Assembly: GCF_000003815.2 (NCBI RefSeq)
Contig: NC_049985.1
Coordinates: 13,654,844 to 13,718,843 of the forward strand
DNA length: 64,000 nt
Source: Branchiostoma floridae
Lineage: Eukaryota > Chordata > Leptocardii > Amphioxiformes > Branchiostomatidae
Reading direction: 5' to 3'
Numbering within the stretch: position 1 is the stretch's first letter; each line of letters starts with the position of its first letter. The translations under genes and the position numbers were made by a program. This document shows positions 1 to 64,000 of the stretch, one piece after another. The notes beneath the pieces are model-generated. The model saw nothing but the letters and a program-made list of their open reading frames with translations. It made no database searches and was not told where the DNA came from.

Positions 1-799
1 CCACGGTTTAGCCAAGACAAGTATGAAGAAACTGTAGACGAGAACATTGATATTGGGTCAACCATACTGCAGGTGTACGCGTCCGATCCCGACAGCGGGT
101 CGGCAGGTGCCGTCAGGTATTCCTTGCTCACTGGAACAGAAAAGTTTTCGATAAACGAGAAGTCGGGTGTTATCAAAACAACAGCTGCGCTAGACAGAGA
201 GGAGGCAGCCGTGCACTCTCTGAGAATTCAGGCAAGGGATCAAGATGAAAGTTACCCATTGTCATCTGTTGTCACAGTGACAGTGACCCTGCAAGACCTC
301 AATGATAATGCACCCAAGTTCATCCCAGAAAACTACAAGGTGAAAGTCCGAGAGGATCTACCGAAAGGAGCGGTTATTCTGATGCTGGAGGCTCAGGATC
401 CAGATGAGGGGCGTGGAGGGGAGATTCGCTATTCCCTGCAAGACGGGGACGAAGGAAAGTTTGACGTGGATAGGTTGACGGGCGTTATTCGATTGGTTGG
501 GATGCTGGATTTCGAGGATAGACAAGTGTACAACATCACAGCTCGTGCCAAGGACAAGGGCTCGCCACAGCTCACATCAACTTGTAAAATAGAAGTTGAA
601 GTGATTGATATTAACGAAAACCTGTACGCTCCAGAATTTCCGAGCTTTGTCAGCAATGGCACTGTGTATGAGAATGAGGAGGTCGGAACAGAAGTCTTAC
701 GGGTTGTTGCCACGGACTTGGACAGCGGGAACGACGGGAAGGTTGTTTATTCCATTCGGGACGGAAGTGGGCTCGGACGCTTCGTGATTGACGATGAAG
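1..799 (+). CDS. FAT: FAT exon A: two and a half cadherin repeats (5' partial)
   Basis: Frame 1 is open from the first base, so the window starts within this exon. It encodes a whole repeat opening at PRFSQDKY and ending at the calcium linker DLNDNAP, a second whole repeat ending at the variant linker DINENLYAP, and the first half of a third ([10 protein letters not shown]). LDREE, DPDSG and DxNDN calcium-site motifs are present. The exon ends with the strong donor GTAAGT at 800 after one base of a codon (phase 1). Reading on past 800 gives only intron sequence up to 954. Confidence 0.95.
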
Positions 800-3700
800 G
801 TAAGTCAAACGTTCTTCCGACAATTTTGCGGTATACTAGGTGTGACAGAATACCGCCAAATCCCTCATGCATGTCTTTTGTGAACCTTGTTACCTTTCGT
901 CTTCAATCTCTTTCATTCCGTGTCATTAAATCCATGATAATTATACACTGCTGACTTCCTTTCTAGTCCAATTTGGCATCTGCATAACAAAGGCACATCC
1001 ACGTGTTAATTGTAGTCTGTCACCGTTGTCGCTTGCGTGATCCAATCAGGGAACCGGTCGTTTACCTTAGGTCTGCTGCCAACAAAACATCCCTTGACCT
1101 GTGAAATATCCTGAGGTGGGTCCCCAAAAACCAGGTTGGCAACAATTAGCGAACTTTCCTAGCATAAATAATTGGCTGAGGGATGACCTGAAATCGGGCG
1201 CTCGCATGTGAAGAAGCTCCACCCATTTTCAAGTGTACTGTAAGAGTGAAAGTTTTATCGGAGGGATGCCGGATCCCCCGCACCCTGAGGCAACATTCCT
1301 GTTGTCTGCCAGTCAGCTGACTGGGGCATAGCGACACAAGTAGCCAGGGCCCCATGCTGGCCGGGGAATGATGACCCTAGCCTGCACTAACACCCTCTGC
1401 TCTGGCCACACATTTTCAGAGCACTTGCCGGCATCAATCAGACATTATCTCTCCCAAAAAGTACAGCCAATAAACTGGATTGTGTTTGCCGGGGCAATAA
1501 AAACGGGAATGATTCCCCCATTGCTGGCGGGGTCGGAAAGAGGTAGCCCTGTGGAAGTGGGTTGTGTTGGCGATAGCGCCCCAGCAGTGACATGAGGAAT
1601 GCAGTTTATATGCACGCAGGCAGCCAAGAATGCCAGAGGGAGACATAGCACATCCCTGCACTGTTTGAAGCAGCCTCACAACTTGTTGAAAAATTCTTCC
1701 CCTTTGACTTGTATCCCCCCATCTGCCCTGTTCATTTAGATCTTGGCTTTTTGAACTAGGACATGCTTCAGTCAACTGTTCCACAACAGAAAATCTGGCA
1801 CCCACTCAAACGCAGCCATTGGTGGACTTCTAGTTAGTGTGTAAACCAGATTTTATTTGTATTGGATGACATCAATGGCAATCCAGGCCATCTCTGGTCT
1901 GTGGGTCATCCTTATAATGATGGCAGGGTAGGATCAGATAACAGTTCCAACCAAACAGCAGCATATGTTTTTGTTTGTGAAGGTTCAGAATTTCACCAAT
2001 GAACACATTCTGTGAAAAAAATGATGCAGTGAGTGGTCTAGGTTCTGAAACAAGAAAGATTAGAATTTTCCCTCCCACCATCATAAAAGGACAGCAGAGT
2101 ATCAAACCCCATATAAAGCAGTGTTGTAATATGGGGAGGTGGTGTTTGCTTGTAGTGCCCGAAAGGTCGTGCTCTGATGAATGAACCCCTTGCTGGATCC
2201 TCTCTGAGAAATTCCTCATAAGCAGTTGTTCACATTTGGTATAAATCCCAGAATGCCACCCAGCTAGTCTGTCTCTGACTTTGATATGTGGGCCATTGTT
2301 CTAAAACTAAGATCATATAAAGTGCATGAAGCAAATGTATAAAACTTTGCCTACTGCATGAAATGTGTAAAATTCTACTCCATAAAATTTGGGAGGATGT
2401 TCAAGTCATATACTGTACATGATATATCTGACTGCGGTCATTTTGAATTTTATGATTTTATGCAGAGTAATGCTTCTCAGACAAGTTACAGTAAAATATA
2501 ACAAAAGTGTGTGTGTTGGTAAGGCAACAATAGCCTACTTTTGGGGACAGTGAGAGGTTGGGTTTACTACTCAAACAGCCTATCTTGTAAAGGTAATCTG
2601 CTGAAGAAAGCAGGTGCTCCTAACAGCTGTGTGCAAACTTGCCGCTGGGGTACACATCGTCTGTTATCAGCGACGTTATCGGTCGGCAAATTGCATTCTC
2701 CTGCATTACCATGGCTAGGAGACTTTTGATGTTCCCGGCCAACATGACAAGAGTTCCCATCTGAATTGGCTAACAGCGTCTACCCTATTTCATCAGTTTG
2801 AACTGAAAGAGTTCCATTTGCACAGTTTCCAGAAACCAATTGTCGAGAGTGCCGCAGTGTGTAGTTTCAAAGTGTGTCTGGCAGACTGCAGTCTGAATGT
2901 ATGATGGATCGTGGAGATACTGTAGGAAAATACATTCAGCTTTTAAAGAATGAAACTTTCAAATTTTCCTAAAGGTTTAACCCCTGACCATCTTTTTGGG
3001 GAGGAATGCAGAGCTAGCTATTACATACTAGGAAGATATAGGAAATTGTCTATCATTTAAATAACCAGGTAACATTATATCACTATCAGATATTCTGGTT
3101 GTCTCTCTCAAAGTATCCCCTGTTCCGGCCCTTAAGGGAGATTGAAACAAAAGTAGGCAATCTAATTTAACGGGGCTTTCTGCACCAGGTATTGATCAAC
3201 ACAATTACCCAGCAGTGTAGTACAGTTCCAATTTCTCAACTGCTCGGCTTAATCCAGATACATTGATTATTACCAAACCCAAACATTTTCAATCCGGTCT
3301 TGCTGCTGGGCTGTAGAGGAAAGCTGTTGGTTGTTTCTTCACATGCCGACAAATAGTTTATTGCACTTTTTTCATAATGAAAGGAATGCACCTGTTTCAA
3401 GGAAAAAGTGAGCAAGATGCCCTTTGAAATAAATGTAGGAGCTTTTTCATACATACATGAATGCACCTGTACAAAATATTTGCATGTGTGCCCACTCCCC
3501 ACTTAGTGTATCTTTAATCGATACACCAATGCATTATATGTATGAGAATGTGAACATCGGATTTACAATCCATCTAGGATATCATTGCTAAGTTACCTTT
3601 TGTCCCTGGGTAATGATTTGAAAGCTCAGGCTGTCCCACTTAAGTTCCTTACACAGTACAACATTAAGATTTGCGCTCTAATTCATGTGGTGTCAGTTTT

Positions 3701-6700
3701 CTAAAGAATACCAATCCCGCATAAGAACACATTGACAATAACGATAAGGCTCATTAATATAGATATGGGAATTGATGACTATTCAGGAAAATTTCCAGCA
3801 TTTTATATCTCATTATTCTATCAGTCTTTCTTTGTTGTGGGTTCCCATATCTCATGCCTGACAGGGTTACTTATGTCTTTGTCTTATGTTGCCTAATAAA
3901 AGAAGACACATAATACAACCTTCACCCCTGGGATGATATTCCATAATTACAACTATAATGATGCCAATAAATTTTAAAAAACGTAAACCGAGCTTTCAGT
4001 CCCCAGAATTTCAGAAGTGGTGTATTAAACTTCCCCCAAGGAAAACAGCAGGCAAGTGATTTACTATGAAAGCCTAGAAAGTAATCCCGCGATCTGTCAA
4101 GCTTACGGTTTAAGGAACCAGTAAACTGCAGTTTAGACCCATATTAAACTGCAGATGCCATTTGATTTGCCTGGAGATGAGAACACTAATAACTTCATCA
4201 CTCTTATAGGAAATGCTGCCTCCACTTTGACTTTCCTCTTTGAACATGTTCATATGATATAGTTTAGCGTATTGTACCTGTCTAGGTTTTAAGTTATTGT
4301 GAGGGAGTGATCATTACTAAAAATTTCCTTTACTTTCCAGGTATCATCCGCACTGCGGAGGTCCTTGACAGAGAAACGGAGTCCCGCTATTGGCTGACAG
4401 TTTACGCCCAAGATCGTGCCGCTGTCCCGCTGTACAACATCATCGAGGTTTACATCGAGGTGCTAGACGTGAACGACAACGCGCCTCTCACGGAGTTTCC
4501 CATCTACTACCCCTCCATTGACGAGGGGAGTGGATCGGGCAAGTCCGTGATACAAGTCCGTGCGTCTGATCCCGACGAAGACGGGACGCAGAAACTGACA
4601 TTCAGGATCACGTCAGGCAACCCGCAAGGCTTCTTCCAGATCAATCAAAACTCAGGTTAGTATGCGTGAAATATACACGGTCTTTAAGTTTATTTCTTTC
4701 ATACCGAATAATATTTGGGAAAAGTGTAAAACCAGGTACCAATGCTCGTTTTTACTGTCCCGTGTGTGATTGCATTTGGTCATAAACAGGAATCCACTTA
4801 GGCTCAGGCAGATTAAATGTAGGATGCTTGCTGGACTCAACTTGGTGTTTTCTCCTTATATGGTCTGTGTAGCATTAGAGGAATGCTTTTAACTAGTTTT
4901 TTTCCTCTGCCCTATGGAACTCGCTTGTGGAAAGAAACAGCTGTTGCCGTGTTGTAGCTATATTGTTGGAGTCCTCGAACGTTGGCTAAATTAAACACAC
5001 ATCACTCCAGGACTTGACCTTGTGTTGGAGTTTCCACATTTGTCAAAATTTGATGCTGATATCTGATGCCTCGTAATTACCTGTCCGTAAATTTGGCTGG
5101 CCAGCATTAATGTATACCGTAAATACACTTGGAGATTGGGTGGCACGGAAAAGGGTTGTAAATATCTGTGCAAGACTGTCTTTACTTGAATTGTTCTCCA
5201 GTGCTAATGCTTCAAGTGTTGCTAAGGAAGACTAGCACACAGTTAATTCTTTCATACAAGATGGTTGTTGTGCTTGCTTACCCTGGAGGCCATCCAGGAT
5301 CGGGCAGCTAGGACCTACGATAACTCCTTCGGGCTTAAACCCCCCCCAGTGCTAATGTGAGATTGTCGGGCTGACTGCCTTGGCTCCCCGAACAAAACTT
5401 GCTAACAAACCTCGCTAGCTACCCGGCCCTGTCTGGCTCCCAGGGTATGCTTGCTCTGATAGCATTGTATATTCAAAAGAGACCCCCCCTCCCCCACCAA
5501 AAAAGTGGCATGAGCTTTAGATATTATAAGAAGTTTTGATTACTAAGAACCAGAACAGAATACATCATGTGTTGTGGGAAGTACTTAGGTCTCCTGCTGT
5601 ATTGGTTAGTACAATGTATCTGAATTGATCTGACAGGGAATTTGATCATGATTTTACATCTATGCAGCTGCCAGTTATCTGCCAGTGTGCGGTTTTCCTT
5701 AGATGTGTCATTATGTAAAGCCCTAGCCTTTAGTTATGCCAACCTTGTCACATCATAGAAAACTCCTCCGCTTATCTGTAGAAGGTCACCTAATCCATGC
5801 TAGCAGCATATCATGAAAGTGCTCTCATCTTGATATCACCTTGAGCATTAGTAGCAAAGTTATGGGTGAACTTTTAATAGACAACTTCAGAGAAGGGGAT
5901 TTTGACAGTTACTATGCCACTTTGAGTCTTTCATTCAAGGACTGGTTTGTCCTGTTTGGCCGAGATCTTTGGATCGCTTTCTTTGTCCATCCATGCTTCT
6001 AGATTCTCTGTCGAGTGTTGTTTTGATGTATGATGTCATTTTTGTGAAGGCATAGGCTTCTATATCCAGTCATGCGGATGTAAACACCTGAGGGAATGTT
6101 TTTACCTTGATCTATATTTGTGAGACAGTAGTAAGGGTATACATGTATACCTTCTGCCACAAGGTCTGAAGGCAAATATGACTCCTCTGGGCAGTCTCGG
6201 GGCTACGTGTAGTTTGCTAGCCCTGGAATCTGGACTTGTTTGCACAGGAAGCCTTCTATCTCTTTGTGTGTCTGAAGGCAGACCTGTATTTGCTTTCCCA
6301 GTACATGCCTTATTAGGCAGCAAAGGAAGACAGGTGTAAGAGGTGGCTGACCCCATGTAAGTGGAGGAATGCAAAATCTTGATGAGATTGGAAGACAAGA
6401 GGATTTTCCAATGGTCTTTCCCATGGCTAAGATTCCGTTAGGAGTGGTTATCCCAGGGAAAAAGAAAAGGAGTTAGCTGTGGTTGTTAATCTTCTGTACA
6501 GCTCTAATTACCCGTGGAATTACCTTCCTTCCTCTTAACTAGAAACGTAAACAAAAAAATTTGATTGGAAAAGTAGATGAGAAAGGTTTGATGTCGGACA
6601 GCAAGCATGTGGAGAACTCGGCAGATAATAGGTAATGTTACATTGTGAATCACCACAACAATGCACTTAAAGACTGTATAATCTAGCCTGAGGTAAACAT

Positions 6701-9700
6701 CAATCTTCTCTACTGCACTGTGCAAATGTGGTCTCCCTAGGGCTGGGAGGGGGGCATCGATGAAGGCTTCTCTGACAGGGAATGACCTGTGACAAATGCT
6801 TGCCCTGGGCAAAAAGAATCCCTCAATTGTTTTAGAGGATGCAATGAATGCCCCATTGTAGAAAGGAATGGTGTCCAGGGAGCTGTAAAAAAAGGTATAA
6901 CTTTAATGGGGTTGGGATTGTGGGGTTTATCGAAGTAGCTGTTGCCATATTCATGATATGAAATTTATAAATTAGTCGAAAGGTGGTTGGTAACCAGGTT
7001 CCCGCGGTATTTTGGCGGTAAAAGATACACATTTTTCTGAATAACAGAAGATGTGGAATTGCATATCTTACAATGTCTAGGAGACCAGCATTTAAGAACA
7101 CAAAATATGATTGACACATAGTAAGACGTTGCCACATGTGCACATTCTCATAAGCATTGAAAATTCTAGATGAAAGACGTTTTTCACCAATTGTGATTCC
7201 ATCTAATTAAGGAACACCTCTATAAATTCTTCCCTGTTGGGATGCCCCCAAGTAATGCATTAGGCTTCAGTGCAATCTTGAAATCAAAGACTGGACAAAA
7301 AAAATGACCTAATCAGAAACATAATCCTGGCATTCCTTTGTTTAGTACAAGAAGTCGTGGACTGAATATAAAAGGAGGAGGAAGAAACATACACCTGTCT
7401 TGTCAGCAGAAGTCATTCAGAGAAGACTTGCATATGTTTTTGTGTCGCCTCTTTATTTCAGAATGCTGTTACTGACGACCATGAAAATTAAAAAATGAAA
7501 GATAAGCATGACTAAATAAGTATCAATTAGTTATGAGAAATGGGAAAGTAAAAGGCTGGAGAGCTAAAATTAAGATTAAGTGAAACCCACTCTGAGTGAA
7601 CTAGAAATAGGTTCCCCCATGTATTTCCACTATTTTGAGGTGGAGATCTGAATACTAGACTACATCAATAGATCAATAATAGCTGAATAGGTTCTTTATT
7701 TAGAAGCCCTAAACTTGAAATTGGGATGTGGATAGAAGTTAACTGCTAGGGTTTGAAAGGCGATAGTGGGAAGGTGGCTTGTACAAGCTGTGGGGGAGAG
7801 AGTGCACATAAATATATATGTCTCCCAGTCAGTTGGACATTACCCTGAAAGGCAGTGTTTACTTTGGTCTGACCCTGAGCCCTTGAACGTCAGTGGGTGG
7901 GGGGTAGAGCTGATGGGATGAACCAAACTGTAGTCAGGAAAAGGGCAGGTGCACAGATTGACTTTTCTTTATTGCCATAACTGAGGAGATTTTATTTCCT
8001 AATTAATTTACGATGTTAAATAGTTTTATCTAGATGTATGAAAGGTGCATTTTTACAGATTCTTTTGTTTTTGTGTCTGTACTATTTTCAGAGGATGCTG
8101 GAAAGTGTGCACCTTTTGGCCTTTGTTTCTAAGACTTTTATTTCCAATCCATCATTTTTAATGTTTGCAGCAATGAATCTGATACTGTCTGAGAAACAGA
8201 TCTTATTGAATAGAAACTCAAAGAAATTGACATATTTTCCAAGACTTTTTACTCCTGGGTAGTCTTGTTTCCTCACAACACAAACGAGCTTTGTGGGAGT
8301 CCCAAATGTTTTCCCTTGCAAAGAAAGTGCTTTTGTGGAAAACACCAAGCAATCTACACCTAAACCTTGGGGAGTATTGATTGACAGGGGAGCAGGGACC
8401 TTGTTTTCTGCAAAGGAACCATGACAGGGTGTTTGTCATTCAATCCCCCCTGCACCCTTGCCCTTCTAGAGGAAGAAGGAGCGGTTGTGTGGGTGCAACC
8501 CATTGATGTACAAGCTCTGGGTGGCGCCCTATGTATGCCATACATCCCCAACTAACTAACACCATCAAAGTAACACTTGGAATTTTTTAAATGAAAAAGC
8601 CTGAGGCTTTAGATATCAGTTGTTCATAGTAGCCGTACCTTTCTGTTGATATCATGACCCAAGAGCTGCGGAGCTTTGATGTTTGCATTGAAACAAGTGC
8701 TTATGATGCCACACCCTTTTTCTGACCATGTTGTTGTCCATGCCTATCCATACAGAAGAGGTAGGGACAAAGGCACCTTTGAATCTTACCTGGCCTTGCC
8801 TCATACCTTTGAAATGTTTGACAAGCTGCTGAAATATTGGCTGTTGGTGATATGAGAACCTGGCTGCACGGTTATCTGGGGTTCTGAAAGTTACCAGTGT
8901 AGTGCCGTGTCGACCACCATTACGGTGTAAGGACGCCGCCGGATAAGGGTCGCCTCAGCTACACAAACAGGCGCCTGTGAGATGGCTGTATTGCTAAGAA
9001 GCACAAAACCTTTTCTGATGGATGGTGCTTTCTCCTGTCACCGTCAGATGGGGCTGTAACAAGCAGGAATGCCAGTGGGAGGCTGGAAATGTTGTTAAAA
9101 CGGAACCGACCTGGCCAGTGTACACAGACTAACAACAGGCAGTAAACACGGCTGACCTCCGTTTTACCCCTCTCCGACCCTCTTGTCTTCTTCACCAGTA
9201 ATGAGGTGGAACCTTGTTGGGCCGTCCTGATTTGTGAGCCATAATTCTGTTCCCAGTGACAGGACATATTACTCTCCATAAACCGGTCGCCTTGTAGTCA
9301 AACTTGCAATCTTAAAATCACATTTTGCGAAATATACATCACTTGAAGGTTCATGTCCTTGCCATTTGCGGTCCAAATTCCTCTGGCCTGCCATTTGCGG
9401 CTCCATTTACCACTTTGTTTCCTAGGTGCGAGAGGCATTCCGGACTGAACTAAAGTTGAACATGATCCCTCCTACTCTTGCTTCACACCGTGACCCCACT
9501 GTGTTTACAAAATTCCAGAAAAATGCAAAAGATTCTACCCTTTCATGCCCATTCAAAGAGGCTTTACTTATGGGCTTTCGCAGTAGTGAAAGAGTGGGCA
9601 GAAACACTGTTATATGCCACAGATTTCTTCTCTAATCTATCCCACACATGGGAAGAAAGAATGTCCAAACAGTTTAAACTGTCTGGAGAATTCTTGGCTC

Positions 9701-12700
9701 CAATACTAGAAATGTCCTGGTAGTGTCTGTAGTCTTACTGCACGTCGCTGGCGTGGGTGAGGATAGCAACAGGCAAAGTTGCTTGCTTAGCAACTAATTC
9801 AAAACACAGTTGTGGTTGCAGAATATAGAAGTGCCCTATGAATCATTCCATGATTATACCATGTGGCTTTGAATGTCTACTAAAATTGCTCACTTGCCCT
9901 ACATTTGTAGATATTGATTGATATTGAATATTGATCAGTTGTAATGCATTATCGTTTTCCCCCAAGTTTTTATTGGTGATGAAGTTAGTTGACAAAAGAA
10001 CAAATACTGAAATGGCCCTTTTTTCTACAGCATTAACCCCTAGTTTTTATAGCAAAATGCTAAAACAGCTTGTGGCAGGGTTGGCAGCAATGCCAAATCA
10101 ATGGTAGGGAAATCACTGTTAGCACCGGAGTTACTCCAGCTCTGAGTACGCCAGATATCTCCCCCTGTTATTTGTTATGCTTATCTCCCTCCCCACACGT
10201 TTTCTGATCATTGGTCGATTGGAGGAGAATGGAGCCGATTCAGGCCTTGCCTCTGAAAACAGGGCAGCGAAGTGTACTCCCCATCAGTACCAGCATCACG
10301 GGGAAGGAGATATTTCCCATTTGTATGCCTCCACACAGGGGAGGGATGGATAGGAATATGTATAGTCCCCCCAACAAATCTACCTGTGTTAATGCACTAG
10401 TTTATCTTCAGAGCACATCATATGTCAACTACCCCTGTAATAACCAATTTGCACCTCAGTTGGCCGGAAATGTTCAGTGTGTGACTTTCATGGCTCAGCT
10501 TGTGAGAGTGTATGCTGCATCACAATCCTCCTCTACGTGTCAGTTTGAATAATTCAGCAATTTCCCTGGCCTTTTCGCTCCAGAGTTTGCTCGGATCGCC
10601 CTCTTCTGAAAGATCATTTGGTGCAAAACCCTTTGGCAAGTGGAACAAACCTTTCCTGCGTGTGCATTCCCCTTCATTATGGAGCATCTGGGAAAGTAAC
10701 AATTGATGCAGGGTCGTGCCTTCAATTTCAGGAATGGGTTTTATGGTCCGAGATGTTGCAGTGCACGTTGCTGGGAGGGAGAGGATTGTGAAAAATGGGG
10801 TCACCTTATGCCTGGCATATTCCTTGCACCCAAGTATGATGGGTGTTGGCTGAAAACAGAGCCATCATAGTCCAGGGCTTGGTCTGTGTTTTCCATATGT
10901 TAACACCTGTGCATGCATAATTCTCCAAACATGTTTCATACATGAAATCGCATCACATTTATGAATTTGAGTGTCCTCTTGCATTCAGCTTAGGAGTAGA
11001 GGGACATGAAGTACATGACCTTGGCAGCAAGAGAGCTAACAACATTCACCTGATGTTCACCCACCCCCTCCCCATTCCTGAAATGCTTCTCCTTCCACAC
11101 ATCCTGGCTTGTGTCAAATTATTGAACAAAGAGCACCAGTCTGCCTGGTGGCAGTGCAGGTACTAATGTTGCCTGTCTTTGATAAATGAGCACTGCCACC
11201 CTAAAAGGGTATAAGTTATTCTGTTGGCACAGGATCCTGCTTCTTCGAATGCTTGGTGCCACTTGGAATACATCTTCCTGCCATTCGTAGTGTTTGAAGA
11301 TATACAGGTGGGGCAAGCAGTCGGCAGCTGCGTGCATGTCAAGTGTGAAGGATACTGGGGGAATTTCGGGANNNNNNNNNNNNNNNNNNNNNNNNNNNNN
11401 NNNNNNNNNNNNNNNNNNNNNNNNNNNNNNNNNNNNNNNNNNNNNNNNNNNNNNNNNNNNNNNNNNNNNNNTTAATGAATTCCTTTCTGTGGTGATGATC
11501 ACTGGGGACAGAGCAGACATGAACTGGATCATTACTCACAAAGTCACCTGGGTCACTTGTAGTGCACAACAGAAAAATGGGCTGTTACCATGGTAACTTC
11601 TCTGGTCTGATTACTTCACTTCTCGTTGGTGACCTCTGGTGACCTCAGTGGCTTTGTGGCCATGCCAAAGTAACCACAGTAATTCTCAACTCTCCTTGTG
11701 ATTAAAAAAGTCAGCTACATTGGAGATATTATAACAATAAATTATATTATAATAACAAATGAGCACCTATAACAGATATGAGGTGACAAATTTCCACATT
11801 TGATTTGCCCCTCCTCTTGCTACTGTCCAAACATGTCCCATAGGACAATCACTTGTGCAGGAATTCATGATTAAACTCTGGCACACATCCCTCCAGTCAC
11901 CCCTAATTCTGTTATATCTCCTGCATATTTAGTGCTTCCGCTTTCATATGGATGGATTGGTGTTTGATGGTGTCATTTTTGTGGTTACTCTTGTTACCAC
12001 AGCGGACCTTTGTGACCATGGGGGGTGCTAATGAGGTGATAGTCCCTTGTGAGATCCCCCATAGAGCTGATGGTTGATAAGATAATTCTGTTGTACCTTT
12101 TGTCTGGGTGCCTGGTTAAGTACAGAAAAATGTTTTCCTGCTAAAACCTGGCATCTGAACTTACCAGGAGCTAATCTGTGTTTGTGTGTTGTAACCAGAG
12201 CTGTGTTTTCCCCTGAAAACACCATTAAGCCCCCCTTCCATCTGGCTTACCCTTCGATTCCATCAATACCTTCTGCATCCAGCAGTGTTAATGTTACTTC
12301 TAACTTCAACCTCATTTTTCTCACAGATGCTATCCACTAATCAGAAATATGAAGATTATAAGCCATGTTCCTCTGGGATTCAAAAGGAACTCAGCTATGC
12401 ATTACATCTAACATGAAATTGATATTTTGCAAATCTATGGGGAAGGGGGGCAGGAGAATGAATCAATCTTCCTGCTTAGTTAATTGCATGCAAAGGAAAA
12501 TCCCCTGTCAGCTTTACATTCCGTCACTTCCTAGCTTGTCCCCTCAGATTTCTGGGCACATCTTCTGCCATATGAGCCAGTATTTGTGGGTGTCTTCAAG
12601 CCAAGAGATTGCCATTTGCATCTTTTCAATTAGGTCCCTTGGTTGACCTATTGTCCCTCCCAGAAGGATATTCTCATGCAAACCTTGTGTCAAAAGGCTG

Positions 12701-15700
12701 GTGGCCATTCATCAAGGGGGTGCTTTTGAATGCCTTGCTATTCCGTCTTCAGTGGCTCCTGCATTTTCCTTGTACAGCATTGATGAAATGTGTAAAGACT
12801 ATTGTCCACTGGTTCTTGAAGGTGTTGTCAGACAAGTAAAACAGGCTCCACTCTGGGCTGAAGACCTTTATATAGAATGCTTACTGTGGGCAGTAAAAAG
12901 AATGAGGGCAAATCCTGTTCACTACACTTTGTTACATGTATTTACAGTCTATGTAAGAAGGAGGCTTTGAACCTTTTGTGCATGTAGACATTTTATGTCT
13001 TGCTACAGTTTAGCCATAGAAATTAATACTGGAATTTAATATATTATAAGGTGTACTTTTTTGCCTTTCCCTCACTCTTTCTCTTTTTTTTGCAAATGGC
13101 CTTTTGTTGTGATTACCAGAGTTTATTATGTGAGTGGTAATCATCTCTGTGATAAAAGGGTTTACCGCACACATGCAATAAAATGTGACGAATGTCGCAC
13201 CCTAATTTCACCCTACAGCTTATCAAGTCCATTGGAATGTGTTGTCTATGCATAGCCGCTAAATTATCACCAAGGTGCAAAGCCCATCCCATTGTATGCC
13301 TAAAGCACTCAATGCTTTGCAGTACCAATATTGGCATTCAAGTTCAGGCTTCAAGATAAACTTTAATGAATACTCTGTCATCAGGTTGATTTATTGGATT
13401 GTACAAGGGAAAAGAAGCAGCTGCTAAAGGGCCTACCCAGAAAGTGGGATTAGAACTCATCTCTAACGAAGAAGATGACATTTGCTGAAATTAATTTATC
13501 ACCAGCTGGTTGAACTTGTAATATAAAATACAGAGTGTGCAACAGCTAATGAATAAAAGATGCTGGCATTGTGTTTACTTTGATTAAGAACTGCCATGAG
13601 CAACTGTGCTGTGTAATTAATGTTATTTGTTGGTGGTAATTTGTTGGCAGTGTGGTGCAGCAAACTTTCAGTCTACCGGAAGAAAACAGAGGAATTTGGC
13701 ATTTATTAACATATTTATTTTGTCAACAGACCAGGCATGCCAAATTGGTGCTTGTATAAAGTCATTGGAAGCACAAGCCATTATAAAACGCAGTCACTCT
13801 TAATGACTAATAGTATCACTTGAAATGCATAGGATTCTTTTGATAAGTGCTTGTAATGAACGAAAGATTTGCTATCCTGTAATATTTGAAATTGCTTAGA
13901 TTTTACCATTCTTATCAATTGGTTTATTAGCTGCCCACACAACAACATACGTCCAGTGGGAGGGGGGCATACTTATACAGTGTAAGAATTGAAATGTTTG
14001 GAGTGCAAGGAATTAAGATAGTAATATTTTTTTGTGTATGTCTGTGCATGTTTGATCACAACGACAAGCCGGAGATTAGACAGAGAGCAGCAAGCAGAGC
14101 ACATATTGGAGGTATGTCCATGTTTACACTTATACCCCTGCCTTCTTCTCTGTTTGGTGAGGAAGAGCGTCATTGTTGACCAACATTACCATATTCACGT
14201 GCTCCCAGTTGGCAAGTAAATACCATCCCCTGACTGGACGCTGGCAAGCCGAGACATGTCCCCAGGCTTGTCAATGCAGCTTCTCAATTGTTAAATAGGA
14301 AAATTACCATATAAGAGACTGTTGTCTATTCTGCTACCTGTGTGAAAACAATGGGAGGAGCCATCTGTTATCTTACTTCCTAGCAGGTTATAAATACTGC
14401 TTAGTGATAAGCCGAGCACAATATGCAGCAATTTGTGAAAGAAGCCTAACAATAATATAATGTAAATTTTTCACCCTTTGTTCTATGGGAGGTTGGGCCT
14501 AGGTCATTATGCGGTCAGCAAACCGGCTTTGAATCATGGAAGAGGTTTTTCATTATTTATAGAAGGTGGCGTCCGCTTGTTTCCATGCGGAAGCAGGGTG
14601 TGTACGTACAACAAAAGGCTTTTCACGTCAAGTACACTTCAAAGAGTCAGACTGGCTCAAGCTGGTAACTGTTCCCCTTTGTTCGAAGGCTATACTTTTG
14701 TTGGAACAGCTAACAGGTTCAGGATCAAACAGAACACAACCCTTCCAAGCCTGACACGTCTATTGCTGCAGTACAGATACTGCCTTTTATTGTCTTCATA
14801 AATTCTTGTCAAAAGCTAAAGGTATTGATAATAGACTTTGTCCACATCCCCCCTTTTTGACATAGGGTTTTACGGCTGATCTTGTGCACAGGTAAGGGCG
14901 GCAAAACTTCCAATCGATAGCCTGGATTTTCCATTGATTTTTGCCGAGCCCAATGTCACATGATAATTTTATACTTCACTTCACTCCGAGCTTTTCATTG
15001 CTCTGGCAAAAATTGGGGCCATGGTGCCTACCTTCCCAGCCCAGGTAGATAATTTGCAGGGATTCCTGCGTGCCGTTTCACCCAGTAATGTCGAGATTCA
15101 CCCTTTGATCCAATACTATAGGCTAAACGAGTGGCTGAAATGTTATCGAAGAATACAAGTAAGGGTGTAGCCTTTTTGAGTCCTCCGTGATTGAAGTATG
15201 CAGTCGGCACCCTGGCTAAATTGATGGAGGCGCTCTGACCTTCCTAGCTCAGTGGGCTTGGGGAGAGGCCGGCATTTCCAGAGATGATTTGCTGGAAGGA
15301 TGGAGCAAAATTAAAGGCCTGCCAATCAATGAGCGTAAACTCCAGGCTGATCCCCCACTCAGTCATGGCACATGAAGGATCTACAGCTAGTTTGGCCATT
15401 ATGTACCTTCCAAGTTGCCTGCCACAACTCCCCGCAGTAAAAACTTATGATGGATGGGATGGATGAAGGGAATCAAGGACCCTCTCCCAGTTACAAGTGA
15501 ATCCCATTTCTGAACCTAATTTCCTACCAAGTCTGTTGAAAGCAGGGAGAAGAATAAAAACGGAAGGGGAGCCAAGGTTACCAAGGTTAGATTTAATGAA
15601 TATGCAGCCAGTACAAAGGCCACTGCAAACAAGCTTTCAACAAAGTAACGTTGATAGACTATACTGGTGGGAAGAGGGTTGCTGGTATGACCTTTGAACC

Positions 15701-18700
15701 TCCCTGCTATGCCAAAACCAGGTTATTTTGAATTTAGGACTTAAGATTTACCTTTGTCATAGATCTCGTAAAATATCTTAAGAAGCTGTAACAGTTAAGC
15801 CTTGCCTAATTGGGATCAATCTAGACAAAAGCCATAATTTCCTGCATTTAAAGTGGAGACATATGACTGGGCAACTACAGTCAACCCTGGCCATAAACAT
15901 GACATACAATCTGAGTTGTCAACTTTATAGTGGGCTGTATTCATTAACAGTTAAACTCAAGGCATGGCCCTAGGGGGTAAGCAACATATACAGTGGTTAC
16001 ATGTGTCAGTTTAGTATTCTGTTACATTGTTCACTTGTCATAGACGATAACTTTCCCGGCCTTTAACTTTACAAATCAGCAACTGTTCTACTTATCATTC
16101 CCTCCTTTTCAAAACAGCCTCTGGAAATGTAATAAGACTTCTGATCATAATAAATTTCTATCTAGATTTGGTAACAGATTTGCTTGAAAATATTCCCGTG
16201 GTCACAATCCCAGTATTTTTGAGACAATATGAGCAAATTATTTTGATTGTTCTATATTTTTTCAGTTATATACCCTTCCATATAGTTTGATTATGTTGTC
16301 TTCAGCACTGAGATGTTAAAGAGCCTGGCATAACCAGTAGTGTGGTACAGCACACTTTATATTGGTTTGGCATGCAGGTGTGTAAATGGTCCAAAAAGGT
16401 GACATTGGTAGAACAACGAGGCTGTACATGTTATATAGGTCACAACCATCAATATCCCCCCTCCCACCCATCAGAATTAATCTCAGCAACCTGTGACCGA
16501 ATCCACTTACTGCAAAATGTGAAAATGCTCTTAACATTTCAAGGAGAATTGAACTGAAATGAGGGGTGGAGCGGGGTCTGAAGAGTTAGCTGGGATTCAG
16601 TCGCAGAGCAAATTTGATTCAAACGACGTGATGATTGCATGGCATTTGTATCAGAGATATGCAGGTAGCGTACCTCATGTCAATAAGTAGGATAAAAAGA
16701 CACCCCGCTCATTAACAGCACTTAGTATGTAGTGCGCTGCTCGGAAATGATTCTCAGCTCAGTGCTTCCGTTATTTTGCCGCATGAATATTTGTAGCCCA
16801 GCCATCTGTTGCCCGAGAATCTCATAAAGTTTCGGCTCCGTCACCGGTGGTGCCAGATTGTCTAATAAGCGCCAAGTCCAAACGGTTGATGCCCTTCAGC
16901 CTAACACCTGACCTTCAGAATATAAATCCCTGGTGGAAAAAAAAGTGTAATGCTCTTATCAGAAATCATTGTTGCACCTCCATCTGCCCAAGCGTGTGCA
17001 ACGGAAGCATGTGCCAAAGCCGGTGTAACCACAAAGGTGCCCTGTGTTGTCAGCCTCCTGCCTTGAGGTAAGAAAGCTTGACCCCAGAAAGCCCCACCTA
17101 TTGGTAGGAACAAAGGGCAGGCCTGTTTCCGGTGTCCCCACTTGTACCCAGAACGCTCAGGTCCCCAGAACCTGATTGAGATTCGTCCAGTATTGACTTT
17201 TTTACTGCCCGCTCGTTTCAGGATGGTTTGAATCAATGAAACTGTCTCAGTTGGAAGTACTTCCCTCTTCAGGGAAAGATAGATGTATCGATTGGCACCT
17301 TTCACAAGAATTAACACCCAGGGAAATCTATAAATACAGCTGATCTCATGCAGAAAAAATTCCTGTATTAAAAATCATATCTAGCCCATAACACATTCAA
17401 GCTGGCAACACTAATTGTAGATTAGAAGAAAACTTTCGAATCCATGCAAATTTACTGGAAATATGATCACTCTTAGACCACACACTGAAATCACAATGGT
17501 GTATTAGCGAGATTTCAATTGAGCCTGTTTCTTCTTGTCTGAGGGACTTACATTGTTCAGTTTTGAAAAAACATCATAAGATGCATAATCAGTTATTTCC
17601 TAATGAGGATTTGGCGGTTCAGAGCTGGAGACAGTTGAATTCCTGGCTTTCAGAGCTGCAGACTGTGAAATCTGTGGACAATGGAGCCTCTTAACTTTGT
17701 TTAAACCGAAATTCTGCAACATACAAACATTGTAAGGGAGGATCTGCTCAGACTCTTCATCCCCTTTCTGGACAAACAAAGGAGCATTAGCTGGAACTGC
17801 GAGGAGAATTCCCTGCACCCTGTCAGAGGGCAGAATATAGGAGAGGAGTTTGAAATGTGTTCTGCGACACACAGACAGGAGTGTCAGGTTTGATGGGTCT
17901 GGAATTGTTCAGCCTCCATTTCTGGATCCCAGCAGATCTAAGATTTAAATGGGGAGGGGAGCAGGAATTTCTGGCAGTCGTCGCCAGGAAGCCAATCCCA
18001 TGTTATTGCTAGAATTTCCCAGGTATGGGATAGGTCTGGAGCTAATTCTCTACTTTTCACAGCCTACTGCGTTCTGTATTTTAACAAGGTCAGGAGCACC
18101 ATTATCTCGACAGTTACTGGCAGGAGCCCATTAGGGTTTGGAGCGCTGTGGAAGAGATATCCTGCTATATTAGTTATTCCTACGTAAACATGGCAGGAAG
18201 GCAGGCAGACTGCAGGGATTTGGCAAGTTATTTTGTACATGCACGGCTTGTGCAGGGGCCCAGCAAGGCTGCAAGGGCTCACAGCCTACCCTTTCCTCTC
18301 TTAACCCTCTCCCTCCTTTGGGGCCACGTTTTTAAGTGATGGTTACAAGGAGATGGATAGATTAGCAGGGAGATTGTTAAAGATGTTTCAACCTTGTGAA
18401 CTGCTATATTCTGCCATACACATCACTAAAATTGTCGTTTTTATGCCTCTCTGCCTGGATCCCATACGAAAGAGGGAATTAAGCCTGCGGGTAGTTTTTA
18501 CCAGTTATTACTTTGGGTACGTCACCTGATCAATCCTGAGATTCCAAGATAATAAGTCTCATCTTGTTGTGGATTACCGAGTGTCTATCCTGCTATACGA
18601 CTGTAATTACGCTGACTGATAATATACTTACCTAGCAGCTATGAGAAAAATGAAAGGTGTTTTTCAAAAGTGAAATCTGCAAAGATGTTCCAAAAATGAA

Positions 18701-21700
18701 TTGAATCTACCCTTCTATATTTTGTTATTTCTCTGACAGTATTTTGAGGATGTTGTGTTGCATTTTACGTGGTTTGTCACTGGAAAAGCCATTATGATAG
18801 ATGCAAACTGTGCTGCCTGGGTAGCTAGTATATTGCAATGTTGCAATTTCAAGGAATAAATGCAAACTTGATTATGATGGATAACTTAACGGTAGAATAC
18901 TATTTTTGTCTTGATGCATTCGCTAGAAAAGTTACAGTGACAATGTAAACAACATGGTTAAATTTTACACACCTGAAAAATTCTGAGATGTTAACAGATA
19001 CAGATTTCATGTTAGTCATAAAGATTCTTTACGAGTAAATTCAAATGTCACTGCATTTAATATGTTATACCACGAACCTGTCATATTTTTTGGTATTTTA
19101 TGTAGTGGTATCGCCTTCCGCATTAAGTCCTATACTTAATATTCAGCCACAATGTACAATTACAAGTTCATAGCTGTATTTCTGTTCTCCAGAATGTGTC
19201 CAGAATTTTACGAAATGGCAAAGAACAGGGATTTCTTTCTGTCCTTTTTGTTTCCATATTATCCCTGGAGGATCTGTTTAACTGGCTGAGAATCACCCAA
19301 TTAAATGTATTATTGGCAGAAGTGCCATTATCAGTGGAGGATGCCATCGTTCTGCTCTTCTGCTGTTGTGATAGATATCTTGTCAGGCTCTAATGGTGGG
19401 AGGAGGGGGCCTAACAAATGACCCTGTGAGGATGATATAGCCTTAGCACTGAATTTGTTTAATGGAAAACGTCAAAGCCAGATAAATTACATAGCATGGA
19501 AGGCGATCAAGAGTATTGTTGCATGGAGCAGAGCAGTGTGGCCAAGTGATAGATGCTTGCAGTTGGGGAGAGACAGTAATGTACATTATTGCTAAAGAAT
19601 TGGCTGGTTTACTCTCGACAGGGCATATTTGTTGTAAACGGAGGCCCTCCTGGTAGAGAGCCACTCTTGCGTTGACTTTTGACATCAAGTGCTAAAATCC
19701 CACCAAGCATGTCCCCCACTTGCTGCTAGCCCTTCCAAATAAGGAAGCGGCTGCTCTGGAGAGTGGAGATTTTCCCTGGATGTGGGCTTTTTAGAGGCCA
19801 AGAGTATGTGATGGTTTTCCTGAGAATGGGAGGCATCACACTGTGACCAGAAGGAGGCACCATAGACAAGGCTGCCTGGTGGAGCTGGCTAAGTACAGAT
19901 GCAGTGACCTTTAGGAGTGGGCGCTTCCCCCCAACCGTTTTCACCACAGACCATTGCTCAAGTCCGGCTTCATGGACAGAGATAATGGATTATTAATGCC
20001 AAGCCCAGATAGGCAAAAGTAATAAAAGGAGATAATAACCAGTTAGCTCTTTTGGCCATATTTTTTGTAACCTTGAACTTTTGAATAATGTATTAGCACT
20101 TCCTGTGGATGAAAGTTGATACACTGCAGTATACACAGTACATGCTCCAAGAAGGCAGCCATTCTGAAAATATGGTTCTGTTACATGTTGAATTTTAAGT
20201 CCCAATTGTATTGCCTGCAGCCAAATGAAGATGGAGGTCTATTTGCATAGAGATGCTTGTTAATTTACTAGTGGTTTTGCCCTGGTTCAAGGTTAATTCA
20301 CTACCATTTCCTGCTGTGTGCTGGATAGGGAGGGCTGTTTCCTCCCCCAGTAGTATCAAGTCTTTGAAGTCCCATTCCTGTTGACTCAAACTGGTGCCAG
20401 CGTTAATTACCTGTAGCGGGAAAAACTTCAGTTGGGTAGATTTCGTGGTCTGAAGTGTGTTTCGCTGTTTGCACTGCCCTTTTCAAATATCACACACTGA
20501 ACAGTAGGCAGGATACTCCACTTGAATATGTAATAAGATCAGTAGAGCTGAAAATCTAATTCAAGAGTTTGCTTGAAGATGTGTTCATGTTTGCTGGTGC
20601 TTTTGCCATGGCAGTGACTGCCGTTGGTCGCTATAGCAATGACTGTCCGATTTAATCTGTCAGCATCCCTGGATAAATGTTTCACTTTGGTGTTATAGTT
20701 ACAGCATGAACGCTTGTCACGTTTTGCAGCTGGAGCCTGGAGCCCAGTAGTTTTGTCTGTGTGCACTTGATATGCAGAGAGACTGGAACATTAACAATTC
20801 GTCAAACGTCTGTCAGTTTTGAGATATCAATTTGGCAGACTCTTGAGGGGTAGAGATTAATTACAAGGTATGGCCCAGATGCCTTCTGCTGCCATTAATA
20901 GTACATGTGCTGAGGGAAGATTAACAGGCTGGTAACCCTTTTCCACTGGCATGAACGCGGATAGGGTTTCGGAACAGAAGTTTTGTGTAATTGTTACTTG
21001 TGATTGTTTGCTGAGAGTTTTACCATCACGGCTGGTAGACTTTTAATAAGTTGGAAACACAACTTGTTAGTCTTGCCCCTCGTGTGCGGGTTAACGGCTG
21101 GAAACATTGCATCAGACCCAGACCACTCTAACAGTCCATGTTGAATAAATAAAACAGCTCTCAGCCCAACCAAATTTCCTGCATGAATGGTCTCCAGGGT
21201 CAGACAAAATGAATTAAACTTTTATTGTAAAGCTAACAGACCTGGCAAACACAAACACCCGCTTCCTGCCTACCAAACAAGAGCAACAAACTGACAGATA
21301 GCAATCACCGACACAGGTGATTCGGCAGGTATGCAAGTAGTCGGTTTACCTGTACGGCCCCGAAGATAAGGGAATAGAAAAGAATTCTCCCCTGTGTTTG
21401 AAATAGCAAGTGTTGGAATAAAAGAGCCACTGTCTGGTTGCCTGGGTGTTAAGATAGAGCAGATGGGAAAAGTCAGTAGAAGACATAGAAGGCCCCAGTC
21501 TTGTGTATTTGTTTTGGATGCGAATAAAAGTAGAGAAGGTCGAAGGTACATTTGTGTTTATACGGGAGAAGTCACATGCTTGCATGGAGGGATAATGGAT
21601 CCATGTGCCCTTTGATAATGGAAGTTCAAGAGTTTTGGAATCATGGTCATGTTTCTGGGTTACCGGGTCATGGCTCTCTGTGGTGCAGAACATATGGAAG

Positions 21701-24700
21701 CCCAGAACCTTGTTAGATGCCTCCTGCCCTTTTAAATCACGTGTATCTTAACTGTTGACTGGTCTCCAAACAGCTCCTCAACTTCTGTGTATTTATCAGT
21801 ATACATCTCAAATCAAACAGTAAAGACCTGAACTTCACTTTTACCACTTCCTGAAAAGCACTGAGTGCTTTTCAGGAAGTGGTAAAAGTCCAATAACATC
21901 ATATACAACACCAACATTGGGGAACAGTTACTCTCAATAGATGTCGTATAATAGAAAATTTTGTTTTCATTACATGGGAAGTTTTGTACACAAAGCAGAT
22001 CTGAAACCTTTTTGAACCAATCCTGCCTTTATTCTTTGTTGTTGTTGTGTTGGAAATCACAGTGTGGTAGTATTCTTGACCTACACTTTTGCGAAAGAAG
22101 GTAAATGTTGTCCTTTCTGTTGTTGTGCAGATTTCCGTGTCGGACAATGGCAGCCCTCCCCAGGTCTCGACGACACACGTGGTTGTTACGGTCGCAGATG
22201 TCAACGACAACAGTCCTGACTTTGGGACCAACACCATCCGCATCCGGGTTCCAGAGCGTCCTCGCACCAATGAGAAGGGGGATATCTACCGGGTGGTTGC
22301 CAGCGACGATGATGTCGGTCCCAACGGCGACCTAGCGTACAGTATCAAGGGAGGAAACGAAAAGGGGAGGTTTACCATTGATCCAACAAATGGGATGATT
22401 TCTACAAGAAAGCCATTGGTAGATGGACAACAGTACAACTTAAAGGTATAGCGGTCTCTTGTCCGCTGTAATATNNNNNNNNNNNNNNNNNNNNNNNNNN
22501 NNNNNNNNNNNNNNNNNNNNNNNNNNNNNNNNNNNNNNNNNNNNNNNNNNNNNNNNNNNNNNNNNNNNNNNNNNNNNNNNNNNNNNNNNNNNNNNNNNNN
22601 NNNNNNNNNNNNNNNNNNNNNNNNNNNNNNNNNNNNNNNNNNNNNNNNNNNNNNNNNNNNNNNNNNNNNNNNNNNNNNNNNNNNNNNNNNNNNNNNNNNN
22701 NNNNNNNNNNNNNNNNNNNNNNNNNNNNNNNNNNNNNNNNNNNNNNNNNNNNNNNNNNNNNNNNNNNNNNNNNNNNNNNNNNNNNNNNNNNNNNNNNNNN
22801 NNNNNNNNNNNNNNNNNNNNNNNNNNNNNNNNNNNNNNNGTATTCCCTGGTACAGTACTCCAGGCTTAAGCTGTATTATGCTCCAATCAGACAGAAGATC
22901 CCAGCATCAGGCTCCCTGTAGGATTTGTCCCACTCACTCAGATGTGATGGGAAGATGTATGGCCAATAGCCAGCTCGCCTGACAGGCCTGCTGCTTGGAA
23001 ACATAATTAAGAAAATGCCTTGTCACAACGATTAGTCTGACCTTTTTCCTATTCCAGAATTGATGCGTCTCTTTATAATCCGTCTCCCTTCCCTTCCTTC
23101 CCTCCCTCCCCCCCTCTGTCTGTAATAGATTACCGGCCTGCTTGATTGCGCTCCAGTAAAGGTTATTTTTAAGGACTACTAACTTTTCCTAAGGCTTCCT
23201 CCTGGCATTTGGTGCATTCTTGTCGAAATAACTCACAGCTGTCAATCCCACTTGTGCCCGGAAATCCCCCCACCCCCTCCCCTCTCCTATCCACAGGTCT
23301 AAATACGGCATTTCTGAGGCGGTATCTTGCGAGTTAGACATGCTGGCCAGCAGGCTTTATCATTAGTTTAAAGAAGATTGATAGTGAGTGCTGCTATATT
23401 TGGTTACTACCAGAAGCCTTGAAGCCTCAAGTTGAAGACCTGTGTCATGTATAATTAGTGCATTCCTGGTGATAGGCCCTCACATCTGCCAAAACAGGGA
23501 CCACCTCCGGAGGGTCATGACGTCCAAATGTCATGTTTTTCTCCTCATATTATGCAATCACATGACTTCCTGTCAGACTTGGGTGGGATTTCTTTCTGAA
23601 GACAAAAATTTTATAATCTCAACATCTTGAATTTTCCATTCTGTAATTTAAGTTAAAACTGCAAGAGGTAATTTTCCTTTTTTCTAGATAACCCTTCTTT
23701 GCTGGCAACCCATGCAATGAAAAGTACCATATCCATACTTCTGCCATCAATATTTTTCGAAGCCCAGTTCCAACACAATTGTTGCAGCCCTCCCCTACCA
23801 TGTAATGTGAACGGTTGGGCCATTGTGAACATATGGGAATGAGGGTGGATAGATGCCATCAGCTCAATCGGTATATATTCAATTGAGTGGCATGTTGTGG
23901 CCATACTGTCCACTTAATCAAATCAATTTGGACAAGGGACTGCTGAAAGGCCAGGGTATTCCTGAAGGCTTTCCTTCATGTGATATCAGTGTAAGTGAAT
24001 TTGGGGTTGAATTCAATTTGGTCAATTGACTCCAGCAGGTAATTGAGTTTTGCCAAATGAAATTATTGGAAATGTTTTTTATCCTACAAAGAGGGACGGC
24101 TTTCCTGCGGTTTTAGGGCAAGTACAAGGCAATTTTTGTCGCGGCCTTTGATAAGCGAGAGCTTACAGATGCGTACAGGTTACTTGAAGCCCCTAACCCT
24201 GCTCAAGATTGCCACTAAAGGGTGCATGCAATGTAATCAGGGAAGCAAATACTGTTACATCCTTCCGATTTGAAAAACTAGTCTGATTATTTCCCTGGTG
24301 CATATCAAATGTCACCAAAATACCCAGTCTTCCAGTGTTAATGTGATTGAAAATAATCCTATGTCTGTAGCCATCATGTTTACTGATCTTATGTCTCCAT
24401 GAAAACTGTTGCACATCAATCCTGTTTCCTATTTAAAGCTTTTCATGTGTTAATTCCTTACCTTAAGTCAAAGTTTCACTAAATGTCTGAACCCCCTTCC
24501 TGTTGACTTCTGTTGTAACCCATGCAGATTTCTTTTGTTGGAGATGACCATAGGAAGGAGAAAGTTAAAACGTCTTCATGGAGAGAGTGAAAAAATTTCC
24601 TACATTTTAGCATATTCTCTTCTTTATCTCCCCTCCAGATTCTTCTCTCAGTGATAGATCTGAACGACAACCGACCACAGTTTGCACAGAAGAAGTACGA

Positions 24701-27700
24701 GGTAGAGATCCCAGAAGAGGCGCCCATTGACACGCTGGTCACCAGGGTAACCGCATCCGATGTGGACGAGAACAGCCGCCTCTTCTACTCCATCGACTCC
24801 AGCACCGACCCTGTCAGCATGCAGAAGTTCCGCATCAACCCTCGCACAGGTAGGCACGAACAGCTGTGTGAGACCTGAAATATGTTGTGTACATTGTTGT
24901 GTACAGAGTATAGTCAGATAAACATTGATGACTAACAGCTATTGTGAAGTCATGTACTTGTAGTGGTTTTGTGTCGCAAATTGATTGAAAAGGAGGTTTT
25001 TGGTGGTTGAAACAATTCTGTATGCACAGCAGTCAAAAAGGAGACACATGTACTTTTTCGTGAACTCACAGTGGAAATGTCACCACCAAAACCATGTTAA
25101 CATAACCACAAAGTATCAAGACTATATGAAAAGATTTTTGTGATAACAGGTTTTGCCTGATAATTCATCATTAGTACATTCAGGTATAGTTATCAGGATA
25201 GCGTAGAAAACTGGATTTTGAGTATTTCTTTTCTCCTCCAGGTGAAATCTACACAGCCTCTCCTTTGGACCACGAGACCAAGGACCAGCACATTCTGACC
25301 ATCATGGCTAAAGACCAGGATGTCTCTGTGATGCGCAACTTTGTCCGCGTCGTCATCAATGTTAAGGACTCCAACGACCACCGCCCCATATTCAGTGCGC
25401 AGGAGTACACTGGCGGGGTGTACGAAACCGCCGCGTACGGCACATCTGTGGTGCAAGTGGTGGCGACCGACCGAGACAGGGGCGCCAACTCCGAGCTGAC
25501 GTACACCATAGAAACAGGTACGTTTTTCAAACAGTTTGGTAAACACCACAGAACGGAAGGAATGGCCGCGTGCCGTGCTTGATTTGGGCCTCCCACGTCA
25601 TTTGTAGATTGATGTGACTGTTTGTGGAATGTGTGTGCGGTTGCTATACCGCATTCTTGACTAGGACTTGTGATGTAGCGGCAACAGTACTGTGGATACA
25701 GGTGTGTAGCCGCAACGCAAAGTGGGCTACCACCATCAAAAATAAATGCACATAGGTGTTACAGTTTAGCCTTGCCTGAAAGGCAAAACACATCTAAGGA
25801 AAGTTTATCAGCATCAGGAAGCTATTGAAGCAGCAGGCTTGTAGAAAAAGCACCCCCATGGCAACTTTTCCTCCATTTATTTGATTCTAAATCACCAAAG
25901 TAAATGACGTGCTAAAGGCCTGCCCCATCCAAATGATGATGGGATAAGACAGTCCTCCATTCACGAGCATTAGGAAGTAGGGGGAAGCTTACAAGTGTAT
26001 GCTCTTGAAGGAACCATGCTATCATTTCTTATCCGGGAGGAGATACAGTATGTTTTAATGGTTGGAAATGCCAGAAGGTGAGCTTATAAACTCCCATTCA
26101 AGATGCCTGGAAGGGACGACAAGATGCCTTATGTCGCCCCTTCTGACCCCATTTTTGCTGTGCCTGCCTCTATATCAGTAACCGTCAATAAAAGTTGCAT
26201 GTCTTTTTAAACCTTAAATCCTGCACTTGCTTCAGATGCCTTTTTCTGATTTTCTTGTAATGGTGGGCCGTTTTTTTTAGGTGGCCATTTATTAGGAGAG
26301 AGAATGTAAACTTCTTGGTCATTAAGAATTGCAATCCATTGGCAGCGGAAATGGTAGACAGTTTATCTCACAGGTGACTAATGGTTACCTTCATTCATGT
26401 CTCAGGAAAGTAATGAGATTTTAATTGCTGCTCCACAGGAGTGATCACTATTTTACCACACCTATGGTAGGGTTCCCTTTTGAAGGAATATATGGTGAAC
26501 AATTGTCACGGAACTAAGCCTTCCCTTTGAAGAAGATGTGTGGTGAGACTAATTCTTTGGTCACTGAAACTCTTTTCAAGGTCTTTAGAAACAGAGGGGT
26601 TACCCCTTCACATCTGGAGTGCATTGGTCCATATCTGGCCTGGGGTGCTGGCCTACTTCAGTAAAAGGCCAGTATTGTGTGAGATTTACGTTTGTATACC
26701 TTTTTCAGGTGAAAAAACAAGGTTAGAGGCACTGGAGCAACAGATAACAACTATGGTTGAGGACTTTGAAAAAGATAATGCATGGAAGTGTTTTGTAAAC
26801 TGAACTGAAGTGAATGGTGTTACATACAAAAAAATTGTCAGAAAGAGTAGTATGATGTTTATCGTAATGTGCTAATTGGATATGACATATCTGGTGCAAT
26901 GTTTGGTTAGACTGTGTCCCAAGGGATGTTGAAAATACTGGGTTTGGCTGCAAATGAAAATGGTAACCAGCTTTACCAGTCTTTATCAGGAAGGTGCAGC
27001 TTTCTCTCCCCCAAAGATACAGATCTGTTTATTTTCAGAGTAATTGCATACATGGAGTTTAGACTTCTGTTTTGGTTCCTTGGGGACAAACAAAGGAAAA
27101 ATCCTGCCGAAATTCGCCACTGAAAGCTACTGCCGCCTTTCTACCACCATGTCAGTAATCCAAAGCTAGGGTTGGTAGATCTAAAGGATAATACTTGGAG
27201 AAGTGTTCACTGGATAACTTCTACTGCAAGTGTAAGGGGTTACAGGCAGAGAGGTGGTCCCATATGTAGAACAGAGTGAAGAAATGAATAAAAACACACC
27301 TGTGCTTCTAGTAGTGCAATCATGCATCATAGGATGTTTACACAATGGTTTGGTAAAGAGTTGCCTTTTGTTCGGTTAAGATTAGTGGGATTGTTTCTAA
27401 ATATTGACAATATCTTGAGGCAAAATTGTAACCAATGATCTGGGTTTCCGTCCTGAAGGTGCCAAGTGTATAGGACTCTGCTTATCTATTAGGGAAATCT
27501 TCCTTCCTTGGTAGACGGGCGTACGCCCCTGATCGTGTCATCTTGCACTTATCGTCAGTTGCAGTGCAGATATCACTTAGAGGAAAAGGAAATCCTTCAG
27601 AACTATTCATTACATCTTTCTTCCGACAATCTGTGACAGTTGCAGAGCGCAGTAGTTACCGGAGATTGGATCTCTATGTGGAAGTATAGTGTGGAGTGCT

Positions 27701-30700
27701 ATTGCATACTAATCTATGTAGTTCAGAGATGATCAGTTGGAGTATGTCAGCCAGATTAAGTTTGATGTGGTATGCACTTTCCAGTCCACATCCCTGGTGG
27801 AATTCAGGTACCCCACATCCCAAGGCAATGTATATCTCTTGATCCGAAACTGAATGTGTAGCCAGTCTCTTACAGTGTGGGTCTCCGAGTTTCCACCTGT
27901 CTTCGAAGCAGGCGTTTGTGACTCTATGCAGGTGTAAGACATTATCCTGGCGCCAACGTGTTTGAGCCGTCCTTGGGGAATGTAGGGTGGTAGCTTAACG
28001 TTAACACAGGGATCAAGGAAAAGCATTACTGGGTGTATATGATCACCTCTCTCAGCTATAGTCAGGTCCTGACCTTTTTTCATCAATATAATCAGCTAGC
28101 ATCTTTATGGACTGGGGTGACTTATGTTGTCCCTTTAGATAAGAAACACAATTCTGGTTTGCTACCATGCCGCATGCTTAGTGGTCAAAAGTTTCTATCC
28201 ATAATTCAAAGTTGGCTTTGAAAGCAAAGTATTCCAGTCACAGTGTTATTAGTATTCGTGCTGTTCATCAGTGCAGACGGTTGTAGATGAGACATGTAAG
28301 CCATCTCGGAACAAATGTTTGGCCATAAAATCCGCTATTAAAGTTGCCCGAGATGACGTTGATAAAGAACTTCCATTATGCCTTCTCCTGGCCATATTGC
28401 TCCGAGATTATGGGGCTGCAACGTCTTACATTCAGAAGGAACCCCCTGGTAAATAATGATCTTGGAGCCACATTTCCTAGACCCGCCGTCTGATTATAGT
28501 CACTGCCCCCGGGCATGCAGCATGGATTTCGCTGCAATATTTGGGAGAAAGTAGACCCATCTATCAGAAGAATCATAATAGATATTCCCAGTCAATATTT
28601 CAGTGAGAACATGGAAATAAGAAAAGCCATAAAGTGCTTCCATTCCAAAGAGATAGAGGTACGCTTTTGGCATTGAACCAGAGTAGCAAGGTAATTTGTT
28701 GGATGTCATCCAGTGAAATGCAAAGGAAGAATACCATTAGGTGGTATGAATCTTGCTTTTGTTGTTATGAGGTGTTACAGGACGGGTTATTGCTTGAAGA
28801 AGTTCAAACATTTAAAGGTTGTCCTGGAGGTCCCATCAATCACAGAGCAGACGATGTAATTTGATCCAGCCACAAGCTCTGTAAAACCATCTCCATCATG
28901 TTTCTACAAACTCTCCCCTGATAATGCACACATTCATAGATCAGTGCCGAACAGGCCTTAAAGTTTCTTCCCAAATCATTGAGTGGATTTTGTTGTTGGC
29001 GGTTTATAGATCCCTTCTTTTACCGATGTTATCGTCTGCGGGGTACCTAATGCATCCCTGTGCCGAAATTCCATTTAGGTGCAGAAAGGGAGTCATTCTT
29101 CATTTGAGGGGGAGGCAGGGGTGACTCTGCCTGCATATCCCCAGCCTGCAATGCAGTCCTCACAGATTTGGTCTATTTGTCTTCTTTACAAGATACATAT
29201 GCAGATCATACTGTCAGTACCGTGGCTGGAATTTTATATGCCTTCGGCTGATTCTTTGTCAATTTATTTTTTCGTCAGAATCAGGAGGCTATGAGGGTTG
29301 TTTGTTCCATGAAGGTTGTTGTGTTGTATTTACATTGTAATGAATATGGATCATTTCAAAGCATGACTCATAAAAGTATATGATGAAAAAAATCACCAGT
29401 TTTATGAGGTCTCACCAACATTGATGTTGATCACCAATAATGCATGCTTTCAGTGGCATCGTAAAGACAGTGCTTTGGGGGCCCCGTAGCTCTTGCATAA
29501 TATACTGCGAACACAGAATATTATTTCTTCTTGAGATAACCCATACAGTATGCAAATCTTTTACAAATTGGCATTTTTATTTTTAGAACAGAATCAACAT
29601 GATTCAGTCATTCTCTATCTGGAATATTATACTATCATCTCGCTTAATCTTCAAGAATAAATATATATCTTCAACAGTAAAATTTTTATTGCACTTGCTC
29701 ATGCAAGCATAATTCCTTTATGAAAGGTTTTATTAATACCTGCCTCTTTGCTATGTGCCGTGTTGTCCCTGATGAACTTTTTGCATACGTCCCAAGGCTA
29801 CACAGCCTTGATTTGTCTCCAGTGATGAGATTTGGTACACCATCATTAGTCAAAACCCACATGTTTACTGCTATTCCATTCTGGCAAGGCTTGGTGAGTT
29901 TCATTAGATCACCGTGGGAGGTAAAAATATTATAATGGCTCCTGGCTGTGGGAGGTGAAAAATATAATAATGGCAGAAGTGATTTCAGTATCGATATTAC
30001 CGCCCCAGCTATCATGGTGTGATGTGTAATTTAAGCCGTAGGAGACGGCAGAAACTTGCTCAAGCGGCAAATATAAAATTCTAACGGAATGTTCCCTATT
30101 GTTATTCCCTATCCTGCAGGGAATGTTGGTAACGTGTTCAGCATTGACGAGACATTAGGAATCATCACGGTCTCCAAGCAACTGGATCGCAGCGCTCTGA
30201 GTCAGTACCACTTGACGGTGAAGGTCCGAGATAATGGCAACCCCCCACTGAGCTCCACCGTACCCATACACATCGGAGTCACCATCTCCAACAACGCTCC
30301 GCCAAAGTTCGATGCCAAGGAGTACGCCATCGAGGTCAGTGAGAACGCAAGGCTCGGATCCCTCATCGTCATGCTTGGTGCGACAAGCCGCTCCTCCGTA
30401 ACCTACGAGATCATCGGCGGCAACACCGACGGCAGTTTCGACGTGAATCCAAACTCTGGCGTCATCACCTGCAAGAAACAGCTGGACTACGAAAGGCAGA
30501 CGTCCTACAACCTGACTGTGCAGGCCACCAACATGGTCAGTCTGAGTTCAACAGCAACAGTCCTGGTTCACATTGCAGATGAGAATGACAACCCTCCCGT
30601 CTTCTCACAGTCGGAGTACATTGGCAGCATCAGTGAAGCAGCCACCATTGGTAGCGTCGTCCTAGACGTGAACAACATTCCTTTGGTCATCGCTGCAACA

Positions 30701-33700
30701 GATGCAGACAATGAACTGAATTCCCTCCTTGTGTACGAAATCATTGAGTCCGCAGCTCAGAAGTATTTCTCCATCGACTCCAATACTGGAGCTCTACGCA
30801 CCATCCGTACACTTGACCATGAAGACATTGCAGAATTCAGGTTCACGGTGCAAGTCTCTGACACAGGGAACCCACCACTGAAGGCGGAAAATCCTGCAAA
30901 CGTCACCATCAAGGTCTTGGATGTGAACGACTCTCCACCCACCTGTACACAAGATATCTACGAAGCCACTCTCCTGCTCCCAACATACAAAGATGTGGCC
31001 ATTGTAACGGTCGAGGCAGAAGATGCAGACACGGAAGCCAACACGCAGCTCAGCTATGTCCTAACCATGGGCAACGAAGACAAGAAATTCAGCATCAATA
31101 AAGATACCGGTGTGATAACCATTGTGAACACCACCGGGCTGTTTGACCGGTATGAGCTGTCTGTACGCGTGGGAGACGGGAAGTTCCACACCTCCTGTAT
31201 CATCAGGATAGAGGTGAAGAGAACTGTCATGAGTGGGCTGCGCTTCACCGAAGAGTCCTACTTCTCTGAAGTGACAGAAAACTCCACGGAGGTCAAGACT
31301 GTTGCCATAGTGACTGCAGTTGGAAACCTGCTGAACGAACCCCTGGAATACAAGATCCTCAACCCGAATAACATGTTCGAAGTCAGCCCCACATCTGGGG
31401 TGCTGCGTACCCTCGGGATACCCTTCGACAGGGAGGAGAAAGAGAAGTATGAAATCGTCATCGAAGTCCGGGACAAGAGATCGACCCCCAGAGTGGCGCA
31501 TGTGGTTGTGTTCGTGACCATAGCAGACATTAACGACAATGCTCCTGTCTTTGTCAACCTGCCATACTATTCTGTGGTTCAGGTCGATGCAGAGCCAGGA
31601 ACACCCGTCAGAACTGTAAGTGTTCAGTGCTTTTTTTCAGTGCATTCTACCGGGTTCAATTTTCATGGCAAAACATACCCTGCATGTATTTCTACCCAAA
31701 TTGTTTCTAAGAGATAGTTGTATTCTGTGGTAAAATTGACCTTCTTTACTCTCTGTAATTCCAGGTGACTGCAGTGGACAAGGATGCCGGGAAGAATTCG
31801 GAGATCAGGTATTCCCTGGACTCCGGCGCACACAAACGTTTCCGCATCAACAGGAAGACAGGACAGATCATGGTGAAGCAACCTCTGGAAAAGGACGACA
31901 CCAACAAGGAGTATCACCTGGTTATCATAGCTGAGGACAAAGGTCAGTACATTTTATGCAAATTATTTCCTACTTACAGAATCAACAGTAAACAAGAAGC
32001 TTACTTAGATTTTTTCAGCTGCATGCGTCCCCCAACTAAAACAAATCAAAGGGCTTCCAACCGCTGCTTTGTCTTCGTAACTTTGCTGTTCAAACAGCTC
32101 AGAATCCAGTTACGCACCTGTAAGGTTACAATAAGTATTCAACAGCATGCTTTGACTCTGGCCGACATTGAAATGTCAGTGGCAGAACCAAGCAAAGATG
32201 TCTTGATATTAGGACTAGCTTAACTCCACTGCTGGTCCTCATCCATCAAAGGCACAGGTGTTTTCACAGGTGAGATAACCAAGGCCAAACTTCAGAGAGC
32301 ATTGCATCCATCCATACATGTGTAGGAGACTTGGGAAGTGTTAAGCTAAGCCACAAAAAATAGAGACTACTTTGGTTATCCCCTTGACATTCAACACAGT
32401 ACAAGTCTTCCACAGGTTAAATTTCTGGAAAGTTATTCAAAGCAACCCCTTTTTGTTGAAGTACTTGAAGTCAATAGCAGCATTCTAATGCAACATTGTC
32501 TTTTTTGCTGCTTTATGATAAGACACATCTAGCTGGCTGACATACAGAATGGAAACCATAGCCTGATGCACATGTACTTTAATTTGGGCAGACTTTTAAA
32601 TGTTACCGGCACCTTTGGCTTGACACTTCAGTGGCTCCAAGCTACCTGGCATCCATCATTGTGTCAGTGTGTTTGTAAAGCTCCCATGTCCAATACTGTA
32701 CCTGTTTGGCCAGGATTTTCCTCACATTTCATCATGGCCTTGCAGGGTGGTCTGCTTACTATGCTTACTAGAAGTTTACTCCTTTGTCTACACAGCTGAT
32801 GACAGTTGTGGAGAAATTCGAATTCCAAAAGTTGTCTGTCCTTGGATAGAATTTGTGGTTTGTTTGCTTTCTTTTTTTCAACTGGAAAACTGCCAATTAA
32901 AGGGCACGCTGCAACATTTCTTATTTTAAACAAAGGATGTGACAAAGTTTCTCTTTCCTCTGCTTTTATCGTAATGGCTGTTCTATTGTAACAAATTGTT
33001 AGTGTTTCAGTGGGGGGGGGCAATTTTTATTTTCAAATGGAAGCTCAAAGTAGGTCAAGGACAATTCAGTAGAACTTACTAGAAGGGAAGAGAGAGTTAT
33101 TGAAACAAACGTGGGGCAAAGACATTGTTCACAATCTTTGCAATAACTAAGTGAACTGACTGTAAATTCTTATTGCCTTGGACACTAATTTTTCACAAAT
33201 GGATTTGAATGCACCCTTTGGTACTGTTCCATGCAGAGAGACATGTTACTGGTTTGTAATCGTATTATGACATATAGCTCAAAGTATCTTAGACAAATCT
33301 GGTGTGTTGAGGAGAAACATGATACCCCAGGTAACTGTATTTAAAAGTGTGAGGTGATCTAGGGTGAGGCCATGGAGTGATCGCCAAGTCAAAAGGTTCA
33401 TGAACCCCCATCCATCTACATGGCTCCTAGAATCAATATTTAGAAAAAAGGACGGCATATTTTAATCCCCATATTTAAACCTTTGACCCACCACAGGCTT
33501 TTGTAGGCTAGTCAGCTGGCGAACACTTTGGGAAAATTTAATCATGGGGCCTTACTGTATGCTGTTGGATCAATACAGCATCAAGCTGTCAATGGTCGGC
33601 ATTGTATTTGCAAGACGGGGTCAACAGCAGTGTAAAAATTTACAGCTCCAGGCTTAGCTGTAAAAGGGAACCATTGGTATTCCATAAGGCGCTGCTGAGG

Positions 33701-36700
33701 CATGCAGGGGCAGCACTATAAACAACCTCAGATGGGCAGGCTGGTAGGAATGAAAATTGCTTTCTTTTTCATGGGCTTCACCTGTTGTTGGCACCCAGGG
33801 TGATGAGACATTCAGGTATACTCAGGACTAAGTCTGTCCACACTACCCACTAATTAGCCTCCTCTCCTAACAAGATAACAAATGGAAAGCACCTGCACAT
33901 GTTTTGGATCTCCACAGGTTGCTAACTCCTGTAGACAGTGTCTCCAGCACTAGGCATCACCATTTTCATCAGTCACAGGCTTCAGAAAATTGGAAAGTGG
34001 AGGCTGATGAACTTGCAGATGTACAGGATCAGACAGGGTAGAAAACTTGGGGAAATGGGACGCTTCCTGTTTAGAGAGATTGTTTTAATGTGTGCATGCC
34101 AGCATACATACACCACTGTTGCTTTTGTTTAAAAAATTCTGGAAAAGTTTTCCAGGAAGAAAAGTTTTGGTGTGAAAATGCAGAAATCTATATGTGTTAA
34201 GCAATTAAACTAAAGATTTTATTGAGCCAAAAGCTGATGGCATCTGCTGTTTCAGTTATTTCGATCGTTTGAACGATCCACTGTAAGAGCTAGGAAGAAT
34301 GTTACAGTTTACCAAACATGGCAGCCTCTGTCTCACCTGGTTACAACAAGTGTTGTTAAACCCACTCCCAAATCAGGTCCTAAGCTCTCTGCATGTACTA
34401 ATCAATTTTCTGTGGCAGGCTGGTTAACTTAAAAATCCTTTTATAGTTAAAGTATAAAGTAGTTCTTCCATTACATTTTATAAGAGTGAGTAGGTTAATC
34501 CGTCCTCTGTCCGTGCAGAGTTATTTTATCACGTCTTTGGCACAGCGTAAATTAACATCATTAGAAATGTGTCCAGATGCCACCAGTCAAAATGCATCAC
34601 TAGCATCTGCCAAAATTAGGTCCATAGATCACGTGGACACCTGCCCTGAGCGTACTCACAAGTCCCATGCCACAGACATGGAAGTCGTGAATCAAATTAC
34701 AATATTCATAAGTGGCCTTTAGGTAAATGTATCACAGAACCTGTCACAGTGTGTTTCCTGGGTCAGAAGTGCTTTTAATATATGCCTTTTGGGAGATGTA
34801 TTATGATGAGCTATAGTATTTGGCAATAGTAATCACAAGTTTCTAGACTCAAACCATCACCTGCTCTTGATGGCCATCTAAAATGTCACCTGTAAAGGGC
34901 CAATAAGAACCAAAGGCCTTCCTTAAAACCTGGCAAAAATTGGCATTTTGTGCATAATGCAGAAAGCACGTTGTTTCCCCTCTGTGGTATTTGAAATGTG
35001 TTCGGTTTAATTGATAATAGTTTTATAGTGCAGAAACTGGCAAGTGTGTTTTCTAAAATGGGGGCCTACAAATAGGATGTTATGCTGTGGATACATACAT
35101 GTTTGCACAACATATTGTTTGTGTGGTACTTTGTTATCATTGCAGTTATCTAAAACACATCCTTTAAAAATGATAATGATATGCAATTCACCTTGCATAG
35201 GAACAGTGTCAGTATTCACCCCACACGTCCTTTCCATGCCACTTATTTTTTTTCTGTGATCCATACAAGAGCCGATACATGGTTGCAAACATCCTTTGAT
35301 CAATTTATAGCTTTTTCCTGCGCCGAGCTTAAAGCCCCATCGTAGCGAACCACTGCCTCTTAAGCCTCCCCAGCACTTTGAAGATAACATGCAAAAACCA
35401 CTGGTAATCTGCACCACCCACCTGCTGGCCCACCTGGGGCGAAGCCTATCTCCGCAGAGCCACTGCTTCACTGAACCGCTCTTCCCTCGCTAATGGCTAC
35501 ACCATCAAGTTGATTTTTGTGCAGTCGTGACTGATTGCAACGTGCAGATCAACCGGAGCTTTCTAATAACCTTTTGTTTAAAGCGGGATTTTTTCATTAC
35601 CAAATGTCACTTGTCAAGGTGATCTTATTCATCACTGATCACAGATCTGTTGGCTGTAATTCTTCTGATTATAAATCAGTGCAATTCTCTTCAGCTTCAA
35701 TGTTCATGGTAGAGTAGCATTTTCCGCCTTCTTGCCCGTTTGTGTAATGTAAGTAGCAAGTAAACTGTGTGAAAAATCCTCCCCCATTTCTTCCTGATAA
35801 AAAAGACAGAACAAGTTTTATTCCTGGCTTATCTTTTTGTATTGTTTTATTAGGCTATCAATGGAAAAACATAACTTTGCAAAGATCTCCTGCTATGATG
35901 CTTGTCTTTGAAAAATCAGTTATGAATCTCTAACTCCACAAAAGTAATATCTACAGTTCAGTTAAGAGCCATAAAGGGTTTCATGTAATCTCCAAGTGGA
36001 TATTCGTACAGAAAAAAATGGACCAATAAAGAATATTACATTACAATCTTCCCTTCCAATATTTGCGTGGGGATTAGGGTTGATGTAGAGCGCACATTTC
36101 CCAGTTGCTGCTCGAAAGCATCTAAATGGAAAGGTTTTTGAATAAAGTCTTCAGCCAGCAACACGGAAAGATCCCTCCATAACCTCTGCACTTGAGGGTA
36201 ACATTATAAGCTTTGTTCAATGCACATCTGTTGCTCCCTTCACTTATCAGGCTTTCAGAAAGCTCTAAGTATCCGTTCACTTGCTAGGTTATGAGGAAAG
36301 GCTTTTTGTATTGCCTAAGGTCAGTGAAGGAGAAAGTTTAGCCATGATACGCTTGCACCTGATTAGAGGCCTGTAATGGTCATGGACATGGGAAGATAGG
36401 GATGATAAAAGACAGTCTCGTATCCGTAGCTCATAGCTGCAAACTTTTAATGCGAGTTGAGCAGTACTTTGGAAACTTTAGTAACATGGATGTATCGTAG
36501 GCCGCTAATGCCAAGGTCTTGATGTGTAATAGCTGCCTAGAAGCGAGAGTCGTTTCAAGGTTCCATTTATCCTTGTGGGGAAATCCTACTGATCTGTTAT
36601 TTGATTCACCCTTGCTGGATGCAATATTGATAGCTGTTTATGCGTGGTCAGTTGGTATGACAAACACCAGTAGATGTAAGAGAATAATTAATCCAAGCTT

Positions 36701-39700
36701 TGAAATTGCATATTATGTTATGGTTCTTGAGGAGGAAAAATCACAATTAAAAAATTCATCCAGTCATCTCTTTGGCAAAAGTTGATAAATGAAAGGGAAA
36801 AGAATTAATGATTGAAAGTTGTGTAACCAAGTTTTCTTGATGTCTGTAATTAGGTAACCCACCGCTGAGTGCCAGGATCGAAGTGCCTGTGACTGTGATG
36901 AACAAAGCCATGCCTGTGTTTGAGAAGCCTTTCTATGCAGTCAGCATCCCAGAGAACATCCAGCTGCACACCCCTGTCATCAACATCAAGGCAGCCAGTC
37001 CTGATGGGCTCAAACTCATCTATTCCATAACCGACGGGGATCCCTTCAATCAATTCAACATTGATTTCGACACTGGTGAGTGCAGGCAACCATGAGTAAT
37101 GTACCCACATTGATTATGTACATCGTTAGCTTTTGGTTGTTTTCACACTTTTTATGTGTGGGATAGATTGATTGTAGCGCTAAAGGTTAAAAGGTTATTT
37201 CACTGTCCAAGATTCTAAAGCGATGCAGATAGAGATTTAAGCAGATCTACAGTCTTGGAAAGTTTTGAATCCATTAGATATGTGTGCATTGCTTTGTGTG
37301 TAAAATTGTACTAAGTAGTTATGATTTTGTATAATGAATAGCATGATTCATTGTGTTGAAGCATTTCTGATGTAGTATTGGTGTGCAATCTGATCAGAAC
37401 ATCTGTGCAGTTTTTATAGAATTCCCCTGATGTCCCTCCTTTTTTCATCTTTCAGGGGTCATAAATGTTGTTGGCTCGCTGGACTATGAAACCAAGCAAA
37501 ACTTCCGTCTTACTGTCCGCGCCACTGACTCCCGAAGCGGAGTCGATGCTGAGGTGGTGGTGGACATCACCGTCCAGGACATCAACGATGTTGCTCCCGT
37601 CTTCGAAAAACCATCATATGAAGCTACCCTGTCTGAAGCTGCTGCAATAGGCACGACGGTGATCAAAGTCAGTGCCACCGATCTGGATTCTGGTGTGAAT
37701 CAGCTGATGTATTACCAGATCTTACAGGATGAAAGCAACTCTACAGACTACTTCCATATTGACACATCCAGTGGGCTAATCCTGACAGCACGTAACCTTG
37801 ACCACGAGAAGATTGAAAAGCACGATTTCACCGTACGAGTCTCTGATGGCGGCATGCCTTCACTAAGCAGTGAGGTCCATGTCATTGTCACTGTGCTAGA
37901 CCTGAATGACAATGCTCCACAGTTCGATCAGCCGTCCTACGATTGCATGATTAGTGAGCTGGCACCTAGAGGCCACTTCGTCACCAAAGTCTCTGCATCA
38001 GATGCTGACAGCACCGACAACAACCGCCTGGTGTACGCCATCGTCTCTGGGAACGAGCAGATGAACTTTGTCATCGACCCGAAGACTGGGATCGTCTCCA
38101 TGTCGAACCTGAGGAAACGAGAGCTGGACCCGACGTACACGCTCAACGTCTCCGTGTCAGATGGAGTCTTCACCAGTTCAGCTCGTGTGGCCGTGGTCGT
38201 ACAGAGCGCCAACACCCATTCGCCCGTCTTCAGCCAGCTGAACTACGCCGTCTCCTTCGATGAAAACAACCCGAGAGGCACGTATGTTGTCATGGTAACC
38301 GCCACAGATGAAGATGCGGGTGCATATGGAGAAATTTCCTACTCTATCGCCAGTGAGAAGATCAACCAGCTGTTTGAGATTGACGCTGATACAGGTTAGT
38401 TTCCATCTTAGCGTTTTTGAAAACAAATTGGCTTCACGTCTACTTGTCGTTTATGTAGAAAATATCTTTATCTTTATTAGATATTGATGTCTTATGATTT
38501 TTCTTTATTATTTTTAAGGTCAAATATACAGCAAGATGGCCCTAGATAGAGAGGATGAGAACCAGCGTATGATCATTGTTCCTGTGGTGGCCAGCGACCA
38601 GGGTGGACGTGTGTCCTTCTGTAACGTCACAGTCACCCTCACAGACAAGAACGACAATACACCTCAGTTTGAGCTAGCTTCATACCAGGCCAACATCCCC
38701 ACTGATGCAGAAGAAGGTGCTGAAGTCATTCAGGTAGGAACTGAATCATTTCCACATCTTTCTCTGAAGTAGTGATGAACAAACAATAAACTGCTTCCTG
38801 TGATGTGTTAGGCCAGCTGGTGTATTGACTGTATTGATATGGGTAGAGATAATTTCATTTTCTGTGTTCTTTTGTTGCCACTGCAGGTTAATGCCATTGA
38901 TCAAGATATTGGGACAAATTCCGACATTGCATACTCCCTTTACGATGATTCTGACACAACCGCTGCAGTTGTGAAGTTGTTCAGTGTCCACTCAGAGACA
39001 GGTATGATCACCACAAGGCAGAAGCTGACTGGAAAAGGTGAGCATTAAGCTTGTTTGTTTTGGTACACGTATAGTTGTCAAAATGTGGTTTTAAAGAGGT
39101 TTGTATGGGATGATCTCTTACTTATGACTTGAATTTTTTTGTTACTACAGAGGGCAAAGCCTTCCAGTTCTTTGTACAAGCTACGGATGGAGGCAACCCA
39201 ACAAGGACATCCAGCGCTCCTGTGGAAATCCTCATCCTTGGTCCCGATGACATCCCTCCCTACTTCGACCCAACTGTCCAGCACCTCTACTTTGTCAGTG
39301 AAGAGATGCCAGTTGACAGTGAGGTAGCAACCGTTGTGGCAGACACCAACGACACTGTGAAATACAGCATAGTAGAGGCAGATGGACCCAATAGTAACAA
39401 GGACAACACTTTCAGAATCGATTCAGAGAATGGTGTTATCTATGTCAACAAGGAGCTGGACACAGAGACCACTGCCTGGTATTCATTAAAGGTTCAGGCA
39501 GAGACTCTAAGCTCGCCTCCTCTGTTGGCTTTTGCTGATGTCAGCATTCAGGTCAAGGATGCAAATGACAACAAGCCCAAGTTTGATTCCAAGCCCTACA
39601 AGATCACGCTTCCCGAGAATGCTTCTGTTGGTACGAGCGTCATTCAAGTCCACGCTTTTGACCCAGACCAGGGTGCTAATGGAGAGATTGTCTACGGTTT

Positions 39701-42700
39701 TGCGTCAGACTCCAATGCTGACGAAATGTCGGACTTCTTCACCATTGACAGCGAATCTGGGTGGGTCACCACGTTGGTGCCCCTTGACCGTGAGATGATG
39801 TCATCGTATGCATTTGGCGTCACTGCAACAGACAAGGGTGAGCCCAAACAGCTGAAGGACACCACCCTGGTACATGTGACAGTGGCAGATGTCAACGACT
39901 CGCCCCCGACATTCCGATCATCCACCTACCAAGGCCAGGTGCGTGAGGATGCTCTCCCAGGCACCATCGTAATCACGGTCAGCACTCGAGATGCCGACAT
40001 TGGGGACAACACCATACCAACCTACTACATCACTGGTGGCGACCCACAGGGACAGTTCAACATTGAACGCAAGACTGGGAAGGTGTATGTGAATGGGCCG
40101 CTGGATCGGGAGACAAAGCAGCTGTATGTGTTGAACATCACTGCCACAGACGGAGCCTTCACCGCCATGGCAACAGTCAACATAGACGTTCAGGATGTCA
40201 ACGACAACAGCCCCATCTGTGAACAGGTATGGTGCTCTCCCAGAATCACAGCTGATCTGCTGAATTTTTGTTTTGCCTTTCTAGATCATTAATCAAATTG
40301 TATGGCTTTCTGAAACCTCAACACTATGCTATTATTTTTATAAACTCAAAGCCCTCCAACTGACTAAATCTTGGATACCTGGTGAAAAAAGGTACTAAGG
40401 TTGTGTTTGCCTGTTGTCGGGTTCTCCAGTCAATTCTTTTATAGCTAGCTCTTATTGCTCGTTATTCTAACAGCTGTACCATTTGCCCAATCCTCATGCA
40501 TAGCCAATAAACGTATGGACACTGCCTCAGGTTTGTATAAATGGGATCCTTCTGTGCTATGACAATCTGTGAAACGTGCTGTCACTGTGGATGGTATGGC
40601 TGTGTCCTGGTCTGTTGTTAGTTATAGAAGCTTCAACAAAAACATGGATGTGAAGTGTTGGCTGATTTGTAGCTAGGTCAATTTGGTTACCCATAGTCTT
40701 TCTAGGGTCTCATTTCTTCAACCTTTGCTCTTCAGTCAAGGTATACGGCCAGTATCTCGGAAGACATCACACCGCAGACGTTTGTGATGGAAGTCCTGGC
40801 ACGTGATCCTGACCAGGGCATCCACTCCCAAATCACATACTCACTGGATGGAGTCGGTGCAGACAAATTCCTGTTGGACAAGGATACAGGTAGGGAACAA
40901 ATAATACAAGGTGCTCTTGTTCAGTCCATTACTACAACAATAGGAAAATACTGTTTGAATAAACATAAGGCTTTTGGTATCATGTTTTTTTTCTATCCTG
41001 ACTTACTGATCTTGCGGTGAATAAATCTAAACAACATGCTGCTAAATTTTGGTAAATGTTAGTATTGTAAGAGAAGACATTACGGTTTATGTACAGTATT
41101 ACAACATTAGGAAAGGAAAAATAAGACTCTTCTTGCACACAGGTGTCCTGATGACAGGAGCACCACTAGACCGGGAGGAAACGCCCGTCTACACCCTGGG
41201 CGTCACCGCCAAGGACGGCGGCGGCAAGTCCTGCTACACCGAACTCACCATCAACCTGATCGATGTGAACGACAACCCGCCCAAGTTTGAAAAGCAGCAG
41301 TACCTGGTCCCAGTGTATGAGAACACAGCAGTGAACACGTTGTTGACAAGAGTACAGGCCACTGACCCTGACATGGGTATGTATGCCTGCCAACTTGACT
41401 TACATCAAGTCTGACTACAGGAAGTTGAGAAAACTGGAATGCTGAGTGTTTTTGCTCAGAAAGAAGGCAAAAGAAATTTGATGAGACGAAAATGTGAACA
41501 GATGGAACTAATGCATCAACTTTGCATGTCCTACAATGCATGTCTTAAAAAGTAGTTAAGTCATTTGCGTCAGGCAGCACCAAAGTAGATAACTTGTTTG
41601 ATTTCAATCAGCAGCGCATGTTTAACAACATTATTAACCAGGCTTTATTTTTCTACTGCTCACTCCCTCTCAGGAATGCAAGACGTTAGTGGAATAAGTA
41701 TGTTATTATTTTGTGTGACCCTTCTAACCAGTGTGTTTAATCGTCCTGAAAATGGTGTGGATGTTTGTTAAGCACGTGTCTGTACATTTTTGGATGTTAG
41801 AATGTACCGTGCCTTGGCAGTGTCTATGTTTAATGTTTGTACATAAAATGAAAGTCTAGAGTGAAGGCTTTGTTTTCAGTGTTGCTTTTTACTATTTGAT
41901 GGTAATCTTTGACACTTTGTTTCAGGTTTGAACCGGAAGGTGATGTACTCTTTCGTGGACTCTGCCAATGGTCAGTTCCAGGTGGATGAGAACTCAGGCA
42001 TAGTCAGCCTGGCCAAGGCGCTGGACCGTGAGGCGCAGGCGTCCTTTAACCTGACCATCCGTGCGACCGACGAGGGAGCTCCGCGACGCTCCTCCACTTC
42101 GTATCTCATCATCTCCGTCTTGGATATCAATGACAACCCACCAGAGTTTGAGTTTGCAGAATATGCCAAGAACGTGTCCGAGAGCACTCCGATAGGGTCC
42201 CAGATCATAAATGTGTATGCGGTGTCGAAAGACGTAGGGCCCAACGCGGAGATCACGTATGAGATCATTAGCGGTAACGAGCACGGCAAATTCGAAATCG
42301 GCTCGTACTCAGGTGACCACCTTAGTGTTGACTCTGGCTTTTTACTGCGATGAGCCTTGCAAAGTGATGACCCCCAGTGTGACCTTGTTCTCTTACCCAG
42401 GCCTTTAGTTAGCTCTTCTGTTCAGCTAAGTGCACCAACACTGCATGAACAATCATTCAGGCAACCCCACAGATTATCTTTTTGTATGATCCTTTTGGTA
42501 ATCTTGATGTATTCTGTTGCCTGTAGGAATATATTGATTCTTTAAAGATTGTTTTTTTTAAGCCATACTTGGCCTAATGCACTATTTCACAGGGTTGCAC
42601 ATGGTAGTTTTTTTTACTTGCATGAACCACAAATCTTAGGTACTACAGAAGCTGCAGCATTTACATAAGACTAGACACCTCCGCTGCATTGTTTTAGTAC

Positions 42701-45700
42701 TTCTGGCCGTAAGAGAACAAGCGAGTTTGCCTGTTAACCATCACTTTGTATGGTTCATGTCGTTGTGAGAAAACCGCTTGTGATCGCGTGCACTCCGCCG
42801 GTACCGAGACCCCATCTTATGTGGGCTCCAACCGGCGAACTAACGGCTTGCAGATCCTTGTCTGTGGTCTTAACATACATCGTAATTAGCATGTGTACTG
42901 ACTAATATCGTAATCATGCATGATGTGATCATAACTGCTTGTAAATGAATGTTATATAATCCAGTGGATCATTTAACTAATCACTGTTGTTCGCAGCCCA
43001 TTGATTTGCTAACAGTGTGATTATACTAAGGCTTATCTTAGAAAATTTCATCATTAAGTTGAATATCATACATTACCTTCCTTGCAACCAACACTTTCTG
43101 TGGAAAGCATGCTTCATGTTCTGATATCTTTACTCTCTTTTGACTGACTTCCTTTTCTCCACTTGTCTTATACAGTTTTATTCTGTTGTATAGTCATTTA
43201 GACTGGCAGTACTTCATCCTTTAGGTGGATAATGACGGAATGCTTTAGTCTGTATTTCTAATTTTTACCTCGTATATCAGACTGGTATTGGAGGTAGTAA
43301 TTTAGTGCATGTTGACTTTTCTAGAATTCGGTAGTACCACACAAGGCCCTGCTTGCTGCTAAAGTTTACATTGAGTGGTCATGTTGGATGGGGTCTTGTA
43401 CTGTTGGATCATTGTACAAAGCGTTACCCCAACTTTGCTTGAATACTCATGTGCCAGCAAGCATCCTCTAAGAGAAGTGGTGACTTACTGGCAGTGTAAA
43501 TGACTGCCTTCTGTGGACTCCCTCAGACAGCTCTCAATTCTGTACACCTCTGCTATGTTTCATTATGCAGCACTCTTACAAAAAGACTTCTAATTTGGAA
43601 TGGTCCTATTACTAGTCCATGAAAGTGTTTTCATTTTTTTCCCAGCTACACCTCTATGCTATATCTTTTCGACTTGACAGCAAAATGTTGAAGCCACAGT
43701 CCTCCTCAGCCCTCCTACTCAAGTTTTGTTTCTTCCCCATATGTACATGTGGTTTTCAAAGTTCACTGAAGAGTTAACTGGTTTGGGAGGTTTACGGATC
43801 ATTTACTGACTCAGAAGTAGGAAAGGGACTGAGCTTGGCTCATAAGAAGACTCCTGAAGCAAGGCACTTTGTTAAAGAACTCCCCAAAGCTTACTTGAGT
43901 CAGAATATCACAGCCATGTGTGTAGAGAGTCCACCAGTAATTGTCTTGAATCCCTCCTGATCAGTCCCTTGATGTTACACACTAATGGCAACATGTAACT
44001 TTGTCTCCCATGCCTACTGGGAAGGAAGTAAGGACAAATCTCTTCAACCTTTAATTCTTCATTCTGTCCAACTCTCTTTTGCTCTCCTGTGACTAGCAGA
44101 AGCAACTTTATGCTGACCTTCTCTTGATTCTGGTTCACTCTACAGGCAAGATCACGATTGTGAATACTCTGGATTATGAGGCATCCCAAGGCTACTACCT
44201 GACAGTGAAGGCGAGCGATGGCGGCATGCCCACACTCAGCGACATCACAACCGTTAGCATCAACGTTACCGATGTCAACGACAATGCCCCTGAGTTCAGC
44301 ATGCCCATGTACAGTGCCTCTATCAGTGAAGATGCTCACACAGGAGACAGTGTTATTCAGGTAAGACATCAACAGCAATCTAGATCCAGTTTATCACAGG
44401 CATCTGTTTTTACAGAGAGAGAGAGAGAATAAACTTTTTTGACTGACAACTTTTTTGGCTTTCCCCGAACATTAAAATCCTGATGAAACAAAGACAGGAA
44501 GCTTTCAAGTCAGGGGAGAATGACAGATACAAAGAATTACGTAACAAGGTGCAACGAATAATCAAGAGAGCGAGAGGAAACTTCTACAAGGACAAAGTCA
44601 AATCTCTAAAAAAAGAAAATCCCTCAAAATGGTATCAAATGCTTAAGTCCATGACCAACACAACTGGAAGAGAACTCACACTTAACATCGAAGGAACACC
44701 TACTGCTGACCACAAGGCAACAGCAAACGCCATTAACGAAGTGCTCTGTGCCGTGACATGTTCACTTGAAAAACTAGACCTGGGCAAACTACCCCCATTT
44801 CTTCCAGCGAAACCCCTAGAGGAAATTCAACCGTGGGAGGTCTACAATGAATTGCGCAACATCAATACGAGAAAAGCCGCTGGTCCCGACGACATTCCCA
44901 ACCGTATCATCAAAGAGTTCTCGTACGAGATTTCTACCCCGTTAACGCACATTCTCAATGCTTCACTTGCAGAAGGGGTTGTTCCTGTACAGTGGCGCCA
45001 AGCCAACATCGTTCCTCTGCCAAAAAGCCGCCCTCCGTCCATCGAGGAACTCCGACCAATCTCCCTCACACCAGTGCTGGCAAAGGTTGCGGAGAGATTC
45101 GTGGCGACCCGACTCTACTCAGACATTAAGGAAAACATCGACCCTACCCAATTCGGCTGTCTTGCAGGCCGGTCTACTACCCACTGCCTAGTAGATATTG
45201 TCAATCAACTTGCGAAAACCTCTGATGAGAGGGGTACAATCACTAGTCTCGTTACAACGGACTTTTCGAAAGCTTTCGATCGTGTCGATCACCTCCTAGC
45301 GGTTACCTGTCTGATCAACCTGGGCCTTCGACCCTCGCTCACGCGGTGGATATGCAGCTTCCTGACCGACCGGAAACAAAGAGTCCTTTACAAAGGAGTT
45401 CACTCGGATTGGTCAGTTACTACCTGCGGCCTTCCGCAGGGTACGGTGCTTGGTCCACTGATATTTCTTGCCCTTATTAACAACGCCAGTGTAGACGCCT
45501 TAGCAAGAAGGTGGAAATTTGTCGACGACCTTAATCTAGCAGAAAGCCGGAAAATCAGCGTAACCTCCAACCTCCAAACCGACCTCGACAATCTCGGCAC
45601 CTGGACAGAAAGTCATAAAATGAAGCTAAACCCAAAGAAGTGCAAAGCAATGCACGTTTACTTCTCTAAAGTCCCCCCGACGCTACCACCTTTATCTATC

Positions 45701-48700
45701 GCTGGTGAACCACTGAACATAGCCAAAGTCGTTAAACTACTTGGCTTATTTGTACAAGCGGACCTTGGCTGGCAAACTCACGTTGACCACGTACTGAAGT
45801 CAGGTAATAGGAAACTATTCCTGCTCCGACAGCTACGGCGTCTCAACCTTTCTCAAGAAGACCTTCTCACCTGTTATAAGACCTTGGTCCGACCGGCTTG
45901 CGAGTATGCCGTCGCTGCCTGGCACCCGGGACTCACAAGAAAACAGCACGAGAGAATCGAGACCATACAGAAAAGGGCTTGCCGGACAATACTAGGCCCC
46001 GCATACACATCCTACTCAGAGGCATGCAGCGTTCTTAACCTACCTACACTAGAAAGCCGACGCCGTCAGCTGTGCTACAAGTTTGCCAAACGCCTGCTAC
46101 ATTCAGAGACTTTTCGAGACTGGCTACCTCCATACCGCGGTGAGATCAGCGCCAGAACTACACGGTCATCACAACTACTGGACACTATCAAAACCCGTAC
46201 AGAGAGATACAGAAGAAGCCCCATCCCTTACATGACGAACCTTTTAAATGAACTGGACTCTTGCGATATGACTTCTGACTTCCCACTGTTTTAAAGTTGT
46301 AAGGTTGTGCATCTTGCGACCTTGCATTAGTGTTAAGTGATGTTTGCATAGAAATCACAAGTGTTGAATCAGATTTACAGTGTTTTGGATTTCTCTTCTC
46401 GTGCAATATTGACGTGCAATACTCAAAAGTGCAATATGATAATTATCACTTACTTTGTTAGTTTATAAATTCTATTGTAAACAACATTGCGACGATTTCT
46501 CACTTTTAAACTTTGTATACCGTGTAATATTTAGTGTGTGTGATAATTGTAAATACTCACCGCAATTCAGTCACTACAATGACTGCAAGTGTGATATGTT
46601 GTTTGTAATCGCTATGTCTCTATGTCAAATAAACCATTCATTATTAATACGTGTTCTTTAACAGGTGATGGCTACAGACAGAGACAGTCCACCAAATGCT
46701 CAAGTGACCTACACCATTGTTCGGGGTGATTCCAAAGGCCAGTTCAACATCGCACCCAAGCTTGGCATTGTTACTGTCAGCGGAGCTCTGGACAGGGAGG
46801 AGGTAGATACATTTCTCTTAAAGGCTTTCTGCACTTTGTTTAGTTTGTCGAAAACTTGTCAAACTGTAGTATCATGGAGCAATTTTCACTTTGGCTAAGA
46901 TAAAGCTCCGTCCTTATCTGTTCCAGATTCAGGCATACTCACTGACAGTACGTGCAAAGGACAGCGGTGCTTCACCACGCTACATGGACGTTGTGGTGAA
47001 TGTCGACGTCTTGGACATCAATGACAGCCCACCACAGTTCTCACAGGCCAACTACAGTGTGTTTGTGCAGGTTAGTAGCAACACACCTTACAAGGATACA
47101 TATCAACTTTTCACAACACCTACACACCTATGCCCACTGCATTTACCCATCTTTCATCATAGTGCTTTGTGTTGTTTTACACATGCTTTTTTATTGGATA
47201 TCTTCATATGGTAGTTTCTCAGAGAGCTTTCACCAAATACTTTTTGAACATATGCTTGCATCATCAGATGTTGTAATTCATTTAAATGTGATTCTCCTCT
47301 TTGTCTGCTTTAAAATCTTTGCTGTCTTGTTTCAGAGAGAGACTTTATTTTGTCCATGCTTCTTTCAAGCTCTTCTGTTTTGCCTCTTTGTTCTGCCCCC
47401 TAAAAGCCAAAGTCTTACAAGTCTTTTAAAATCCTATGTTACAAGGAGATCAAAACATAGATATTTCATTTTCCTCAAGTTCCCTCCAAGTGCAGAGCAA
47501 ACCGGTACATGCCCCATGTGATTTCTTTCAACTCATACACCCATTCCTTCTTCACTTTCCCTGTCTCTGTGCCATGGAAAGACCTGTTCTAAGGGGATGG
47601 AGTGCCAGTTCCCCCAGGGTGGAATGGTTAGTAAGGGACTAGACGTGTGCCTAAATGTAGTCACAGGCTGTTACCTACACTACAAAACTAAGGGAAAGGT
47701 CAGATGGCGCATGGTAGAGATGTTTACCTGCACAAGGGCTCCATCACCAGAGGTCTGACCTTCTGTTGGAGTGAGTCCAGCTATGAGAGATTAGAGTGTG
47801 CTGCTGCATGTGATTTGGATCTGCATGTCACTCAGTTGGCTAGCAACTTATCACTGCAGTATCACCTCACCTGATACATTTGGCTCATTATTAGACTTAG
47901 TTGAAAGACAACAGCAAGTTGATTACATATACATGTACAATGTGCTACCACCTTGCACTCACAAAACTTGACAGTATGGTGTATGGGAATGTTACAGATG
48001 GAAGCTAAGACTGAGTGGTACTTTTGACTTGTTGGTGGCTACTAATGTATATTCATATTGAAACAAATGATTTATGATACATTTTTGTTGTTTGCAGGAG
48101 AGCAAGCCCATTGGTACAAGCATCCTCATGTTCACAGTCAAAGATTTTGATGCTCCACAAAATGGACCCCCGTACACCTTTAGCATCATCAGTGGTAACC
48201 AAGGCAACGAGTTCCACATTGACCGCAGTGGCATCCTTCGCACGTCCGTTGTCTTCCAGTCTGACATGCGGCGCAAGTACAACCTACAAGTCCGAGTGGC
48301 TGACGCAGGAACGCCGTCCCTCTATGGCTATACCAACGTGGTTGTGGAGGTGATAGAGGAGAGCATGTACCCACCAGTCGTGACACCCCATCAGATCTCC
48401 ATCAGTTCCTTCAGGGATGACTTCCCTGGAGGTGTCATTGGCAAGCTGCATGCCACCGACAACGACATGTACGACAAGCTCACCTACAGCCTGGTCTCCA
48501 ACAACAAGCGGCTGTTTGGCGTGAACCCCAACGACGGAAAAATCATCGCCCAACCGGGATTGGACGTCGGCGAATACATTCTAAACATCAGTGTCAGCGA
48601 TGGCAAGTTCATCACGGCTGGAGAAGTCAGCGTGACGGTGAAGCTCGTCACCGATGAAATGCTTCGCAACAGCGTGACAGTAAGGTTCGCCAACATCCAA

Positions 48701-51700
48701 CCTGAGGAGTTCTTGTCCTCATACCAGAAGGAGTTCTTCCGCACGCTGCGCAGGCTGCTGAAGGTGAAGAACAAGAACATCATAGTTGTCAGTATGCAGC
48801 CTGTCGATGGCAACCTTGATGTTCTGTTCTGCATAGAAACCACAACTAAAGGCTCTCAGAAAGAAGACTACTACAAAGCTACAGCCTTGCGCCGTGAGCT
48901 AAACCAAACAGTGATGGACATTCAACAGAATGTTGGCCTTAGTGTGCTCCAGATCATCAGCGATTCTTGCTCACACAACAAGTGCCCAGTGGGAGCGTGT
49001 AGAGATATCTTGAATCTGGACATCCACGCCATTGCTGCCATCAGCACAGCGAAAATCAGCTTTGTTTCACCGCGCCACATGAGGGACTACGAATGCAAGT
49101 GTCCTGGTGGTTTGATCGGGAAGGACTGTAACCCATGCAACAGCAACCCCTGCCCGAGGTATAAGATGTGCCTGCAAGATCCCAAGTCCATCGAAGGCTT
49201 TGAGTGCGTCTGCCCAGACGGCACCTCGCCACCAAACTGCAACCAGCTGCCGTTTGATGGTAGGTTTCATTTTATCTTTTTGGCTTCCTATGTACTTAAT
49301 CAAAGAGAAGAAATTGTTGCTACAAGTGTTACATTTTTTTTGTCTTCCTTTACAGACAAGGGCCCGATGACATTCGGTGGGAACAGCTACATCAGGTACA
49401 CCCTGGCCAACAGTGTGGACCAGATGTCTACCCAATTGTCCCTCGCAATTCTTCCCAGAAGCCCCAATGGAAAGATCATGTACGCTCGGGGAGAGTACGA
49501 CTACAGTATTCTTGAGGTATGTTATCAACTTTGTTGTTCAAAAAGAGCCTGTTCCTTCTATAGACCTTTGTATGTAGACCTTAGACCAATCTGAGATTCA
49601 ACAAACACTTAAGTTACATAAAATGACGGCTTGTTTTATTTCTGTTTCAGTTGATCAATGGGTATCTGCAGTACAGATTCAACTGTGGTAGCGGTGAGGG
49701 GAAGGTAACCATGGAATTTGGGGGGTCAGAGGTCACTGATGGCAAGTGGCACTATGTGGAGGTTTCTCGCAACGGTGCCTACGCCGAACTGAAACTTGAT
49801 CACAAGTACATAGCAAGAGGCAGTGCCGCTGGCGAGAACAAAATCCTGAACTTGGATGACAACGACATCTACTTTGGCGCAGAGGTGGCCAACAGGCTGC
49901 GGAAGAAGCGTGCGGCAGTCGTCAGTAATGGTTTCCTTGGCTGTATGGATGACATGATGTTGAATGGGGAAAGGTTGCCACGTGCAGGAGCAAACAGTGT
50001 TGCAACTTTGAGGGACATGACCGATGTTGATTTCAATTGCAATGATGGGATGGAGACACTAGGCGTGTGCGGCAGCAACCCGTGCATGAACGGTGGGAGT
50101 TGTGCTGTGGTTAGTCCGTCCAATAGATACATCTGCAACTGCCTTCCGCGATTCAGTGGCGACAATTGCCAGATCGACACACAACCATGTAACTCCAACC
50201 CATGTAAGAATGGGGCCCGCTGCAAGAATTTGTTGAATGACTTCAAGTGTGAATGTCAGCGAGAATGGTATGGCAAGCGTTGCGAACACTCTACCTCATG
50301 TAACTGCTTTAACGGGGCGACCTGCTTGGACACACCAAGTGGAAAGACCTGCAGCTGCCCGGATAACTTCACGGGGGAAAAATGCCAAGAGGACGTCAAC
50401 GAATGTTCGCGCAATCCGTGCCAAAACGGTGCCACTTGCCACAACACCGAGGGGTCCTATTTCTGCAACTGCACTGCTAACACCAATGGCCTTCACTGTG
50501 AGAACATCATCGAGATGATCATGCCCAAAATTGAGTCCAACAGCATCAACATCGGACTGGAGGAGATAATCGGCATCATCTGCTGCATCATCTTCCTCCT
50601 CTTGCTAGTCATCATCTTCGTCATGGTCCGCAGGTGCAGGCAGAGGAGGAAACGTAATCCTCATATGAGCGACATCGTCGCCACCGGTGGCGACCCAAAC
50701 GGAATCATGATGACAGAGAAGAGGGATGACTACCACCGCGATGCCAAAATGGTCCACATCGACACCAACCTGGACGACTACAGACCACCGCTGCCTGCCA
50801 GACCCATCTCCTACACACCTAGCCTTTGTGGGAACTCACTGAATAATCTGAGTGACGGGGCGATGGGTGCCGAGGTGGAGCCTGTGTTCTCCTCCAGCAC
50901 GGACATGCTGGCCGTCAGAAATAAGAACCCTGCCATTGTGTGCAGCGTCGCACCAACGTTACCTCCACCCCCGCCTTCCAACTCAGCATCAGACAGTGAC
51001 TCCATTCAAAAGCCAGCTTGGGAGTTTGAGTGTCCCAACGTTGTTGAAGGATATGTAGAAAGTAAGTAACATCCTATCTGTGAAAACCTCACTTGTCACC
51101 TCATGTCATATACACCTGTCCTGTGCACCTTTGTCTCGTATCCAAAAGCAGGAGTACCTTTAAAATGTGAGTAGGACTAGACTGGAAAATTTTAGCACTT
51201 CTAGTAGGTGTTAGGAAAAGGCACTCACACAAGGTGTAGGTGGAAGCCGAAACAAGCCGTAGTCTTAGCTACTAACACGGTGGTTGTGGTAGCACAGAAA
51301 AAGAGCAGGCGGTAAGAGGGCGGCACATTTTTGAGTGTACTCCTCCTTTTGCAGGTAAAGTGAATGATGCGGATGCAGTGATGAACAACATAGCAAATGA
51401 TGAGATGCAGGTCTACAGGAATGAGGGAGGCAGTATGACTGACATGGTCTCCCTAAGTTCACTGCCCTCTGAATCATGTGATGAGGATAATATGCCAGGT
51501 ATGTCCTAGTGGAGGCCGTCGTTGGATCCTTCTTCAGGGGGAGCACCACTTCTTCTGTGTAGTCTGAGCACTCTCGAAACTAATGATCCATTTCACTTGT
51601 TCATCACTGTTCATCACTGCATGTTTCTGTGTGTTGTACCAACTATTCATCTATCTTTTAACCCTTCTTGAAGTCTATCTATATTGTTATAGATTAATAG

Positions 51701-54700
51701 CTGCTATCTTTATGTGTGATACTGAACCTCTTGATCTGTATGATTCTTTGGTGATAGGTTGATCTGCTTGTCATGTCATGCCATCCTCCATGCCTTACTG
51801 CCCTGTATTCTCCCCTCTCCATCAACAACCCTAACTACCCTCGCTATCTTCTTGTAGTTTCAGAGTATGAAATAGCGTCATAACCAACAGGAATGTTATG
51901 GGAAGAAGAGTCTATGTGTTAACCTTTCTTCCCAACCTTATGACATGTATTTAATGAGTGTAACATAACATTAAGGTTCAGTAGTGTGTCATTGTTGCCT
52001 GATGTTGGACAGGATAGTTGACTAGTCTTTCTTGTTCTTTAAAAGAACAGCTCTACAGACAGGCAACTAACCAATCATTCCCTCTCTCCATTCCACCTTC
52101 CGCTGTTTGCCCCACTGCCCAGATAACTTCAACAATCTTGACAAACCTGGAGGTACTGCTATAGTTTTAGTGTTGCTCTCCTTATGGTTATCCTGCCAGT
52201 CCAATCCAGGCAAAAACAGAGGCCAGGTTTCTTCTTGTTTTATAGGACAAAAAAATTGCTGCTCCGTGTTTGTGTGTTGTCGTTTGGACTTTGGAGCCTC
52301 AGTTTTTGCCTGTCTAAGTGTAGTAAGACTGAGATTGCAACAAAAAAAAAAGAGTTGACTGTCCTGCTAAGCCTACCACCTTTCACTCCTTTCTCTCCTC
52401 CCGCCTCTCTTGTGCACATCTGTAGGCAGAAAGCATGCAAAGTTGAAAACGTTCCAATCAGGATATACGTAAGTATGTGCACAAATTCCATCAAGGAGTT
52501 AAAGTTTGGCCCCAGGCCTCCATGAATGATCCCACATTCTCATGCATACAAAGCCTGTTGTCACTTTACAGTATGATGTGTCTCTTGAGATTTCTTGCCT
52601 TTTGTGACTGTACCCATCCAAGGTTGTATCTCTATCTCTACAGAGGAGAAGAAATCGTACTATAAAAAATTCAGCTTGTACGGTATGGTTACAGAAGAGG
52701 ACTCACCACTTCATTCGGTGGTTTAGATGTATGTCCCACCTCTTGCTTCTTCCAGAATGTCAAATTTTTCGTTGGTTTGTTTTCCTTTTTTCACCGGAAA
52801 AGACGTAGGAAGGTAAAAGGAAAAAGCTAGATTTTAACTCCTTCGTGGAACTTGCGTATGTACTGTGGCTTACTGTTTTGTGTCTTTGAGTAGTTCTCAG
52901 TGCGTGGAAGTTCAACCATACCCATGCACTGTGGACTGAAAGGTATTGTGTATCGTGGCAATACTAATGCACGCTATCAACGCAACAATTTGATACCAGT
53001 GAAAAAGCCTTAGTACTACACATTACCTGTTCAAAATGCATGACAGAAATAACATACAATGAACAGCAAATCGAATAACACTACGCTGAACTTAAGTATT
53101 TACAGTACAGTGATGCTTATCTATTTTGCACGATTTGTCTTTTCCTCCTGTCTCTTTGACTTTCTGTCACATTTCTTCCCCATTCCGTGTTCAAGATGTC
53201 TACTAATAAACCCTCTTTCACTGTCCTTTCACATGCTGTCGGTATATGTAGAAAAAGTCAACAACTTACAGCAAGCCAAAGGTATCTTTACTATCATTTG
53301 CAGTATCACTTGATATAGCAATATGAAGACACGGAGAGCTTATGTAATTACATGTTTGACACTTTTCTGTCTGTAGACTATGATATACATTGTTACGAGA
53401 CGGATGGGAAACATGCGGATATGTTTAGAAGGCAGCTATACAGATTGATCTAGACACACCCTCAGGTAGAGTACAGCTCACCCACCAGTATTCCTTATGG
53501 GTGAGGGGGAGGATTCCTCAGACCTGTTAAGGCTACAAACATTCTGCAAACATTTATGTCTACACATATGGAAAACACAACTAGCAAGGTCACATAAATG
53601 TACAATCCTTTCGAAGGAAGTCACTTAAAAAAGCACAAACAAAACACAAGCAGAGTTCCTTGACAGGTCTGTAATTCTAAGGCTGGTGGCATTGGCTTCA
53701 CTTAAGCTGTCTGTGGTGAATGGACTGCTCTTTCAGAGCGACGTTGCTCATGGTTGCAAAACTTCCCATGGGAGTAAGCTTACCTGGCTACTTCTCTGGC
53801 GCTTTTCACTTTACTATTGGTTGGTTGTCAAGGGACTCATCACTCTCCAAGCATCTTTTGTAAAATCAGGATAAGCAATTTGAAAACTTTTTCAAGCTTT
53901 ACTAAATCAATTCTTATTCTCCTCTCTTTTTTGAAGGTTTATAGCAACTTTGTATGTTTCTATGTGATATTTATGTTCTGTTCGTTTATACAACATTGAT
54001 ATCCCTTGAGCCATGATTATGCCCTTGGATTTTGAAGAAGTTGACGAAAACTATTTGTGCATCAATGAGGAAAACTCCTAGTTTATTTTTGTAGCTACTC
54101 AAATTTCTACTATCTATAAATTCTACTTAGATGTAGAAAGTACCTGGAAAGCTGCCAGAATAGCCCCATGAACTCCTTTGGAGAGAGTAGGTTTGACTGT
54201 GGTATGGCCTTACATTGAACCCTACTTTATTCTCCCTCCTCTTGGGGTCTGCGTGAGTGCTGAAGCCATGCTCCCCTTCTTACACTTCATAAATCATTGG
54301 GTCCCCAGGGGGACTGGAACAATTTCCTATGCCATATTGCCAATGGATGTAATAAAGCCCCCAGTGTGTAGTTTGGAAAACCACTCTCCTAAATTGAGCT
54401 GGGCTGGGTCGAAATTGCATTCACGGCTTTGGAAAATGTGCTTCTCAATGTGTGCCACAGATTCCTTGGGAACATATTGATTTTTTTGTGTCAGACATAG
54501 GGACAATTTCTTCTGAATACAGCAAATAGGTCTACACGTGACATCTGTATCTGCTTAGTACACACTAGAAATACAATATGACAGAGGTGGTTGCGCAAGA
54601 TGCCTCTTCCTTAGCAGCGCATTGCATATTGGGATATTATCAAGAGAAGGATTTTTGTAGAATACATGTATATATGATGTCTAACCAATGTATCTCCCCT

Positions 54701-55456
54701 CCCCCTCCAGGGTACCACTGGGACTGTTCTGATTGGATGCCCAGCAGTAACCTGCCCAATATCACAGAAGTGCCAATGTGTGAGATGCCAGACTCCTCCT
54801 CCTCCTCCAACAACCACAGCCTCCCCCACCCACATCCTCACAACCTCCACTACGACCCCAACGTCTACAGCGACGGTTACCAAGGCGACCCCAGCGACTA
54901 CACGGACCACGAGTACGTCACCCAGTATCCCGATGACGAGTACGGTGCTGGGGAGAGCGACTTCCCTCCGCCGCCAGACGAGAACTATCTACAGTACCCA
55001 GACGACTATCAGGATGGGTTTGCGCCGATCCAGCCTCCCTCCAACATGCCCGTCCCCGAAGGCGACCACATGTACCGCCCGCAGCACTACCACCCCAACC
55101 AGTACCTCCCCGCCCACCACCTATCCGACGACCAGATTCCGATGACGGAGCAGGAAGACCATGACTACGTCTACCCGCCCAGCTACCAGGAGTCGATGAG
55201 CCAGTTGCCGCCCGGATACGATGATTACGGCAATGGTAGCGAGTATAATGCGGACTATGAACAATCTAACATCGACGACGTCTCTGTCTCCATGTACACC
55301 ACGTCTAACGCGTCAGTGTCAGACCTGTCGGGGGCTGACATGGACGAGAGTGAGGTTGCACTGAGTGACTACGAGAGTGGCGGTGAGGGAGACAACGAGG
55401 GAAGCCAGGGTAACACGCGAAGCATGCCGCAAAACGACTTGCACACGGAAGTCTGA
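1..55456 (+). CDS. FAT: FAT1/2/3-type atypical cadherin, spliced gene (5' part outside window)
   Basis: Overall gene entry; coding exons are listed separately. FAT proteins are giant single-pass adhesion receptors of the plasma membrane that act in cell adhesion, planar polarity and actin control. Seen here: 24 phase-compatible exons (11,151 coding bases, divisible by 3) giving 26 cadherin repeats, the FAT juxtamembrane region, EGF, one laminin-G, four EGFs, a transmembrane helix and a roughly 440-residue tail. A single LamG followed by EGFs, the tail motifs SIQKPAWEF and [11 protein letters not shown] and the C-terminal HTEV point to the FAT1/2/3 (fat-like) branch; FAT4 and Drosophila Fat carry two LamG domains. 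About eight N-terminal repeats and the start codon are missing because the window opens inside an exon. One short exon is unaccounted for between 22446 and 24638. I cannot separate FAT1 from FAT2 or FAT3; a pre-duplication single orthologue is likely if this is amphioxus. Confidence 0.95.
800..4340 (+). other. FAT intron (3.5 kb)
   Basis: Bounded by donor GTAAGT at 800 and acceptor TTTACTTTCCAG ending at 4340. I see no coding exon, RNA gene or mobile element in it. There is a perfect 16-base palindrome CCAGTCAGCTGACTGG near 1309, within otherwise ordinary AT-rich sequence. Small open frames on both strands show no family motif. Confidence 0.75.
4341..4655 (+). CDS. FAT: FAT exon B: cadherin repeat halves
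   Basis: Phase 1 in and phase 1 out. It completes the third repeat of the window ([14 protein letters not shown] up to linker DVNDNAP) and encodes the first half of the next ([16 protein letters not shown] up to FFQINQNSG). The acceptor is a clean polypyrimidine-CAG; the donor is GTTAGT at 4656. The split glycine codon (g|gt) is the recurrent FAT exon junction placed just after the FxIxxxTG strand. Confidence 0.95.
5281..5445. mobile_element. MITE-like element with imperfect terminal inverted repeats
   Basis: The left end CCCTGGAGGCCATCCAGG and the reverse complement of the right end, CCCTGGGAGCCAGACAGG, align over about 35 bases with scattered mismatches; both continue through CGGG.AGCTAG. 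The 165-base unit is flanked by TA on each side (5279-5280 and 5446-5447), as expected for a Tc1/mariner-type target duplication. There is no coding capacity, so it would be non-autonomous. Family not recognised; the inverted repeats and TA flanks are what I can see. Confidence 0.55.
11372..11471. other. Assembly gap (100 N)
   Basis: Exactly 100 N, the usual placeholder for a gap of unknown size, within a FAT intron. No exon is needed here by the phase chain. Confidence 0.95.
14050..14111 (+). CDS. FAT: FAT exon C: short cadherin exon with non-AG acceptor
   Basis: A 62-base exon encoding [20 protein letters not shown], the conserved TTxxLDRExxxxY strand that exon B lacks. Phase 1 in and phase 0 out fit both neighbours exactly. 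The donor is GTATGT at 14112. The bases before the exon read TGTGCAT|GT where TGTGCAG|GT would be expected, and no AG lies between the upstream in-frame stop (14022-14024) and the exon. A downstream AG at 14078-14079 would keep frame but delete ten residues of the motif. Exon identity is firm; the exact 5' edge depends on the anomalous acceptor. Confidence 0.8.
14112..22130 (+). other. FAT intron (8.0 kb)
   Basis: Donor GTATGT at 14112, acceptor TGTTGTTGTGCAG ending at 22130. It holds a 53-base perfect hairpin palindrome at 21837-21889. No exon or RNA gene is recognised. The 138-codon minus-strand open frame at 16901-17317 has no family motif. Confidence 0.7.
21837..21889. repeat. Perfect palindrome, 26-base arms with a 1-base centre
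   Basis: The left arm begins ACTTTTACCACTTCCTGAAA and its reverse complement follows after a single G. All 26 pairs match and pairing stops at 21836/21890 (c opposite c). It lies about 240 bases upstream of a FAT exon, inside an intron. It could be a fold-back element, a cruciform-forming site or a cloning or assembly fold-back; sequence alone does not decide. Confidence 0.85.
22131..22445 (+). CDS. FAT: FAT exon D: cadherin repeat end and most of the next repeat
   Basis: Phase 0 in and phase 0 out. It encodes [11 protein letters not shown] up to linker DVNDNSP, completing the repeat begun in exon B, then most of the following repeat ([34 protein letters not shown]) up to QQYNLK. The donor GTATAG at 22446 is weak. 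The repeat stops just before its VxATDxG strand, and the next recognised exon begins after it, so a short exon is missing. Confidence 0.93.
22446..24638 (+). other. FAT intron interval that should hide one short exon
   Basis: Exon D ends at YNLK and exon E starts at [11 protein letters not shown], both in phase 0. A cadherin repeat needs roughly 12-20 more residues between them (the VxxxDxG strand), so a phase 0/0 exon of about 36-60 bases is expected. I found no convincing candidate in the readable bases; the 365-N gap at 22475-22839 is the likely location. A pyrimidine-rich stretch lies near 23090-23120. Confidence 0.65.
22475..22839. other. Assembly gap (365 N)
   Basis: 365 N beginning 29 bases after a FAT exon. 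The length, different from the 100-N placeholders, suggests an estimated gap size. It probably hides the missing short cadherin exon. Confidence 0.95.
24639..24849 (+). CDS. FAT: FAT exon E: cadherin linker and half repeat
   Basis: The acceptor CTCCCCTCCAG ends at 24638. It encodes [15 protein letters not shown], the linker of the previous repeat, then the first half of the next repeat ([35 protein letters not shown]). Phase 0 in; phase 1 out with donor GTAGGC at 24850. Confidence 0.93.
24850..25241 (+). other. FAT intron (392 bases)
   Basis: AT-rich intron between donor GTAGGC and acceptor TTTTCTCCTCCAG. I see nothing else in it. Confidence 0.8.
25242..25517 (+). CDS. FAT: FAT exon F: cadherin repeat halves
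   Basis: Phase 1 in and out. It completes one repeat ([17 protein letters not shown], linker DSNDHRP) and begins the next ([19 protein letters not shown]). The donor GTACGT at 25518 is strong. The linker carries H in place of the usual N but keeps the D and N calcium ligands. Confidence 0.94.
25518..30119 (+). other. FAT intron (4.6 kb)
   Basis: Donor GTACGT at 25518, acceptor ATTCCCTATCCTGCAG ending at 30119. The flanking exons join in phase 1 in the middle of a cadherin repeat with no residues missing, so no further exon is expected. No mobile element or RNA gene recognised. Confidence 0.75.
30120..31615 (+). CDS. FAT: FAT exon G: long exon with four complete cadherin repeats
   Basis: A 1496-base exon, phase 1 in and phase 0 out. 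It finishes one repeat, carries four complete repeats and opens a further one. The linkers in order are TISNNAPP (degenerate), [22 protein letters not shown] (no calcium ligands) and DINDNAP. Two of five linkers lack the DxNDN signature, so those joints are predicted to bind little or no calcium. The donor GTAAGT is at 31616. Continuing to 31717 would only read intron. Confidence 0.96.
31765..31942 (+). CDS. FAT: FAT exon H: cadherin repeat core
   Basis: Phase 0 in after acceptor GTAATTCCAG and phase 1 out with donor GTCAGT at 31943. It encodes [35 protein letters not shown] and [11 protein letters not shown], the middle of one repeat. A 149-base intron separates it from exon G. Confidence 0.94.
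31943..36853 (+). other. FAT intron (4.9 kb)
   Basis: Donor GTCAGT, acceptor TGTAATTAG ending at 36853. It contains a G9 run near 33013 and ordinary AT-rich sequence. A GC-richer patch near 35320-35490 yields a 154-codon minus-strand open frame with no recognisable motif. No exon is demanded by phase or by the cadherin fold. Confidence 0.7.
36854..37075 (+). CDS. FAT: FAT exon I: cadherin linker and half repeat
   Basis: Phase 1 in and out. It encodes [20 protein letters not shown], where the calcium linker is replaced by VMNKAMP, then the first half of a repeat ([27 protein letters not shown]). The DxD motif in the half repeat is also degenerate ([11 protein letters not shown]). Donor GTGAGT at 37076. 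Confidence 0.94.
37076..37455 (+). other. FAT intron (380 bases)
   Basis: AT-rich intron bounded by GTGAGT and a TTTTTTCATCTTTCAG acceptor. Nothing else seen. Confidence 0.8.
37456..38394 (+). CDS. FAT: FAT exon J: cadherin repeats
   Basis: A 939-base exon, phase 1 in and out. It finishes a repeat ([15 protein letters not shown], linker DINDVAP), carries two complete repeats (linkers DLNDNAP and the degenerate QSANTHSP) and opens another ([24 protein letters not shown]). Donor GTTAGT at 38395. Confidence 0.95.
38519..38733 (+). CDS. FAT: FAT exon K: cadherin repeat end and start
   Basis: Phase 1 in, phase 0 out. It encodes [15 protein letters not shown] up to linker DKNDNTP, then [17 protein letters not shown], the opening strand of the next repeat. 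Donor GTAGGA at 38734. Introns on both sides are about 125-155 bases. Confidence 0.94.
38887..39037 (+). CDS. FAT: FAT exon L: cadherin repeat core
   Basis: Phase 0 in, phase 1 out. It encodes [19 protein letters not shown] and [19 protein letters not shown]. The usual LDRE is replaced by LTGKE, so this repeat has a weaker calcium site. Donor GTGAGC at 39038. Confidence 0.93.
39151..40226 (+). CDS. FAT: FAT exon M: three complete cadherin repeats
   Basis: A 1076-base exon, phase 1 in, phase 0 out. It ends one repeat with the degenerate linker GPDDIPP and carries three whole repeats with linkers DANDNKP, DVNDSPP and DVNDNSP. Canonical DxD and LDRE motifs are present ([37 protein letters not shown]). 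Donor GTATGG at 40227. Confidence 0.96.
40227..40735 (+). other. FAT intron (509 bases)
   Basis: Donor GTATGG, acceptor CTTTGCTCTTCAG ending at 40735. No other feature seen. Confidence 0.8.
40736..40889 (+). CDS. FAT: FAT exon N: cadherin first half
   Basis: Phase 0 in, phase 1 out. It encodes [36 protein letters not shown] and FLLDKDTG. Donor GTAGGG at 40890. Confidence 0.93.
41143..41376 (+). CDS. FAT: FAT exon O: cadherin second half and next start
   Basis: Phase 1 in and out. It encodes [18 protein letters not shown], linker DVNDNPP and [15 protein letters not shown] up to ATDPDM. Acceptor TTCTTGCACACAG; donor GTATGT at 41377. Confidence 0.94.
41377..41925 (+). other. FAT intron (549 bases)
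   Basis: Ordinary AT-rich intron between GTATGT and ACACTTTGTTTCAG. Nothing else seen. Confidence 0.8.
41926..42312 (+). CDS. FAT: FAT exon P: cadherin repeat and half
   Basis: Phase 1 in and out. It encodes [29 protein letters not shown], linker DINDNPP, then [15 protein letters not shown] and [15 protein letters not shown] up to IGSYSG. Donor GTGACC at 42313 is atypical at positions +4 to +6, but reading on gives a stop after 13 codons. Confidence 0.93.
42313..44145 (+). other. FAT intron (1.8 kb)
   Basis: An imperfect GC-rich hairpin lies near 42796-42837 (CGCCGGTACC against GGTTGGAGCC arms). No exon is missing by phase. Nothing else recognised. Confidence 0.7.
44146..44360 (+). CDS. FAT: FAT exon Q: cadherin second half and next start
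   Basis: Phase 1 in, phase 0 out. It encodes [18 protein letters not shown], linker DVNDNAP and [17 protein letters not shown]. Donor GTAAGA at 44361. The following intron carries the retrotransposon insertion. Confidence 0.94.
44460..46642 (+). mobile_element. 5'-truncated CR1/L2-like non-LTR retrotransposon in a FAT intron
   Basis: Contains the reverse transcriptase frame described separately, plus a roughly 350-base 3' untranslated part with AATAAA near 46629 and an AT-rich end (CATTATTAATA). The apurinic endonuclease and ORF1 normally found upstream are absent, so it is 5' truncated, which is usual for target-primed insertion. The left edge is estimated from an in-frame stop near 44438 and loss of similarity. 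A (GA)n run lies just outside at about 44417-44430. I did not find a convincing target duplication. It is in the same orientation as the host gene. Confidence 0.75.
44483..46294 (+). CDS. Reverse transcriptase of CR1/L2-like retrotransposon (603 codons, uninterrupted)
   Basis: RNA-dependent DNA polymerase of a non-LTR element. Motifs in order: [15 protein letters not shown] (about residues 134-148), [47 protein letters not shown] (first catalytic Asp), [24 protein letters not shown] (catalytic Asp pair, FVDD in place of the common YADD), [18 protein letters not shown] and [12 protein letters not shown]. The C-terminal CR1-type thumb region follows ([32 protein letters not shown]). No endonuclease precedes it; the start ATG is just the first in the truncated copy and the upstream frame closes near 44438. 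Lack of stops or frameshifts over 1.8 kb suggests a young insertion. Clade assignment within CR1/L2/Rex1 is uncertain. Confidence 0.9.
   Translation: MKQRQEAFKSGENDRYKELRNKVQRIIKRARGNFYKDKVKSLKKENPSKWYQMLKSMTNTTGRELTLNIEGTPTADHKATANAINEVLCAVTCSLEKLDLGKLPPFLPAKPLEEIQPWEVYNELRNINTRKAAGPDDIPNRIIKEFSYEISTPLTHILNASLAEGVVPVQWRQANIVPLPKSRPPSIEELRPISLTPVLAKVAERFVATRLYSDIKENIDPTQFGCLAGRSTTHCLVDIVNQLAKTSDERGTITSLVTTDFSKAFDRVDHLLAVTCLINLGLRPSLTRWICSFLTDRKQRVLYKGVHSDWSVTTCGLPQGTVLGPLIFLALINNASVDALARRWKFVDDLNLAESRKISVTSNLQTDLDNLGTWTESHKMKLNPKKCKAMHVYFSKVPPTLPPLSIAGEPLNIAKVVKLLGLFVQADLGWQTHVDHVLKSGNRKLFLLRQLRRLNLSQEDLLTCYKTLVRPACEYAVAAWHPGLTRKQHERIETIQKRACRTILGPAYTSYSEACSVLNLPTLESRRRQLCYKFAKRLLHSETFRDWLPPYRGEISARTTRSSQLLDTIKTRTERYRRSPIPYMTNLLNELDSCDMTSDFPLF
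46665..46802 (+). CDS. FAT: FAT exon R: cadherin core
   Basis: Phase 0 in and out. It encodes [38 protein letters not shown]. Acceptor GTGTTCTTTAACAG ends at 46664, directly downstream of the retrotransposon tail. Donor GTAGAT at 46803; a 124-base intron follows. Confidence 0.92.
46927..47070 (+). CDS. FAT: FAT exon S: cadherin end and next start
   Basis: Phase 0 in and out. It encodes [18 protein letters not shown], linker DINDSPP and [11 protein letters not shown]. Acceptor TTATCTGTTCCAG; donor GTTAGT at 47071. Confidence 0.94.
47071..48097 (+). other. FAT intron (1.0 kb)
   Basis: Donor GTTAGT, acceptor TTTTTGTTGTTTGCAG. A 173-codon plus-strand open frame across 47000-47521 is mostly an off-frame reading of exon S and intron. 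Nothing else recognised. Confidence 0.75.
48098..49259 (+). CDS. FAT: FAT exon T: last cadherin repeats, FAT juxtamembrane region, first EGF
   Basis: Phase 0 in, phase 1 out. It encodes the last two cadherin repeats (degenerate linker EESMYPP; final repeat ends near [11 protein letters not shown]). Next comes the roughly 100-residue FAT-family region ([30 protein letters not shown]), typical of FAT1/2/3 between the last cadherin repeat and the EGF/LamG module. A partial cysteine cluster ([14 protein letters not shown]) and a full EGF ([31 protein letters not shown]) follow. Donor GTAGGT at 49260. Confidence 0.96.
49356..49516 (+). CDS. FAT: FAT exon U: laminin-G domain, first part
   Basis: Phase 1 in, phase 0 out. 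It encodes [18 protein letters not shown] and [20 protein letters not shown], the first strands of a laminin-G domain. Acceptor TCTTCCTTTACAG; donor GTATGT at 49517. Confidence 0.95.
49651..51061 (+). CDS. FAT: FAT exon V: rest of LamG, four EGFs, transmembrane helix, start of tail
   Basis: Phase 0 in, phase 1 out. Rest of LamG ([17 protein letters not shown] to DMTDVDFNC) with an internal basic run [10 protein letters not shown]. Then four EGF repeats starting at [29 protein letters not shown] and the calcium-binding type [13 protein letters not shown]. The transmembrane helix [18 protein letters not shown] is followed by the basic stop-transfer RRCRQRRKR. The cytoplasmic part holds [24 protein letters not shown] and the FAT1-like [15 protein letters not shown]. 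Donor GTAAGT at 51062; intron retention would add only two residues before a stop. Confidence 0.96.
51062..51354 (+). other. FAT intron (293 bases)
   Basis: Donor GTAAGT, acceptor CTCCTCCTTTTGCAG. Nothing else seen. Confidence 0.85.
51355..51498 (+). CDS. FAT: FAT exon W: cytoplasmic tail segment
   Basis: Phase 1 in and out (144 bases, so skipping keeps frame). It encodes [17 protein letters not shown] and [19 protein letters not shown]. The SLSS..SES(C/G)D pattern matches the FAT1 tail just before its GYHWD block. Donor GTATGT at 51499. Confidence 0.92.
51858..51883 (+). CDS. FAT: Candidate alternative terminal exon (tail ending VSEYEIAS)
   Basis: The acceptor CGCTATCTTCTTGTAG ends at 51857 and a second AG six bases further (after TTTCAG) is also in phase. 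Entering in phase 1 gives VSEYEIAS (or EYEIAS) and then TAA at 51881. It would replace the whole terminal exon and remove the HTEV PDZ ligand. Strong acceptor, but short coding content; inference only. Confidence 0.3.
52123..52152 (+). CDS. FAT: Candidate 30-base cassette microexon ([10 protein letters not shown])
   Basis: Preceded by a long pyrimidine tract with GTTTGCCCCACTGCCCAG and followed by GTACTG at 52153. It enters and leaves in phase 1, adding [10 protein letters not shown] between exon W and the terminal exon with no change of frame. It resembles the small in-frame insertions reported in vertebrate FAT1/FAT3 tails. The donor is only moderate. Confidence 0.45.
52426..52468 (+). CDS. 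FAT: Candidate alternative tail exon (43 bases)
   Basis: The acceptor tract TCTCTTGTGCACATCTGTAG is followed by phase-1 codons [14 protein letters not shown] and a consensus donor GTAAGT at 52469. It leaves in phase 2, so it could not join the terminal exon in frame. Joined to the island at 52644 it would end GEEIVL; read through the donor it stops at once (TAA). Either way it would make a shortened tail. Confidence 0.3.
52644..52726 (+). CDS. FAT: Candidate alternative terminal exon ending in a PDZ-ligand-like SVV
   Basis: The acceptor TATCTCTATCTCTACAG ends at 52643. Phase 1 entry gives [15 protein letters not shown] and [11 protein letters not shown], then TAG at 52724. The last three residues fit the class I PDZ ligand pattern S/T-x-V, as does the regular C-terminus HTEV. 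It would offer a short, basic, tyrosine-rich tail that still ends in a PDZ ligand. Inference from phase and composition only. Confidence 0.4.
53252..53281 (+). CDS. FAT: Candidate 30-base cassette exon ([10 protein letters not shown])
   Basis: AG at 53250-53251 and donor GTATCT at 53282. Phase 1 in and out, adding [10 protein letters not shown] without a frame change. The acceptor tract is weaker than at 52123, so chance is a real alternative. Confidence 0.25.
53377..53453 (+). CDS. FAT: Candidate alternative terminal exon (25 codons)
   Basis: The acceptor CACTTTTCTGTCTGTAG ends at 53376. Phase 1 entry gives [17 protein letters not shown] and RRQLYRLI before TAG at 53451. No similarity to a known FAT tail is recognised; reported because the acceptor is good and the phase fits. 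Confidence 0.22.
54711..55456 (+). CDS. FAT: FAT terminal exon: C-terminal cytoplasmic tail
   Basis: Phase 1 in after acceptor CCCCTCCCCCTCCAG; stop TGA at 55454-55456. It begins [16 protein letters not shown], closely matching the FAT1 tail block. It contains FPPPPDENY, a match to the Ena/VASP EVH1-binding FPPPP pattern, many DDY/NY tyrosines, an acidic [18 protein letters not shown] to [11 protein letters not shown] stretch, and ends HTEV, a class I PDZ ligand identical to the end of FAT1. It links the cadherin to actin regulators and PDZ scaffolds (known for FAT1; inferred here). His, Pro and Asp codons are strongly enriched. Confidence 0.96.
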
Positions 55457-56145
55457 CACTCACAGCAAGTTGCTTAGCTACACCAAACTGGTGTATCATG
55501 GTGTAAATGTAGCTTTGGACAAGTGCCTGTACTGTATATTTGTAGTTTGTGGTTAAATAATGTATGTACAGTTTTTGGACTTCAAAAGTCACCTATAATG
55601 TGTAAAGATGCTGATGAGATGGTAGTGATCTTTCATCAGTAGTCCGTATTTTCTTATGGCAATCATATCATATAAAGACTTTTTAGGAAAATCCAGCATT
55701 CGAAAAAATATGTGTATGTACCAATGTTTTACTAGAAAGTTGTACCAAAGATTTCCTTGTAGTGGATGGTAGTTTTGATTGATCGTGAGTCAGAAGATAA
55801 AAAGTTTTAAGACGTCTCTTACAAGGAAGCCTTCATTAATCAAGGTACACAACTATTTAAGAAAATGATGCGGCTTTACTGTTGGTATTGTAGATTGTAA
55901 GTAGATGCAATTTGTTCCCAGTCTGCCAACAGACAAGGCAGTGAACATTGTAACAAGTATGGTTTTCTTATCTGTGTAAGTTGGACAAGTTGTTCACTTC
56001 AGTTGGTCGGGTGCTATTACTAAATAGTCGACACCCCCAGCTTTTTATATGGTGCTGCATTTCAGTATTGTAGTGTTGATTGTGATCCCTCTAACTGCCA
56101 GCTTCCTTGAAAATCTGGACTGTACGAAATCATTCTATTTTCAGC

Positions 56146-56151
56146 AATAAA
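56146..56151 (+). terminator. Polyadenylation signal (proximal)
   Basis: AATAAA about 690 bases downstream of the FAT stop codon. Confidence 0.5.
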
Positions 56152-56780
56152 TATTTTATACCATTGACGAAAACAAAACATCCTACGTAACCCAGCTGCT
56201 TTGTAAAGTGAGTAGTTTATTTGAAGTAGTTTTTAGAGTGTGTGCAGCTTTTATATGATTTTCATGTCGTTTTTGTCCCCTTTGTGTTTGTATCGTTAAA
56301 AGTCAACCCAGTGGTGGTACTTTAGGGCCTCCAACGGGATGTGCAAGTTGTTAGCAATGTCTTGGATTTTGAGTTGCAAGATCAACTGTTGGCAGCATTT
56401 TTTTCTCTTCCAAGTGAAGATGAGTGTTATCGAATGGTTATGATGTGTATATTTTTCCACATTTGGGAACAGTAGAAAAGATACATCCTTAGAAGATTGT
56501 AACATGTATTGTAACACTCCCGGCTTGTTTACAATCTGCCCTCTTTTATCATAATGCCACAAGTAAAAATATCGCTTGCAGAGAAAACTTTCAAACTAGA
56601 ATAGTTGTCCATTTTCTCAGTAATTTACAAATGAAGTCAAATTTTGATGTATATTTTGTCCTGAAGACCACAAGTGTAGTTCTCATTGTAAAAAATACTG
56701 GTCCTAGTTGAGTTTTCCTGAAGGTCATTTTGATGGAAGTGACTTGTAAGAAGGGCAGAAAACACTATTTGTAAATTCAA

Positions 56781-56786
56781 AATAAA
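56781..56786 (+). terminator. Polyadenylation signal (distal)
   Basis: AATAAA in CAAAATAAAACGTC, last such signal before the intergenic mobile element. Confidence 0.55.
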
Positions 56787-57174
56787 ACGTCTTCAGATCA
56801 TCAGAGTATTACGACTTTTGTATTTTCTACATTAAAATTGTTGAAAAGATGTGTTTATCTCTCCCTTGTGTTGTGCTTTTGTTTACTCAGTGAGGTATTT
56901 TGATGTATGATAAACAGACTCTAGTATGATTCCAGACATTCAGTTTAATTCTGGAAAACCTTAACGATTTGAAAATAGATTAATTTAACGACTTGATATT
57001 TGTAAGTATGATGTATTAAAGGTAATGAATATGTGGGTTGCAATTAGGTGTCTCCAGGGACAAAGTCAGTATTCTTAAGAATTCCGGTGTGACAGCGATC
57101 TCGCCCCCCCGTGATCTCGCCCCCCCGGGGGCGAAATCACAGGCGGATCTCGCCCCCCCGGGGCGAAATCACTA

Positions 57175-57274
57175 NNNNNNNNNNNNNNNNNNNNNNNNNN
57201 NNNNNNNNNNNNNNNNNNNNNNNNNNNNNNNNNNNNNNNNNNNNNNNNNNNNNNNNNNNNNNNNNNNNNNNNNN
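57175..57274. other. Assembly gap (100 N)
   Basis: Placeholder gap directly after the left palindromic GATCTCGCCCC array, which is the kind of sequence that breaks assemblies. Confidence 0.95.
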
Positions 57275-57410
57275 AAAACGGGTTTACATGACATTTTAAA
57301 AGTTGATTGGTATAAATCACAAAATGTAGTTTCAGAATGATATAAGTACACGAGTTTGATACATAACTCCATTCATAGTATCAATATTAACGTAATTACA
57401 TGGAAACAAC

Positions 57411-58528
57411 ACTGGCGGATCCAGAAATTTGCTAAGGGGGGGGCGCGCACCATGACGCGGCCGAAGGCCGCGGCCGCGCAGCGCAAGCTGCGCGGGGGGA
57501 GAGCACGAGAGGGGGGTTCCCCCTCTCGTTGGGGGGGTATGGGGGGCCTCCCCCAGAAAATTTTTAAGAAATAGAGGCTCTCTGGTGCATTTTAGAGCCA
57601 TCTCTGAGCAAATTTGAGAAGCAAACTAACACTAACTTTTTGTCATGTCTGTGGCTGTCTAGTTCACGTTAGGGACATTTTTTTTTACTATTTTTAGCAA
57701 CTACCACTGAGGACAAACCTAACAAACCTATAAACGAAGGCTAGTTCCTCCTTGTTAATATTCATAAATGACGCCACGCTATACAAACAATATCGCAAAT
57801 TATTTGTACCTGGCTGACGATTTGCCCTTCACCGCGAAGCGGCTCGCGCTCCTATAAAATCGCATAGAAATCTCGTGGGATCTGAGCGGCTTGCCGGAGA
57901 CGATTTTGAAAGTGTCTTACGCATTTGAAATTGCATATATCTCGGACTCTTTTTGCTTCTGCGGTGGCAATTGATGACGATTAATCGGGGGAAAATGACA
58001 ACAAAAACGTCAGCACGGTCATTGCGTCCACTGATCAGAACTGGAGTGGGGAGGAGGGTGTCAGCGCACGACGCCGATTTTCCCAAGGCGGGGTCGATCG
58101 GTTGCGTCTCTCTGATGACGGACGATAGAAATCACCAGTTTATCAAAAATAATTAAATTCCGCTGATTTTCTGGAGATCTTACAAAATTTTCACGCTCTT
58201 TCTATATCTTCGAGCGCCGATTTTGGCTTTAATACAGCGACCCACCAGTTTCATGGGGAGAAATTGATGCGGCCGCGCCTCGGGCCTTTACCGTAAGTTT
58301 ACGTGACTCGAAAGACCCAATATTAATTGCAAACTGCAAGTTTCTCTAAATAATTACCAGAAAATCTCCTTTCAAATAAGCGAGTTAGTTTTATAACGTT
58401 GTCAATATTCTTGGCATAACTTCCGAAGACCCCTAGTAGCCTGGGTTTATCTTGCTCATTTTTTTTTTTTTTTTGCCAGCTGAAGGGGGAGGCGCGCGCC
58501 TGGCGCGCCTCCCCCTGGATCCGCGCGT
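57411..58528. mobile_element. Nested hAT-like non-autonomous element
   Basis: The left end ACTGGCGGATCCAG and the reverse complement of the right end, ACGCGCGGATCCAG, match at 12 of 14 bases. The flanking 8-mers GAAACAAC (57403-57410) and GATACAAT (58529-58536) match at 6 of 8, compatible with a diverged hAT target duplication. GC-rich palindromic stretches (GGCCGCGGCCGCG; GGCGCGCGCCTGGCGCGCC) sit inside each end. No transposase. It lies wholly within the larger element. Confidence 0.45.
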
Positions 58529-59270
58529 GATACAATGTTTCAGACAAGGAGGGTTTGGTCCCTTGTATTCCCATTATTGCATATACCTGAGTCTTGACAT
58601 AAGATGTATTTAATTGTATTCACCTGTCCTCAAGCAACCTATATATCTCCAATATGAAGTCTCTACCATGAAGTGACCACAAAAGAACTATGTAATGTCT
58701 TTATTAATTATGCAAATATTAGGTATTAATTAGAATAACGCACATTTTGGTATATGCACCTGGCCAAGGGATATCTTCACCTCCAACATGACTGTTTTTT
58801 CTAGTATTTAGGAACTGATGCATTTACCCGTGTTTCTTAAGACAGGTACTTTACCAGTGTTTGTGTAGCATTTAGCAACAGCTATATCAACTTGCGCGTA
58901 GATAGTGTTTATAATGAGAAACTATTATTTACGTACGTGTGTTTTTGTTAGTGCTTTGGAAATGTTTCCAGCACAAGAAAGAAAACACTGTGACAAATTG
59001 AAAACTTATAGCTGACGTATTCCGTACCATAGACGGTGTTGATTTATACGTTCGCAGTAGCACTGTTTTTATGCCACCTCAGCTGCAAAAATTGTCTTTT
59101 TCATTTCAATGTCATGTTTGCACCGAACAATATAGTATCGACTTTCGAGGTATGACATCTTTTGGTACGGTAATAAGGTGCCATATAGGTACCAGGTAAC
59201 ACACCATATACGTTACTCCCCAGGTGCAGTATAGTACCAGGTAGCGCACCTGTAATAAGTAGTAGCTGCT

Positions 59271-59374
59271 CTGGGGGGGGGGGGGCGAAAACGCTAAAGG
59301 GGGGCGAAAACGCTAGTGATCTCGCCCCCCGGGGGGGCGAGATCGCCGGGGGGGCGAGATCGCTGTCACACCGG
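59271..59374. repeat. Right-hand array of palindromic G-run units
   Basis: A G13 run is followed by repeated GGGGGGCGAAAACGCTA and GATCTCGCCCCCCGGGGGGG type units, ending in the terminal inverted repeat. Each CCCCCC-GGGGGG junction is a near-perfect hairpin. The left counterpart is at 57084-57174. Confidence 0.8.
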
Positions 59375-59695
59375 GAACCTGAGACGTCTGATTGCAGCCT
59401 ACGCATTCATTATCCTTTAACACAAGTATATCGTACTTGCAAAGATCAATTCATTTGTTAGTATATTTTCAAATGACCAAGGCCTAACTACAGACAGTAA
59501 TCGATGGATATCAGTTCATAAGTACCCCAGATGCCGTTTTAATGCAACAAGAGAATGCACCAAAATTTCATAAGTCTGATCGGTCGCGTGTCTCTGTGAT
59601 GCCTCCTGGCGGATTATTTTGGTGTGGCAAGAGTAGCATGCTAAATCGTCACTTGTTTTCATAATCGTCAAAACGGAGGTACAGTTGTACAAGTT

Positions 59696-60372
59696 CTACC
59701 AAAACCTGTTCAGCTTGCTCAAGTACATAGTCTTTCCTATTAGAAATATGATGACTATACAAATACAGGTAACTATACAAGCGGTGCTATAACTGTCCCC
59801 ATCCTGTGGTTTGGGCGTTAACTTCCAATTTGAAATGTGCTTCATGCCCTGAGTCGACTGGTTGCGAGACTTAGACTGAGTTGATGATCGAGAAACGTTG
59901 AATATCTGCGGAAGACGTCTTTCGATCAAGTCCTCTCTAACAAGGAGGTACTGTTCTCTTACAATGTCCAGATGTTCCAGTCCTTTGAATACTGCCGGAT
60001 TGAAGAGGTTATATCCTGGTATGAAGAAGTGCGGCAGATACCTGTTATCGATACACAACACCAACTCATCGATCAGGTACACCAAACAAGTGACCAGGTT
60101 CTCCTTCTCCCAAAAATTAACCTCCGGCCTCTTGGCGATTGCGTGAAGCAAGACCGTTTTCAGATGGTAAGAGGCGAAACCGCTGTCTGTACCAACGACG
60201 TTTATTGGTATTACCTGGAGCTTGATGTATTTCAGGCATCGGAGGCAGTCTTTGCGGCATGTGGTTGCGTGGTTGCCGCTATCTGTCGGATTCAGCATGT
60301 CACTTTTGAAGAGATCCATTTCTACTTGAGAAAAAGACAGCCTCCATAGCTTATGGCCGCCAGGATCTTTGT
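59696..60372 (-). CDS. cGLR: cGAS-like receptor exon 5: Mab-21 C-lobe and C-terminal tail anchor
   Basis: Acceptor TATGTCTTTTCTAG, then a GAC codon split 1/2 with exon 4. It encodes KLWRLSFSQVEMDLF, the shortened zinc-thumb region NHATTCRKDCLRCLKY, SGFASYHLKTVLLHAI, NLVTCLVYLIDELV and YLPHFFIPGYNLFNP, which follow the order of the cGAS C-lobe. After a polar linker comes STACIVTCICIVIIFLIG (about residues 587-604), a single hydrophobic helix, then KTMYLSKLNRFW and the stop at the low end. This gives tail-anchored topology with the enzyme on the cytosolic side. It converges on FAT, about 2.9 kb away. Confidence 0.92.
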
Positions 60373-60531
60373 CTAGAAAAGACATAGGAAAGGTTAATAA
60401 AACGTATCCAAACACGTTAGCTCTAGTAAGAAAGCACTATATTAGAAGCAAGTCTTTTATTTACATCGTCAGTAGATTTTGGAAGGATGAAAGAATACTC
60501 GGAAAGGCAACTACACAGGAGTGAAATTTAC
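60373..60531 (-). other. cGLR intron 4
   Basis: 159-base intron with minus-strand donor GTAAAT and acceptor TTTTCTAG. Nothing else seen. Confidence 0.85.
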
Positions 60532-60777
60532 CATAAGGTGCTGACTTGGCCACCGTATGAAGGACAGTCCTCTCCATTGCCCGGATTTGTCGCTCTGTAA
60601 GCCAACCTGTGCATGTGACGCCGTATCCCCATCCTTCAGTACACCGTGGCCACGGTTTTGGCAGTTCCAGAGCGAGCACAAGGTCGATGGATATGTGTGT
60701 CCCTTCCTGTTCCTTGGAGACCACTAGAGTAACCGCCGGGCATCCATCTTTCTCCTCCTCCAGCTCAACATCCAGTC
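60532..60777 (-). CDS. cGLR: cGAS-like receptor exon 4: third catalytic acid
   Basis: The minus-strand acceptor GCGTATTATTAG precedes GLDVELEEEKDGCPAV, then THISIDLVLALELPKPWP. The Asp in ISIDLVLALE (about residue 341) aligns with the third catalytic aspartate of cGAS (ISVDITLALE). RQIRAMERTVLHTV and KSAPY follow. The donor GTAAAT leaves phase 1. Length and phases fit exons 3 and 5 exactly. Confidence 0.93.
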
Positions 60778-60959
60778 CTAATAATACGCGGAAAGAGTTT
60801 AGTTCAATCCCACTTCTGACACCATCTAACTTACATTCACCATCCAGTTAAACATTTCACACAAAAATATATGGAAAAGAATATTTAAAAAGTAACGTTA
60901 GATACACATGCAGCTGAATTTCTGACGCTGAAAAGAAAATGTACATGGTACTGACTAAC

Positions 60960-61054
60960 CTTTGAAAATGCCGGCCTCGGCTTTTCTCAAAGAATTGACG
61001 GCCCGTTCCACAAGACCTCTAAACCGGTTCAACAGTTTCTTTGGAGACAGATAC
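60960..61054 (-). CDS. cGLR: cGAS-like receptor exon 3
   Basis: 95 bases, phase 2 in and phase 1 out. Acceptor TAAAAGATAAGGTT region reads as ATCTTACAG on the minus strand. It encodes YLSPKKLLNRFRGLVERA and SLRKAEAGIFK, matching the LSASKMLSKFR helix region of cGAS. Donor GTTAGT. Confidence 0.9.
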
Positions 61055-61254
61055 CTGTAAGATAAAAGGCTGCATGCTCTTATAATATCTATATGGGATG
61101 ATGATACGAGGATGCGGTGCTGTACTATTGGTCCATTCTTAACCAATCAAAGTGGCTTACGCATCCCTAGGTAGCACATATTCAAAGCCATGTAAACATG
61201 GACGTACAGAAGGGTTTTGCCCTTTCCCCTCTTCATATTTTTCATCAAACTCAC
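61055..61254 (-). other. cGLR intron 3
   Basis: 200-base intron with minus-strand donor GTGAGT and acceptor ATCTTACAG. Nothing else seen. Confidence 0.85.
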
Positions 61255-61415
61255 CCGTCAGGAGTTAAGTAGCTTGCGAGTGAAGTACTGTTGTTCTTTG
61301 GCTTCACGGCCACCATTCCAAGACTGGGCTCTACCTCATCCAACTCCACCACTACCTCGTCCTCCCCGTGGATACGGATACAGAACATGAAGTCATACTC
61401 GTCCGTCGTGTCAAC
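61255..61415 (-). CDS. cGLR: cGAS-like receptor exon 2: first two catalytic acids
   Basis: Phase 0 in, phase 2 out. Begins VDTTDEYDFMFCIRI; Glu and Asp of EYDFMF (about residues 230 and 232) correspond to the metal-binding pair of cGAS (EFDVMF). It continues VVVELDEVEPSLGMVAVKP and SLASYLTPDG. Acceptor TCCTTATCTCCAG, donor GTGAGT, both on the minus strand. Confidence 0.93.
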
Positions 61416-61672
61416 CTGGAGATAAGGAGGAAGTAAGGTACTAATCTCCAAGTTGATCATACGGTAGCATAAAAGTGAAGGCGGCCTAGGAGTGTGTATG
61501 GCTACACGTGCAACGTTAACGTTAGATCCTTCTTGTGTATATATGTTCCCAGCTGAATTAAAGGTTTCATATCGAAATGATCCTAAATAGTTCCTTGAAG
61601 TTACAGGTGGCTTGAGTAACTACATGCACTACAAGTGAAATCAACTACATGTTCATATGCTGTTAACGTTAC
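61416..61672 (-). other. cGLR intron 2
   Basis: 257-base intron with donor GTAACG and acceptor TTATCTCCAG on the minus strand. Nothing else seen. Confidence 0.85.
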
Positions 61673-62344
61673 CTTTAGTCGTTCGAAGTAGCTTCCAGAA
61701 TTCAGTCTCTGGAACTGGAATATGTCCCCTTCTCCTTCGCGTGCCGCAGTCTTCTTAATTTCTTCGGCGATTCCGTCAACAATTGGATTGTATAACTTTG
61801 ACGTACTCGACCTATCCTCTTGTGAAATCCGGACAAGCTCGGTCATTGCTCCCTGTAACTTTATCCTGAGCTGCGTTTCCTTAAAGTGTAAATTTCTTCG
61901 TATTGTCTGTTTGTTCGGTTTGCACTTGTTGGTAGTATTTGTGTTTCGTTGTGAATGAGTGCTTCTAAATGGCGAAGGACCTCTCCGGTGGTCTCCACCT
62001 CTGTCAGTCACTTCATCTTTGAGATTTTGGGACTTCTTGTTGCTCTTCTCTAGATGTGTCTCCGAGTCTGGCGTTTCCTTTACTAGTGCAGGTTTGCCGG
62101 CGTCCTCAGTATCACTCAAGACGTGCTTTTCATCAAGTGGTCTGGTAGCTTTCTTAAAGTTATCTCCCACACGGCTTTTCTCCGTCTTGTGTGATTCTCT
62201 ATTCCTTGATGGCGTCACAGTTTCAACTGATGTTGACCCTTCTTCGCGTGCCGTTTGCGACGGGTGGTTTCTGAATCCAGCAGGTAACCCACGTTTCCAT
62301 GTTGCGCCGCCAACAGGTGTTTTCTGTCGACCACATCGTGGCAT
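61673..62344 (-). CDS. cGLR: cGAS-like receptor exon 1 (start uncertain): basic N-terminus and GS motif
   Basis: Part of a five-exon gene of 1851 bases (about 616 residues). cGAS-like receptors are nucleotidyltransferases of the Mab-21/OAS fold that make a cyclic dinucleotide second messenger on binding nucleic acid and signal through STING. This exon has a long polar, basic, probably disordered N-terminus, then the helix QTIRRNLHFKETQLRIKL and, at its end, LNSGSYFERLK: the GS active-site motif, equivalent to TGSYYEHVK in cGAS. The start chosen is the ATG giving MPRCGRQKTPVGG, with G at -3. The frame stays open upstream to a good acceptor at 62471-62472, so either a 42-codon N-terminal extension from another exon or a 5' UTR junction exists there. 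Exon ends in phase 0 with donor GTAACG. Confidence 0.85.
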
Positions 62345-62470
62345 CGCTTCGTGTATATCTTTTAACAACCACCGTGAAATGATCACAGCACGGCTTTTAC
62401 AACTATGTTTTGGCGATGAGCCCTGGCCGCCACCGTATTTCCGGGATGTACAGTAGTCTTTGATGACACC
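62345..62470 (-). other. cGLR: Open upstream part of the cGLR exon (extension or 5' UTR)
   Basis: In frame with MPRCGRQ and free of stops: GVIKDYCTSRKYGGGQG and KSRAVIISRWLLKDIHEA. It is preceded on the minus strand by CTGCTTTCTTTCATCACAG, a strong acceptor, which implies at least one more 5' exon. Confidence 0.55.
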
Positions 62471-63500
62471 CTGTGATGAAAGAAAGCAGAAAGTTGTAGG
62501 GAAGTAAATAAAAGATCGTAAGATTGATCATGCTTAAGTTCTGTCTATGTGATTGATCATGAAGTGTAAAAGCTTGAATCAGAGTTTCCCAAATGTGTGG
62601 GAGTCAGGCATGTGGAACAACCAGGTCAATCACTTGCGATAGGCTTGTCGTTGAATCGCCCGTGCTGAACCTCCCTGTTGGTACTCCGAGTTCAGCCCAA
62701 ATGAAAGTACTCGGGATCATCGGAGAGGACAGAAAACGGGACGTATGGTGAAAAAACGTCACAATCTTTCCCATCTACCCCTGCTTGGAGAGTGGCACAC
62801 CCCACCGAAACCAAGACACGTCACGGGTCAGGTATGTGGCCTGCCCGCTACCGGAAGTGTCTGGGTTTTCCCCGCCTCGAGCTGAGGAGAACTCCAACGT
62901 TGACACCATGTGCCATCGATAAAACATCATCGATTACACAAACACAGAAATGGCAGATATTACTATAATTTGAAGCATAGATCTAGTGACGAGTTTACTT
63001 GAGGTACCTTTCCTAGCGTTACAGTTTGACATCTTCTCAACCAGTTCCCCAAAACCATTGAAAGCACGTACATTTGTCACCATAAGGTAGAAACACAGGC
63101 CAAACACAAGATCGATCACACAAGCTTGACCAAGCACAACAAAACCTTTGTTGAATCGCTGAAGTTGTCAACATCTCAGGCTGTCCTCTGAAGAAATGCT
63201 GGACACTGAATGTACTGGTTATAGTCACAGATTAATCGCTTTTCTATAGAGTCTATAGATACGCCTGACAAAATTTGAAAACTAAAAAAAAATACCGCCG
63301 GGCTTTAATACGGCTTTGAAACGGGATCTGGACACAAGATTTGCTGCGAATTCAAGAGAAACAAAACTCACCACTTTAGTGTCCTCTTCTGAAACACTAG
63401 TTTTGACGCCTGTCTTCAAAGCATGCGTACATACTACAAACGTTGTGGAGCCTTCGTCAAGAACACCTTACTAGCACTTTCATTTATCAGACGAAGTCTA

Positions 63501-63536
63501 TGACGTCACAGCTTTGACCTACTCGACTCCCATTGG
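63501..63536 (-). promoter_or_regulatory. Possible cGLR promoter elements: CRE and CCAAT box
   Basis: TGACGTCA, a full CRE/ATF palindrome, at 63501-63508, and ATTGG (CCAAT on the minus strand) at 63532-63536. They lie about 1.0 kb upstream of the inferred acceptor at 62471. Spacing and pairing fit a vertebrate-style promoter, but no transcription start is visible. Confidence 0.3.
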
Positions 63537-63618
63537 CCACCAGGTGCCGTGCTGGATTATGAAACTAAAAGCCTAAAGCTGCATTGATCCATTAAGGAAA
63601 TTGAGGTTTAGTTTTTGG

Positions 63619-63726
63619 TGTGTCTGCCTGTATGTTTGTCTGTCTGTGTGTGTGTGTGTCTGTCTATCTCTCTCTCTGTATCTCTCTCTCTCCCTCTCTT
63701 TCTGTCCGTGTGTGTGTGTGTGTGTT
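63619..63726. repeat. (TG)n / (TC)n / (TCTG)n microsatellite
   Basis: Compound simple repeat: GTCTGTCTGTGTGTGTGTG followed by TCTCTCTCTC tracts and a final TGTGTGTGTGTGTG. No gene content. Confidence 0.9.
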
Positions 63727-64000
63727 AGCGTGTGCTTCGGACAATTGTTGATCTTGATGGATTATAATGATATTTGGTAGGTGGGTAGGTGTTGGGTTGG
63801 GAAGACGAAGATCAGGATCAACTTTGGGCCCGCAGGTACACGACCTCGGTACTGCAGCAGAACGTCTGTGTTTTTGTGTCTTTTGACCTGGACAGGTTAT
63901 GGTCTTGACATTTTGGTGCCAGGAAGCTTGTAATATAAGGAAGAAGTGGCGTACATGTAGGTTTGGGCCCCCTAGCAGCTTACTCTGGAACTGTAAGGGC

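Follow-up and report, generated by a model that had tools for sequence, protein, structure and literature searches.

Can a cGAS-like sensor be built into a membrane by its own C-terminus? Where cGAS resides bears on how self-DNA is told from invading DNA, and its location in mammals is a matter of debate, as the available text of PMC9496985 has it. The question is raised by a gene of the lancelet Branchiostoma floridae that lies in the window, the whole 64,000-nucleotide stretch analysed here (C7:13654844-13718843, in a searched genome of 513 Mb and 431 contigs). A sequence-only reading had described the gene as a catalytically complete cGAS-like enzyme with a C-terminal tail anchor, and knew of no described membrane-anchored cGAS-like receptor (cGLR).

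Gene structure

The cGLR gene lies on the minus strand and runs from an ATG at 62344 to a stop codon that ends at 59696, so that the span originally proposed is correct. All junctions of its five exons are GT-AG, the exons join in phase, and the spliced translation is an open frame of 616 amino acids. Its features are as follows:

61673..62344, minus strand: exon 1, residues 1-224, with the basic N-terminus and the GS motif SGSYFERLK
61255..61415, minus strand: exon 2, with EYD, the first two catalytic acids (E230 and D232)
60960..61054, minus strand: exon 3, NTase domain, YLSPKKLLNRFR
60532..60777, minus strand: exon 4, with ISIDLVLAL, which holds the third catalytic acid (D341)
59696..60372, minus strand: exon 5, with the C-lobe (Mab-21_C), linker, hydrophobic helix and stop codon
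59789..59902, minus strand: linker after the C-lobe, 38 residues (549-586), net +4, absent from the paralogue on contig C11
59735..59788, minus strand: predicted transmembrane segment STACIVTCICIVIIFLIG, residues 587-604 (18 residues)
59699..59734, minus strand: C-terminal element KTMYLSKLNRFW, residues 605-616 (12 residues), net +3, followed by the stop codon
59538..59543, minus strand: poly(A)-like signal ATTAAA, by consensus match only, starting at the 153rd base past the stop codon

Residues 1-165, within exon 1, carry a net charge of +15 (pI 10.3), and the Met-Pro-Arg start is common to the window protein and the C11 paralogue. Elsewhere in the window, positions 1-55456 are covered by a large gene on the plus strand, which by eye resembles cadherins and is oriented towards the cGLR gene; its stretch at 49627-51066 contains laminin G and EGF domains. 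A LINE-like open frame of 615 residues at 44447-46291 encodes a reverse transcriptase domain (RVT_1, E 1.8e-27) and apparently sits in an intron of this gene; for the frame at 54569-55453, Pfam gives no match.

Identity of the enzyme

Both Mab-21 domains are detected by Pfam, the NTase domain (PF03281) at residues 219-414 (E 1.5e-31) and the C-lobe (Mab-21_C, PF20266) at residues 430-517 (E 3.7e-21). The GS motif stands at residues 217-218 and the acids E230, D232 and D341 are all present: at the level of motifs, the enzyme is as complete as had been claimed from SGSYFERLK, EYD and ISID. Since these catalytic motifs are intact, the protein presumably acts as a nucleotidyltransferase.

Among solved structures, its best sequence relatives bear the name cyclic GMP-AMP synthase (E 3.3e-41 to 7.5e-37); by PDB code these chains are those of mouse and human. 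Two cGAS-like receptor 1 chains come next (E 5e-26 and 7e-21), and MAB21L1 (E 3e-11), MB21D2 (E 1.2e-4) and MID51 (E 0.18) are more distant. Three alignments with solved chains keep the GS motif, all the catalytic acids, and the columns WRLSFS and SYH, which contact the bases in cGAS. When the protein is aligned with cGAS chains, none of the four ligand columns of the vertebrate zinc thumb (H-C-C-C) holds H or C. With cGAS chains as best relatives and zinc ligands lacking, the window protein is, as classified by alignment, a cGLR near cGAS that is distinct from zinc-thumb cGAS. A different H..C..C..C cluster, HAxTCRKDCLRC (NHATTCRKDCLRC; 60236-60274, residues 425-437), is kept in both lancelet paralogues and sits close to the zinc-thumb site of vertebrate cGAS.

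A strongly hydrophobic tail

The spliced frame contains the helix that the sequence-only reading had pointed out: 18 hydrophobic residues, STACIVTCICIVIIFLIG, at 587-604 of 616, followed by exactly 12 residues. This is the single hydrophobic segment of the protein, at most about 30 residues from the C-terminus. The best 19-residue Kyte-Doolittle mean in the tail is 2.50, against a maximum of 1.37 elsewhere (the last 60 residues set aside), and the 17-residue core of the segment has a GRAVY of 2.91. The Kyte-Doolittle profile gives no second transmembrane segment or signal peptide, and the N-terminus is strongly basic; this profile and an insertion scale were the measures used. A Pfam match to DUF5654 that falls short of the cut-off (E 0.012) spans the helix alone. 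The structure model of exon 5 has a mean pLDDT of 38.5, too low for interpretation, and its low-confidence secondary structure shows a helix at the hydrophobic segment.

We compared the tail with three null models. Dinucleotide shuffles of the local DNA (n = 5,000) never reached a mean of 2.4; 50 of them reached 1.6 and 97 were open over 60 codons. Codon shuffles of the tail (n = 20,000) likewise gave no case at 2.4, and 376 at 1.6. Presumed non-coding stretches of the window yielded 7,054 read-outs, of which 3 reached 2.4, 164 reached 1.6, 372 were open over 60 codons and none was both open and at 2.4 or above; these stretches were picked by eye and may include small cadherin exons, and the read-outs overlap and are not independent. 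The hydrophobicity of the helix exceeds chance, and the proposed C-terminal tail anchor is upheld by its sequence, with a Kyte-Doolittle mean that is rarely or never reached in the three nulls. Codon usage of the tail was also scored and falls within the non-coding range: an equal or higher score occurs in 22% of 382 presumed non-coding windows, from stretches likewise picked by eye, and the N-terminal region scores lower still.

Origin of the tail

Among the best matches listed, the genome holds at least two close cGAS-like genes, that of the window and one on contig C11 (C11:2518526-2521599). The five-exon layout recurs in the C11 paralogue, which has an intact triad and a catalytic part 66% identical to that of the window protein (243 of 370 aligned positions). 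Three donors of its exon 3 give open frames, of 570, 580 and 590 residues; we used the 590-residue model because its exon 3 donor position matches that of the window gene. The paralogue stops 11 residues beyond a shared RLP and has no hydrophobic tail. In full-length cGAS chains (507 and 522 residues), 27 and 28 residues follow the matched stretch, which puts their ends at about the same place as that of the C11 protein. Because the paralogue and these chains end just past the C-lobe, the simplest history is that the tail was probably gained in the window gene, through extension beyond an old stop codon; alternatively, a tail may have been lost from the C11 paralogue.

Other sources for the tail were considered. 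An inserted repeat or transposon is unlikely, since a genome search that skips very common words turned up the tail DNA nowhere else. A match on C2 (43% over 35 residues, E 0.008) was rejected as a second gene with the same tail, as 13% of 500 shuffles did equally well at the DNA level. Relatives were also sought in viral contigs, and none was confirmed there. As for the other end of the C11 protein, its N-terminus is a 45-base tandem repeat of 12.4 copies (L028:2068-2619), which encodes units like GSGRKSPDEAGATGK and carries a net charge of +27 across 202 residues.

Mab-21 and STING genes elsewhere in the genome

The genome has 21 exon matches to the Mab-21 C-lobe, and only that of the window gene is accompanied by a C-terminal helix in the match-bearing frame, the one frame that this survey read (a helix encoded in a separate exon further on would escape it). 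One of the 21, L048, has a helix at the N-terminus, another, L056, reaches N, and the maximum in all the others is at or below 1.66. L048 (C18:11340525-11343809) is a 396-residue Mab-21 frame with a weaker NTase match (E 7.7e-7), and is possibly a relative of the MIEF/ITPRIP type.

At C5:7.51-7.62 Mb, cGLR-like genes form a cluster with members on either strand (L030 to L036). Five of its members, L032 to L036, all have frames with GSM[YF]EGT and EFD, combined with SIDVDLVL in four cases and PIDVDLVP in one; judging from these motifs, several of the clustered genes look catalytically complete. The available text of a cGLR survey presents gene clusters as an exception found in insects (PMC9980059). 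STING-like exons occur in one place, on C2, with three exon matches of which two are above the cut-off (best E 7.5e-5). A review table, in the text available, already gives two cGAS homologues for B. floridae (dsDNA, 2'3'-cGAMP) and two STING candidates (PMC10855445), so that the existence of cGAS homologues in lancelets is in itself no novelty.

Predicted membrane targeting and a proposed mechanism

From the hydrophobic tail we infer that the window protein inserts into a membrane. As to which membrane, rules for mammalian tail anchors are given in the accessible part of PMC5450235: a strongly hydrophobic anchor with little charge in its tail is directed preferably to the ER, and a positive tail draws towards mitochondria and peroxisomes, although hydrophobicity is able to override charge; the ACBD5 tail, when lowered to +2.9, went to mitochondria. 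Given insertion, the very high hydrophobicity of our tail makes the ER, by these rules, the destination that we would favour by a little, and the mitochondrial outer membrane a possible but rather doubtful one. The call for the ER is not clean, because the C-terminal end is at +3, to be compared with the ACBD5 tail.

The likely product of the gene, in our view, is a cGAS-like receptor whose nucleotidyltransferase site is intact and which has acquired a tail anchor at its C-terminus. Such a protein would be synthesised in the cytosol, its helix would be handled by the guided-entry (GET/TRC) system, and it would be inserted with its N-terminus in the cytosol, most likely at the ER and otherwise at the mitochondrial outer membrane. 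The part ahead of the helix, of about 66 kDa, would thus face the cytosol and be held off chromatin; a cyclic dinucleotide, probably cGAMP-like, would be made beside membranes that bear STING or exposed pathogen nucleic acid; and the tail-less C11 paralogue would be the soluble sensor. The fuller proposition is a functioning membrane-integral cGAS-family synthase, with an anchor derived from a former 3' UTR after duplication and with labour split between a soluble sensor and one at the STING-bearing ER or the mitochondrial membrane. To this we would give slightly less than an even chance.

Alternative explanations

The best rival is a damaging extension: loss of the stop codon may mainly cut the abundance of the protein, its hydrophobic end being recognised by quality control and the protein degraded or poorly expressed, with any membrane insertion incidental. 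The 68 additional codons look like read-through of a former 3' UTR, because the paralogue and the cGAS chains end after the C-lobe; codon usage in the tail is not clearly coding; and, in the portion of PMC11502859 at hand, abundance was lowered by 56.1% of 2,335 tested nonstop extensions, the more hydrophobic ones. However, such hydrophobicity is rare in presumed non-coding read-outs (3 of 7,054), the arrangement of a 17-18 residue core and a short basic end is that of a working tail anchor, and the catalytic part is well kept relative to the C11 paralogue, which together make mere damage unlikely. We find it similarly improbable that the main product is soluble, through an alternative 3' end or a splice form that lacks the helix, and the anchored form a minor isoform. 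There is a precedent in OAS1, whose p42 and p46 forms differ by C-terminal isoform choice (PMC8357416, in the text available), and exon 5 does hold unused donors. By splice-donor score, the best of these are 60215 (6.9), 60042 (5.6) and 59963 (5.3), and the donors in use range from 6.7 to 10.3. Yet 60215 and 60042 lie within the Pfam C-lobe and would cut it. The best donor for skipping the helix, 59963, corresponds to residue 528, which lies past residue 517, the last one in the Pfam C-lobe match, and before the paralogue-aligned end, but it would drop about 20 paralogue-aligned residues, it scores under the weakest donor used, and no partner exon was recognised further on. From 59903, where the aligned C-lobe ends, to the helix at 59788, every donor scores -0.82 or lower.

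It seems very improbable that the protein lacks catalytic activity and serves as a membrane adaptor in the manner of MIEF1/2 or ITPRIP. Other membrane-anchored Mab-21 proteins are of this kind, L048 combines an N-terminal helix with a lower NTase score, and MID51 is among the solved relatives, if only at E 0.18; the window protein, however, has the GS motif and three acids, finds its closest relatives in cGAS enzymes, and bears its anchor at the opposite end from MIEF1/2 and ITPRIP. A further idea is that the anchor is real and serves the encounter with ligand, by letting the enzyme survey mitochondria or endomembranes for nucleic acid of viral or mitochondrial origin, or by keeping it away from nuclear DNA. 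Membrane targeting gives OAS1 p46 access to sites of viral replication (PMC8357416, text available), binding to plasma-membrane PIP2 is reported to hold human cGAS back from self-DNA (PMC9496985, text available), and the N-terminus of the window protein is strongly basic. The present data fit proximity to STING equally well, and neither role is required, since cGAMP diffuses; we regard ligand encounter as a real possibility, if clearly under an even chance.

Comparison with known systems

Tail-anchored or transmembrane cGLRs were sought in the open-licence literature, and none was named in the titles or abstract openings among the matches listed. In the main texts of PMC9980059, PMC12424679 and PMC10732462, "transmembrane" is used of STING or of methods and never of cGLRs; in that of PMC9980059 the word occurs twice, both times of STING. 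The claim that no membrane-anchored cGLR had been described thus survives for tail anchors in the literature searched, and is narrowed by Mab-21 relatives with an anchor at the N-terminus, by PIP2-bound human cGAS and by OAS1 p46.

Several of these relatives help to place the window protein. OAS1 has the NTase fold class of cGAS and makes 2-5A; MIEF1/2 and the ITPRIP family have an N-terminal anchor and a degenerate active site, and are not cyclases; MAVS is an immune adaptor and not an enzyme. With vertebrate cGAS (CGAS/MB21D1) the window protein shares the NTase domain and Mab-21 C-lobe, the GS motif, the three acids, the WRLSFS and SYH columns, the CRK[DE]C motif of the C-lobe and a basic N-terminus, which in cGAS is disordered (PMC9496985, text available); unlike cGAS, it lacks the zinc-thumb ligands and has an additional linker and transmembrane tail. 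The C11 paralogue resembles it in exon layout, triad, the HAxTCRKDCLRC cluster and 66% of aligned catalytic positions, but ends past the C-lobe, with no hydrophobic tail, and begins with a tandem repeat. The cGLRs of other animals agree with it in domain layout; stand-alone enzymes make up 87% of cGLRs, and the appended parts named in the accessible text are, in contrast to a membrane helix, TPR, ankyrin and multi-cGLR fusions (PMC9980059). OAS1 p46 resembles the window protein as an enzyme that senses nucleic acid and has an extension for membrane targeting at its C-terminus, although it binds membranes through a prenylated C-terminus and not a helix (PMC8357416, text available). The Mab-21-containing MIEF1/2 (MiD51/49) and ITPRIP family function at mitochondria or in the release of calcium from the ER (PMC7718949, text available); the window protein differs from that type in its C-terminal anchor and intact triad. 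MAVS is also tail-anchored, and is common to mitochondria and peroxisomes (PMC5450235, text available).

Set against these systems, a cGLR that combines a complete catalytic site with a tail anchor appears to be a new form, the cGLR kind and the membrane targeting of relatives by other means being already known. Of the two lancelet paralogues, which share exon layout and triad, one is apparently soluble and the other apparently anchored; the pair offers a natural test of anchoring, and could show whether STING signalling gains when enzyme and receptor share one membrane.
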